NCBI GenBank assembly: GCA_963971425.1
Contig: OZ020520.1
Location: 7,358,553 to 7,422,552 of the forward strand
DNA: 64,000 bases
Reading direction: 5' to 3'
DNA from: Bryoerythrophyllum caledonicum
Lineage: Eukaryota; Streptophyta; Bryopsida; Pottiales; Pottiaceae
How positions within the stretch are numbered: position 1 is the first letter of the stretch; each line of letters opens with the position of its first letter. A program made the position numbers and the translations under genes. The notes under the pieces are model-generated. The model ran no database searches. It was given only the letters and a program-made list of their open reading frames with translations, and was not told the origin of the DNA. Positions 1-64,000 of this stretch are shown here, piece after piece.

Positions 1-230
1 CAAATTGCTAGTTGAGTGTTTATGGTGAGGTTTTATATGAAGTGGACAACTACCAAAGCCTATAAAAGCCCTTGATGTCTTCATTAACTCCTTTTCCCCT
101 AAAAGCCCGGGACAATTTCACACTATAAACACTTCAAAATTGTTGATTCTATCGCCATGAGTAAGGAAGGAAACAAAACCTTATATTTATCCTTTTGACC
201 GTGGGATCTTCATAAATACTTACTAAGTAA

Positions 231-807
231 GGGCCGCTTCACACTTGGTGGCCAAGTCGAGTGGCCGTCGATTTCCACCAATGAGATTGCTAGAATGGCC
301 AAAGTCTGGACTTTGGGTCTTCACACTTGTGCCTAAACTTCAAAGGCTGTTGTCCTACATGGCAACACTTTTGGGTTGTTTTGGCGCCAAAGCGACGGCC
401 TCTCGAGGAAAACTTGGGTTGCCCATTTTAATCCACCCAAACTACAATCGAGAGTGTCGAATTTTTTAATAAAATAATAAAAACTGACAAGATCTAGACC
501 GTTAGATGAAAGAGGCCAAATTTTTTGGCTAATTTATTTTGGCTGATTTATTTTGGCTGATATATTTTGGCTGATTTATTTTGGCTGATATATTTTGGCT
601 GATTTTTTTTGGGTTGATTTTTTTTGACGTAATGATATGGGGTTTGGACTTTGGACTTGGCCTTTGGGGCTTCACACCACGACCGGCCAAACCTTCAATC
701 TATATTATTAAATGTATTTTTTGGCAAAAAAGTTTGGCCTCTCGCCATAGTTTGGCCACTCATTTTGACGGACGGTCACTTGACTTGGGCATAGTGTGAA
801 GCGGCCC
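231..807 (+). mobile_element. PIF/Harbinger-type MITE, copy 1
   Basis: Terminal inverted repeats GGGCCGCTTCACACT and AGTGTGAAGCGGCCC, flanked by TAA at 228-230 and 808-810. Three-base TAA targets and GGGCC ends are typical of PIF/Harbinger (Tourist) elements. The host element A0 can be compared with related copies at 1675-2619 and 19504-20445, which carry one TAA at this point (context AGTAATACATG), confirming the duplication. There is no transposase, so it is non-autonomous. A reverse-oriented relative lies at 62172-62743. Confidence 0.9.
521..620 (+). repeat. Internal minisatellite of the Harbinger MITE
   Basis: About six tandem units of roughly 16 bases built on TTTTGGCTGATTTAT, with a TATAT variant in alternate units. 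The sister element at 62172-62743 has the same array in reverse complement with different unit spacing, so the array length evolves within the family. Confidence 0.85.
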
Positions 808-1589
808 TAACATACTCACCAAATTCCATACTCTTTGACCGTACGGATTGAAAGATTATAGTGTTTGGGGTGAAGAAAATGGTCCATTTTCTTCCCTGCG
901 TTGAGTGGATGAGCAGATTTTTACTTCACTTGGTACTAATTCTTTGCACTACACAAGGTCTAAATCTTTTACCATTGTGTTGAGCATGATGTTAATTCCG
1001 TGTACAACAATTTTTAGTGGTAGAGAAAGGATGTAGCATATTCAAAACAAGTCTGCAAGGAGTGGAGGTTCAAAAACTGTCAATTCACAATTTATTGTTT
1101 TGAGAATTTAATATGTTTTAGAATGATAATCTAAACGGTCAATAAAAAGGTTTACACCACATATTGATGTAAAAAAATAAAAAGTGAAAAATATGAAGAT
1201 CTCTAGGTTTTATGTAAAAAGATAAAGTTTTTTTCCCCGCTTGCTCAAAATGTGTAAAAATGTATTAAAATGTTTTTTTACACTTAAACAATAAATTTTT
1301 TTTGACATCTTCAAAGAACAAAACATTCTCTACATGGATGGAAAATCTCAATGTCAATAGAAACTTCTAGCAAAATTTTGGAGCTACCCGAAGTCCCCAT
1401 TTCTAATTTTGAGTGGTACTAACTTTTAAACCATGAATCCAAAAAAATAATAAAAATTATCTCCATGGAGCTCTTATTAGGGAAAATCTAGTATATCAAG
1501 AGTCTTAAAAAAAATTCTTTTTGAATTGTAGGAACTTGCCCAAAATCCAACACGTACGCCCGAGGTACACTTGGGTTCTTAGAGGTTAA

Positions 1590-2830
1590 GGACGAGAGGC
1601 GTATACGTGGTCACTTTTGGAGTAATTTGTAATTGGTGGACTAATACTTTATCTTTGATTGATTTGTGGCTTAACCCCTAAGGTACCAAGGCAGTTTTAC
1701 ACCAAAAACACTTCAAAATTAATGGATTCTAGTGCAATGAATAAAGAAGGTAACAAAAACTTTTATTTTTAGTTCTGACCGTAGGATCTCAATAAAGGCT
1801 TATTAAGTAATACATGTACAAAATTTCATAAACTTTGACCGCATGGATTGAAAGATTATAGTGTTTGAAGTCAAACAAATGGTTCATTTTCTTCCCTGCA
1901 TTTAGTGGATCAACAGACTTTGACTTCAGTTGGTGTCAAAAAATTTCACTACACAAGGTCTAAATCTATTACCATCTTGTTAAGCATGATGTTAGCTCCT
2001 TACACACCAATTTTTAGAGGTAGAGACACGGTGTAGCATATTCAAAACAAGTGTGCAAGGAGTGGAGGCTCAAAATTTGTTAATTCACACTTTAATTTTT
2101 TTTGAACTTAATATATTTTCGATTGATAATCCAAATGGTTAATAAGAAGGTTTACATTACATATTATTGTGGAAAAAATAAAAAGTGAAAAATATGAAGA
2201 TCTCTAGGTTTTATGTGGAAAAGAAGAAGTTTTTTTGGTACCTTGCCCGACAATGAGTGACAATGTGTGAAAATGTTTGACTTGGGTTGGTATGCTATTT
2301 TTCACTAAAGACAAGAACTTTTTTTTGACAACATGAAGGGAAATAATATTACTTGCGAGTACTGAAAATCTCACTTTCAATAGAGTGTCCTATCAAAAGT
2401 TTTTGGAGGTGCCCGAGGTGCCCGCCCTCCCCATTTGAAATTAAAAACCCTATAACTTTTTCATCAAATGTCCAATTTAGGAAAAAAATGTTTTCCCACT
2501 AAAGTCTTGGTAATGCCCTTCTATGGTAAGAATTTCAAAGATGAATGTTTGAAATTGACAGCATAGGAACCTGACCGAATTTTCAAAAAGCCCTTTTTGG
2601 ACACTTGGTCCTTTAGGGGTTAAGTTAAGTTCCTTGGATTCGTGCCCTTCCAACGAATGTGGTGAGAATGTGTGATGGAGTTTGACGAGTGAATTCCGTG
2701 TGGTCGTTAACCCTTTAATGACAAGGTGACCATGTATAGATTTGAAATGTACCTAGTGCTATCATGTAGTCGTCTGAAATGAAGCTATTGTTGTGATTTT
2801 AGACTTTGTACATTGTCGCTTGTTGTTAAA
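1590..2830 (-). repeat. TTAA-type element F copy, interrupted by A1
   Basis: The pieces 1590-1670 and 2624 to about 2830 together match the reverse complement of the element at 6234-6491 (shared runs include GGTCACTTTTGGAGTAATTTG). A1 sits between them at a TTAA. The outer limits are not sharp, because one end abuts A0 and the other fades after about 2830. Confidence 0.55.
1675..2619 (+). mobile_element. TTAA-type element A1
   Basis: A 945-base element with ends CCCCTAAGGTACCAAGG and TTGGTCCTTTAGGGG, flanked by TTAA at 1671-1674 and 2620-2623. It is nearly identical along its length to the copy at 19504-20445, so it moved recently compared with A0. It has no reading frame of interest. It carries the shared internal motif at about 1833-1857. 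The TTAA target plus CCC ends fits piggyBac-type mobilisation in trans (inference). Confidence 0.88.
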
Positions 2831-3788
2831 GGTATAAAAGGCTAATGTGCGGCTGGTCATGGAAGATGGAGCCAAGAAAATTATAAATACATACCAAACC
2901 TTGACTTGTTGCAATTTCTTCCCAATTGTGAACAAAGATTCATTTGTCTAATTGACATTCTTCCAATTCAACTCATTTTTGTCAATATGTTTGTTAGCAA
3001 ATGCTAATCTCTTTGCTCTTTGCTCTATGCTTTGGGTGCAAGAAAATCTCTTGTCATAGCTATTTTATACTTTCAAGACCACCAAGTTCTCTCATACTTA
3101 ACTCATAAAGGAGATTTTGTACATGGGGGATATATTTTTTCAGTTTGGGTAGGTTCCTAAAAATTTATAGTTTTAAAATTTTATTTTTAAATATATTTTG
3201 AGAACATGTGCATAGACTCTCTTTATGGGGTATATTTTTAGTTCTAATTTTGGACTTGTAAGGAAAACATTATCGTGCTTCAAACATCAAAAGTTGGGTT
3301 GTGGAGCAGCTAGACATGGTACTATAGAGCTAATAATTTTTTGAGGTGGGTAGCAGTAAATGAATGTTCTTAGTATCCCTCTTTTTTTTACTTAAGAATG
3401 GATAAAAATTAAGGATCTTTTTTTCAATTTTCTTTCACTCTAGTAGAAGAAGCCATGATGATTTCATCTATTGTCTGGATTTTAGATCCAACTATTATTT
3501 ATTCAAATAAAAAATAAAAATGCCATGCCAAGGAAATGGTTGTGTTCCATACCCTTAGACATTACAACACTTTTTTCAATACCCTAAATCCCTCCATTAC
3601 TTAAGATTTTTGGCGTGCAATGACTTAATACAAGGTAGAACATAGTTCCATAGAATGTGTACAATGTGTAGTAGAAAAATATTTCATTATCTTGAGTCAA
3701 AGATCACGGGGAAGAAAAAAACTATATTGTAGCCTCCAAATGTTTGTATCTTACAATCCGTGTGGTCAAAGTTTATAAAACATCTTAA

Positions 3789-4598
3789 CCCCTAAAGGAC
3801 CAATGTCCCCTCGGGGGACATTTTGAGTTTGGGTAAGGTACCACGTTCTCAATTCTAGGCATTATTTTCTGAGATTTGTTATTGAATGGACAACTTTTTG
3901 ATTAGCTTTGCGTAGACACAAATTTCGTAGAATTCCGACTTACGGTTCAAAAGTTACAATTTCTTTTCACTTACATATACAAATAGTGCAGCAGTTTAGA
4001 GTGACATATCACAAATACTGTCACCAAACTTTAATAACTTCTAAATTCAATAGAAATTCGAGTTTTTGTCCATTTAAAAAAAAGAAAATGTCCTCTTGGA
4101 AAGGAAATTGAGATCATTGCATCTATCGTACGGATTTGTGAATTTCAAATATTTGAGAAGGATATGATATATGCAAAATATAAAGTGTACTGTTGATTCT
4201 TGGCACATAGTTGCATTGCAGGATTTTTTAGGACATCTTCTACACCTCTTCTACTTCTAAAATTTGGTGCACATGTGCCTAACATGATCCTTTTCAAGTT
4301 AACACAATAAATTCACAGCCCGTAGTGCAAAAAGTTGCCATTGAAGGTGGTCGAAGTTTGTTGAAGGTGTATAGTATGACCTGAAAAAGAGATTATGTTG
4401 ATTTTCAATGGATGATATCTTTCAATCCGTGTGGTCAAACTTACCAAAAATGTTACCACACACTCTCATACAAGTCTAGTACAAGATCCTACGGTTAAAT
4501 TTTCAAAAAAATTGATTTTGTATCATTTTGTGTTGAATGTGCTGAAAATGGCAGTTTTGGAGTGTTTTTGAGGAAAAATTGCCTTGGTCCTTTAGGGG
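3789..4598 (+). mobile_element. TTAA-type element B1
   Basis: An 810-base element with ends CCCCTAAAGGACCAATG and CTTGGTCCTTTAGGGG, flanked by TTAA at 3785-3788 and 4599-4602. It is collinear with 54180-54988 and, in reverse, with the outer parts of 55866-57986. The shared internal motif lies at about 4417-4440 in reverse complement. It is non-coding. Confidence 0.88.
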
Positions 4599-4705
4599 TT
4601 AATTGTCTTCTTGTACTACCGAGCTTCAAGTTCCTATGGCTGAAATAGTAAAAGGTTGCATAGTCAAAGTTTATGAAATTCTCAAGTGTCTTCTTGTACT
4701 ACAAT

Positions 4706-4914
4706 GATTTTGATGTTTAGTGTCATGGGTAGTAAATGACTTGTAAATGTTGTGAGTTTTTACATTTGATATAAATTTTTATTAAGAGTACAACAATCTA
4801 TACTACTCAAAGAGGGGGATCATAGTGGACATGGTTGGTAAAAATATTCATCGAGAGTGAAAACTTATAGCATTTACAAGTCATTTAATGCCCATGACAC
4901 TAAATATCAAAATC
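4706..4914 (+). mobile_element. Foldback-like MITE J
   Basis: Arms of about 44 bases are near-perfect inverted repeats: the left starts GATTTTGATGTTTAGTGTCA and the right ends with the complement of GATTTTGATATTTAGTGTCA. Imperfect direct repeats TGTACTACA and TGTACTAAG flank it. Its centre (aaatattcatcgag) resembles parts of 43180-43430 and 44060-44320, suggesting one family. Confidence 0.65.
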
Positions 4915-5060
4915 AGTGTACTAAGATTCAAGATCCTATGGTTGAAAGTAGTAAAAAGTTGTTTGGTTTAGTCTCAGAATGTCTCATCCTTAAGAGGTGG
5001 TTTTGGGGTTGTTCTTGTGAAACTTAGTCATGGTTTTTTTACGGGTATATAAAAAACTTT

Positions 5061-5613
5061 GATTGAAAGGTCACCATATCTAAAGAAAATGAAAAAATAG
5101 AATAATGATACACAAAAAGAGGAGTGTCTCATTGCATAAAATATTTCAGTACAAACATCACTACAAGTTCGTTATTATTTTAGATGTACAGCAGACATCG
5201 ATTTTGTAAACTAAAATATTTGTTTTTTCATAAGATCGTGGAAAAGTAGGTGGTGAGTTTGCGTGTTACCAGTACAAACATTGTCATGTGTTACCAAGTT
5301 CATCATGCAAGTATTACATGGGCTTAAAACATGCCACTTCGCATGACAAGTGTACAATGTACATGTTGCCATGGAAATGGCATCTTTTAGGTCTCTTTCT
5401 GTAATCAAAGCACCCCAATTCCCGGACTCAACACCCAATGTCATCTTTCATGGAAGGTGGTTGGAAGCTGTTGAGCTATTTTTTTTAACCATATCCTAGA
5501 CGTGCCTCGATTTTGTAATCTGCCTCTGAGATATGCCTTCATCAAACTCGTGCACAAGCTTTTTATGATAGATATGACTAAGGAACATGACTGCCATGGC
5601 CTAGTCTATTGTA
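5061..5613. other. Gene-free stretch
   Basis: No convincing gene or paired element ends seen. The open frames here are short and have no recognisable domain. Confidence 0.5.
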
Positions 5614-5616
5614 TAA

Positions 5617-6043
5617 GAGCATATGCAACGTGTCGAGGGCCATGAGGCAGAGTGAAAGTAGTTTGCCGTGTTGAGTGAATGAAGGAAGTCCAGCCGGCTG
5701 CCTACACTAGGCGGGACCCGCAATGCCACCCGGGGGCGAAACGGGTGTTCGTCAACACAAAATCATGTGACTCCTACTTTTCTTCGCTCGCTTGTGGAAG
5801 ATGTGACTTCCAAAGCTACCACATTACCCCACGTCAAGTCAAAGGATCAAAAGGGAACATTTCTGACGTTTGAGAAGGCTTCAGCGGGCACGGAAGAAAA
5901 CGACTTCTCGCCGTTATGTGGCTTCTTTTTGAGGGGCCCGACGCAAACTGTTGCGTAGCCCGAGAGCTGCTATAGCTCAGAAATGCCTCCAGACCCGGTC
6001 ATTTCTGTTTTGCCTATTGGCCGAGCTTTTGTTGCGGATGCTC
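5617..6043 (+). mobile_element. Harbinger/Tourist-type MITE (GAGCAT ends)
   Basis: Ends GAGCATATGCAACG and GTTGCGGATGCTC, with TAA at 5614-5616 and 6044-6046. The 427-base interior is more GC-rich than its surroundings and has no transposase. Same end type as the elements at 33592-33927 and 51120-51510. Confidence 0.8.
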
Positions 6044-6046
6044 TAA

Positions 6047-6229
6047 GACTCATATAGTAAAAAGGAGAATAAACTTTGGTTTGATATGAGCGTGAATTAA
6101 CTCTTTAGTAATAAGGGACTTTTCCATAGTATGAGGATTTGTAATTTTTTTTTTGTCTAAGTCGTTTCTATATTTACCTCTAAAGGATCAAGAGATTTTA
6201 GATGAATCTCTGGTCGCTTTTCTATTATC
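6047..6229 (+). repeat. Truncated family C fragment
   Basis: From about 6176 the text CTCTAAAGGATCAAGAGATTTTAG followed by 'atgaatctctgg' matches the left part of elements C1 and C3. It stops where element F begins at 6230. No gene was seen in the preceding bases. Confidence 0.5.
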
Positions 6230-6233
6230 TTAA

Positions 6234-6491
6234 CCCTTTAGGACGGCGGGGTGATCATGCCTCGGAGATGTCACAAGTGGGTACATTTCATTGTGACTGG
6301 TCACTACAAATATCACTAAAGTTCGCTTGTCAAACTCCGGTACACAATCTCATCCCATTTGTCGGAAGCACGGGGATCTAGGGATTCAAGGATTAAACCA
6401 AGTCGCGGATCACACAAAGGTGAAGTATTGATCCACTAATTTGCAAATTACTCCAAAAGTGACCACCTATGGGCCTCTTGTCCTTAAAGGG
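6234..6491 (+). mobile_element. TTAA-type element F (reference copy)
   Basis: Left end TTAACCCTTTAGGACGGCGG at 6230-6249 and right end CTTGTCCTTAAAGGG at 6477-6491, followed by TAAA. About 258 bases, non-coding. It contains a TTAA just inside its right end (CCTTAAAGG), the site used by A2 and apparently A0 in other F copies. That makes this copy an unoccupied reference. Confidence 0.75.
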
Positions 6492-6495
6492 TAAA

Positions 6496-6704
6496 TGGAT
6501 CAAAGCATTTTAGATGAATCTTGCCTCCATTAATTAAAAATTGCCAAGATGAACTTTTTGAGTATTTAACCGTAGAATCTTCTTCTAAAATTATATGAGA
6601 TGATGTGGTAAATATTTTGTTAATTTTGACCATATGGATTGAAAGATAATTGAAATCGAAGCAAATAATTTTGTCCCCCAAATGGAAACTTGGTCCTTTA
6701 GGAG
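6496..6704 (+). mobile_element. TTAA-type element C1
   Basis: About 209 bases, collinear with 32190-32402 and 39749-39950. It starts with decayed end text (GGATCAAAGCATTTTAG) and ends CTTGGTCCTTTAGGAG. The shared internal motif is present as GACCATATGGATTGAAAGAT near 6628-6649. It is non-coding. Confidence 0.7.
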
Positions 6705-6752
6705 TATAAATAGGGGGTCTAATTTTTGTATACAACCTTACAAAGTTGAATT

Positions 6753-6986
6753 TAATTCGTAAAAGACAATGTGCCCCTTAGGGGAAATTTTCCATTTTGG
6801 ATGGGTTCTTCTATTGTCAATTTTGATCACAAATTTATTTATTTATTAATGATGATGTGCCACAATATTAGCTTCATGGGAATATAATTTTTTTAGACAT
6901 CATTCTTCTAAAATAAAAGCTATAATATTTGAAGTATAAATTGGTGGAATAATCTTCACTAGACATTGAGATTTTTTAACAAATTC
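6753..6986 (+). repeat. Left-end fragment of an E/B-like element
   Basis: Starts with a TTAATTCGTAAAAGACAATG end followed by CCCCTTAGGGGAAATTTT, similar in plan to the left ends of B1 and E1. It has no matching right end before E1 begins. Confidence 0.45.
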
Positions 6987-6990
6987 TTAA

Positions 6991-7928
6991 TCCCTAAAGA
7001 CCAAAAGTCCTAAGGTGATCTTCTAGTTATTTTTGGTAGCTTATATCGATGTAAATTATTATTATGAATTTTTGAAGTTTATACTAGAGATGTGGATAAG
7101 TAGTAGACTTCTGATGAATTTTCTTTTTTGAAAAAACACACACTAAAGAAATGTTATAAGGTTTTAAATTTAAAACTAGGAGAGCGGGCAAGGTAGACAG
7201 GGTGGCAGGGTACTATAGAGCCGAGTGGTATTATAATAGAACTTGAATAGGAGCTATTGTAGAGCGAAATAATGCAATCTTTTGTGCGCTATATTGTGCT
7301 TTGTTTTGTGGCACTATTTTGTGGGAGGTAGTAGTGGATTCAAGTTCTTGGCTATCCTCGTTGTCTTTACTAAAAACGAGTAGAAACTAAGTATTTCACT
7401 TTTTCAAAAATATTGTTTTTTTAATAGACAAAGACATGATAAGCTACCCATCATTGAGATTTAAGATCCATGATATTCTTTTCATGTTAAAAAAAATGTC
7501 TATCCTATGTGAATGGCTACTTCATCTTCCCCTAGTCATTGCACGTCCATTTCTCTTATCCTAACACCTCTTTTACTTGTGATTTTTGGCTTGCAATAAA
7601 CTAACACGAGGTAGAACATAGATATGTAAAATGCATGAAATGATTAGTGGAAAATATGCTATTATCTTCAGTCAAAGTACGTTAACTTTGTCCACGCATA
7701 TTGCAAAAATCATATTGCAACTCAAATGCAAAACCATATTGCATGCTTCCAGTGCATGATCTTAAAAAATTTGCGATCAAAGTTTTGAAATGTTTCTTTG
7801 TAGTAGTTAACTTGAAATTTCTATGTTTGAAATAATAAGAAGTTGTTACAATTAGTCTTGCAAAGTTTCCTCTTTGAGAGGCAAATTTTGGATGGTTTTG
7901 GTGAAACATAGTCTTAGCCCTTTAGAGA
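6991..7928 (+). mobile_element. TTAA-type element E1
   Basis: A 938-base element flanked by TTAA at 6987-6990 and 7929-7932. Its ends, TCCCTAAAGACCAAAAG and CTTAGCCCTTTAGAGA, are decayed versions of the common terminus. Its middle (around 7310-7420, 'ggtagtagtgga...') recurs near 3345-3430 and 34745-34850. It is non-coding. Confidence 0.65.
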
Positions 7929-7949
7929 TTAAATTATTTTGTTTGAGAT

Positions 7950-9354
7950 CGTAAAATAATAAATTCTTGCATGTAGTACAAAAGTTCTTTTTCACCACAA
8001 GTCAAACATTTTCATACATTTGTTGGGCAAGATATCCAAAAACTTCTTCTTTTCTACATAAAATTGGAGATTTTGGTATTTTATAGTTTTTAATTTTACT
8101 AATATTAACCTTTTTTTTTGGTTTGATTCACATTCTATAATTTGGATTACAAAAACTAAAATGTATATTGGCAATTTTTGAACCATTTCTCCTTGTACAA
8201 GTATTTTGAATATGCTACAATTTTTGTCTACAATCTAATCTTGATAATATCACCCTTGTTAATAGCACACCTTGATATTATCACCAAAACCCTTGAAATG
8301 AATTTCCTTAGTTCAATACTCACTTGTTAATATCTTCAGTACTCTTGATAATTTTAAATTTGTTTTCTCAAAAATTACAATTCAAGTGTGACAATAATAT
8401 GAGGTGGACGGATGAAGTATTGTCTTGGCATTGAACTAAACTTGTGTGTCTGAGTTGGACATCTACAAGCTAGTCTATAAACGTGGAGGATGGTTCTTCA
8501 TGCATTATTTTTAATGGGGATTCTAGTTGGAATGCAATTCATTGACCTCCCTCCTATCTATCAATTTTAAACAAAAAGCCCACTTTAGAGTAAATGGTGA
8601 GATTGTGCAAACTATTGGTTTGATCTACACACAAGGCTCACAACTTTCTCTTTTTGTTTATTACCTTCACCTTCTAGTATGGTGATTTTATTAGCTACAT
8701 TAAAATCAAGGCAAGAGGGCATGAACAATTGTGAAATTTCAAGCATGAAGTTCATATTTTGAATCATAAGCATAAACTCAATATTAGTAGGTAGTTTTTA
8801 ATGAGTTTCAAGATTAAGCACTAAAATTAGTTTAAAGTAAAGCTTTAGATTCTACCATTCATTTTTTTCACATTGTTTTTGTATGGATCTTGATATTACC
8901 ACGTTATACACAAATCCTCTACATGTAATATCAAATATGTCACACCTTGTTTATATCACGTTCTTGAGTAAAACATAGGGTGTAATATTATCAAGGTCAG
9001 GTTGTACCTTTATAAATTGGTGTACAAGAAAAATTTGACATCATGTTAGACATGATGATATATCAAACTTTGGACCTTGTCTAATGCAAAGATTTGACAC
9101 CAAGCAAAGCCAAAATTTGTTGTTCTTTTCTAAGCATTGAGGAGATATAACCATTTCTTCACTTCAATACAAAAATCTTCCAATCCTTGCAATCAAGGTT
9201 TATGAAATTTTGTGAGTATGTTAATTTATGAGCTCAAATCAAGATCTTACAATTAAACTAAAACAAAAATTTAGTTCTTCCATTTCCACTCTTTACCTAG
9301 AATGACCAATTTTGAAGTGTCTTTGATGTGAAAAAGGTAAGGAACTTTTGAAGA
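7950..9354 (-). mobile_element. TTAA-type element A4 (reverse), with nested insertion
   Basis: Matches family A in reverse complement on both sides of an insertion at 8240-8995. Examples are 'caagtcaaacattttca' near 8001 and 'caattttgaagtgtctttg' near 9307. The outer end next to TTAA at 9355-9358 is worn. The boundary near 7950 is approximate, because E1 lies directly upstream. Confidence 0.55.
8240..8995 (+). mobile_element. Unclassified TIR element S, inserted in A4
   Basis: Inverted ends CTTGATAATATCACCCT and AGGGTGTAATATTATCAAG bound about 756 bases that family A lacks. The target duplication is not clear, so no superfamily is assigned. No long reading frame. Confidence 0.55.
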
Positions 9355-9358
9355 TTAA

Positions 9359-10033
9359 CCCATGATTCAAACGTTGGGAAAAATTTGCACACCATCTAGT
9401 TGTTGCTTGAATAGATTATAATGATTAAAGTCACCATATATTAGTAGTGAAAATTGTAGGTTTTGGAGAATTTGTTACTTAACCAATCAAATGATGTTGT
9501 AAAAAAAATTATGATTAATAGGTAAGTGGTTAAAAATGTGCACTATGTAGATAGCTAGACATTGACATATAATAATATGTGAAGTAAACATTTTTGAATG
9601 ATTCTTAATCTTTTGTCTATTTGATTGTAAATAAAGATGTTCCAAAACTTATACTTTTCACTATTCATAAGTTTTGCATGTCGTGAGAGAGATCGGTAAT
9701 TACACATAGTGAAGAAATCTTTGAAAGATTGTTTAATACCAAAGTCCTACATCAAAATGATTTTCGGTGTGTAAGGAATACAAAATAGTATGTGGCATTG
9801 CATTTATAGATATTCATTGTATTTGAATGTATGTGATGTATTTGGAAATGTATTCCTAAAGATTCAAAGAATTCTATAACTCCAAATCATGATTTGATTA
9901 TTGCTAAGTTTACCTACAACGTGCTTCCAAATTTGAACATTAACGTTCAAAATCTGATTCTCCACAAATTTTATGAAAATCAAAATTTAGTACAGACAAA
10001 AACCAAAGATTGGTTGCATATTAGGCATTGAAG
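9359..10033. other. Gene-free stretch
   Basis: AT-rich, with no recognised gene or paired ends. Confidence 0.5.
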
Positions 10034-10037
10034 AGTT

Positions 10038-10247
10038 AATCCTCAAATGTCAAAATATACGTGCACGTATATTTATTTTTAGATTATAAAAAAATATTGA
10101 AGCTTAGCAAGACTTACATCTTTGGGTCTTTCTTCATCTAACATCTTTCATTGTAAGGTCATTTCAATATCTGAACCTTATCATCAGATTCAACACCATA
10201 CATGTAGAATACTGTGGTGACTAGTGGCATCTTCGGAGGTCTAAGGA
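10038..10247 (+). mobile_element. TTAA-type element D4
   Basis: Flanked by TTAA at 10034-10037 and 10248-10251, with worn ends TCCTCAAATGTCA and CTAAGGA. The interior ('agcaagacttaca', 'acatctttcattg', 'catgtagaatac') matches the other family D copies. Confidence 0.7.
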
Positions 10248-10394
10248 TTAATTGTCTAGTTATCAAGTGCATACAATCAACATTACTATAACGACAAATA
10301 TGAATTGTTAAACTTGCACTAAAATTGAAACTACAAAAAAGGCTTCCAATGCAAGAGGGGTGGGTGACTTGGCACAATGCAACTCCAACCTTAA

Positions 10395-10567
10395 CCCTTA
10401 ACGTCACAAGGTGCCACTAGTGGCCACAATATTCTACATGTATGGTGTTATATTTGAAGAATCTACAATTCAAAGGTGTAAGTCTTGCTAAACTTTCTCA
10501 CATTTTTTGTATTCAGTTAGAGGAATACATGTGTCTGTATATTCAGTTCCCTATTGACGTCTAAGGG
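10395..10567 (-). mobile_element. TTAA-type element D5
   Basis: Ends CCCTTAACGTCACAAGG and GACGTCTAAGGG, flanked by TTAA at 10391-10394 and 10568-10571. About 173 bases, opposite in orientation to D4, and internally shortened relative to D1. Confidence 0.75.
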
Positions 10568-10571
10568 TTAA

Positions 10572-10945
10572 ACTAGGAATTCTCAAATTTTCATCATTTG
10601 TGCCCAATTTATAAAGAAGAAGAACTCCGATCTCCGAAGGAGATTGGCATGAATATAGTGTTTGTTCATTATCTTCACTAAGCATATGGCGACGGGACAT
10701 AGGCCAGTGTAATAGAACTACTCCCCCTTCTCGAGGGTAAACACTTTTCTACACTAAGTGCTTCCCTACACTAATTGCCTTAGAGACAACCAACATGTCA
10801 TCTCCCCCAAGGGCTTTGTGGGTCCCCATACAACAAGGCCTTGGGACCCCACCGTAATTGGGTGGACTATGGTGGTAGGCACCATGCCGGCAATAGGACT
10901 TAAACTCACAACCACCTCACAACCACCTCACTTGCCCCAGGAGTC
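10572..10945. other. Gene-free stretch
   Basis: No gene recognised. The text is of moderate GC content and includes a CCCCC-rich patch around 10722-10860. Confidence 0.4.
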
Positions 10946-10961
10946 CAAGTCGTATCCATCT

Positions 10962-11497
10962 CTTCTTCTTCTTCTTCTTCTTCTTCTTCTTCTTCTTCTT
11001 CTTCTTCTTCTTCTTCTTCTTCTTCTTCTTCTTCTTCTTCTTCTTCTTCTTCTTCTTCTTCTTCTTCTTCTTCTTCTTCTTCTTCTTCTTCTTCTTCTTC
11101 TTCTTCTTCTTCTTCTTCTTCTTCTTCTTCTTCTTCTTCTTCTTCTTCTTCTTCTTCTTCTTCTTCTTCTTCTTCTTCTTCTTCTTCTTCTTCTTCTTCT
11201 TCTTCTTCTTCTTCTTCTTCTTCTTCTTCTTCTTCTTCTTCTTCTTCTTCTTCTTCTTCTTCTTCTTCTTCTTCTTCTTCTTCTTCTTCTTCTTCTTCTT
11301 CTTCTTCTTCTTCTTCTTCTTCTTCTTCTTCTTCTTCTTCTTCTTCTTCTTCTTCTTCTTCTTCTTCTTCTTCTTCTTCTTCTTCTTCTTCTTCTTCTTC
11401 TTCTTCTTCTTCTTCTTCTTCTTCTTCTTCTTCTTCTTCTTCTTCTTCTTCTTCTTCTTCTTCTTCTTCTTCTTCTTCTTCTTCTTCTTCTTCTTTT
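10962..11497 (+). repeat. (CTT)n microsatellite, about 178 units
   Basis: An almost pure CTT/GAA trinucleotide run of about 535 bases. The long open frames across it in several phases (Leu, Glu, Lys or Arg homopolymers) are a consequence of the repeat and not genes. Confidence 0.97.
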
Positions 11498-11550
11498 TTG
11501 TTTTTTTGTTTTTTGTTTTTGTTTTTTTTTGACACAAGCAAAGCGGAACT
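10962..11550 (-). mobile_element. Short retroposon with an overgrown GAA tail
   Basis: On the minus strand this is a stub, AGTTCCGCTTTGCTTGTGTC, then an A-rich tail with C interruptions, then (GAA)n running to the end. Perfect 16-base direct repeats CAAGTCGTATCCATCT flank it (10946-10961 and 11551-11566). This is the structure of a 5'-truncated LINE/SINE copy with target-site duplication. The stub recurs at 34061-34119, 37787-37850, 40868-40920 and 46872-47178. Confidence 0.8.
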
Positions 11551-11566
11551 CAAGTCGTATCCATCT

Positions 11567-12368
11567 TTTGCTTGTGCGCACTTTAAGTCCATGCCCAAAG
11601 ATCCCACCAATAATTAACATGGACAGGAATCCTCATCCATAGGACCACGTCACCACGGCACCCAACTCTTCCATCTCAATTTACAAAAGTTAGGTGTGAA
11701 GTACAACGTACACTTTTTCTTGTGCCAAGAGAGAAAAAAGAGAACGTGCAATCAGGGAGAGCCGTCAGTTGTCCCCAGATTCGCATTAGCAACAAAAAAT
11801 ACTTTGACTTACTTCACAAAACACTTTGACTTATTTTCATATAAAAATATCAATAGTGCCCAGTATCATCATGTTCCAAAATTAGTTTCAATTATAATAC
11901 TCAGTTCTTCTGTACTCAGGTGCCCCAATTTTAGTAATGGTATGTTTGAAGTTGCAAAGTAGGAATCCGACTTTGTCCAAAATTTACAGGGAAAGAGGAC
12001 AATGGATTTGTGCCAATTTATAGAAAGTTGTACAGGGACGATGCAATTCTATGATATTCTGCATGTCCATGCATTCAGTAGGACGCTCAACAATCCTGGT
12101 CTCCCACCTTACATTATTGAGCCCACTTCAATCCGTTCCATCACTTGTTCACGAGCTATTGAAATGGCATGAACATTGTAGAAACATCGCCGGCCTTTCT
12201 GAGACTGAAAGAGACACTGTGCACGAGATTCAAACACACGTGTGAATGTGACCTCTTGTTTTTCTCCGGGTGTGTTGAAATCCTTCCCTACACTAGGTGG
12301 AAAGTATCGTACAATCATCTCTCGAAATTGGTACCACTCCCTCGATATTCAACCTTCACTAACTTCAA
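11567..12368. other. Gene-free stretch
   Basis: No gene or paired element ends recognised. Several short open frames lack any domain. Confidence 0.4.
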
Positions 12369-12789
12369 CCCTTAAACGTCACGGCGGCCCACAACACTCT
12401 ATCGCATTTGAACATGATTGATTGAAATGACCTCCGAATGAAAGATGCTAGTTGAAGAATCTCCAATCCGAAGGTGTAAGGTGCTTGCTACACTTTATTA
12501 CATTTTTCTGTGTTCTACAAAGTGAAACACGTGCATAGATAAACAATTCCCGGGTGACGTTTAAGGGTTGACCCTTAAACGTCAGCCGAGAATCGTACAC
12601 TCTAGCACGTATTTCACTCTGTAGAATACAGAAAAATGTAATAAAGTGCAGCAAGCATCTTACACCTTTGGATTGGAGATTCTTCCACTAGCATCTTTCA
12701 TTCGGAGGTCATTTCAATCAATCCGAACCTTATCATGTCCAAATACGACACCATACACGTAGAATACCGTGCGCACCTCCTGACAGTGG
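12369..12789. mobile_element. Two family D elements in inverted contact (D2, D3)
   Basis: D2 (12369-12567) and D3 (12572 to about 12789) are inverted copies meeting at TTGA, with the junction text TTTAAGGGTTGACCCTTAAA. Both carry 'cattcggaggtcatttca'-like and 'acagaaaaatgtaataaagtg'-like blocks, in opposite senses. The result is a palindrome with arms of about 200 bases. The outer end of D3 is worn. Confidence 0.75.
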
Positions 12790-14403
12790 TTGATCCCACA
12801 AACAACAGAGAGCGCTCAAGCCCCAACATCACAAATCATCCAATAGAAAAAGTTAAACACCCCCCCAAAAAACCCATCCATCCAACGAAACGAAACCAAT
12901 CCAAAACAGATGAATTTCATCCAGAATAGATGAAACACATCAATATTGGATGAAATTCATCCAGAACAGACGAAACTCATCCCTTCCGTGACGGAAACCG
13001 TGCCCTAAAAAGAAAAGCAACGAAAGTGCTTGCGAAGCGAAGGCAGAGCGAGAGTGGACTGGTAGACGTCGCGCTTGCATCTCGGAGTCCGATTCTCTCT
13101 CACCAATCCTCGCTGCAACGATTCTATGGATGTTCGTTCCAGTTATGATGCTCATGCCGTCCTCCGCCAGATGAAAACGCCGCTAATTTTAGTAGGATCA
13201 ATGTTGCAAATCATGTGCAACCGACGCTCAGGTGGTCTGCGTCGTGATTTCGGGGAAGGTAGTTTGGATTGGGTGTAATTCAAGTCGCGCTGCAGCAACT
13301 ACAGCATCGAGATCAACTGGTGAGTTGTGGGTTCTCTCGAATTTTGTGGGACGAGCTTAAGCTCGTTTTGGAGTACTTCACCCTTCGCAACGGGGTTGTT
13401 GGTTTGTGGATTCGTCTCTGGAAGGAGAGGATGACATCAGTGGAGCTGAAGCTGATGAATCCACGTCGAAGATGTTGTGTGGGTTGAGAGTGAATTTGCT
13501 GTGATTTTTGTTGTTGTTGGAGGCGTGGATTCTTTCATTTTGACCTAAGTTGCTGCGGTTGTTGTTGTTGTTCTGTTGTTTTCAGGGGTGGTTCTTTTGA
13601 GGGTTTGGATATTGTAATGTAGGATGGAGGTGGCAGCGCATTTTTTGCTGTCTGGGATGCCGAACTCTTCTTCTTACGGCGGAGATTTTAAGGATTTTTT
13701 TCATTATTGAGTTCGGAGGGTGCTGTTTGGAGCCGCCTCTTATGTCTTTTTCTCCAGCGCCAGGGTTTTGCACCAGTTGAAGAGGTAAATGGTTCTGTAG
13801 ATTGAAACAGAACTGAAGTGGTAGTAGGCTAATTGGAGTGGTGCCAAGCTTTTTCATGGTTGATTGATGTTAAGGCCTGCAGCAGCTGGCAGATGTTTAC
13901 TCTTTTTGTTGTTGGCTTTTTCTCTCCACGCATGCCAGAAGTGGAGCCTTGATTGTTAGCAGGTTTTTGGAGATGCAACAAATGTGTTTGGACGTAAGAC
14001 GCTGCTGGCTTGATAATGATGAGCTTCCGTCTCAAGAACAAAATCCTAAGTAAACCATCCTGTCTGTCTGATTGAAATCCACTCAATGTAGTACATATAA
14101 AAAGAGTAATTAAGCTGAGAATCATCTCTCCCATCGTTTGATGCTAGTACGGATGCGAACGGTGGGGTATGGAATGTAAAGGAATCATAAGTATATCATT
14201 TGACCTGTGTGTGTTTTTGAGGGAATGAATCAGTCCGCATGAGAAGAAGAGCAATTGTTTGGAGTTAGAGGATTACGATGTTGGTTGTGCTGATACTGAT
14301 GCAAACAGTCATGATGATTGTGGTTGTTGTGACCGCTTCTTTTTAGTATGAGATGAGGGGTTTTGGAACTGGAGGCATATATGTATGACTAAGGCATGTT
14401 TGA
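12790..14403 (+). promoter_or_regulatory. Upstream region and probable 5' leader of the fucosyltransferase gene
   Basis: GC content rises from about 13000 on, and the text has splice-like signals such as a pyrimidine-rich TTGTTGTTTTCAG before 13586, compatible with an untranslated leader with an intron. Short repeats built on 'gatgaaattcatccagaa' occupy about 12905-12985. An in-frame TGA stands immediately before the chosen ATG. The transcription start cannot be fixed from sequence alone. Confidence 0.4.
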
Positions 14404-17400
14404 ATGCCTGGCTTGCTTCCAGGGAGGAGCATTATGCACCGGCAGGCAGCCACTTCGGGTCAGGGTGGACGACGTGGGCTGAGAGTAGGCCGCTCTGGAG
14501 CCAGCATTGTGCGCGTCTTATGGATGCTAGGGTATCTCACTGTCGGACTCGGAGCCTTGTTCTCCGCATTCTTCTATCGGGGTCTTCTCTCCAGTTTGCG
14601 GTCTCAAAGGGACCACACCATCGAGCCTTACGTGTTGCCAAGGGTACGCCCGGTCACACACACCTGCAATTTTTTCTTTCTTGGATATGCTCTCATTCAA
14701 CTGATCCTTCGATTACAAAACAGCATATTTTGATTGTATTGGGCTTCGCTCAAAGTGCAGCTGCTGAAGGATATAGAAAGTTGTTCAGATTTCACACTGT
14801 GCACTAGCTTTTTGAATATCATTTGCCTGGTTACAATAGGTCTCTTGGTGATTCTTAACGGTAGTGACAAAGACTGAGATGTTGAAGGTCAAAGGATATA
14901 GAGGAGTTCATTCTGTCATATTATTCGCAATGTGCACTAGCTTTTGAATAACAATTGCTTGATGGCTCTGGTGCAAGTACCTGAATTGCAGTTGTTTTTT
15001 TTAATGAAATAGGTCTCTAGGAAATTTTTATGGTAGTGGCATATAGTGAGTTCATTTTGTCAGTGCTCTAACTTTCAAGTAACATAATTGACATCGTGAC
15101 GTGGTCCATAAAATGGGTTTTAAGGTGATTTTAAATTTACGGTAGTCTTGATAGTGGTATTGATTAGTGTAGGAAACGAGGAGGCCCTTGGTCATTGTAG
15201 TATCTGTGAATGACGCACTATCTTTTTCCTGCCATGTCAGCGGGGTGATTATGGAGTGCAACCTAGAACTGGTGAATTGAGGTTGAAGCAAGAGGTTGTG
15301 CCCCCGCAATTAACCCAATCGCCAAGTAAGGATGTAGAGGTGAGATCCTTACTGCTCATAGCATGGCTACGTAGCCTTTCAGATGATCATTTGTTGAGAG
15401 AATGTGATCTAAAAGTTGAGAGAATTTTCTGAACGAACTCTTATTCTTTTCCCCCCCTAGTTCGTGGTTTTGACTCAATTTCTGTGTCTTGAGACAAGTC
15501 TGTTATTGTTCTGATGGTCGATATTGATCCTTCTGGATCTGATGTGACCTCTTTTGCCATATACATCATCTCCCGTTGACAGGTCAAAAGAGAAAATTAT
15601 AATAGAACGAGCCAAAGAGTGTTGATTTTCTGGTCCGAATTCTCCCAGCTTTAGATGCGAAGAAGATAACCTTTTATGATCATGATACAGTCGTTGGAGA
15701 TGAAGAAGCTTTGGAAGCGTCCTCCCAACCGAGGATACCATCCTTGCGTTGAGCCTAGCAAGTCCTACTCAGGTGAATCTTTCCACAGATTTCAGCTCAT
15801 CTTTTTGAACCACGATTAAGACAATTTTTTCAAGTTCTGTGTCGCCTCGGTCTAAAATTCAAGAGTTTAGCGGGGTTAGGCTTGATTTTTCAGTTTTACC
15901 GGTGGATAGTTACTGCCCAAGGTCGTTCATTTGTCGTGAGCAGGTTATGTTCATTGTTATAGGTCCAATTATAATAAAAATTATTGCTCATATTTTCTGT
16001 GATCAAAATGCAGGGCCGGCCAAATCCAGAGGATTTCTTGTGGTGCAAAGTAACGGCGGTCTGAATCAGATGCGTGCTGGGGTATGTTTTCCTGGTAATA
16101 TAGGCTTTATGTAGTGTCTCAATCAAATGATGCCAGAAATACTGTTTGACTTCTATCCTCTGCAGTTTTAAAATCTTAATGCTGGAATATTCGCTTATAG
16201 AGTTTTTCCTTTTTTTTTAATCCATAAAGAGACGTGGCACATAGATTTTTTATACCAATTTTATTCGGCTTTATATAATGTCTTACGAACCTTTTTGACT
16301 TCTATCCTCTTGACTTAAATGCTGGACTACTTGTTTTTGCACTTTTCTGGTTTTTAAAATTTACAAGATGTGCCACATAGTTTTTATATATGCCAATTTG
16401 ATCTGTGGCAGATTTGCGACATGGTGGCGGTGGCACGCATATTAAATGCTACACTGGTTGTTCCAGAGCTTGATAAAAGATCATTTTGGCAGGATTCTAG
16501 GTAAGGATACGTTTCGTCAATTTCGTTTGTTTTTTTCGCAATCGTAGCAATGTTTTGTGTTCACTAACTGTGAGTTTGGTATGTTTCACTTGACTGTGCA
16601 GCAACTTTTCGGATATATTTGACGTAGACCATTTTATGGAGGCCTTAAAAGGCGATGTACATGTCGTGAAGTCACTGCCTCAAGAATACTTATTAGCACC
16701 AAAAGCTGGGAAACAGTTTCAGAGCTGGTCCAATGTAAAGTACTACGCGGACACCATTGCCCCTGTTTGGCGGGATTACAAGGTACCTGACCTTTAGCCT
16801 CCATGTGTGAAAGGAAGCAACAACGCTACTGTAGTAATTGAGATAGAACGTATAACTGTTCTAGCTCGTCTTAATCCTGGTGCAGGTTTATGCAGCTAAA
16901 GAATTTGTTTAGTTTCGCAGCTCTTTTTTTAATTTCGGAAATGATTTTTTTTTACTCTGCTCTCTTTTCATATTCTGGTGATAATTGTGCAGGTAATTCG
17001 TGCCGGTAAGTCTGATTCACGCTTGGCAAATAATGACTTGCCTGCAGACATACAAAAGTTGCGATGTCGAGTGCACTATGATGCGCTTCGATTTTCACGC
17101 GCAATTGATAAATTTGGACAGGTTAATATCGTTCTTACCCTTGCTATTTTATTGTGTATGATTTCGTTACCGGTTTATCTGTCCGATCTATCACTGAAGA
17201 TATTGTACCGTGTCTTGAATCTCGTCAATTCATGTGAATGTTGACACCAACGCTTTCCTTTCAGATGCTTGTGGAGAGAATGAGGACGAATGGGCCCTAC
17301 ATTGCGTTGCACCTCCGGTATGAGAAAGATATGTTGGCCTTTAGTGGCTGCACTTATGGTCTCACAGAGGAAGAAGCTGATGAGTTGACCACAATCAGGT

Positions 17401-19266
17401 TTGTGTATATTTATCGTTGTGCCTATCAATGGACATAATGTTTGTGTCCTTCACATGGTATTCTTCTCCATTTTTTTTGTTCCAGTGAACAAACTATTGA
17501 ATCATGGAGGCAAAACGATATGTGACTTCACAAGCTTGGCACTTGCTGATTCCATTCTTCATTTGGTTGCACAGAAAACTCACCTCTCACTGGAAGGTGA
17601 AGGATATAAACTCTACCGACCAAAGAGTGAGAGGCCTTTGCCCTTTGACACCAACAGAAGTCGGTATTTTCTTGAAGGCCTTGGGTTATCCGAAGACCAC
17701 ACCCATTTACATTGCTGCTGGGGAGATCTATGGCGGTGATGAACGAATGGCAGGTCTTTTATCTCGTTATCCAAACGTCATGCGAAAGGTTAGCCCAATC
17801 ATTAGCCATTCAAGAGCCATAACTCAATATGACTTCTCCTTCATTCTGAAAGGCAGCCGAAACCAGTTTTAACTCGAGTTTAGAGATCACCAAGCTCTTT
17901 TATTGATTTCATAGCTATCAAGAGTGAGGAACGAGTAGTAGTATAATTATTCAAACGAGGGTATGTTGTTGAATTTTTTTGGTGACTTTACTGTCTTGAA
18001 AATGCATGCAGGAGACTTTAGCGACGCCAGAGGAGCTTGCACCATTTGTCAAGCACTCTTCGCAACTGGCAGCGTTGGATTACATCGTTTCTGTGGAGAG
18101 TGATGTGTTTGTGCCCTCGTACTCTGGCAACATGGCACGAGCGGTGGAAGGACATCGACGGTACCTCGGCCACCGCAAAACAATCACCCCAGACAGGTCT
18201 ATCACACACCAATTTTTTTTTTCTTGGAGTTTCTTTATGTAGTCACCCAAAGTTTCAACTATACCCCCTCTTTTGGTTTCAATTCTACTCTTTTTTCACT
18301 CTTGATAGCTGTTAGACTAGTGGAAGAGCTTGGTGGTCTCTAAACTCTCTAAAGTTAGAACTAGTTTCACGAATGACGAAAGGAGAGGCATTATTTTGAA
18401 AGTCACCCAAAGATGCCCTCTCTTTTGATTTTAATACTACCTTTTTTTTCACTCTTGATAGCTATTAGATCAACCGAAGAGCTTGGTGGTGTCTTTACTA
18501 GAAATTATTTCAATTAAGTCAATGGAAGAGTCACTTAACTCAAGTCAGAACTAGTACCAGCTACCTTTGAGAATGATGGAGAGGTCATGAATCTTGGCCG
18601 AATTTTTTCCCCTTTGAGATATTCAGAGCTGTTTTTGAACAAAACCCGTGGTATCTTTGCCTCACTTTACAAATACCTCTATTCTCTTTACAAAATGTTG
18701 GTCCTGTATTTTGACACGACCCACTTGTTGGTACAGGAAGGAGCTTGTAGCTCTTTTTGACAAGCTGGACACTGGAGATCTCACCGAAGGCCCAGAGCTT
18801 GCAGAGTTGATTACAAACATCCATAGACGGCGGTACATGCTCTTTTTACCTTGCTTTGTGATTATGAAAGTATGAGCTGATAGAATCCATCTGTAAAGTC
18901 ACCTACAAAGTTAACCCCTCTTTTGAACCATCATACTACCATTCATTCACTGTAAATGGTTGTTTCTTCACTGCAATCACTAGAATCCTCGTGAAACTTT
19001 CCCTCTTATCTTAAAAACTTTGTTTTCACATCAGGCAAGGAGCGCCGCGGAAGAGGAAGGGTCCCATCTCAGGGTCCAAAGGGAAGGACCGGTTCCGGAC
19101 TGAGGAGGCGTTCTACACGAATCCGCTGCCGGACTGCTTGTGTTCGGAGACGGACCCTATCAAGCCCGGTCCCAAGAAGACTAGTAGTAGTAGTAGTACC
19201 AGAGAGAATCACGTCAGGCAGCTGAGGAGTTGGGAGGAGCAGCAGGGGTGGCAGCATAGACATTAG
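14404..19266 (+). CDS. GDP-fucose protein O-fucosyltransferase family protein, 12 exons
   Basis: Predicted exons: 14404-14643, 15241-15339, 15691-15772, 16014-16081, 16412-16500, 16602-16782, 16993-17121, 17265-17398, 17575-17788, 18012-18196, 18737-18832, 19035-19266. All introns are GT-AG, the phases agree, and the sum is 1,749 bases (582 residues), close to plant family members. The start is set by a TGA just upstream of ATG; Met11 is an alternative. Residues about 34-58 form one hydrophobic span after a basic stretch, as in a type II Golgi protein. Seen motifs: [119 protein letters not shown] and [18 protein letters not shown]. The family transfers fucose or related sugars from nucleotide donors, and many plant members act on cell-wall glycans; the acceptor here is unknown. 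The C-terminal tail is Ser/Lys-rich. Confidence 0.93.
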
Positions 19267-19499
19267 TAGCATCTCTCATGCGCATTCTTTCTCCTCTTCT
19301 TCCTCTTCTTATTCTTATTGTAAAGTGCAGTGCGGAACTCCTCAGCTTGGAGTTTTGTTGTGTGTATTATTTGACCTACACCAGGCAATCTTTGGTGTTG
19401 CGCCCCCACCCCCACTCTGCTTTGTACAGTACTTTCTTTTACCTTTCTTCTTATTTCTCTGTTTTCCCACTTGTGCTTCCTCTTTAGCCCTTGTACCCT
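19267..19499 (+). other. Probable 3' untranslated region
   Basis: Pyrimidine-rich sequence directly after the TAG stop, ending at TTAA where element A2 begins. No clear AATAAA was found, so the transcript end may lie here or inside A2. Confidence 0.4.
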
Positions 19500-19503
19500 T
19501 TAA

Positions 19504-20445
19504 CCCCTAAGGTACCAAGACAGTTTTACACCAAAAACACTTCAAAATTAATGGATTCTAGTGCAATGAATAAAGAAGGTAACAAAAACTTTGATTTTTA
19601 GTTCTGAACGTAGGATCTCAATAAAGGCTTATTAAGTAATACATGTACAAAATTTCATAAACTTTGACCGCACGGATTGAAAGATTATGGTGTTTGAAGT
19701 CAAGCAAATGGTTCATTTTCTTCCCTGCGTTTAGTGGATCAACAGACTTTGACTTCAGTTGGTGTCAAAAAATTTCACTACACAAGGTCTAAATCTATTA
19801 CCATCTTGTTAAGCATGATGTTAGCTCCTTACACACCAATTTTTAGAGGTAGAGACAGGGTGTAGCATATTCAAAACAAGTGTGCAAGGAGTGGAGGCTC
19901 AAAATTTGTTAATTCACACTTTAATTTTTTTGAACTTAATATGTTTTTGATTGATAATCCGAATGGTTAATAAGAAGGTTTACATTACATATTGTTGTGG
20001 AAAAAATAAAAAGTGAAAAATATGAAGATCTCTAAGTTTTATGAGGAAAAGAAGAAGTTTTTTGGTACCTTGCCCGACAATGAGTGACAATGTGTGAAAA
20101 TGTTTGACTTGGGTTGGTATGCTATTTTTCACTAAAGGCAAGAACTTTTTTTGACAACATGAAGGGAAATAGTATTACTTGCGAGTACTGAAAATCTCAC
20201 TTTCAATAGAGTGTCCTATCAAAAGTTTTTGGAGGTGCCCGAGGTGCCCGCCCTCCCCATTTAAAATTCAAAACCCTATAACTTTTTCATCAAATGTCCA
20301 ATTTAGGAAAAAATTGTTTTCCCACTAAGGTCTTGGTAATGTCTTTCTATAGTAAAAATTTCAAAGTGGAATGTTGGAAATTGACACGATAGGAACCTGA
20401 CCGATTTTTCAAAAAGCCCTTTTTGGACACTTGGTCCTTTAGGGG
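19504..20445 (+). mobile_element. TTAA-type element A2
   Basis: A 942-base near-identical copy of A1, flanked by TTAA at 19500-19503 and 20446-20449. The joined flanks read TACCCTTTAAGGACGAG, matching the end of element F at 6477-6494 in reverse complement. A2 therefore landed in a TTAA inside an F terminus. It starts 237 bases after the fucosyltransferase stop codon. Confidence 0.9.
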
Positions 20446-20449
20446 TTAA

Positions 20450-21020
20450 GGACGAGCGACCATCTTTGGGTCATTTTGACACGATAATCTGGATAGCAAA
20501 TGCTACATGCCACCTCCATGAAAGACTTAAACTGTGATCAAGAGGTGGAGGAAGATGGGCGTCTTTTGAGATTGGTGCCACGAAAATTGGTGCAAGCATC
20601 TGCAAGCTACTATGATTTCCTTAAAGTGGGGCAACAATGAAATGTACCGAGTGTGTAGATGTTGTTCTTTGTGATCTAACACACCTGTAGATTCTTGCAA
20701 GCTAAAAGAGCTCATCATGGATGACAATACATGGATGATAATCTGGATGTATTATCATCCATGTATATATTTAATCCATGGTTCTTTTGTGCTCTTGGTG
20801 TTGTAACTTTTCCCATGATTGGCCGTTGCGTTCTTCAAAACACACTTTGAAATCCACAAGAGCTTTCCAAAGCATCCCCCACCTTGGCAAACTACAATGA
20901 TTTCTGTGAAGTGGGGTCGCGATAAAGTGTATCCATCGTGTAAGTCATGTTTTGCATAATCTACTAAGCTTGTAGATTCTCCCAAGGCCTCGTGGTTTAC
21001 CACTTAGGCATTAAAGGCTT
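20450..21020. repeat. Tandemly duplicated non-coding repeat H
   Basis: Two related blocks, about 20590-20720 and 20850-21000, share 'gcaagctactatgatttcc', 'aagtggggc' or 'aagtggggtc', and 'tgtagattcttgcaag'-like text. Reverse-complement relatives flank element G (about 47705-47801 and 48939-48960). The first block has TTAA in CCTTAAAGTGGGG, where a relative holds element G. Confidence 0.6.
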
Positions 21021-22552
21021 AGTTTCTTCTTATTTGTCCATTTTCCTAGTGGTGATTTTTTTTTTCTCATTTCTTTGTATTTGCACGTTTTATTTTGTTT
21101 TCTTATTTTCCATGTTTAGCTTGTAGAGGGGTATATTTCGTTAGAGCACCTCCACCACTCCATAGGTCCTAGTTTTTTGTGTTGCCAAGTGTGGCGCAGG
21201 GAGGTGCCTTGCCCCATTTTCGCTTACATCTGTTAGCTTACAAGGGTGGATTGGCAAACAATATTGGCGGCCCGCCATTCGCAACCTCTTTGGTGTGGTA
21301 GGATTGGCCTCTACCAAGCTTGCACCACCACTCTACATCTACAATGTGGAGGTGATCTTTTGAGGCGGGGGCCTCGCTTTCCCCTCCACCTCCCAGTCTG
21401 CAATGGGTGGGCTGGTGAGTGAGGTGGGCATGGAATTTGGTAGTGTATGAATGGTGCTTGCTTTGACCTACACTAGAGCCTTGATATTTCACCACTCTTT
21501 TTATTTATCTATTTTTCTACTTGTATGTATTTATTTCTCTTTTTTAAAGCTTCTACATACAACAAAACACGCAATAGAAATCCAAGACAAGCAATAACCT
21601 TCTCCTCTTTGGTGCTTTGCACCTATCTACTCCATTATTTGTCAAGTGTTGATCGTATTATTGATTGTGTTTGTTTTCATGGTCTTGGTTGCCATTAGGG
21701 CAAGATGAGAAACCCAACCTTCATCCCTCACTTCCATTCAAGGTTTGACAAGCAAGGGAATCAATACTCCTTTGGTTCAAATCTTCAGAGGAATATGCTT
21801 CATTATATATATTTTTCAAAGGTATATCGGAGTTTGAATGTGAGTTGGGCATTGTAACAATAGTGCTTGATGGTCCCATACAATAAGATTACATAGTTAG
21901 CTCCCTTTATAACAACCATGTTGGCTATTTCTACTATATATAGAGGCTGCTACATCGAGCGGGTGTTACAACGGAAAGGGTGGGTAATGCTTTTACACCA
22001 AGTATTGCTATTATAAAGAGAAGATTTGTTTGACCCAAACTGCATGTTATAACGAGATTGTTGTTGTATCATATGCTTCTTTAAAGAGAGCTGATTGTAC
22101 AACATTCTAGGCATTGTACACATGTATCCAAGGTTTGATGGTCATTTCCAGCAGAATCAGCAAGCTTTGTATTTGCAACTCCCAACCAAACTCTTGGCTC
22201 TTGTTGCCCTACTCCTAACCATTACAAATACCTCTATTATTCAGTAATTCAAGTATAGGAATGTACAATCAAGTCGGTGGCCCCACCATGATGAGTGCTT
22301 TGAAAAAAACATGTGCACAAGCTGAATTTCAACATGATGAGTGTACCAGTGATGTGTGAATTATCAATGCCTGCAACTTTCTTCACAGCGTGGCCCTCAA
22401 GAATTCAATGAACTCTCAGCTGCTCTCCTTGTCTGGAATGTAAGTCAACTACACCCCAAATTTCTAATGCGTGCGCATTCCTTTCCATTTGCTCAACATT
22501 ATACAATGCCACTCAAATGGAAACTCTTAATCCCAAGGTTGTTTTTCAAATC
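21021..22552. other. Gene-free stretch
   Basis: No gene recognised. A possible unpaired MITE left end (TTA then GAGCACCTCCACC) lies near 21142-21157; no matching right end was found. Confidence 0.4.
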
Positions 22553-22555
22553 TAA

Positions 22556-22693
22556 GGGGCGGTTTACACTACGGACCAAGAACTCATCCCATGCACCTCT
22601 AAAATGTATGATTGGCTCCATCAACTCGATTGGCCAATCACAGATTTTTGAGGTGCATGGGACGAGTTCTTGGTACGTAGTGTAAACCGCCCA
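22556..22693 (+). mobile_element. Small near-perfect palindromic MITE Q
   Basis: 138 bases with ends GGGCGGTTTACACTACG and CGTAGTGTAAACCGCCC, flanked by TAA at 22553-22555 and 22694-22696. The arms continue almost to the centre (AAGAACTCATCCCATGCACCT against its complement), so transcripts would fold into a long hairpin. The ends match the PIF/Harbinger type. Confidence 0.85.
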
Positions 22694-22869
22694 TAATTCA
22701 ATGGTAGTTTGAGTAAAACTCCAAAATCCCACCACTTAATGCCTAATCAACCATTAAGGATAACTCTAATACTCACTTCATAGAGGACCAGTAAACCCCT
22801 AATTACCTTTGAGGATAACTCTATTATTCACTTGATAGAGGACCAGTTCCACACCATGATATGTTTTAA

Positions 22870-23097
22870 CCCTTAAATGTCAGTGGGGAAATGTATGTAC
22901 ACGAACGTGTTTTACCCTAACTGAATACAAAAATGTATTGTAGTTTAGCAAGACTTACACCTTTGAAATGAAGATTCTTCAAATAACATCTTTCATTTGG
23001 AAGCCATTACAATCAATTTGTACCTTATCATGTTCAAATATGACAACATATATGTAGAATATTGTGGCCACCAGTGGCACCTTCTGACGTTGAAGGG
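22870..23097 (+). mobile_element. TTAA-type element D1 (best copy of family D)
   Basis: 228 bases with ends CCCTTAAATGTCAG and CTGACGTTGAAGGG, flanked by TTAA at 22866-22869 and 23098-23101. It has the same interior as D2-D5 and no coding capacity. Confidence 0.88.
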
Positions 23098-23544
23098 TTA
23101 AGATGGAAATTTTGCATAATTCATATCATGGTATGGATCATGGAATGGTTGAAATTGCCAATCAAAAGACATACCCGGCTTCAAATGGCACAAACTTTCT
23201 TCCCAAAGTGGCACATAAAAGACTATGTAAAGTGTGGCCTAATACCAACAACTATTTCACAAGTACCCCAAGTGCATGTTATTTCTTTAACCCCTAATTG
23301 ATCCGATATACAAGGGGAACAACTGTAGTGTACAATCCCCTTCAATAAAGATAATTACAGAGACAAAAAACTGCCAGAATTATGAGAAAACTACAAATTT
23401 GAAATGCTACTATAACCTCAAAAAAACTTCAAATCCAAAACCGTAGCGTGCATTGGAAATATAATAGAGTCTAATTTTATGTCCACAAAGAGTTTCTTGA
23501 CAATATTGTAAAATCACACAACAGTATATATTTTATTAATAAAC

Positions 23545-24235
23545 TAGCTACCATCTAGTGTGCCCACCTCGAGCATTCATAACAACCATCAAACGGAAAG
23601 GCATGCTAAAAATGAGAGTGTCTATAATCTCTTGACTCACACCTTCCTATGCCCATTGAATGGTTTTGACCAGTTCTTCTTAATTCTTTGGTAAGACCTC
23701 CTTTTTAACAAAGTCTTTTACTACCTTCCAAAGGTTTCCAATGGGATTCAAATTTGGCAAATTTGGAGGCCAATTGAGCTTCTTCATACGATGCGCTTCT
23801 CTCCAAAGCCTTGGTTGGCTATTTTGATGTACTAGAGCTATTTTGATGTCCAGGAGTATTAAGTTGCTACGGTCCTTGTGCATAAAGTTAAACCCACTCA
23901 ATCGACTTTCGTAAACTAGTTTTAACAAACCATTGCTTGTCCATCTATCAGAAGACATGATAATTGGTGGACATATATCAAATCGTGTAAAGGCACCCCA
24001 TACCACGACCGGTGTGCTGCGAGACTTGAATGATGGTGCTAAACATTTCCAACAATAGCGTTAATAAGATCGACGCCAAACCTTCACTTTGTAACACTTT
24101 GACACTCAAGTTCAATAAACCTCATACCTTAAACCTTCCTCCAATTTTGCAACTTCTTTCTAGTATACAAAAGAATGTTGCATCCCAATCTATAATCCGC
24201 CTGAAAAAATGTGCAATCTTTTCACCAAAATCACC
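23545..24235 (-). pseudogene. Decayed Tc1-like transposase
   Basis: The minus strand translates, with several stops and shifts, to a relative of the intact transposase at 29167-30186. Matching pieces include VWRRSY, CLAPSFKSRSTPVVVWGAF, ESRLSGFNFMH, LWREAHRMKKLNWP and NLWKVVKDFVKKE. The catalytic region is damaged: NPIEN has become NPIGN, and the second aspartate motif (EDGALVH in the intact copy) is altered. The N-terminal helix-turn-helix part was not found. No terminal repeats were recognised around it. Confidence 0.85.
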
Positions 24236-24239
24236 TCAC

Positions 24240-25560
24240 ACCTCCACTACATCAATGAGCTCAATATCTCTTTGAAAGAATTACTTCAATTTGCCAAGAA
24301 AGTGGTAGATTCAACAACCCATGTATGTATTTGAAAAACAAGGTGCCAACAACTTTTGTACCAATGCCCAATTCCAAAAGAAAGAGGATGTGGTGGCGGA
24401 GTAGACGCTAGTGTCAAGATGCAAATACTAAGCTCTTGAGAGCTTTTCAATAGTGATGCGAAAAATCTTCAAAAAATCTAAATCTTTTATATGTTTATTG
24501 TCAAATGAGAGTTTAATAGATGACTAGACAATAAGTTGCATAGCGCAATGCGAATTTTGAGTGTAATGCATAGGGGGTTCAATGTGAAAGATTCTCTCAA
24601 AGTTGCTCATATTTGAACAATGGGTGTAAGGATCCAAAAAAAGTACGTAACTTTATTGAAGGGGATTGTACAACAGGGCATATATGGAGGATTTAGTTGA
24701 TACGGGATGAGTTTTGGAGAGCTTTACTCTGTGGAATTGGAAGCGAATTTTTTGCGGTAGGTGTTGCATCCAGTTAGGTAGCGAACTGAATTTTTTCAAG
24801 AATTTACAAGTTTTGTAAGATGCCCCAAAAAAATTTGGTATGCAATTCACTTGCTCATGGTTGCTCATGGTTGCTCTTTGACTGTATGCAATGGGCCTTG
24901 TATGGAAAGACTGTATTGTTTGCCTTCGTGTCATGCAAAGGTACCAACGTTCTAGACAACTTCTCCACCTACCGGTCAAAAACCAACTAGTGCATCTGGT
25001 GGACATAATATTGAATTACAATTCAAAGGTTCAGGGTGGATATGAAACCAACCAATTGTCCAACCATACTGGCTTGCGCCAATTCCTCATGCAACCATTA
25101 CCAACTTCAACTGAAGTTCAGCTAACATGCCGATAAATAACACAAAATTAGAGGCAATACAGTAGGCGCCGATGGGCATGGCGTTTAGAGAAAAAATGGG
25201 CTGATCAAAACCTAAGCACACATGCTATCTAGGTTATTTCTAGCCCAAAAATTTATAGATGGGCATCATTGACTCCATCGTCTTTACCAGCCACTAATTG
25301 TTGTCTTCACATTGAGAACTTACACAACCACACATAATTAGATTGAACATGATGTGTACACAACGTCATACATCATGTGCAGACCAACGACCCTAAACCA
25401 ATGTCTCTGCAAGCCACTGACCGTGAAGCAACACCACAGAGATGCATCTGCCCCCCAAAAAAACCACAGAAAGGGGCATAAAAATTACCTTCAAGTAGAA
25501 TCAACTTGGAAGAGCTCCTGGAAGACTAATCCAGATAGTCATCTCTGTGAATGACGGCAT
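24240..25560. other. Gene-free stretch
   Basis: No gene or element ends recognised. Open frames are short and share no motifs with known families. Confidence 0.4.
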
Positions 25561-26820
25561 TGACTTCTTCGCTAAAATCGCCGTTGCTGCCCTTCACTCT
25601 TCTTGTCGTCCATCGCAGAATGCTCGCCATATGTCTCCTAAAAAGATATTGTAACGACTAGACGTGGGATCTTATAGGTTGGTGTGCATGCTCGGAAGAA
25701 GGAGAAGGTTTAGTAGATAAGCCCGAGTAAGGCAACTGACGATGCGGCAGGCTTAAAGACCTGAAGCGCCCACTGTTCTCGCCCATGTTGATACAACCTC
25801 GGCTCCGATAAGGTGGGCTGCAAGTGCTGGAGGCTCAAGACACGCAACTGGTGCGCGACTTTGGGTCGTCTCACAAGATGCACTTCCATTCTCTTGGAGG
25901 GGTCCATCACCAATGTTCACCATTTCAAAAATACGGACCCAATGTGGTGTACACCTACGTTAGATAGACATAGGAGATACAACGTAATAGAGTTGACGAT
26001 TGCAGGGCAAGATGACATTGTGTGTGCAGAATAAAATGGGACAAGGTATGGTTGTGAAAAGACACAATGAACTCAACTAAGACATACAACAAATTGAGCA
26101 ATGTAGGTACCTCAGAGGACCAAATCTTAGCAAAGAGATTGTCCGACAGGAACACTTTGGATTTGTTGTTATGCCGGGAGGTATGCGCGAGGAAGCGTTG
26201 ACCTCTCAAAACACGCCCTTTTCCTTTCTCACGCTCCAGGAGTTCAATAAATAACTCGCCATGCCATCCACCTCGAGAATGTACAATAGGATGATCCCAC
26301 ATCCCGTACTTTGACTATCACCTGCGTAATGAACTCTAAATGTCACCTGCGTTCTGCAAAAGGAAACTGAAAAGGCAATGGAACTTGGATGTCACAATAT
26401 GTTACTCAACTAAGTTTAATGGAAGGAACGCAGTGCGATTGTACCGCCACTTTTTTAATAACGACTCTTACCATCTGAAATCTGTGATTTCATTGCCACA
26501 AGAAGATAAGAAAATTCAATTTTATCTCCAAAAATGAGCATGAATTTCAAGCAACCACGTTCCAAAGGCAACATTCACCGAGCTATCAACTCCTATTCTA
26601 TTGCAAGAGGCAACTAGAAACAAACTAGAAAAAAGGCCAATATGTACATGTGGCTAATTCAAAATTTATTGTCTAATGTTTGGCGGGGAGGAATAGAACC
26701 ACAATCAATAGATCCACAAGCAAGCTTCAAAAGACAAAGCAAAAAGAAAACAAGCTTTGTTCAAACCTCAAAGAAAATAACAAGTTTTTGTGTAGGTGCC
26801 CAATACGTTGTTTCTAGTTT
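25561..26820 (-). other. Region with unassigned minus-strand open frames
   Basis: A minus-strand frame at 26302-25955 contains RGGWHGELFIELLEREKGKG and reaches an exon-like end before GTACCT near 26112. Another lies at 25913-25710. They may belong to the decayed B3-domain gene upstream or be chance frames. No domain was recognised. Confidence 0.2.
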
Positions 26821-26824
26821 CCTG

Positions 26825-27560
26825 CACCAAAGCACGGGCTTCTTGTGTATTAGTCCTTTAATGACTCTAATGCGGAAGATAAAACGACATGTGTGCATAA
26901 ACAATACAAGATCCCCAATCTTAAAGTCATTTGCCGTGGCAAATGCCGGCCAACCAATGGAGAGAACACATATCGTCTACCGTGGCGCCGCATACACGAA
27001 TGATTGCACTGCTCCAGAGGCGCGTGGCCCGTGCATGGTATACATCTTGCCGTCAAACATTTCCCTGTCCAGATGAACTTACAAGCTTTGTCCCATTGTC
27101 ACCTAGGCAATGAGTTGCCCGCAGCCTCTTGAAGAAATACGGAGTTGCATCTTTCGGGTAGATGTGCACAAGTAGAGTCATTGAGTCCAAAACTTCAAAT
27201 ATGAAGAAATTGCCGACACATACCCCCTCGCCTACAAGAAAGTTCAGCCATCCAGGCACCTCACTCACAACAAAGACATTATAGTTGTTGCTGTGTACGG
27301 GCTCAAACCTTACCATCGATTTCTTTATGTCATTGGAGCGCCTCACCAAGCTGCACTCACTGTGCAATTTCTCCCTATGCTTGTTAGCAAAGTTTGCAGG
27401 CATTTCCTGCAGCAATTGAAGATGGGAGGTGAGTGCAGTAGATGGAGAAGGCAAGGAGGAGTAGAGGAGTAGAGGAGAGCAGAGGCGGTGCAGGAGGTTG
27501 AACCTGGGCATGAGGAGCAGGGCAGAGTGCCAAGGCAACACCTTGTTCGAACACACTCAT
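26825..27560 (-). pseudogene. Decayed gene with two B3 DNA-binding domains
   Basis: On the minus strand, 27556-27056 gives a first B3-like domain: MPANFANKHREKL, then YNVFVVSEVPGWLNFLVGEG and FFIFEVLDSMTLLVHIY, the usual pattern of the plant B3 fold ending in a GD-x-F-type strand. A second begins PYFFKRLRATHCLGDNGTKL. After a frame change and an in-frame TAG it continues as SIGWPAFATANDFKIGDLVL and RFIFRIRVIKG. B3 proteins are plant-specific transcription factors; tandem B3 domains are common in the REM group. The N-terminal strands of domain 1 are not visible. The shift could hide an intron, but the extra stop favours a pseudogene. Confidence 0.65.
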
Positions 27561-28945
27561 CGTTCTAGGATTAGCCCTGGTTGCATTCAATCCAAGCAAC
27601 AATCGAGTTCTTCATTGTTTCAAGGAAATTCAAGGGAGAAATGCAACGAGATCCGGAAGCATAGTTCAGTGGACACCCCCCAAAACATGTCCTGAAAGGC
27701 CAATTTGGACTTGTTCATCGATGTAACAAGAATTACCAACGGAGGAACAAGCAGGGGCCCTGACAACACAGTCGGGCAATGGAACAAACATTTTGCAATC
27801 GGCAACAACAACCATACAAAAGGCCAAGCATTACAAGGCAAGAACGGTTGTTTGAATCTTGCATCGCCAAGGTCGAGACATTTGCATTCCGGTCCATCTT
27901 CCAGACGATCAGGGAGGCAAATTCCATCAACATCTTGACGGTCTATCTGCACAGGAGATGACCATGATTACATACCACATAGAGGGTGCAGACGGAGAGA
28001 CCGCAATTAGTTGATTTGGGAGAGACAGGAAGTGAGAGTGAGCAAATGGACTTAGAAGGGGTAAACGGGCATGGAGATGGAGGGAGGAGTGACAAGCAAC
28101 AACTGGGGGGAAATGGCGCTAAATATGATGACCAAATCAAATCGATGTGACTTGGCCATGTAACGTGTCATGTTGCCGTGTCTGGCAATTGATTGGTAAA
28201 TCTTATCAGACGAGTCACTGTGGTGAAGCAGATTGTCATGAGGTGTTCCAAAGCTAGTAGGCAAGATAAGCTTACTTCCATCACTCTTCTAGAATTGATA
28301 GGCTTACAAGCCTACTTCTATCACTCCACAGTAGCATACCATGCAAATCTTCCAAAGTTACTCCAGAAGTGACCTCCAACAGGTCAATTACATCACTGAT
28401 AGACTCTCATGGACTATCTGATCTACAAGATTTAACAATTCATTGATGCGATCACTTGAAAGTCTTTGCTAAAAAATAAGTGTAAATAAAGAGATGAAAT
28501 CAGACCAAGGATCTAGGCTTCACAACAATGTTAATCCAATGATAGAGTATAAAATGAAGGATCTCATTTATACTTGAACTAAGGCATAAGGGGGTGACTT
28601 GAACACAACCAAGACAACTCTCAAAGTACAGGATGTCTTCTCCAATATCCAATCTTCAGCAATCTGATTAACAAACCAAAAATGATGAATGAAGAAAATT
28701 TGAGTATCCAAGACATGAACTTAGTTACGATGTCTATCTCATTAGTCAACATCGTCTCTAATTGAGCATATATTGAATCATAATTCTAATCTATTTAGGA
28801 ATGGATCGACTACTACATTTGCAGTCGGGTTCAGTGAGAACGTCTTCTTTGCAACTTAACCGTCATTGTCTGAGTTTTGTATCTCCCATCCCAGGGGGGG
28901 TCCATACTTATCTCAAACCCAACCTCTGCACCTCCCATGTCCTAT
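27561..28945. other. Gene-free stretch upstream of the B3 relic
   Basis: Many short overlapping frames on both strands, none with a recognisable domain. It could hold the promoter side of the B3 relic. The last bases are the insertion flank of the Tc1 element. Confidence 0.35.
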
Positions 28946-28949
28946 TGTA

Positions 28950-31062
28950 CAGTACCCGGCAAGTCTGAATGGTGCAGTCACTGGTTCTACTGAAATTCAG
29001 CAGTGAACTCGTAACTTCAAAATCACACCACAGGCTCAAAAATTCATGAAATTGCAAACCGTAAATTGGATTTGGAAGATAGAGAAGTCTAGTTTTGAAA
29101 AACATTGATTTGTTATATTGAAAAATTTAAGAACATACAACAATAGTGCATTTTGTAGCACACTATCTACCACCTCGTACTACCACCTCTCGCATTAATT
29201 ACAGCCTTCATTCGGTGAGGCATGCTAGCAATGAGAATGTCTAGAGTCTCCATAGATATGGCTTCCCATGCCTGCTCAATGCTCTTGACCATTTCATCTT
29301 TGTTCTTTGGCCTAGTCTCTTTCTGTACAAAGTCTTTTAAAATCATCCACACATTCTCTATGGGATTCAAATCCGGTGAATTTGCAGGCCATATAATCTT
29401 CTTGATCTGATGCGCTTCTCGCCATTGTTTTGGTAAGCTACTACGATGCACTAGGGCACCATCCTCCATGAGATGAAGACTTTGAGAATTATCATGCATG
29501 AAGTAAAAGCCACTCAATCGACCCTCATACACAATGTCAACGAAATCGGCACTTGTTCGTCTATCAAATGGCATAATAACAATGGGGCACTTCTCATAAC
29601 CTGTAAAAGCACCCCAAATCATAACGGATGTCCGTCCAGATTTAAAAATGGGTGCTAGGCAATCCCATGAGTAGCGTTCATACGCTCGCCGCCAAACTTT
29701 GACTTGCCGGTAATTCTTGCCTATCTCAAATGAGGACTCATCTGTCCATATTACATTCATCCAATCTAATACTTCCCAAGTCTCATGTATTCTAGCAAAT
29801 GCCAATCTATCAGCTTTATGCTTGTCATTAAGAAAAGGCTTCTTTGTTGCAACACGACTACCAAATCCAATACGTTTAATCTCCTTCCTTAACGTGCGCT
29901 CACAAACTTTCTCACTCATCTGTTCTATGATGGATACAAGTGGAATGTGTCTATTTTGTGTAAGAATGCGATCCAATTCCCTCCTATCTTGATCATTCAA
30001 TTTGCAATGTCGGCGTTTAGCCTTTCGAGTGACCACTGTTCCATCTCTACGGAATTTTTTCAAGACATTCTGAACGGTAGTATGTGGTATGCCTAACTTA
30101 ATTCCAATGCTACGTTGTGACATGCCTGAACAACTCATTCCAACTATGATGCCTTTGACCTCTGTACTCAAACGACGACCTCCCATTTCTCACAAATTCA
30201 AAACACAATGAAATGCACCTCAAAATGAAAAAGTTAACCACTTCAAGATGCAATGAATTACCTGGCCCAACATAACACCACAATAAAAATAACACTAGTT
30301 AAATTACAACCATGATCTCTTTATCTAAGCATTAGCACTTGATACTCATTTCGACTTGCACCTGATACTCATTACGACTTGCATCCCATACTGAATCAAA
30401 CAGGTAGCTATATAACTCATGTATACAATCAAACAACAAAATCAAAACTGAATCAACCACAATTTCAATAAAGAGTTCAAGTTTCTTGTTAAGCTAGCTC
30501 TATTGAGCAATTTCATTCAAAGTAACTCCAATCTAAATTAGAAGCAAAGAGTGTGCACATACCTTCAAACAGACTTTAGAATCTCCTCAAAACTTTGATA
30601 CAAATTACACAATTGAAATGAATTTTGTTCCACTCAAAAACCTCCAAAATCTGATGCATGCATAACTAGAATCCACTATCAACAAAAACTCAAACGATCA
30701 CCATCTAACCAAATGATATTTGAAGTGGTTCAATCCACTCACAAGCTCCATTTGTACAAAATTTCAGCTCAATCTAAGCAAATCTGTGGCCTCCATGTGC
30801 ATCGATATTTCTTGAAGTTGTGTACAGGTTCTGCCACCGCAGCAACACATGTATCTTCATTTCGATTGATATGGATATTTTTGAAATATCTCATTAAATG
30901 CTCAACGACACTTCTAACTAGACTACTAGTCCTACCTAACAATACTAATTACAACTTCTAGGTCAAAGAGGTGGAAAGGAGAGAGCGATTCAAAGTCACA
31001 GGACCGCCGCTTCAACAAAACGTGGTTCAGTTCGTTGCACCATTCAGACTTGCCGGGTACTG
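28950..31062 (-). mobile_element. Apparently complete Tc1-like transposon
   Basis: Perfect terminal inverted repeats of at least 27 bases (CAGTACCCGGCAAGTCTGAA, then TGGTGCA) at 28950-28976 and 31036-31062, each next to TA (28948-28949 and 31063-31064), the Tc1/mariner target. The 2,113-base element encloses one uninterrupted transposase gene at 29167-30186. Perfectly matching ends and an open frame argue for recent arrival. DD34E Tc1 elements are typical of animals and other non-plant eukaryotes; plants mainly carry mariner relatives with a DD39D triad. Confidence 0.92.
29167..30186 (-). CDS. Tc1-like DD34E transposase
   Basis: 339 residues, a normal length for Tc1 transposases, open from ATG to stop. 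It cuts the transposon out and joins it to TA sites. Residues about 1-110 contain two helix-turn-helix-like units (GMSQRSIGIKLGIPHTTVQNV and a second around RRELDRILTQNRHIPLVSII) for binding the terminal repeats. The catalytic core shows IWTDESSFE (first Asp), MEDGALVH (second Asp) and, exactly 34 residues on, the Glu in PDLNPIENVW: a complete DD34E triad. The middle contains VWRRAYERYSWDCLAPIFKS and MIWGAFTG. A decayed paralogue lies at 23545-24235. All key residues are present, so activity is possible (inference). Confidence 0.93.
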   Translation of the reverse strand: MGGRRLSTEVKGIIVGMSCSGMSQRSIGIKLGIPHTTVQNVLKKFRRDGTVVTRKAKRRHCKLNDQDRRELDRILTQNRHIPLVSIIEQMSEKVCERTLRKEIKRIGFGSRVATKKPFLNDKHKADRLAFARIHETWEVLDWMNVIWTDESSFEIGKNYRQVKVWRRAYERYSWDCLAPIFKSGRTSVMIWGAFTGYEKCPIVIMPFDRRTSADFVDIVYEGRLSGFYFMHDNSQSLHLMEDGALVHRSSLPKQWREAHQIKKIIWPANSPDLNPIENVWMILKDFVQKETRPKNKDEMVKSIEQAWEAISMETLDILIASMPHRMKAVINARGGSTRW

Positions 31063-31201
31063 TACAACGGCACAGATGTCCTTCAACATCTCCAACATGC
31101 TTGAACTGCTCTCTTCCCACAATCCATGAGCTCTTCTCTACCTTGTGGGCACTGGAGAGACGTCATTTAGGATAATCGGATTGCGAGCCCCTCCTTTACA
31201 A

Positions 31202-31753
31202 TCATGTATTGATGGTGCAACCAATGGTGGAGAAGTGGTTGTTGTTGGTCGTCCCATCGGCGTTGGAGGAGTATGCTCCTCCACAAATGCTCGCTTTAGT
31301 ACTCCAGACTTGTGCGGTGGACGTGGCCTTCGTGGTGGCCGAGGACAATTGGGTCCTTGGCACACGTATGCGCGGCTTGCGAGGTGCCTTTGGATGGTTA
31401 GGATCTTCCACACAACCGTGTTTAGGAGGTCCTGACTTCCTCACATGTATTGGCCTACCTGTACAAGATGGTGTGCCCTTAATCACCGTTGAAGTCGTCA
31501 TCGGTAGGTGCGCCAACCCTTCACTCTTATTAGCAGTCTTCCGTTTTGGAGCGGACAATGACATTGCTGGCACCTCAAGAGGTTGTCCCATTGCTCCACG
31601 GCCTGCAAGGAGGTTGGAGATATGGATAAGAATTTTGGCACTTTCTAGTGGCAGTCGGGTCTTGACTATAGAGCCGACATCAAGATTTCATGTGCCCATC
31701 ATGTGAGAGAAGACATTCTCCGACCTGGGGTTGAGTGCGTTGAAGTCCTCCAT
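31202..31753 (-). pseudogene. Degenerate reading frame of unknown type
   Basis: From ATG at 31753 the minus strand reads MEDFNALNPRSENVFSHMMG, then one in-frame TGA, then continues in the same frame for about 160 codons (ESAKILIHISNLLAGRGAMG, then a basic Pro/Ser/Thr-rich stretch) to a stop at 31202. A single stop in an otherwise long frame suggests a recently broken gene or a chance frame in GC-richer DNA. The product was not recognised. Confidence 0.3.
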
Positions 31754-32189
31754 TGCAGATGAAGACACCTAAAGACATTGCCTGCGTTCCGTGGACAAGA
31801 CATGAGTTCACTGCGGCTACAAAGACAATAGTGTTTGTGGTGGGAGAGAGGGTCCGGGAGGCCCGAGCCCACCGTCCCAGTCGGACGGGACCGAGGTGTC
31901 GGTGCTTGGCGATAGGGAACTCAATTATCATGTTGGGCACCTACTAAAACTTATCGGGTTGGCAGGCCATTCATGAATTGCTACATGTGAATGTGGTGAC
32001 AAACTCAACATAGAAGATGGTGTACGTTGCACAAAGTTTGCAGGAAGTTTCCTTTCACGTGACATTTTTGGATTTTCCTCATGTTTGTGGTGGGAGAGAG
32101 GGTTTGGGAGGGAAGGCTAGAAAAAAAAACTCCTCTAGGACATCCCCCAGCCGACCGTAGCCGGCATCTAGCGGTGGAGCTGCTCTGAA
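31754..32189. other. Gene-free stretch with a duplicated purine-rich block
   Basis: 'tgtttgtggtgggagagagg' occurs twice (about 31829 and 32082), each followed by a 'gtyygggagg' variant. This suggests an old local duplication. No gene was seen. Confidence 0.4.
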
Positions 32190-32402
32190 GGACCAAAACA
32201 TCATAGTAGAATCTCTACGAGCTATCAATTAAAAACTCTCAAGATGAAATTTTTGAGCATGGTTCTGAAAGATCTTCTTCAAAACTAATATGAGATGATG
32301 TAGTAATCATTTTGTGAATTTTGGCTGAACGGATTGAAAGATATTTGCAGTCAAAGTGAAAACATTTGTCTCCCGAACGGCACACTTGGTCCTTTTGGGG
32401 TT
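32190..32402 (+). mobile_element. TTAA-type element C2
   Basis: Collinear with C1 and C3. Worn left end CTGAAGGACCAAAACATC, right end CTTGGTCCTTTTGGGG followed by TTAC. The internal motif is present as CTGAACGGATTGAAAGAT near 32325. It is non-coding. Confidence 0.7.
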
Positions 32403-32954
32403 ACACCTCATGTTGTTCTTTGGGCCTTGCTATACTTCGATAGTAATATTTAAATTTTCTCAACTTTATGACTTTAAACTTTTTGAAAAAAACTTTATGG
32501 AAAAATACTGGTTTTATAATTTCAGTCATTTTTTTAAAATGGTACAAAAAATAATAGTAGTTCAATTGTAGAAAGAAACACAAACCATAAAAAGAAACTG
32601 GCTAGGGCCATCCACGTGACTGAGATGAGAAGACCGCTACAAACTCCCTCTAACTCAAGTCACAAGATTACCATGTCTAGGACAAACCGCCTCAAAAACA
32701 CCTCAATTGGTGTCGAAATGGGCCGAGGGTGCACTCCAATTTTTATCCGAGTTGGTTGTCACAACCCTGTCCACGCAATTCTTCCAAAATCAATAAGCCC
32801 TTGCCAAATTGTGCTCTGGATTTTTTGGGTTGAGCCAATGGTACTGTTAGCAATCCAAATAGTTGTGAGCAATCCAAATAGTCCACAGTTTAATGTTGCA
32901 CAAGAGAAGCCAAATTCTACTAACCTCCCAATTTACCATGGGTAATCTAACCAA
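32403..32954. other. Gene-free stretch
   Basis: No gene or element ends recognised. Confidence 0.4.
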
Positions 32955-33290
32955 ACACTAAATAGTGTAAAGGCATTGGTAATGTGGGTGAAAAATAATG
33001 TGGACCCCATCAATTTTGATTTTGGAACAAAATTAATGTGGACACATTTCAAGAGGTGTCACGCCGCTCACTGCTACCTCACCACTACTCACTACTAAAT
33101 ATCTTCTACTCCCCACCGCTCACTGCCACCTCTCCATCAATCCACATTGATTTTGTGTCAACAATTTTGAAACATCCTATACTGTTTGTGAGGTACATGA
33201 TTTGAGGTGGACCACTGTAATTTACGTACACTAGAATTAGTGCAAGTATTTTGAAATAGTTTGGTCCACAATATATGCAATATTCAGTGT
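32955..33290 (+). mobile_element. MITE family L, copy 1 (worn)
   Basis: Shares with 36268-36642 and the outer parts of 42195-42860 the blocks 'gggtgaaaaataatgtgga', 'aaaattaatgtgg', 'tcactgccacctctccat' and the end region with TACACTAGAATTAGTG. The ends are decayed, so the limits are approximate. Confidence 0.5.
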
Positions 33291-33582
33291 AGTGGTGAAG
33301 ATAGATTGTTCAAGGTTAGGTTAACCTCATTGTTGCCAAGAAGTATGACCAATTCAATTTGAAATCTTGGTAGTCTAGCACCAAGTCTCACTAGCCTGCA
33401 AACAATTCCAGAATTGATGGATAATTACTCTCTTGCACACCTTGATCACACATATCACAAGTGTCATCAATGTTAGGAGTGGCACGATTTCTCCATTGGT
33501 TCACGTGACCGCCTCGTACCAAAGCTATTAAATAAATCCCACTTTTTTCCAAGCACGCTCAGAGTCCCAAGCATTACACCAT
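33291..33582. other. Gene-free stretch
   Basis: No gene or element ends recognised. Confidence 0.4.
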
Positions 33583-33591
33583 TTAAGGTAA

Positions 33592-33927
33592 GAGCATCCC
33601 CACCGGTGCTCAAACCCGGTGGGCATTCAATGCATTTGCATTGAATAGTGGCGGGGCCCAGCCACCGGGCGGCCTGCCACCCTTCTTCCGCACACTCCGC
33701 TCATGTTTGCGCAGCGGGCCCGGTGGCTGTAGCCCGGTGTCCAGTGATTGGTTGCATTCATTGCAAACATTCTATGTTCTTGCATCTTGGGTGGTGTAGC
33801 CTATAGGATTCTTGTGGGCATATGGCTCAAATGTGAGCCGGTGGGGCTTCCTCTTGAGTACTCACCCTGCGTATCAGAAATAACTCCACACCACCGCAGC
33901 AGCGAGCGGGTAGGGGTGGGGATGCTC
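33592..33927 (+). mobile_element. Harbinger/Tourist-type MITE inside the M1 terminus
   Basis: Ends GAGCATCCCCACC and GGTGGGGATGCTC, with TAA at 33589-33591 and 33928-33930. It sits in the terminal repeat of M1: the joined flank GGTAAGCC agrees with the other M1 end, GGCTTACC. The GC-rich 336-base interior is non-coding. Confidence 0.88.
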
Positions 33928-34060
33928 TAAGCCTCCTCATAACAACAAAAACCCATAGCCAACGCCTATAAAATTGGGGTATATCCAACCCTCTTCCATC
34001 CCATTACCACCAACTAAGCCCCAAAATGGAGGTTTGCTATTAGTCAAGACCCTTACTTTT

Positions 34061-34119
34061 TTTACTTTTTTTTTTTTACACAAGTAAAGCGAAACTTTAC
34101 TGCAAAGGGAAGGGGGGAA
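34061..34119 (-). mobile_element. Short retroposed 3' end in M1
   Basis: A 59-base insertion flanked by 16-base direct repeats CAAGACCCTTACTTTT (34045-34060 and 34120-34135). The minus strand reads TTTCGCTTTACTTGTGT followed by an A-rich tail. The related M2 copy carries one uninterrupted AAGACCCTTACTTTTGGTCG near 42504, a direct empty site. Confidence 0.88.
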
Positions 34120-34356
34120 CAAGACCCTTACTTTTGGTCGTTGGTTATGGGGTGTACCTACTGTTGGCCACCCACTAAAGATGGCTGCACGATTTGAAAA
34201 TTCATAATCAATTCAATTTCCATTGAAAAAATATGAAATCACTTGGGTTGGAATTGTAATTCTATTGGCTATCACTGAAAAATAATAGTATAATTATCTC
34301 CTCTCTCCATATATGCACATTCCTTAACTTGTCGGTTTTAGGGGGGCTTACCTTAA

Positions 34357-35237
34357 CTTAAGCTTAAAATGAGGGGAGAGAGCAAGGTGCCACTTCGCAC
34401 CCGCCACGTTGGGCACAGGTCGACGTTTCCTAAAATTATCTTTACCCATTTTAGTAGAACAGGACATCAAAGTTTGTCCATTTGGCCAACAAATTCGACC
34501 GGGGTCCAATTGGAGTTCCTTGATGTACCACATCTTACCCTCTACAAGACAAGTTCTTAAAAATCTAGTTTTGAAAATAAAATTTTGATTTTTTTTTAGA
34601 ATTATTGTAATATGGATGATCGTTGCGGAGATATTTTTTCCTTCTTTTGGACTTGTAGGGAAAAAACATGGTGCTTCAAACATCAAAATCTTGAGTATGA
34701 GGAAATTGAGCATGGTACTGTAGGATTTGAATAATATAATTTTTTGAGGGGGTAGTAGTGAAGGAAAGTCCTCTATGTTTTCACTTAAAAACACGTAGAC
34801 AACAAGTATTTAGATTTTTTTTCAAAGATGTTTTATTTTTTCAATTAAAAAAGGCACAATAATTTGATCCACCATCTATATTTTAGATCCAATCATTATT
34901 TTTTGAATAAAATTTAAAATTGCTTTCCTATGTAAATGACTACTTTCTATATCCATAGTCATTGCAAGTCCATTTCTCTTAATCTAAATACCTCCATTAC
35001 TTGTGAATCTTGGCATGCAATAACCTAACACAAGGTAGAACATTGATCCATAAATTGTATGCAATGTGTAGTGGAAAACTATGCCATTATCCTATACACT
35101 TGACTTACTAACAACATGCAATCTTTTTGCAACATCTCTCACACTAGATCCACTGTGAAGCCAAAAAAAAATATAATTTTGTTTCCTCTTTGATAATGGT
35201 TCTCGTCATCTTTTCTTATAAGGTTGAATAAAGAGAT

Positions 35238-35239
<2 letters not shown>
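34357..35239. repeat. Worn family E-like fragment and gene-free sequence
   Basis: About 34650-35065 resembles parts of E1 and E2 ('ttgtagggaaaaaaca', 'gggggtagtagtga', 'cacaaggtagaacattgatcc'). No terminal repeats remain and no gene was seen. Confidence 0.5.

Positions 35240-35273
<34 letters not shown>
35240..35273 (+). repeat. (TA)n microsatellite
   Basis: A pure TA run of about 34 bases. Confidence 0.95.
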
Positions 35274-35276
<3 letters not shown>

Positions 35277-36266
35277 GCTTTAAAAGTAGTCAAGCAACTC
35301 AAGCAAGAATGAAGCAATCGGCAATGACTTAGGACAATCAAATGTCCATCTTTGTACACAAGAAATGCATCTCTATGGGGCCTTCGTACTTGTGTCAGTG
35401 AAGATAAAGAAGAAAAATCACCCAATCATACAGCTAATATTGACAATTAGCAACACGTGTCATGCACAAAGCTTACTAAAAACATATTCAAAGCTTAACC
35501 CTTTACCGCCCAGGAAGCCCAAAATGGGACCCCGGAGGTGCTAAAACTCAATTTGCATGAAATCCATGAGGAATTAGGCTTTGAGGTACAAGGTTCAGAT
35601 TTGCGCACACACTACATGAACACTCTCCAACGATCAGATCATGATTTGGATTTATAAAACTCTTGGAAAAGCTAGGAATACAACACAAAATATATCAAAT
35701 ACACTAAAATACAGTGAATACCATGCCACATATTATGTTGTATTTCACACACATGCACATTGATTTTGGTCTTAAATTTTGATTGAACTTTGTCTTTAAG
35801 ACATTCTTCATTGTTTTGTGATTGTTGATCTCTCTCTTCATATATGAAACTCCCCCTTTGATTCGTATAAGGTTGGAACATTTTTGTATACAATCAAGTA
35901 GGAAAAAGCAAAAAAACCACCAATAATTGTGTATAGATATTTTCTTCACATATGATATGTCAATGCGAAGCTATCAACCTAGTGCACATGTGAACCACTC
36001 TTATTCAAATTTAAAAAAATCTTGCAAGAATCTATTGATGGTTAAAATAGTACACCCTCCAAAATCCACAGTTTTCACTACCAATATTTGGTAACTTTAA
36101 ACACTATAACCTATTCCATCAAGTGTTGGATGTTGTGCAAAATTTCCCCAAAGTTCAGGTCATGGGTTAAGTTCAATTTTGTAAGGTTGGATATTAATAT
36201 AAGGCATTGTATTTCCATCAAATCCGGTTCAAAGAAAAAAATTAGCAGAATTCTTTGTTTTCCATT
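35274..36266. other. Gene-free stretch with one unpaired TTAA-type end
   Basis: TTAACCCTTTACCGCCCAGG at 35495-35514 looks like a left end of the TTAA families. No matching right end was found before 36266. No gene was recognised. Confidence 0.4.
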
Positions 36267-36267
36267 C

Positions 36268-36642
36268 ACTACACCAAACACTACATATACTGTAGACGAG
36301 ACTATTCAAATTACCTACACTAGTTTCACTTAGCACAAATTTAAGGGGTCCACTTGAATTCTCCATCTACATCAAATCATGTACTTCAAAAAATAGTGTG
36401 AGATGTTCCAAAATTGTTGACACAAAATTAATGTGAATTAATGGAGAGGTGGCAGTGAGTGGTGGTGAGGTGGTGGCGAGTGGTGGGTAGTGGAAGATAT
36501 TTGGTAGTGAGGGGCGGTGAGGTGGCAATGAAGGGCGTGACACATGTTGAGATGTGTCCATAAAATCAAAATTGATGTGGTCCACATTGATTTTCATCCA
36601 CATTTCTAATGAATCCACACTATATTTGGTGTTTGGTGTAGT
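36268..36642 (+). mobile_element. MITE family L, copy 2 (best preserved)
   Basis: Inverted ends ACTACACCAAACAC and GTGTTTGGTGTAGT bound 375 bases that match copies 1 and 3 internally. The target duplication is not evident. Non-coding, with a GTGGTGAGGTGG-like repeat run in the centre. Confidence 0.75.
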
Positions 36643-36689
36643 TGTCTATCCAAAAAATCAATGTAATTTGGTGACTTTCAAATTGAAAG

Positions 36690-37003
36690 CAATAGTACGG
36701 CCATAAAAATTGGGGTACATCCAACCCATTACCACCCTTTCAACTTCAAATGGAGATTTGCTACTAGTCAAGATCAAGCTCCTTACTTTCGATTGGCACT
36801 TATGAGGTACCTATTAGCAACCACCGGCTAAATATGATTCCACACAACTAATTCACTTTCCATCGGAAAGATATGAAATCACTTGGGTTAAAATTGTAAC
36901 TCTATTGACTATAACTGAAAAATAAATGTATGATCGTATTCCTCTCTCCATATATGCACATTGCTTAACTTGTCGGTTATGGAGGGTTTACCTTCTCTAC
37001 CTT
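36690..37003 (+). mobile_element. Element M3 (worn)
   Basis: Collinear with M1 and M2 ('attggggtacatccaaccc', 'atggagatttgctactagtc', 'aacttgtcggttatggagggtttacc'). The left end is lost and no TTAA pair could be fixed. Confidence 0.55.
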
Positions 37004-37515
37004 ACCATTCATCCATTCTATGATTGATCCAGATTACAGCACACATTGGAGCTTGTGTATGACCAAGCAGGACTGGTTCAAGCGCATGATATAGTGCGCC
37101 AAATATAAGCAACAGCTTTGGACAAAGTCATAATCTGACACCTTTTCATAATCTGGTAACCTGAGACAAAAGTCTGTTACGAGTCCGTAACGTTAATCGC
37201 TTAACAAAGAGAAGTACAGACTCCACTTCACAGGATCCTTCCAGCCATTCACATAGATTGCTGCCACTAATCACCTCAGCCGATGCAGCTACCAAGCCTA
37301 AATGATACAAAATCAGCAGCGCGTTGTAGTACTCTCACAAGCCTGGTGCCAGTTTTCCTGACCACAAGCACGCGCTCTCCCAATTTCATATAGCTTGCAA
37401 CTGCCAGGGAGAGCAGTACAACGACGGCTCTGGCGAATTACAAGAAAGGTCTGGAGGATGCAACAGCTCACATGGCATCACGTGAAGATTCAATTTCAAT
37501 GAAGATGGACTACTC

Positions 37516-37521
37516 TTTATT
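37516..37521 (-). terminator. Candidate polyadenylation signal
   Basis: AATAAA on the minus strand, suitably placed to end the TAS-like transcript. Confidence 0.4.
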
Positions 37522-37786
37522 CATGAAGTCGTTACATTTGGATGTTCACATGATCTTCGGTTGCATTTGAAGGAGCCGCAAATGTACGAGGACACAAAAA
37601 ATCTGAAGCTCCGGAGGACGTACACGTGAAGAAGTAAATGTGAATTAGCTGTTATAAGAACCAGGGTGAACAAGCTAATCCTACATCTTGCTAGCCTAAC
37701 AAATATACCGTGCAGCGTCCAGTAATGCATGATAAGAAATTTGACAAATCATTCAATCACTTAAGAACAGTGACAAAACCGGACCG

Positions 37787-37850
37787 ATTCCACTATGCAA
37801 GTAAGCTCGCTTTTTCTTGTGCCATAAAAATAAAAAATAAAAAATAAAGA
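37787..37850 (+). mobile_element. Short retroposed 3' end with AAAAAT-type tail
   Basis: Reads TCGCTTTTTCTTGTGCCAT followed by a repeated AAAAAAT tail. Near-direct repeats AACCGGACCGA and AACCGACCGA flank it. It lies within the 3' part of the TAS-like locus, on the opposite strand. Confidence 0.6.
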
Positions 37851-38359
37851 ACCGACCGAGACCAGTAGCCAAGAAAGGTTGGCACTGAGATGAACCAAAG
37901 AATCACTTTCAACAAATCCTGTGCATCCTAGAACTGTCGCAAATCATTCAACCAATTCCAGCATATTCTGCAACTAAGCACGGTTTGAACTGTAATCATT
38001 GACAACAAACCCTCTAGTATCCAAGCAAGGTCAGACCGGTGACGACAAGTCATTCAATCAACTATAACATGAAACTCTGCATCCAAATAAGAACAGCAAC
38101 ACAACATTCAAATCATCAAGCCTCACTGCACGGAAAGGAACTGTGACAAGTTACTCGATCACTTCCTGAACCAGTTGGCTCAGTTGAAGACTGCTGCAAC
38201 CACACCAAACATTCAAATAACAATGCAACTCCATTGACACAAGATCCTCAAGCTGCAAGGTGGGAGACAATCCGCTTTTTATTATCACAGAAGGCGGAGT
38301 GTCACATTAGTGGTAGATCCACGGACGGAAGTAAAAAATGAATAAGCTGCTGCAAGCTT

Positions 38360-38380
38360 TAGCTCAGGAGTGATACGTAA
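38360..38380 (-). promoter_or_regulatory. miR390 target-like site, downstream copy
   Basis: The plus strand matches miR390 at positions 2-11 and 13-16, with mismatches at 1, 12 and 17-21. The target on the minus strand therefore pairs with the seed and the cleavage region but not with the miRNA 3' end. Partly paired miR390 sites are a known feature of TAS3. Confidence 0.6.
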
Positions 38381-38388
38381 CCAACACG

Positions 38389-38414
38389 GGCCGTGCAGGG
38401 ATCTGCACGGCCCA
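38389..38414. repeat. GC-rich hairpin between the miR390 sites
   Basis: GGGCCGTGCA and TGCACGGCCC are a perfect 10-base inverted repeat around a six-base loop. A second, weaker hairpin (GGTGT...ACACC) lies at about 38505-38532. Confidence 0.8.
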
Positions 38415-38565
38415 TGTCACAAGGGTAGGTGGGCTCGCCAGGGGATAAGCGCCGGGTAAAGCACTCATCACACCCTACGGAGCCATAGCTGACGACTTAC
38501 GGCGGTGTGCCAAGCTCTAGTGCTTAACACCCCGCTAACAAGGCGCCCGCCGCGCCCTCCCCTCG

Positions 38566-38586
38566 AAGCTCAGGAAGGATAACGCC
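38566..38586 (-). promoter_or_regulatory. miR390 target-like site, upstream copy
   Basis: The plus strand equals miR390 except for A instead of G at miRNA positions 11 and 17. On the minus-strand transcript both become G:U wobbles, leaving no true mismatch over 21 bases. Confidence 0.8.
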
Positions 38587-39026
38587 CCTAGCAACTAACT
38601 CTCCCGTGGTGGAATGGTCATCGATCTCTCCCTCAACTACGCACTAGAGACCTCACCACGTCGACGACGAGAGCGCCTCGCAGCTAGAACCGGAGGTCAA
38701 AAGAAACTCGTCCCTGCCGCGACGCAGAGATCGGAGTTAACCATTGCTGCATGCGAAAACACCAACAAAACACTCAGAGACACTCACTTCACACGATTAA
38801 ATAACACCAGATACTACCAGCACGTAACAGCAATCCCAAATATAGTAGTCCGCGAATATCCCAGATACCAGCCGGTGCAATGACCGCCGTTACTGGAGTG
38901 TCTGTAACGTAACAGAAACCATTAACAAACAGAAGAAAAATTTGACCCGGCATACTAGCTAGTACTGACACGACAAGCTGCTGCTGGGGTGGCGTACCTG
39001 AAGGGACCACCGCGCGCGATGGACCT

Positions 39027-39046
39027 TGACAGAAGAGAGTGAGTAC
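39027..39046 (-). promoter_or_regulatory. miR156 target-like site
   Basis: The plus strand reads TGACAGAAGAGAGTGAGTAC, which differs from the canonical 20-base miR156 only at position 18. The minus-strand transcript would pair over 19 of 20 bases, including the cleavage positions. No miR156* partner lies nearby, so a target is more likely than a precursor. Confidence 0.75.
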
Positions 39047-39105
39047 CACGGCTGTGGAACCGGCTGAAGAATCGGCCAGACGAAGTGATCAGGTGACATT
39101 TGAAG

Positions 39106-39126
39106 AGGTGGTGAGAGAGCACAGCA
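39106..39126 (-). promoter_or_regulatory. Weak miR529-like match
   Basis: Plus-strand AGAGAGCACAGC with its preceding G matches positions 7-19 of bryophyte-type miR529, but positions 1-6 fit poorly. It lies close to the predicted transcript start. Its value is mainly positional, since TAS6 carries a miR529 site near its miR156 site. Confidence 0.3.
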
Positions 39127-39160
39127 GCAACAATGCCAGGAGTGAGCTAGCAGGATGTAC

Positions 39161-39167
39161 TATATAG
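39161..39167 (-). promoter_or_regulatory. TATA box of the TAS-like locus
   Basis: CTATATA on the minus strand, about 30 bases before the assumed start near 39130. Confidence 0.5.
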
Positions 39168-39744
39168 AAGCTCCAGATTCTCGACGTGCGGACGCCGGGT
39201 CCCGGCGGCACGCCTCTGCTTCGGACACGCCCAAGGCATAGTGGATGTGAGGCAGAGGCGCAGGTGACGCTGCACTCTTAACGAGAGTGCGCCCGAGCCT
39301 GGCGCCGGACCTGGAGAGAGATTCCGACTAAATTAGCTTGATTTTTGCTACTTCATCAACTGCTGTGCATCGTTTTCAAGGTGGTGCCGGTTTGGATTTA
39401 ATTCATCTGGCGTGAAAGTTATAATGCGCCTTCGTCGTCGTCGTCGTCTCTGGGAAGTTACGCTGGCGTCACGTCATGCTGACGTCCGCCGTGCTCACGT
39501 TCTTACCTCCGTGGATGTTTTTTTTTCTTCCTTTACTCTTTTGTTGCCATTTAGGTGGTGGTACTGTAGTAGGCACTGTTTTTTTAATTTCTGGAACCTC
39601 TATTATCACTGGCTCGGGAACCAAGGGGTAACTATGTCCCCATTAGGAAGTGTTGTTATAAAGAATTGGTTTGAACTGATTTGGAATGATTGTGATGCCC
39701 GCTCATATCACGATTTTGAGGGCAGCAATTCCGAAATCACTTCC
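39168..39744. other. Promoter-side sequence of the TAS-like locus, no gene seen
   Basis: GC-rich to about 39310, then ordinary sequence. CGT repeats cause a short Arg-rich frame near 39424. Confidence 0.4.
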
Positions 39745-39748
39745 TTAA

Positions 39749-39950
39749 CCCCTATAGGACCAAGGGATTTTGGAGGAATCTCTAAAAACCGTCTAGGTTA
39801 AATGTGACCATAGGAATTTCTTCTAAACTTATGTATGAGATGATGTCGTAAAAAAAATTGTGAATTTTGACCATACACGTTGAAAGATAATGGCAGTCAA
39901 AGTGAAATGAAAATAATTGTATGCTACAGGTATATTTGGTCTTCTAGAGG
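39749..39950 (+). mobile_element. TTAA-type element C3
   Basis: 202 bases, ends CCCCTATAGGACCAAGG and TTTGGTCTTCTAGAGG, flanked by TTAA at 39745-39748 and 39951-39954. The internal motif is present as GACCATACACGTTGAAAGAT near 39871. Confidence 0.85.
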
Positions 39951-39954
39951 TTAA

Positions 39955-40857
39955 AATTGCTAGAAATACTACATCTTGCACTTTGAAGCAGTTTGGTATG
40001 CTATTCAAGCATATGATATCTAGATACCAAGGTGATACCATGTATTATCCTTGATAACCGTGGATATCATCTCCAAAGGTGGCTAAACTTTTACAGTGTA
40101 GGTTAGCATTCTAGCTAAATCTCTTCTTTTTTCCATTTTTTCTTGTATACTAGTAGCAACCACAATTTTCTTGTAGCTTTTCAACTAACTTTAGCAATTT
40201 AGGAGTCTTTGTTTGAGGGTATGTTTTGGGTTTACAATTTGGCAATATTGAAGAAGGTGATGGAAAAGAGGCTAGAGTATTTACTGGAGGGTGGATGGAC
40301 TTCTTTAATACGGTAGATTGAGCAATAAAAATTTATTCTTTGAAAGAACATTTTCATTAGGTCTGTCACAGAACAAGAAAAGCTACAAGAAACATTGTAA
40401 CATTAAAGAACCAATGTTATGGAAGAGTTTTCAAGACCACCAATTCTTGAATGTTATGTTGTCATTTTAACCCCTAAAGACTCTTGTCTATCTCACACCT
40501 AAAACACTTCAAAACTTCCTATTCCAGTGTAAATAATAGAAACAATATCAAAAAGTTTTATTTCAATTCCGAACTCTAAGATCAGGATCTAAGCTAATAA
40601 TATGGCACATCTTCTTAATCAGTATGGACATCATAGAAACTTGCGTGAAACAGAAAATAGCAAATGCCCCTCTCAAGGGACAAAATGTTATGCAAGGAAT
40701 TGAAGCCCCCAAAATAATAATCACAACAATAATACATCAAAAATTGAATACAATCTATGTGTTGTTAAACCCGAAAGGTGCAGGAAAATGCAATGCACTT
40801 CCTTACACCATAAATGCACCATAAGTGGTTAATCAAAGTGAAGATAATTCCTCAAAG
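39955..40857. other. Gene-free stretch with a worn TTAA-type end
   Basis: TTAACCCCTAAAGACTCTTG near 40469, followed by 'cctaaaacacttcaaaac', resembles the start of family A and is probably a truncated copy. No gene was recognised. Confidence 0.45.
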
Positions 40858-40867
40858 TGTTATAGAG

Positions 40868-40920
40868 TTCTTTGCTTGTGTCAACAAACAAACAAACAAA
40901 CAAACAAACCAAAAAAAAAA
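40868..40920 (+). mobile_element. Short retroposed 3' end with (AAAC)n tail
   Basis: TTCTTTGCTTGTGTC followed by about six AAAC units and an A run. Flanked by TGTTATAGAG (40858-40867) and TGTTACAGAG (40921-40930). Confidence 0.75.
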
Positions 40921-40930
40921 TGTTACAGAG

Positions 40931-41589
40931 AAAATGATCCAACTCTGGTATAATATATCATTCCTGAAATCTCAGTCATGTTTTTTCCTGTTCATAGAGT
41001 AAACCCGTTTTACATGTGGGACTGGGTCAAATGCATATAAAAATAAAATAGCTAATCCAAACCAAGCACACTCAAAACTCTTGCGAGAAAAATCCAATCA
41101 TAGAACCACTTCCAAGAATGATGAAACCAGTGCTAATAGCACATCATCAAGGGCTGTATAGCAGTCAAGGCTGCCGAGAAAACAATCATTCTGCAGACCA
41201 TCAACTGCACATGGAGAAATAAATCCAGGGGCTGAGGTAGCTCATGCCGAACATTATCTATAAAAAAAAATGAAAATGAAAAAAAAAACTAGAAAAACTA
41301 AAAAAAACAGCTAGGCTTCTAGTACATTGTCTGAACGCCATGAACGAGTACACCAAACATTGCATATAGTAGAGTTATCCGCAGAGTACCCCAAATCCTC
41401 AATTTCTAACCTGTAATATGGAAAAGCCAGGGTCGCCGAGTCCATTGGCAGAGTTTTACTGTAGACATTGAATAGAACAGTGGACACATTAGTTTTTGAG
41501 CCCCAGAATTCCCAAACTCCAGTTTGAGCCAGACTTCTATTGAACGCCGAGTGTTGTCACAAGTTCCACATTGGGTGCTGTGGGGTGTG
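40931..41589. other. Gene-free stretch
   Basis: No gene recognised. An A-rich patch at about 41265-41310 may be another retroposon tail. Confidence 0.4.
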
Positions 41590-41812
41590 AGATCTTATGT
41601 GCTTGGTATGAGGTGATGAAATGATTATGTTGGTTTGTGTTGTGAGTTTTATGAACTGATGTGCTTGGTATGAGGTAATACAGTGCATGCAAACAAATAC
41701 ATCAGATCATACCAGCATAAAACTCATGCACTGTGTTACCTCATACCAAGCATAAAACTCATGCACTGTGTTACCTCATACCAAGCACATCAGTTTGTTG
41801 ATTATGTTAGTT
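41590..41812. repeat. Inverted and tandem repeat cluster
   Basis: CTGATGTGCTTGGTATGAGG near 41655 is inverted as CCTCATACCAAGCACATCAG near 41775. The unit 'cataaaactcatgcactgtg' with 'ttacctcataccaag' is repeated twice in tandem (about 41718-41788). The function is unknown. Confidence 0.8.
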
Positions 41813-42194
41813 TGTTGCTTGAATTAGTTTGTTCACATGCAGCCATGCATTGAAAATGCATGCCATAGCCCATGGCCGGAACACATGTGATGTGAAGTAA
41901 TGGGGGTTTCTAGGAAGGGGAGGTTGTTGAGTGGGGTGGGGCCACAAGTAGAAGCTAGATTAGGTACTGCCCTGAAGCATGGCCCTTGTGGTGTCAAAGA
42001 GATTCTTGTTTGTTTTTGGAAGATTTGTGCCATTTGTGGTAACTGACACCTCCTGAAAACCCTCAAATCCTTAATTTATTTCACATTATTACTTTGCGGC
42101 TACACTCAAATACAGGTTAGATTTTCATTTCCATGAAAAAATGAGGACAAAAGACCGATTCCCTTTACAGATAACTCTAGTGTAGACCGAAGTA
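41813..42194. other. Gene-free stretch
   Basis: No gene or element ends recognised. Confidence 0.4.
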
Positions 42195-42860
42195 TTTTGA
42201 AACACCTACACTAATTCCAGTACACGCAAATTACAGTGGTCCACCTCAATTCTCAATCCACATCAAAACATGTTCCTCATCAAATAGTGTGGGATGTTTC
42301 AAAATTGCCTACACAAAATTGATGTGGATTATGGAGAGGTGGCGGCGGCGGCAAGCGACGAGAAGATACATGGTAGTAAGAAAAGCATCTCCATAACCAT
42401 CATAAATCCATAGCCAAAGCCTACAAAAGTGGGGTATACCCAACCCTCTTCCATCCCATTACCACCAACTGAGCTCCAAATGGAGGTTTGCTATCAGTAA
42501 AGACCCTTACTTTTGGTCGTTAGTTATGGAGGGTACCTACTGCTGGCCACCCACTTGACATATTTGCATAGTTTGAAAATTCATAACTAATTCAGTTTTC
42601 ATTGGAAAAATATGACATCACTTGGATTGGAATTGTAATTCTATTGGCTATCACTGAAAAATAATAGTATAATTATCTCCTCTCTCCATATGAGCACATT
42701 CCTTAACTTGTCGGTTTTAGGGGGGCTTACCTTAAGTGACTGTGAGGTGACAAAGAATAGCATGACACATGTTACAGAACCAAAATTGATGTGGTCCACA
42801 GCAGTTTTCACCCACATTACCAATGAATCCAGACTATATTGAGTGCTTGGTGAAGTTGCT
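42195..42860 (-). mobile_element. MITE family L, copy 3, split by M2
   Basis: The left part (TACACTAATTCCAGTACAC..., about 42195-42380) and the right part (about 42735-42860, ending near GTGCTTGGTGAAGTTG) match L2. Element M2 (about 42385-42733) separates them, ending GGGGGGCTTACC before TTAA. The M2 left end is worn. Confidence 0.65.
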
Positions 42861-43179
42861 CCCAGTGCACCATGCGTAGGTTTGGCTGGCCCGGGACAAG
42901 GGAGGCGGATGGACTCAAGGCTCGAGAGGCCACCTCCAAACATAGCAGCCCGGCTTTGCCCGGATTAGCCCGGGTGCATGGCGGTTTGGATCTGCAGAAT
43001 ATTTGCTGGGAGCCTGGGATATGGCTGATGATGAGATCATTATTATTATAATGGGGGCAGGCGAGGTTGTGTGGGCAAGTCAATGGCGTTGGGAGAGGCG
43101 CTGCGATAATAATCCAGCCTGGGCCTAATCATGAGCATCGCCTCGGAAATCTTTTGCCCTCTGCCACACTCCACCCCGG
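42861..43179. other. Gene-free stretch
   Basis: GC-richer, no gene recognised. Confidence 0.4.
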
Positions 43180-44335
43180 TTTATAATAGGGCTGGCTACC
43201 ATACAGACCTACTCTCCTTTGTGTTTAGTGTAGGCACACCATATGATTTATAATTTTTATAAGCTTTTGCTCTTCATGAATATTTTTACCAACAATGATC
43301 ACCCTCTTTAAGTTGTGTAGACAGTCGTACACGCCGCAGTAACAATATTTATTAAAAGTAAAAAGTTACAGCACTTCCAAATCATAAAATACCACTACAC
43401 TAGAGTTTTTCTGAAAGTACACAAGGTTTAAACCCTAACTGGCACCCCAAAATGCTGAATTGGGTTGTACACCTGAAAGTCCACTTGTTTTTGAGAAACA
43501 TGGTGGTTTGGTTAACTTTGGGGTTTATTCCATAAATTATGGTCCTTTGTCAGCCAACCAACATGCTACAGGGTTAATCATCTAGGCACAATCACCATCC
43601 AAACATAGATGCAAGGTGGCATTGGTGACTCCAAATTACTAATTTGGTTACATTAGCTTGTTCCATGCGCGCGACCCATAAAATATGGAGGGTCAGAATT
43701 TTCACCTTGCAAATATTGTCGTATTTAAATTTCACCCTGCTTTGGTGAATAGAGAAAGACACAAGGTCCTTAAAGGATGCTGCACCGGGTCTTTTTGGCA
43801 CTAGGTAGCCACCCTTTAAAACACAAAATTTCAAGAAAACTCTACTAAACATAAAATTTAGTGTTCAATGGAATTGTACTTCATGTTTAGCGTAGTGGTA
43901 CTCATGGGGTGGTGATGTTGGCGCAGACTGCCGTGTGTAGAATTCTTCCGCGCGCGCTGACCAGCTCCCCGCGGTAGCATTTAATTGTGGGTGGCAGGAC
44001 GGGGGCTAGGGCAAATTGACCCCCTCGCTGGGACTTATCCAAGGTGGGCCCCATCTTAATTGCATGGGATCATTTTTCTATCATTTAATATATCCACACT
44101 AATTGATTTAAAATTGTTATTAGTTTATATTCTTATTGAACATTTTTATCACCTATGTGGACAATGATCCGTCTCTTTAAGTAATATGGATATTTGTGCT
44201 CTTAGTAAAAAAATTCATCAAAAGTAAAAAAATTGTAGCACTTCCAAATCAAATAGTGTGGATACACTAAACATTATTCTCAGCATAATAGAGTTTTTCT
44301 AAAAGTGAGAGGGGGTGACCCTACATGTCACCCCC
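43180..44335. repeat. Related J-like repeats and a fragment of MITE K
   Basis: About 43190-43420 and 44060-44320 share 'ttattaaaagtaaaaa', 'gcacttccaaatca' and 'agagtttttct'. Between them, 44005-44070 is a left-end fragment of MITE K (GGGCAAATTGACCCCCTC) cut off by the second repeat. No gene was seen. Confidence 0.55.
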
Positions 44336-44338
44336 TTA

Positions 44339-45821
44339 GAGCATGGCCACTGGTTACAAGCGGCCCGGGGGGATTGCCGCCGGTTTGTGGCCTAGCCAAG
44401 GCGAGCCTCACCCGCGCCTGGTCACGACATTGCATGAATTAGGTGGGTAGAACTCCAAAGGCCAAAGTTACCACCTTATCACCACATGAACACACTTTTA
44501 CTACATGAAGTTAACGAGCTTTCACCGTTGATTGAAAAGCAAGTTGTCATTTCAGCGTCCGCAACCAATGGTCAACAACCGGATAACTAGACTTGGCCCA
44601 CTGCCCTTCCAACAACAAAGTAGACGGAGGGCAACCCGGAGGCTTGTTTGGTGCGGGATTGGAGCCACATAGGTGATCGGGGGGAACTGCAGGGAGAAAG
44701 CCCCCACGCCATCTGTTCAGTCTGCGAACGAATGAGGGTGCTCTTATGATTTTATGTCGGTACCTTAGACATAATGGAGAGGGTGATTGGGCTTGGAAAA
44801 GGTGGGGCATTCATAGGTTAGTTCTTTAGGAACTTGGAGTTCTCTAGGTAGCTTCAGAGCATCGCCAATAGTCACAAAATCGGTCGCTGCAATTGGAGAA
44901 TATAGTGCGACTTGGTCTTAAAAGTGGAAAACAGCTCCCCACAATGCTCCAAAATTGTAAAAGCGTTGTTTATCTCAGGGCCTCTTTACACTAGAGGCAA
45001 GAGGCCGTGAGGAGAGAAATTTCAGCCAATGGGAGGCGTAGAAATCGAGAAGACCAAAGAATGTCACTTTACACCCGATTTTTTCAGCCCAAGGGACGAA
45101 AGAGGAGAAAATGACATGGACAACACTTTTGTCCTCCGTGGCAACGAAAGTGCATAAAAATGAGGGCCCCCGGAATTATAGTTAGGCCTACCTCAAGAGG
45201 TGGGCCTAACTAAAAATCCGGGGGGCCATTGGCCAAAAAACTCACAACCAATCATTTAAAATATTTAAAGATGAATTTTGAAAAAGCTCAACATTGGAGC
45301 TTTTGGCCTTCTCTCACTTTACACCACACCCAAAGGCCATGGCTTCTCAAGGATTGGCCTCTCAAGAATGTGCCATGGCCCAAGTGGAGTTTGGCCGGAG
45401 GCTTCTCGTTTGTAATGTAAAGAGGCCCTCAGTGAATGTAGAATCTAACACCACATGGAACGCCTGTAAGCATGTGTTTTTTCCTCACTTTATCTTGTTC
45501 AAGTAATCATAGCATGTGGCAAAGTTGATTTAGATGTTTAATGGTAGTATATAGCCTTGCCAAGGCTAATGTTGAGGGTTCAAGTCCCTTTTTCTACTTG
45601 GTTATTGTTTAGTTAGTTTTCTCTTCTCTCCCGATATTAAGTGACATGGACCAATGAGAATTTTTTACAATGTGGACCAACCAAAGAAATTTTGGAGCAA
45701 AATTCTAAGGGTTGTTGGGGCAATTTAAATGGGAAACCTCCAAGATATGGTTGCAGCACAAAAATAGCCATTGTAAAAGCCACTTTCAGGGGCTTCAAAT
45801 CAACAACTATTGGCCATGCTC
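44339..45821 (+). mobile_element. Possible composite Harbinger-type element N
   Basis: GAGCATGGCCA after TTA (44336-44338) and TGGCCATGCTC before TTA (45822-45824). An alternative left end at 44857 (GAGCATCGCCAATAGT) pairs over more bases with the same right end but has TCA beside it. Either way, element P is nested inside. No transposase was recognised. Confidence 0.5.
44978..45428 (+). mobile_element. Harbinger-type MITE P
   Basis: Ends GGGCCTCTTTACA and TGTAAAGAGGCCC, with TCA at 44975-44977 and 45429-45431. The centre holds a palindrome (TTAGGCCTACC...GGTGGGCCTAA with CCGG flanks). It is non-coding. Confidence 0.85.
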
Positions 45822-45831
45822 TTAGCTCCCA

Positions 45832-46738
45832 TTTGATACGGTCTAAGAGCTTTGATTGCCATCTCTATCAATGCATTTCATTGGTGCAAAGTACAAGAGC
45901 ATGAAATTCCTCATTCTCTTTTCCTTTCTGTAGTTAGGTCTTACCCTATCTTTTTCTTTTTGTTCCTTATTAGGAATTACTTTCAAGAAAACTCTAATAA
46001 TCTAAATAGATATTGTATTCCACAATTATGATTGAGTTTATAATAGAAATATGCCCATGGTATGCAAGTCTTTAGAAGGTAGTACATATACACATTGTTA
46101 TTGAAAGAATAATTCCCTTCGTTGTACACACTAACCTTAAAATCCATGTTGCTCAAAATCCTTAAAATGTTAACTTTTCCACACTCTTCTAGTACTTTGT
46201 AGCAAAATTACTGGTACTAAATCTCATTGCATAGCTCACATTAAATGTAGACAAAATGAAATTTAAAGTGTGCTATATAGAAAGATAAACAATATCAAAT
46301 GTTAAGTGAAGCTCGAGAGGTGGAATAACCTTACACTAAAATGCTCCCATGTAACTTTTTTTCTACTCCAAATATTTACTAAATTTAACAATAATGCGAT
46401 ATTTACTCTTGGTGTTGGCTACATTTAAGCCTCTGTTGGTATTGAGTTTTTGTGTTTGCGTCAAGCATTGCTTACACTATATACTACAAAAGTACTTCAT
46501 ATAATACCATAGTATGAAGTTATTCCACCAATATGTACAATACAATTATGGTATTATGTATGTATTCTTAAGAGTTCCCTTAGGAGGCTTATGAAGGTTT
46601 GGGCACGTTTTTATGGTGTCATTTTGTAATATTCTTTGTAATTCGTTTTCATCGTAGATGGACATTACTAAAAGCTCTATGTGAGCACACTATTTATCCT
46701 TAATCCAACATTTAATGCAAAGATTAGACCATCTTAAA
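45832..46738. other. Gene-free stretch
   Basis: AT-rich, no gene or paired ends recognised. Confidence 0.4.
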
Positions 46739-47690
46739 ATACATAGCGTCTCAAGAGCGGGTGTGTCAGGCAACTCCAAAAACTTTTGCTAGGACACTCT
46801 ATTAAATGTGAGATCTTTAATACTAGCATGTAATATTATGTCCTTTGATATTGTTAATTTCTTTTTGTCTTCGGTGCAAAGCGTCATTTGGCAAGGCTTG
46901 ACGGATTATGGTAGAGTGGCATAGGAGAGAGTCGCGACCGCTAATGCAAATCAAAGTAGGATTGATGCTATGACCTAGTTTGGCACTGATTGGTCTTGTC
47001 TTGAGGCTGGGTGCAGAAGATAGGGTGACAAGGTGTCTTGGGTTCACGAGTTTCGCTAGTTGGTCTATTGTATCCTTGGTGTGGTCACGTCATGGCGTGC
47101 TCTTTGTATTGTTTCTGGTTTCTTCCTTGCAATTAAATCTCGATTTCTTTGTGCCAAAAAAAACTAAAAATTAAAAAATTGCCTTTAGTGAAAAATTGCA
47201 TAGTAACCCTAGTCAAACATTCTCATGCATCATCACACATTGTCACACATTGCCAGGCAAGGTACCAAAAAAATTATTCTTTTCAACTTAAAACTTAGCA
47301 ATCTTCATTTTTTTTCCTTTAATTTTTCCCACAACAATGTCTGGTGTAAATTTTTTTATTGTTCATCCGGATTATCATTCTAAAATATATTAAGTTCACA
47401 AAAAATATGATGTGAATTGACAATTATTGAACCTCCAGTCCTTGCACAATTGTTTCAAATAAGCTGCACCTCGTCTCTACCTCTAAAACTTGGTGTACAA
47501 GGAACTAATATTATGCTAACATGATGGATATGCGTTTAGACCTTTTGTAGTGCAAAAATTTCACACCAAGTGAAGTCAAAGTCTCTCGATTGTCTCAACG
47601 CGAAGAAAAAAAAATGAACCATTTTCTCTACTCCAAATACTATAATATTCCAATGTGCAGCCAATGTAAATGAAATTTTGTCAGTAAGTT
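46739..47690 (-). mobile_element. TTAA-type element A3 (reverse), with nested retroposon
   Basis: Reverse-complement match to A1/A2 on both sides of 46872-47178, for example 'cttttgctaggacactctatt' split by substitutions, and 'gcaaggtaccaaaaaaatta'. The outer ends are lost, so the limits are approximate. Confidence 0.65.
46872..47178 (+). mobile_element. Retroposon of about 307 bases (SINE-like or LINE 3' end)
   Basis: Interrupts A3 at TTGTCTT/TTGCCTT (46865-46871 and 47179-47185); A2 shows the uninterrupted text in reverse complement. It ends with TCGATTTCTTTGTGCC and an A-rich tail. GGTTCACGAG near 47040 resembles a pol III B box, but no clear A box was found. This is the longest copy of the family in the window. 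Confidence 0.7.
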
Positions 47691-47805
47691 AAATAACTCT
47701 TTGAAGCCTAAGTGGACCACAAGGCACTGGGAGGATCTACAAAGGTAACAAATTATGCTAAACATCAATTACACAATGGGTACATTTTATCGTGACCCCA
47801 CTTAA

Positions 47806-48934
47806 CCCCTAAAAGCCCAAGTGTACCAAACTGGTACGTTTTGGATTTTGGGCATGTAATTTTGAGTTGGAAAAATACTCCGATTCTCATGAAAATTTTA
47901 CACTGCATTGTCCTTTAAGAAATCTACATGGGGAATTTTTCAAATATGATTTTGGACTTTTGGTTCAAAAGTTATTAGCCTTCAAAGGTCAAAATGGGGA
48001 GTTTGGACTATTGGGGCAGCCATGTCAACCAATGCAATTTGAGGAGAAAAATGGGGCAGAATTTTGGGACAAAAGGGCGAGGAAAGGAATCCAAACTTCT
48101 ATGCACGAAGTCCAAGTAGAAAATGCATTGAAAATTATTAAAAGAGTTGTTAAAATATTTTTTTAAAAAAACAGCAATCAATCAGCCGTCAGCTGGCCTG
48201 CCAGCACCCAACGCCAGATGCAGGCCCGCCAAAAAAAAAAAATTAAAAAAAATTAAAAAATAAAAAAAAAAATAAAAAAAATTTAATAATAATATATATT
48301 TTTTTTTTTTTCCCGTCCAGCTGCGAGGGCGGTCAACAAGGGGATATGTTGGCCACCTATAATGCTTTATTTATTCCATATATTCATGAAAATTATGGAT
48401 TTTACTATTTTTAGTCGTTTCTTTTTCTAAAATTAGTGAAAAAATAAATTGAAAGTTTCCACCATTGGGATTCTCAAATGCAACAACTTGTATGAAACAA
48501 ACAATTTCATATCACTTACGTAATAATTGTCAACATTTTGTTCCCCCTTTCACTAAAGTGTATATTTCTACATCTATTACCCCTCGAATTGACCTCAAAT
48601 TTTGCACACAAATAGCTAACAACATATAAGTCATATTGGTAAAAGATTTGATCACATTTCAATGTAAAAACTAGAAGATATACCTAGTCAAAGTAGGCTG
48701 ACCTTGCCGGGCAAGGGGGGAAAATAACTTTTCTTTGCACTTCAAACGCCATAATCTTCACATCTGTGCGGTGGATTGCAACCAAATTTTTATTGTAAGT
48801 TCATATACGTGTCTATTTTAATTTTGTACGGTTGAAAGTCTAAAATTAGACTTTAATGTTAGATTTCTTTGCCTCTTGTTGATGATGGCAGTTTTGGAGT
48901 GTTTCATGAGGGAAAATGCCTGGGCTTTTAGGGG
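47806..48934 (+). mobile_element. TTAA-type element G
   Basis: 1,129 bases with ends CCCCTAAAAGCCCAAG and CTGGGCTTTTAGGGG, flanked by TTAA at 47802-47805 and 48935-48938. The interior differs from the other families except for a worn internal motif near 48755-48782. It includes an A/T-only patch (about 48230-48310). The flanks join to CCCCACTTAATGGAAATCA, matching the unoccupied text at 20611-20629 in reverse complement. Confidence 0.88.
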
Positions 48935-48938
48935 TTAA

Positions 48939-49141
48939 TGGAAATCACTATGGTCTGTCAATGCCTACATTGATTGGAGATCAAAGAGATGCGTTGGAAA
49001 GCTCTCTCAAAGCTCAAAGTGCTTGCTGCGTAAAGCGATGACAACGAGCAATCGTGTAGAAAATCACAACACCAAAAACACAAAAAACGACCTTGTATGA
49101 GCCGAGTAGGGTTAAAAAGTCTTGAGTGAGATGCTAGGGTC
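48939..49141. other. Gene-free stretch
   Basis: Flank of element G related to repeat H, then no recognised feature. Confidence 0.4.
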
Positions 49142-49158
49142 AAAACTAGATTTTTCTA

Positions 49159-49645
49159 GTGGTTGGAACGGCTATGTGCACATGGGGCTTTAATGTAGTG
49201 GGACCGTGCTTATCACACCCACGCCTTGCTAAGTTTATCCAAAGCCTGCAGCAAGTACACACTCCATTTAGACAAGATACTGAGAGATTTGCAAAGTGGG
49301 ATGTAGATGACATTCTTCCGGATCCGGATGAGAAGTCGAATGGTCCCACTGAGGCTACCTTATATATGCACTCCACCGTTAGCATTCCACACAGTGAAAA
49401 GCTGATCGCGGTGGCTTTTCATCTCATCATGCGGTGAGCGCGAGTGGTCCAACCCATTGTTTTTATATCCCCTCCACTATTTCTGTCCTACTTTCGGTCA
49501 CCCCCAAGTGATCCCTCTGTTTCCACTGTCGCAGGTCTACAGTACTGATGACCTTGTAAGGGATCTCAGATTACTTAAAACTAAACTTACATTATTGGTT
49601 GCACCAGTTTTGCAACAATGTGGGAGGATCCTGACTCCGAAGTAG
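49159..49645 (+). other. Possible coding fragment, unknown
   Basis: An open stretch to 49437 contains HPRLAKFIQSLQQVHTPFRQ and WDVDDILPDPDEKSNGPTEA, with charged, codon-like texture. A second, after an acceptor-like TCGCAG at 49534, reads VYSTDDLVRDLRLLKTKL and stops at 49643-49645. A phase-compatible join exists via GT at about 49410. No domain was recognised; it may be a gene remnant or chance. Confidence 0.25.
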
Positions 49646-49796
49646 ATGCTACACCTAGGAAAATCCACCTAGCAATGAAAGAGGGTCACCAGTGGGGAAC
49701 ATGTCCATAAAAAATCAGGAGTAGGCGAGTCAAGGTGTAGGTGGAATGATATTGAATATGGTTTCATGACATTCAAAGTTCCCTGATTTGACAGCA

Positions 49797-49827
<31 letters not shown>

Positions 49828-51059
49828 TGGAACGTGGAGCTGACCTATCACATGGGCCGTACCGGATTCAACAGCTAGTAGCTAATTCTCAACAGAATGG
49901 CCTAACGGTGTTTAAAGTAATATAAGAAAATTCGATCAGCTGCAACTTGCTTGCTTTGGACAAAACTCGTTGACAACTTGCTTTCTCAGTTCTCTACCAA
50001 GAGGGGAGAAGGCAGAAATCTACGGATTCTGTCAACGCGTCAGCTTTTTTCTCGTGACTTCGCTTGGGTTTTGTCAGACGCGTGTGGGACGAGACGAAGC
50101 GTTCCTCAGTTCCTGGACTAGTCTCAGTGGCCGACAGGCTGAAGCAGCTGATTGACTGAAATGGCCACTAATACGCTTGGCACCATGGCACCGTCTGCAT
50201 GATCGTGGTTCACAGCCAATGAAGTGGAAGCGATCATTCTCTGTGACTGTACACGTTAACATAACTGGTACGTCATTCTCATTCTATCAGTGGAGCTGTA
50301 AGATACAACGAATGGAACTCATATTAAATTAGAGGTAGACTCTCCTTTGTTCACATGTGCACCACAAATTATGATGGCCTCTAGTACAACATCGGCAACT
50401 AGAAACTGGAGCTGCATGCAACATGAGCCGCGAAATCCAGACTGCTCAAAGTTTTGCAATTTTCGGCATTCCCACACTTGTATGTAATCAGTGTCAATTC
50501 CAGTGTGGACTGAATCCTGAATTTTGTACAATATAACTTCAGTTTCGACCTCGTCGACATAGTAACTACTTATGTACACCATGTAATTGATGGTTGTAGA
50601 GAGTGAAAGTGATAATCTGCATGGAAATAGGGAAGGAGCTGGGGTCCAGAAGCTAGCTAGCGGTTAATAATATTATTGTGACTGGTGGAATATCATGTCA
50701 ATTGGAATATCGTGTTGTTAGAATTCTTCATGTGGAGAGCTCACTGTGTCTCCTCCAACTGGATGCACGTGGTGCAGATTATTGCGCGGCGTATCCCGGG
50801 GTTCTGGGAGTTTTGCACACGCCGTTAAAGCGTGGGCGGGTCATCCGTGAGCATATATACATTTTGGCAACGTCTCGAAGTTGCAGTTGCAGTGGTAATT
50901 AAACTGAATAGTACGGTAGCTGGCAATTATATTAAATGATTATGTCCCGAATTGGAAACACAAGTGGTGGTAGTTTGAGAGAGCATAATTAGGACTCCAC
51001 GTGGGGTTGCCAAAGAGTCAAAGGAGAACATGTAATGTGGGGTTAGGGTACATTCACAC
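49646..51059. other. Gene-free stretch with a GCT microsatellite
   Basis: (GCT)n at about 49798-49828 gives a polyglutamine-like minus-strand frame, with no other support for a gene. The remainder to 51059 is of moderate GC content without recognised features. Confidence 0.4.
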
Positions 51060-51119
51060 TTAGGTCCGTCTTACACTGTGGTGGAGAACTCCACCGGCCG
51101 GTCAAGAAGTCTCGGCTAA

Positions 51120-51510
51120 GAGCATCTCCACTCCTGGCGTGGAATTTTCCACGCTAGGACGGAAAAAAAATTTCACGCCAGGAGTGGTTTAGGGTTTGGT
51201 GCTTGCTTGGCTCCACCCCAAGCTCCAAAAAAATTTACCCAAAAAAATGCTTTGACCTTTTACCTCCCGCCACCAATGACACGGCGCCACGTGTCGACAT
51301 CAATGACATGGCGCCACGTGTCGCGAGGGTATGGGTGTGTCACCAACATCAAAAAATGGCGCACTCCCCCCATCCAAGGAGGATTTGGTGTGCCATGCAC
51401 CAAAACTTCTAAATTTTTATAAAGTTTCCCCGTTTTGAGGTGATGGGTGCAACGTTTTGACCTCTCAAAACTCCAATTTGGTGGTTCTCCGTCTTGGGGT
51501 GGAGATGCTC
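51120..51510 (+). mobile_element. Harbinger/Tourist-type MITE
   Basis: Ends GAGCATCTCCACTCC and GGGTGGAGATGCTC, with TAA at 51117-51119 and 51511-51513. 391 bases, non-coding, nested in the left part of element R. Confidence 0.88.
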
Positions 51511-53063
51511 TAAGACATGGTTATTTGAGGCGAGCAGTGGATGTTGGACAAGACAAAAAATGAATAAAGCAATGCATGAAGAAGTCTTGACCGGTTAGTA
51601 GTGTAAACACCCAACAGTGAAGTCCACCGGCCAACTTCATAAGGTGAAGACCACGGGTGAACTTCACCACCAAGAAAGTTTATGCTAGCCTATGGAAACC
51701 ACAATTTCTAATAGTCCCATGGACATATTATGTACATTATGGGCTCCGTTGAGCTACAAAAATTTATATCTTTTGCATAAAATGTCCAAATGTAGTAACA
51801 ATTGTTGGGAAAAAATGCCCCTACTTGTCTAGATTGTGTGGTAAAAATTTCACATGAATATAACATACATGCTGTTAGCACACACAACCATGTTATAATT
51901 GATCTGTTTCAAACCTTTTAATTATTTGCTTGCCTTTTCTTCAATTACCACATAAGGCTTGTTGATGTTGACATTAGTTTAAGTAACAACATATCTTATT
52001 GTGGGTTGTACTTAATAATTTTTATACTACAAAAAAATTCGATTCGGTTGTTCAAAATTTGTTTACCAAAAGTACATCAGGAAAATAGAAGGCACTTTTG
52101 TTCATATGTAAAATATATCAAAGATATATGTTTCTTATGGTCATATAGATTCCATATGGGTCATAATTGCATTCCATATCAATATTGACATAAAATCAAT
52201 ATTGTTTCAATCCTTCTTGAGATCATATTGTAAAAAGACAATATGAAGGTATACAATATTTTCAATACAATAATTATAAAATTGAAATATGAAAAATAAC
52301 ACATCATTTGAAAAAAATATTTAGTATGAAACTTTAGGACATTGTTTTTTTATGTGGACAATAATCGACCCAACTAATAGAAATGAAATGATTTTTGCAC
52401 ATTGGAAGAGTGTGAAAAAGAAATCTCAAAAGATTTCAATATAAAAATAAAAATAAAAATAAGATAAACCTTGACAAGGATTGATGTCCAAATATAAGGT
52501 CAAACTCAAAAGCAACTATTTTAAATAAAACATGTACCATCAATATAAGTTGTTTTTTTTTAATTCCTTCCCGCTTTTTGCTAATGTCATCTTGTCTTTT
52601 CCTTTCAATTTATTTATTGCGCCAACTCTTTGTAGATGAAAAATCATTTTCCAAACTTGCTTTTGATTTCTTTGAACAAAGGACGGATATCTTCCATCTA
52701 CTTAATGTTATAAGGTCCCCCATGCGTTCTTGGCCGCAATCACCTTTCAAAATCTATACATTTTACATCAAGTGTAAAAATGTAGTAAAACTTGTTGGAA
52801 AAATGGTCCTACTTGTCTAATTTGTGTGGTGAAAAGTTCACATGAATTCAACATAGTATTACAATGTAATTTTGAGAGCCCATTTATTACACCGGGTTGA
52901 CTCTACTTCTTGTATTAAAAACTCTTGTATAGAAGCCATCTTCATAAAGAAAAAGTAACAAGTAGTAAACTCCTACCTGAAACACAAGCCCCACAATCAT
53001 GTCATTCACAATTAAAGAACAATTAAAAATCAATAGCTACAAAAATTTGCAAATATGCAAAAT

Positions 53064-53510
53064 CCCCTTCCATTAAAATGCACGTAACTCACTCAATACT
53101 AATTGAACTAACTTGAAATTTGTACCACATAAACTCAACAAAACTGCGCATCTTTGTGAAGAACAAAAATTAAAAAAGAACCTTCCACCAAGAAGTTACA
53201 GCACGCCAAAGTTGCAGTGTTCAAAATTGACCCTGAATTTTTGGCGGAACCCCCTTCCACTAAAATGCACGTAACTCACTCAATACTAATTGGACTAAAA
53301 TAAAATTTGTACCACACAAACTAGACAAAGATGCGCATCTTTGGAGAAAACAAGTGTTGAAAAAGGACCTTTCACCAAGAAGTTACAGCACGTCAAAGTT
53401 GCAATGTTCAAAACTAACCCTGAATTTTTGGCAGAAGCATCTTCTACTAAAAATGCACGTAACTTATTCAATACTAATCGAACTGACTTGAAATTTGTAC
53501 AACACAATCT
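53064..53510 (+). repeat. Tandem repeat of about 186 bases, 2.4 copies
   Basis: Units start near 53064, 53250 and 53437 with 'cttccattaaaatgcacgta'-type text. They share 'ccaagaagttacagcacg' and 'accctgaatttttggc'. Located inside element R. Confidence 0.85.
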
Positions 53511-54179
53511 AAAAAAAAAGTGCAACTTCCTCAACATTTTTTTTCAAAATAGACACTTATGGAAGAAGAAGCAAGAACTTGAGCTATAGTAAAATTAAGA
53601 AAAATCTAGGTTTTTTTAGAAGCATCCAATTAACCATCTATGTAAAAAGATTAGAGAACTCACCAAGAGTGCTTTGGCAACTGAAGATTTCCACAGAGTA
53701 ATGCAATGCCAAAGAGAAACACCTCTTTGGTGATGCAAGTTGTATCTGAGGGCTTGTAACGGAAGTGCAAATTTATAGGGGGAAAGAATATTTTAAGTAA
53801 GTTTTTCTTCTCCATTGTTTTGGTTTCTTGTCCGGGGGGTTGAGGTCGGACAAGAAACTAATCCAGAGGAGAGGAACTCTTCCAAAAGGTGTTGCCACAT
53901 AGGCATCCATGTCATTTTTTCATTCATGCTTGAAATACTTCATCAGTCAAGAATTGACCGTACTGTAAACCCAATCCGATGAAGAACAAATTGATCTCCA
54001 ATCATACTGCTCCATTTCCCTTGAATTCTTGGTCGGTGGAGTTCTCCACCATAGTCTAAAGCGGGCCTTTGACTTTGCTAACACATACATAAATTTGCTA
54101 AAATCCAAAAAGTAATTATTGATTGGCACTTTTCACACTATAGGTTTTGAAAGTGGTTCTGTTGATAACTAAAACTAAA

Positions 54180-54988
54180 TTCCTAAAGGACCAAAGTCCC
54201 CTCTTGGGACATTCTGAGTTTAGGTAAGGTACTACATTCTCAATTCTAGGCATTATTTTCTGAGATTTTTTTAATGAATGGATAAATTTTGATTAGCATT
54301 GCGTAGACACAAATTTCGTAGAATTCCAACTTACGGTTCAAAAGTTACAATTTCTTTTCACTTACATATACAAATAGTGCAGCAGTTCAGTGTGACATAT
54401 CACTAATATTGTCACTAAACTTCGATAACTTCTAAATTCAATAGAAATTCGAGTTTTTGTCTATTTAAAAGAAAGAAAATGTCCTCTTGGAAAGGAAATT
54501 GACATCTTTGCATCTACCGTACGGATTTGTGAATTTCAAAAATTTGAGAAGGATATGATATATGCAAAATATAAAGTGTATTGTTGATTCTCAGCACACA
54601 GTTGCATTGCATGATTTTTTAGGACATCTTCTACACCTCTTCTACTTCCAAAATATTGTGCACATGTGCCTAACATGATCCTTTTCAATTTAACATAATA
54701 AATTCACGGCCCCTAGTGCAAAAAGTTGTCATAGAAGGTGGTCGAAGTTTGTTGAAGGTGTTTAGTATGACCTCAAAAAGAGATTATGTCTCACTTCAAA
54801 GGCTAATATCTTTCAATCCGTGTCGTCAAACTTACCAAAATTTTCACCACACACTCTCATACAACTCTAGTACAAGATCCTACGGTTAAATTTTCAGTTT
54901 AAACATTTTGTATCATTTCGTGTTGAATGCGCTGAAAATCGCAGTTCTGGAGTAATTCTCAGTGTAAAGTGTCTTGGTCCTTTAGGGG
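54180..54988 (+). mobile_element. TTAA-type element B2
   Basis: Collinear with B1 over its whole length (about 809 bases). Left end worn (TTCCTAAAGGACCAAAG), right end CTTGGTCCTTTAGGGG followed by TTAT. The shared internal motif is near 54808-54832. Confidence 0.85.
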
Positions 54989-55041
54989 TTATTAAAGGAT
55001 GTAGGTGGGAACACAAGCATAACTTCCTACCTAAGGTATTG

Positions 55042-55322
55042 GCCCAGGGCAAATTGACCCCGTCATTCGTACTTACCCGGAGTGGGCCCCGTCTTAATTG
55101 CATGGAGTCGTTTTTGTGGCCCTCTTATTTTGGGGGGTCTAGAGGCTTTTTATGGATTTTTTTTGGACAAATTTGGGGCCCATGGCCATTTTTTAATCCT
55201 AGATTACCATTCCTTGCTATAAATAGGACCCCATCCAAAAACAAAATAGTGGCCAAATCTGGCCCCACCACCTTGTAGCCCCCTTGGGTAAGTACGAATG
55301 AGGGGGTCAATTCGCCCTAGGC
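55042..55322 (+). mobile_element. MITE K
   Basis: Long inverted ends: GCCCAGGGCAAATTGACCCC at the left and the complement of GCCTAGGGCGAATTGACCCC at the right, continuing through 'cattcgtacttaccc'. 281 bases, no coding capacity. A truncated second copy lies at 44005-44070. Confidence 0.8.
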
Positions 55323-55329
55323 AAGGCAA

Positions 55330-55505
55330 TGCTACTTAACTCTAGTAAAGTCCATGTAAGAACGTATCTTTAGTGAGTTTCATTAGTCTTGTTTGTCTCT
55401 GCGCTATCGGCTTAGCATGTTGATAGGTTCCTTAGTTCCTTTCTTGCAATTCAAACTTTGTTTGTTTTGATGAAAAAAATTAAAAATTAAAAAAAAGAGG
55501 AAAAA
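55330..55505 (+). mobile_element. Probable retroposed 3' end
   Basis: CTTGCAATTCAAACTTTG followed by 'tttgttttgatg' and an A-rich tail resembles the end of the 46872-47178 element. Duplicated flanks were not found. Confidence 0.4.
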
Positions 55506-55546
55506 AAATAAAGGAAATAATGCATGATTCGCAGTGCACATGGTTG

Positions 55547-55862
55547 ATAAGAGCTATCCTCAATCCAGCCCTTTATTTGAGCCTCAACTTCAAAGTTGAG
55601 GTCATGCAATCATCAAGCCACCTCAATGCATCCTTCATCTAGCTTTTATTATTTGAGGACTTTTTGGTCTTACTGCCATCAAATGAGGAGGTGTTGCTAT
55701 ATGGCCCAAAAGAGGTTAAGAGAGTGAGGTTGAGGGCTATTTAGAGGCTAGGGGTTGAGATCCAACGGTCTTCTAGTGGCCACTTATTTTATTAGACTCT
55801 CCAATTGTCCCTTGCTCTTGAGATTGAGGGCCTAATTTTAGGATAGACATTGAGGATGCTTT
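55547..55862 (+). mobile_element. Possible worn Tourist-type MITE
   Basis: GAGCTATCCTCAATCC at the left and ATTGAGGATGC at the right, with TAA-like flanks. The ends are imperfect. Confidence 0.35.
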
Positions 55863-55865
55863 GAC

Positions 55866-57986
55866 CCCTGAAGGCCCAAGGCATTTTAGCACCCAAACTC
55901 ACTAAAAACTGCCCGTTTCAATGCATTCAACACAAATTGCAAATCAACATAGTTTTTATATACCTAACCGTAGGATATGGTACTAGGATTGTGCAAGTGT
56001 ATGTGTGTAATATAGGAAATTCAATCTCACATAAAATAATCCAAGCAAATTTAAATGTACAAGTTATAATCGGTAATGGATCTTTTCGTTTAATGTATTT
56101 GTAGCTTAAGGTCACATGAAGAAAATAAATGTAATGTTTTTCCAAGTTTAACCTAGGGATTCTTCTTTAGAAAATTAGAGCAATTTGGTTTACTTTTAGT
56201 TAAATCAATTTGACAGTATCAATAGTAATTGCTTGTCATAATCAAATTGATTCCCATCCATGATGATCTCAACATGATCTCAACATCCAATCAAGATGTT
56301 CACTACATCCAATTGAATTCCCTTGCGTATGTAGGGTGCATTAATTACAAGTTACAGACTCCACTCGAGTCAATTTACAATCTCGATTTCGACTTACAGA
56401 CAATACTAAATCCATCTACTTGATAAAGGTTGATCAAACCTTTACAATTACAATGTATTCAATTATGTCATTGCCACCACAATCATCTGATTGTTATATA
56501 AATCATCTATTTGAAATAGCCGGCCAAACTTACATCAAATAGAATGTAACCTAATTAATCAACCACATTTCCTAATGGCAACTCTCTGTCTATCAACTCT
56601 CTGGATCTTCTCGTGTATTGACACCTCCAATCCACATACACACACATCCAGTTGATGATCACTTATGCCATATCTACCATAGGGTCGTCACCTCTATGAT
56701 TAACTTATCATAATCCAGTAGATTGTCACGGTTGTACTCCCAACAAACTCTGACTCTACATAAACTTCTTTACTTAATCAACTTGATGCATCTCTCAAGA
56801 CTCAACAATTATCTATTTTACATCTCCAATTCACGGCCTCTCCGTAATCAGTTAGCATGTAAACAAATCAATTAGATAGAGCCACATGTCACAAAAACCA
56901 TATCCAACATCGCAACGTGCATCCAATAGATCACAACATCGACTTGATATCATGTGTAATAGCAATACAATTGATAGAAACTACACAACAATATTACTAT
57001 AATATGAAAAGTCTACAATCGAAAGAGTGATCAATTGGATTTGAAACAAAGTGGTGACTATCACTCGAAGATCTATCGCTAAAATGCAAAGTGAATAGTG
57101 TTTTTCTCTTCCTCCTCATCTATCATATAGTACTTACATATCGCACCTCTTCATATTCTAACTTCTCCATGAAGCCCTTTCCTACCTTAACCACCTAAAC
57201 TACATCATTCATCTATTTGAATCACTTTATCATTGTAAAACAAACTTTTAGTTAATTTGGAGACCTTATTTACAATACCTGTAAGAACTACATCAAATTG
57301 GAAAAGTCACTACTACAATGTGGTAAAAAATTGTTCACTTTGACTGCATGGATTGAAAGATATCAGGCTTTGAAGTAAGACATAAGTTCTACTTGAGGTC
57401 ATACTAAACACCTTTATCAAACTTTGACCACCTTCTATGGCAATTTTTTGCATTACGGTCCCGGATTTTCTAATTTTAACATAAAAAGGATCATGTTAGG
57501 CACATGTGCACCAAATTTTAGACGCAGAAGAGGGGTAGAAGATGTCCTTAAAAATCCTGCAATGCGACTATGTGCTAAGAATTAACGATACACTTCAAAT
57601 TTTGCATATATCATATCCTTTTCATATTTTTGAAATTCCAAAATCAAGACGGTAGATACAAAGATTTCCATTTCCTTTTCAAGAAGATTTTTCTTTTTTT
57701 TAGATGGACAAAACCTCAAATTTCTATTGACTTTAGAGTTGATTCAAGTTTTGCTACACTATTTGTTATATGTCACTCTAAACTACCGCATTATTTGTAC
57801 ATGTTATTAAAAAAAATTGTAACTTTTGAACCATAAGTAAGATTTCTACAAAAATTATGTCTACAAGAAGCTAATAAAAAGTTGCCCATCCAAATAAGAA
57901 AGCTCACAAACTCATGCCTAATTTTGAGAACGTGGTACCCTATTCAAAATCAAAATGTTCACCGAGGGGAATCGGGCCTTTAGGGG
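55866..57986 (-). mobile_element. TTAA-type element B3 (reverse), with a 1.3-kb insertion
   Basis: 55866-56010 and about 57313-57986 match B1 in reverse complement and in order. The sequence between (about 56012-57312) is absent from B1 and B2. TTGA precedes the left end; GGGG then TTAA (57987-57990) closes the right end. The insertion has no recognised terminal repeats or gene. Confidence 0.7.
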
Positions 57987-58026
57987 TTAATAGCCCGCTC
58001 AATGCTCACACACAAAAATAAGGTAG

Positions 58027-58238
58027 GACAATCCAAAACCGATTGGTGACCCAATACCGCTCCCTTCCATACCCTTTCTAGATTTTAGGGAGGAATTGTA
58101 GCATGTCTTTACATGCCTAATGCATTGACCAATGAATCTATAAGTGATGTGAAGACTAGCTACAATTCTTCCCGAAAATCTAGAAATGGTATAGAAGAGA
58201 GGCTTGGTATTGGGTCCCCGGTCGGTTTTCAATTGTTC
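58027..58238 (+). mobile_element. Palindromic MITE
   Basis: Arms of about 75 bases are inverted: GACAATCCAAAACCGATTGG near 58027 and the complement of its relative ending ATTGTTC at 58238. Both arms contain 'ttctagattttm' and 'gaattgtagc' text. Flanks TAG and TAT suggest a TA-type target, not proven. Confidence 0.7.
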
Positions 58239-60658
58239 TATCTTAGACTAGCCTTTGTGGTATAATGGGTGTTACAATGAATGAATGAGGAATGAAAACA
58301 TGGAGCCAAAGCCTTGAATCTAGATTGTTGTAATTTAACTAAGTTTTAATTAAAATCTCATATGTAGAAAATTCTCAGTGGACTAAATTTGTACATGTGA
58401 ATAATTATAGTCAATAGATTAATAAAAATACATAGGTTGGATTTCAATTTTTATGTTTCATTGGGTTAAATTTTTGTTTAGTTTTGAGATACTAATGTTA
58501 TGAAATCCAAATGTTCATTAGAACTGTAACCCTTGTAATCCTTGTGACCCTTGTTGTTGTTGTTTTCAGTCAGTTCTAAAAATAAAAAGACTATGGATCC
58601 TATCAAACTCGTAGCCCAAAATCAAACCTTTTTCATTTCGTTCAATGGATTTGACAAGCCTCAAGTTGCTCAAATAGTTGCATAAAAGTATATATAAAAC
58701 ATGTAACTAGTTTATTATTAATAAAAGTTCCTTCAAAGTGACAATAAAAATGGTTGACAATCAAAATTACCAATTTGTAGGAAATATTTTCTATTCTGGT
58801 CAAAGAGCTAGGTAAGAGTTGGTTGTTTGGGAAAAAATGGACAAGCTTGAAAAATGCAGGAGAATGATGAACTGCTAAGGTGCTCCATTTTTCTAGGTGA
58901 GGGGTTTCACTGCAGATTGGTGTATAAGGGCAACTAGTGTAGCTGGCCTTGTTTGCAAGCTCTACTTACAACTTTAGATCTGTGGTTTATAGTGAGCTTG
59001 GGAGTAGTAGTGTTGAAAGGAGCAAAGGGAACTGGAGATCTATACTTGCAAAAGAGGGGGGTTGCAAAAGTTAGTACTAACTTAGATACGGTTGCAAGAG
59101 CTGGGATCTATGTGTTGGAGGTTAGATCTGACCCTCAAGCCTCCCTTCTCCAAATGCAAACGTAGAGATCTAAATATTGGAGAGTTGGAAACGTCAAAGC
59201 TCACTCGAGCTTCCCATTGCAACCTTGATCCAGAGGCATTTACACAACAGATCTCAAAGGAGAAAATTCACAAGCATCTCGCAACAGTCACACAATGCTA
59301 GATACACATCATCTCAACCTCCACTCATACTTTCATTTCAATTTTGTTATTTTCAGCTTTCAAATCTTTATTACATGCCTTCAACTTTGCATAGAAATTA
59401 CAAGCTTAAGCACCTCACACGTGAGATCTAGCACCTCAGATAACAGTTCAAGTACCACACACATTTGAGTTGACACCGCATATCGACAATACATAGGCAC
59501 ACATGATACACCCATTGTCCAAGTTGCATCGGATTGCACGTCTAGATCTAGGTACCCTTGTTGAAATCGCTGCCACTTCTTCCAATTACTTCTCTCTCCC
59601 ACGGAGTAAGCACGCGTGTGTGAACACTACCGGAAGTGCCAACGACCTCTACAGATCGGATCTGCAACATCCCATAGAAGATCAACTTATTGACACAATA
59701 TTGATGTAATTACTACTACTGCCCAACGAGGTTATGTCTTTCTAACCTTCGCTCTTTTTAGTTCTGTTTTTATTTCCTTTCATGCTACACTCGTTGCTCA
59801 TGCAATATAGAGCAACAATATATACATGTAAAATCCCAGACAATACCTAAACAAATACATAGCATATCCAACACTCACACAGTCACACTGACCTTTATGC
59901 TAGACACCATCTCACTAGATCTGGTTTTGCACACACCTTGCGGAAGCGCTCTCAATTTTTCTTTAGATCTAACGAACTTCAAGATCTACACTCTGCCAAT
60001 AATCCTACACCCCAACACAAACGTGCCATTAACATCGAGAGCCTTCAACAACTTCTACTAGAATTGTGACTGCTTCATGCGCATCCGTGATGAAGACTAG
60101 ACTTGGAGAAAGGCCCACCCTCACTTGCACAATTCAGCACCTATATCGTACCAATATCATCTACGCAACCCAACACATGTACCGAATCACGACGCACTAT
60201 ATTAGACTTGCAACCAAAATTGCTGGAGTAATTTGGTGCATAGACAAACGTGCCTTGCAACCAGCCCCGACATAAAATGAGCAATCAACAATAGCAACAA
60301 AATACGCGATCAAGGATGATCCAAGAGCCAACAACCACTCTTAAGAGCGACTGCCCGAGCAACCCCGAAGAAGGAGAGGGTGCAGAGTAATTGCCCGAGC
60401 AATCGCGAGGAAGTAGAGAGGCAACAAAGCGGCTGTCCAAGCAACCGCACAAATACTCCACCCAGACCTGTGAAAGCCCAGACTTGCGACCTTGCCTAAA
60501 TCCCACCGAGTGACCAAGCAAAGTGCTGCGACCTATCAACAACAACAGTGCGAATCGCGATCCACGCCAATGACCCCCAACAACCTTCTACCCTATACAA
60601 TTGACCTATCTGCCCTCCCCTACCAATCCACACAATCCCCCAGCGACCTCCAATATCT
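58239..60658. other. Gene-free stretch with a minisatellite
   Basis: No gene recognised; the last part may be the leader of the LINE-like element. At about 60343-60460 there are about three imperfect copies of a unit built on 'gcgactgcccgagcaaccgc' followed by 'gaggaag'. Confidence 0.4.
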
Positions 60659-62171
60659 TTGCACCGATCCTTGCCTTCAACCAAAGCTCAACTTAGTGGA
60701 CCAGGGAGGAAGAAGATACTCATCATCGGTGCCCCTCCAAAGGTAAGTTTTCTCCCTCTCTCCATTTTCAATCCAACATCTTGTTCTAACATGACCAGCT
60801 ATAAAAGAAACCTACAGTTTGGAGAAATGATGGACATCGATGAAAGAGTCATAAACAAAGAATTAACTCTAAAAGAAAAAGTAGTTGGGAAAATTATGGA
60901 GGAGCTAGGCAGCAGCAAGAAAATTTTATTACCAAATGGTACCCACCTCATGAACAAAGACAAGTACAAAAAATACCACTCACCACCCTCAAAGCTAATT
61001 AAAAGTGCTCTAAACTAGCTAAAAACTATTTTGCCATCCCGAATGCTAGGATACATGCCCTCACCCTAGCAATGTTCACCCAAATCCTTGTACACTACAA
61101 GACAAATACATATGCCTTAATGACCACACACTCCTTTAATATTATCCCATCTATTCACCCCCCCCCCTGACCCCCTCCCGGCGCACAAAATACTTTTTTA
61201 CCACCGCACCGCATCCTAGACAACCCAATAAGATACCCAATAAATACCATTTCAGACCACAAACATCGCCAACACAATGACACCAACAACATTAAAAAAG
61301 TAGTCACCTCCTATTTATGTCAATGGAATATTCAACAACATACCTACAACAAATGGCTACCACAAGGTAATTTATTCCAATGGCACGACCCCAACACCTC
61401 AAAACACAACATAACATGCCTTGAAAAATACTACCTACAAAGGAAACACCGATATCTCCACAACATTATCCAAATATACCACCTCCAAGAACAAAACGGA
61501 TACAAGATTTATTCCACCTCCTTCACATGTCCCCCTAACGTACATCTCCTCCATTGAATGCAACCCATACAATGATATAGACACACATAAGTACACCATA
61601 CAAATTCAACTTGACCTTGTCCACATACACAACAACAATGGTAAATACCTTATAACAATACCATTGACTACCAGACTACATTGGCTTTGGATCCAATATC
61701 AAAATGTTTTAAACTCCCCCCATAACCTAGAACCAATAATCCAACCATTCCAAACATAAATTGTTTGGCTATATCAAAGATACAAATACAAAATATCAAA
61801 ACCAAACCCCCTAAAACTAGCACAATATACATTATCCACAAAACTACTTAACTTTATCACCGAAACATTTGGCATTGAACACTCCTACTTCTCATCTACG
61901 GTTACATGCCCCAAAAATCTCACAAAATATTTCTCCCCATTTACAAGAGACGCAATATTTGGCTCATTACGCAAGGTATTTGAATTCAAATGGATATGCA
62001 TCAGATACGCACACCCCCACAACAAAGAAGACATCCAACAAACTATCCATTGGGCCAAACTAGCAGCTAAAAACAACCCATCAAACATAACATGTATGGT
62101 CATCCTAGACAACAAATGGTACGAAAACACCAACCGACACCAGGGCCATTTCCCGGATACCCACATAATAA

Positions 62172-62743
62172 GGGCCGCTTCACACTATGCCCAAGTCGAG
62201 TGACCGTCTGTCAAAATGAGTGGCCAAACTATGGTGAGAGGCTCAACTTTTTGCCAAAAAAATACAGTAAATAATATTGATTAAGGTTGGCCGGTCATGG
62301 TGTGAAGCCCCAAAGGCCAAGTCCAAAGTCCAAACCCCATATCACTACGCCAAAAAAGATCAGCCCAAAAAAACCAGCCAATAAAAATCAGCCAATAAAA
62401 ATCAGCCAATAAAAATCAGCCAAAAAAATTAGCCAAAAAAATCAGCCTTAAAATTCGGCCTCTTTCATCTAACGGTCTAGATCTTGTCTGTTTTTTATTA
62501 TTTTATTAAAAAAATTGATGGACTCTCGATTGTAGTTTGAGTTGACTAAAATGGACGACCGAAGTTTTGCTCGAGAGGCCGTCGCTTTGGCGCCAAAACA
62601 ACCCAAAAGTGCTATGTTGGACGACGGCCTTTGGAGTTTGGGCACAAGTGTGAAGGCCCAAAGTCTGGACTTTGGTCATTCTAGCAATCTCATTGCTGGA
62701 AATCGACAGCCACTCGACTTGGCCACCAAGTGTCAAGCGGCCC
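62172..62743 (-). mobile_element. PIF/Harbinger-type MITE, copy 2
   Basis: Ends GGGCCGCTTCACACT and TGTCAAGCGGCCC, with TAA at 62169-62171 and 62744-62746. It is the reverse complement of the 231-807 element over its whole length. With one TAA kept, the interrupted LINE frame continues in phase (THII then SLFDTNT). The internal tandem array is at about 62359-62448. Confidence 0.92.
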
Positions 62744-63069
62744 TAAGTCTTTTCGACACTAACACAGTCGCATATACAAAACCCACCACACTAGAAGAAT
62801 TTTAAAAATCCAGAAAAGAAGCGAGAACAGAAGCCTTTATACTACAGATACTATGCATATACCACCAAAACAACACAATTGGCACACACACCGCACTAGA
62901 ACAACTTAAAAAAATAGCCAACAAACTAAACATAAGATAACGCTACAAAAACATAGCCCTACCAACACCACTCCCCATAACAATCAACAGTTACAAACAT
63001 TGGAAAACAATTAGTTATCCAAAATTCACTCCAAATAAAACAAACAACACCATACCTCTTCCAAATTTC

Positions 63070-63545
63070 AACACAATTTCCCCTCTCAAATTCAACCGTG
63101 AACACTGCTACTACACAAACGGCTCATTTAAAGAACCCACTCAAACTAGTTTTGGAGAATAGCAAAGTAAAAAAATTCGGCTATGGAATTTACAACGCCT
63201 CAAAAGAACTAGAAGTCTCCAAAAAACTCCAAGGACTACAAAACATACTTAGAGCAAAAATGATGGCCATCCATAAAACACTCCGGATCCTAACCACCAA
63301 ATATCCTATTGAGCCCGCAAACATCTTTACTAACTGCGTAAACGTACTATACCTATTAAATACACAAATACAACATCCATCCATGCATAACATCCACCCC
63401 AACAAAATCATCCTTGAATCAATGGTACGAATGCTACAATCATGAACACAACCCACTAAACTCAATAAAGTGCAAGCCCATGCCAACATTTGCATGCAAC
63501 GAGAAAGCTGACGAACTAGCACAAAGTGGCAAAGACAAAGACCAT
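63070..63545 (+). pseudogene. RNase H domain remnant of the LINE-like element
   Basis: YYTNGSFKEP (normally YTDGS), then after a shift GYGIYNASKEL, LQNILRAKMMAIHKTLRIL (normally R-A-E-L/M), IFTNCVNVLYLL (normally TDS), KVQAHANI and, after another shift, NEKADELAQSGK. The order and spacing fit RNase H of non-LTR elements. Three of the acidic catalytic positions are Asn, Lys and Asn, so it is dead. Confidence 0.75.
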
Positions 63546-64000
63546 AGAAATGCTAAACACGCACTCAAACACGCACACACGACGCCATACTACTACCAAA
63601 GAAACAAGTCGCCATCTATGGGAGAAACTCCGGACAAAGGACCTATTTGATTCCTCACTAAATACCTTAAAAAATATGATCTGGAAAAACACCTTATAGA
63701 AATTGCCAACAGTTTCCCAAACATTGCAAAATGGACAACAAATAGAAACATAGATAATGACCTATAGAATGACTTCTAGAACAACCCCCATGTCACTCAT
63801 ACACAAAAGACTTGTCTCATTGAATTCTGAACAAGCCGATATATGGAAAATGCCAGAAAACAACTTTTCTTTGAATTTGAAAGGTTTTCCTCCATAACAT
63901 GCCCCATTTGCAACTCTACAAACCCTGATACATGGCTACCTATACTACTCAAATGCCAAAATCCACACATACACTCACTAATTGTTAAAAAGCATAACAA

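Follow-up and report, generated by a model that had tools for sequence, protein, structure and literature searches.

When a non-coding stretch of a moss genome carries words that resemble target sites for several small RNAs, it may be a working gene for trans-acting siRNAs, the remains of such a gene, or an accident of base composition. Which of these applies is the question raised by a locus at 37490-39170 of the window, by which we mean the whole 64,000-nt stretch analysed here (C8:7358553-7422552 of a 437-Mb genome, searched in 894 contigs). The simplest account, judged from the sequence, is a moss TAS6/TAS3 composite gene, read from the minus strand and working, whose miR529 site is impaired. 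We hold it almost certain that the locus is TAS6/TAS3 by descent, and think it probable that it still works as a composite gene in this form.

Target sites on one strand of a GC-rich island

The original prediction described a minus-strand locus with two miR390-type sites and a miR156 site, lying in a GC-richer island without coding frames. Both the island and the lack of frames were confirmed: GC content is 0.55 in 38300-39330 versus 0.39 for the window, and the longest open frames in 37481-39180, counted without requiring a start codon, reach 99 codons on the minus strand and 94 on the plus strand. The sites themselves were borne out when both strands of the window were scanned with eleven plant small RNAs, using a plant target score (1 per mismatch and 0.5 per G:U pair, doubled at nt 2-13). 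Read along the minus strand, their order is miR529-like, miR156, miR390 and miR390 (Table 1), the first of which the earlier inventory had missed.

Table 1. Features of the locus in window coordinates, ordered along the minus strand.
Feature	Position	Strand	Remarks
TATA-like element, candidate core promoter	39161..39166	-	TATATA; weak
miR529 target site of TAS6, with 6-nt insert	39102..39125	-	plus strand GAAGAG-GTGGTG-AGAGAGCACAGC
miR156 target site of TAS6	39027..39046	-	GTACTCACTCTCTTCTGTCA; 1 mismatch; the window's best miR156 site
Candidate small intron between TAS6 and TAS3	38747..38997	-	donor CAG/GTACGC, acceptor TTTTCGCATGCAG; sequence only
5' miR390 target site of TAS3	38566..38586	-	GGCGTTATCCTTCCTGAGCTT; 0 mismatches, 2 G:U; has counterparts in C4 and C3
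Candidate phased siRNA with shared block (moss tasiAP2 position)	38454..38474	-	GTGATGAGTGCTTT; register D5(-) from the predicted 3' cut
Candidate antisense tasiARF	38414..38434	+	matches class-B ARF L031: 4.0 in register, 3.0 shifted 1-2 nt
Strong hairpin directly 5' of the 3' miR390 site	38384..38417	-	inverted repeat I3; -32.1 kcal/mol, z -7.1
3' miR390 target site of TAS3	38360..38380	-	miR390 nt 2-11 paired; TATCNCTCNTGAGCTA form common to C4 and C3
Candidate poly(A) signal, nearest AATAAA	38278..38283	-	weak; another at 37516-37521

The 5' miR390 site, the best for this miRNA in the window, scores 1.5, and the miR156 site, which pairs at 19 of 20 nt with a duplex energy of -30.6 kcal/mol, scores 1.0; after 2000 rounds of dinucleotide shuffling of 37490-39170, the best scores on either strand were 5.5 and 3.5, respectively. 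The 3' miR390 site is weaker (score 8, 7 mismatches, poor pairing outside the core) but its core is intact, and shuffling the adjoining 301 nt 5000 times recreated these 10 nt only twice. Because a second minus-strand place, 37626-37606, also scores 8.0 for miR390, the score alone does not distinguish the 3' site, which is set apart by its unbroken core and by the identical site form in two paralogs. In moss TAS3, the two miR390 target sites share a strand and are separated by about 190-290 nt; in the window the site-to-site distance is 227 nt. Of the features by which TAS3 is recognised, dual miR390 sites on one strand, a non-coding sequence and miR390 encoded in the genome are present, as is, of those of TAS6, a miR156 site upstream of TAS3 and on its strand.

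Across the genome, the pattern of the 5' site occurs at six places and its reversed controls at none. Four of the six are in MIR390 hairpins (three arms and one star arm); the others are the window and C4:9782969. The 3'-site pattern occurs at four: the window, C4, C3:28890732 and C1:12174485. We dropped the last as a fourth TAS3, in that it has the 3'-site pattern alone and lacks both a 5' site (cut-off 8) and the shared block. With 38300-39180 as query, a DNA search returned no match in the genome besides the window itself. If the miRNA-like words had simply come together by chance within a GC-rich island, it would be no surprise that the region abounds in TATA, AATAAA and donor-like words, or that one further miR390 site of score 8.0 falls inside the locus. 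The shuffles, the genome-wide counts with their empty reversed controls, and the existence of two paralogs of the same architecture nevertheless disfavour chance assembly, which is very unlikely from the sequence counts already and, all told, scarcely credible. A MIR390 gene at the locus was also rejected, since its two miR390-like sequences are direct repeats (D7) and Rfam, at gathering scores, matches nothing there.

All three trigger miRNAs have candidate genes in this genome. Perfect complements of miR390 number three, each folding as a MIR390 hairpin (-48 to -62 kcal/mol), and all three places with the miR529 pattern fold as MIR529 hairpins (-70 to -76 kcal/mol). The miR156 pattern occurs at six places. 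One is the window and one a MIR156 hairpin (-60 kcal/mol); three more code for ALSLLSS, which we take to be the SPL motif, and the last, on C15, is unassigned. The three SPL-like places were examined only around the site, and two have identical translated context. The place on C15 (C15:8031766, minus strand, L016/L017) is a miR156/miR529 site outside this SPL-like context, and the 9.5 kb around it contains no miR390 site scoring below 8.0. Some of the hairpins are paired: two MIR529 hairpins on C11 (C11:827420 and C11:827612) lie 192 bp apart, two MIR390 hairpins on C15 (C15:13735594 and C15:13736078) lie 484 bp apart, and an apparent MIR529 pair exists on C2 (C2:32644919), its second unit being known from sites alone. 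The presence of miR156 and miR529, along with TAS3 loci of this kind, indicates that the genome is very probably that of a moss and, going by the TAS3 5' sites, probably not a Sphagnum. It is also very probably not P. patens: for one of the two PsaL copies, that on C1, the four best PDB chains are the P. patens chains 8htu, 7xqp, 6l35 and 7ksq, and in the alignments with the first three the C1 protein is close to them without being identical.

The signals that would frame a transcript are less telling. The TATA box and the more distant AATAAA cited in the original prediction are present, and another AATAAA lies nearer to the TAS3 sites; they carry little weight, since TATAWA occurs 69 times and AATAAA 51 times on the window's minus strand. 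The splice-donor-like CAG/GTACGC at 38998 is likewise real, and is one of 16 donor-like words in 38560-39060. The candidate intron that it would open (exon end 38998, acceptor GCATGCAG, exon start 38746) has ends picked by eye among those 16 donor-like and 18 acceptor-like words.

In a working gene, a non-coding transcript would start slightly downstream of the TATA-like element, near 39135. From the pairing, miR156 would cut it at 39036/39037 and miR390 at 38575/38576 and 38369/38370; RDR6 and SGS3 would then copy the fragments, and DCL4 would dice them into 21-nt phased siRNAs, as in the known pathway. Matches to the XS domain (SGS3 family) occur at 8 places in the genome.

The remainder of the window holds several unrelated features. 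An open frame of 339 aa at 29167-30186 on the minus strand encodes a transposase of the Tc1/mariner type (DDE_3, HTH_Tnp_Tc3_2), and what appears by eye to be a fragment of a second copy lies at 23680-24060 on the same strand. On the plus strand lies a partial GDP-fucose protein O-fucosyltransferase at 17501-17869 (Pfam O-FucT, E 2.8e-13). The same strand matches PCIF1_WW (E 2.3e-8) at 61760-62200 and then, weakly, RNase H (E 0.056) at 62981-63442; this stretch, strongly skewed in GC and AT, is perhaps a mobile element. Tandem repeats occur at 10961-11495 (TCT x178, 100% matches) and 53057-53519 (187-bp unit, 2.5 copies, 83% matches). At gathering scores, the sole Rfam match in the whole window is a tRNA at 45536-45590.

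The interrupted miR529 site

An unusual element of the locus is its miR529 site, which lies at the expected 5'-border distance but is interrupted by 6 nt. Its flanks correspond exactly to miR529 nt 2-19, and the insert reads GTGGTG. When inserts of 1-12 nt are allowed, this is the only split miR529 match within the window, and its minus-strand 13-mer GCTGTGCTCTCTC appeared in 0 of 2000 shuffles. Pairing of the split site with miR529 yields -29.9 kcal/mol versus -43.6 kcal/mol for a perfect site. With this interruption, miR529 has probably ceased to cut the site, and it is probable that TAS6 depends here on miR156 alone.

Loss of cutting need not mean loss of binding. With miR529 nt 2-19 all pairable, the insert would form a 6-nt target bulge between miR529 nt 6 and 7, and the insert might thereby have turned the site into one that is bound but uncut, making TAS6 a two-site, one-cut precursor or the site a partial decoy of miR529. 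There is a model for such a two-site, one-cut arrangement in angiosperm TAS3, which has an uncut 5' miR390 site. We regard this conversion as rather improbable; if it did occur, miR156 would set the register, and miR529 would merely help to recruit the machinery or be titrated. The split site is a natural experiment on whether TAS6 requires both of its sites to be cut, a single cut site, or a cut site together with a bound one.

Paralogous TAS3 loci and candidate siRNA targets

In all, we found three TAS3 loci in this genome. Besides the window copy, those on C4 (236 nt) and C3 (202 nt) both carry two miR390 sites and a 14-nt block that is common to all three and lies about at the tasiAP2 position of moss TAS3. 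In the window this block belongs to register 5 from the predicted 3' cut (GGTGTGATGAGTGCTTTACCC), and in C4 and, by the same arithmetic, C3 it belongs to register 6. The offset of the block within its 3'-cut register is 3 nt in C8, 4 nt in C4 and 5 nt in C3, such that phase is held only within 2 nt. The 14-mer occurs at seven places in the genome, three of which are the TAS3 loci, and its reversed control at three; at the other four places (about 620 nt each), no AP2 domain was recognised by eye.

The siRNA from the shared block would occupy the position that tasiAP2 has in mosses, but a search of six AP2 stretches, of 48 AP2 matches listed, yielded no target for it. These stretches span 2.6-6.2 kb and may not hold whole genes; and the AP2 scans, like those of single ARF genes, demanded exact pairing at 2-4 central positions, such that targets with wobble pairs there would be missed. 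One AP2 match of score 5.5, in L054, was discounted because by eye it is apparently intronic.

For the ARF genes there is a candidate. The eleven PF06507 matches group into six ARF loci; a single locus, C8:12393217 (L031), has the class-B motifs and is presumably class B. An antisense siRNA from the window copy matches this locus just after the ARF domain, at the codons for RPPTLVT (Table 1), and should, if produced, silence it; in the other five loci, nothing in the 260 nt that follow the corresponding motif scores better than 7.0. The window's two candidate siRNAs are 19 nt apart. The ARF match supports the TAS3 assignment and is not decisive, since 1 of 16 mononucleotide-shuffled TAS3 sequences reached 3.0 or better at some place among these loci, and since weaker matches of the unshuffled sequence (4.0-5.0) occur off the motif in L030, L033 and L034. 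The window copy is the only one of the three TAS3 loci with an siRNA match to the class-B ARF, the siRNAs of C4 and C3 giving none at 5.5 or better when exact central pairing was required.

That TAS3 exists without TAS6 in this genome is evident from the paralogs: no miR156 site was found around the C4 locus (9.5 kb, cut-off 8) or the C3 locus (8.5 kb, cut-off 6), and the window copy is alone in carrying miR156/miR529 sites, an arrangement seen in published TAS6-TAS3 composites of mosses. By extension, the window copy might itself be a working TAS3 only, with its miR156 and split miR529 sites either the remains of a TAS6 that makes no siRNAs or a plain miR156 target. The interrupted miR529 site fits this possibility, as do the two paralogs; a miR156 site that retains all but one of its pairs and a strong duplex argues for use, and on balance we consider a TAS3-only locus unlikely. 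It is more improbable still that the whole TAS6/TAS3 locus is decayed and has lost its transcription. The split miR529 site could be read as a step in such decay, but the locus has kept its miR390 cores, miR156 site, shared block and candidate tasiARF, and it is this copy, alone of the three, that matches the class-B ARF. The original reading of a TAS3/TAS6-like locus on the minus strand is supported by the order and spacing of the sites, the hairpins of the trigger miRNAs, the two paralogous TAS3 loci and the candidate ARF target.

A second unusual feature, beside the split miR529 site, is the strong hairpin next to the 3' miR390 site. Hairpins at the equivalent position are weaker in C4 (z -2.5) and C3 (z -2.0); at all three loci the z-scores are flattered, the folded stretches having been trimmed by hand around the hairpins. 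The three sequences barely align at this point, yet each TAS3 locus has a hairpin there, and its presence merits comparison across mosses. Neither the split miR529 site nor this hairpin is mentioned in the parts of PMC5907777, PMC3835848, PMC3565333, PMC10721683 and PMC5902766 covered here, and we make no claim that either is unpublished.

Comparison with known TAS systems

Angiosperm TAS3 has dual miR390 sites and an ARF target, the former in common with the window and the latter matched here by a candidate. Unlike angiosperm TAS3, the locus is without an angiosperm-type tasiARF: the best scores for it in the window are 7.5 and 8.0, and the six best places for each form all lie outside the locus.

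Among mosses, the locus is a further copy of a known type. It had been supposed that an unannotated relative here would put the module in another lineage; this novelty is not supported, since such loci have already been described from Bryopsida, Tetraphidopsida, Polytrichopsida, Andreaeopsida and Takakiopsida, five classes of mosses (PMC5907777). Moss TAS6 is reported there to span 95-192 nt and TAS6/TAS3 in total 724-1590 nt (Table 3 of PMC5907777). In the window, the distances from the miR529 site to the far ends of the miR156 site and the 3' miR390 site are 99 and 766 nt, and both are within these ranges, the comparison being one of lengths only. Sphagnum TAS3 likewise has dual miR390 sites and is 277-292 nt long versus 227 nt in the window, and in the available part of the same source the TAS3 of S. 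fallax is without a reported TAS6 signature nearby (PMC5907777). The Sphagnum primer form of the 5' miR390 site was absent genome-wide in a covering pattern search.

A close counterpart is TAS6a-TAS3a of Physcomitrium patens (Arif et al. 2012; Cho et al. 2012, via PMC5902766, PMC3565333 and PMC5907777). There too, miR529 and miR156 sites lie upstream of a dual-miR390 TAS3 on one strand, and TAS6a is reported to be separated from TAS3a by a small central intron (PMC5902766), where the window has its candidate intron. In P. patens TAS3, one siRNA block is followed by the tasiARF at a distance of 20-30 nt, just above that separating the block and the candidate tasiARF here. Unlike TAS6a-TAS3a, the window copy has a 6-nt insert in its miR529 site. 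P. patens is described as having six TAS3 loci, three of them linked to TAS6, whereas of the three found here one is so linked. What this genome adds is one copy of the moss TAS6/TAS3 module in its full genomic context, alongside hairpins for its triggers miR390, miR156 and miR529 and two TAS3 paralogs that are without TAS6 sites.
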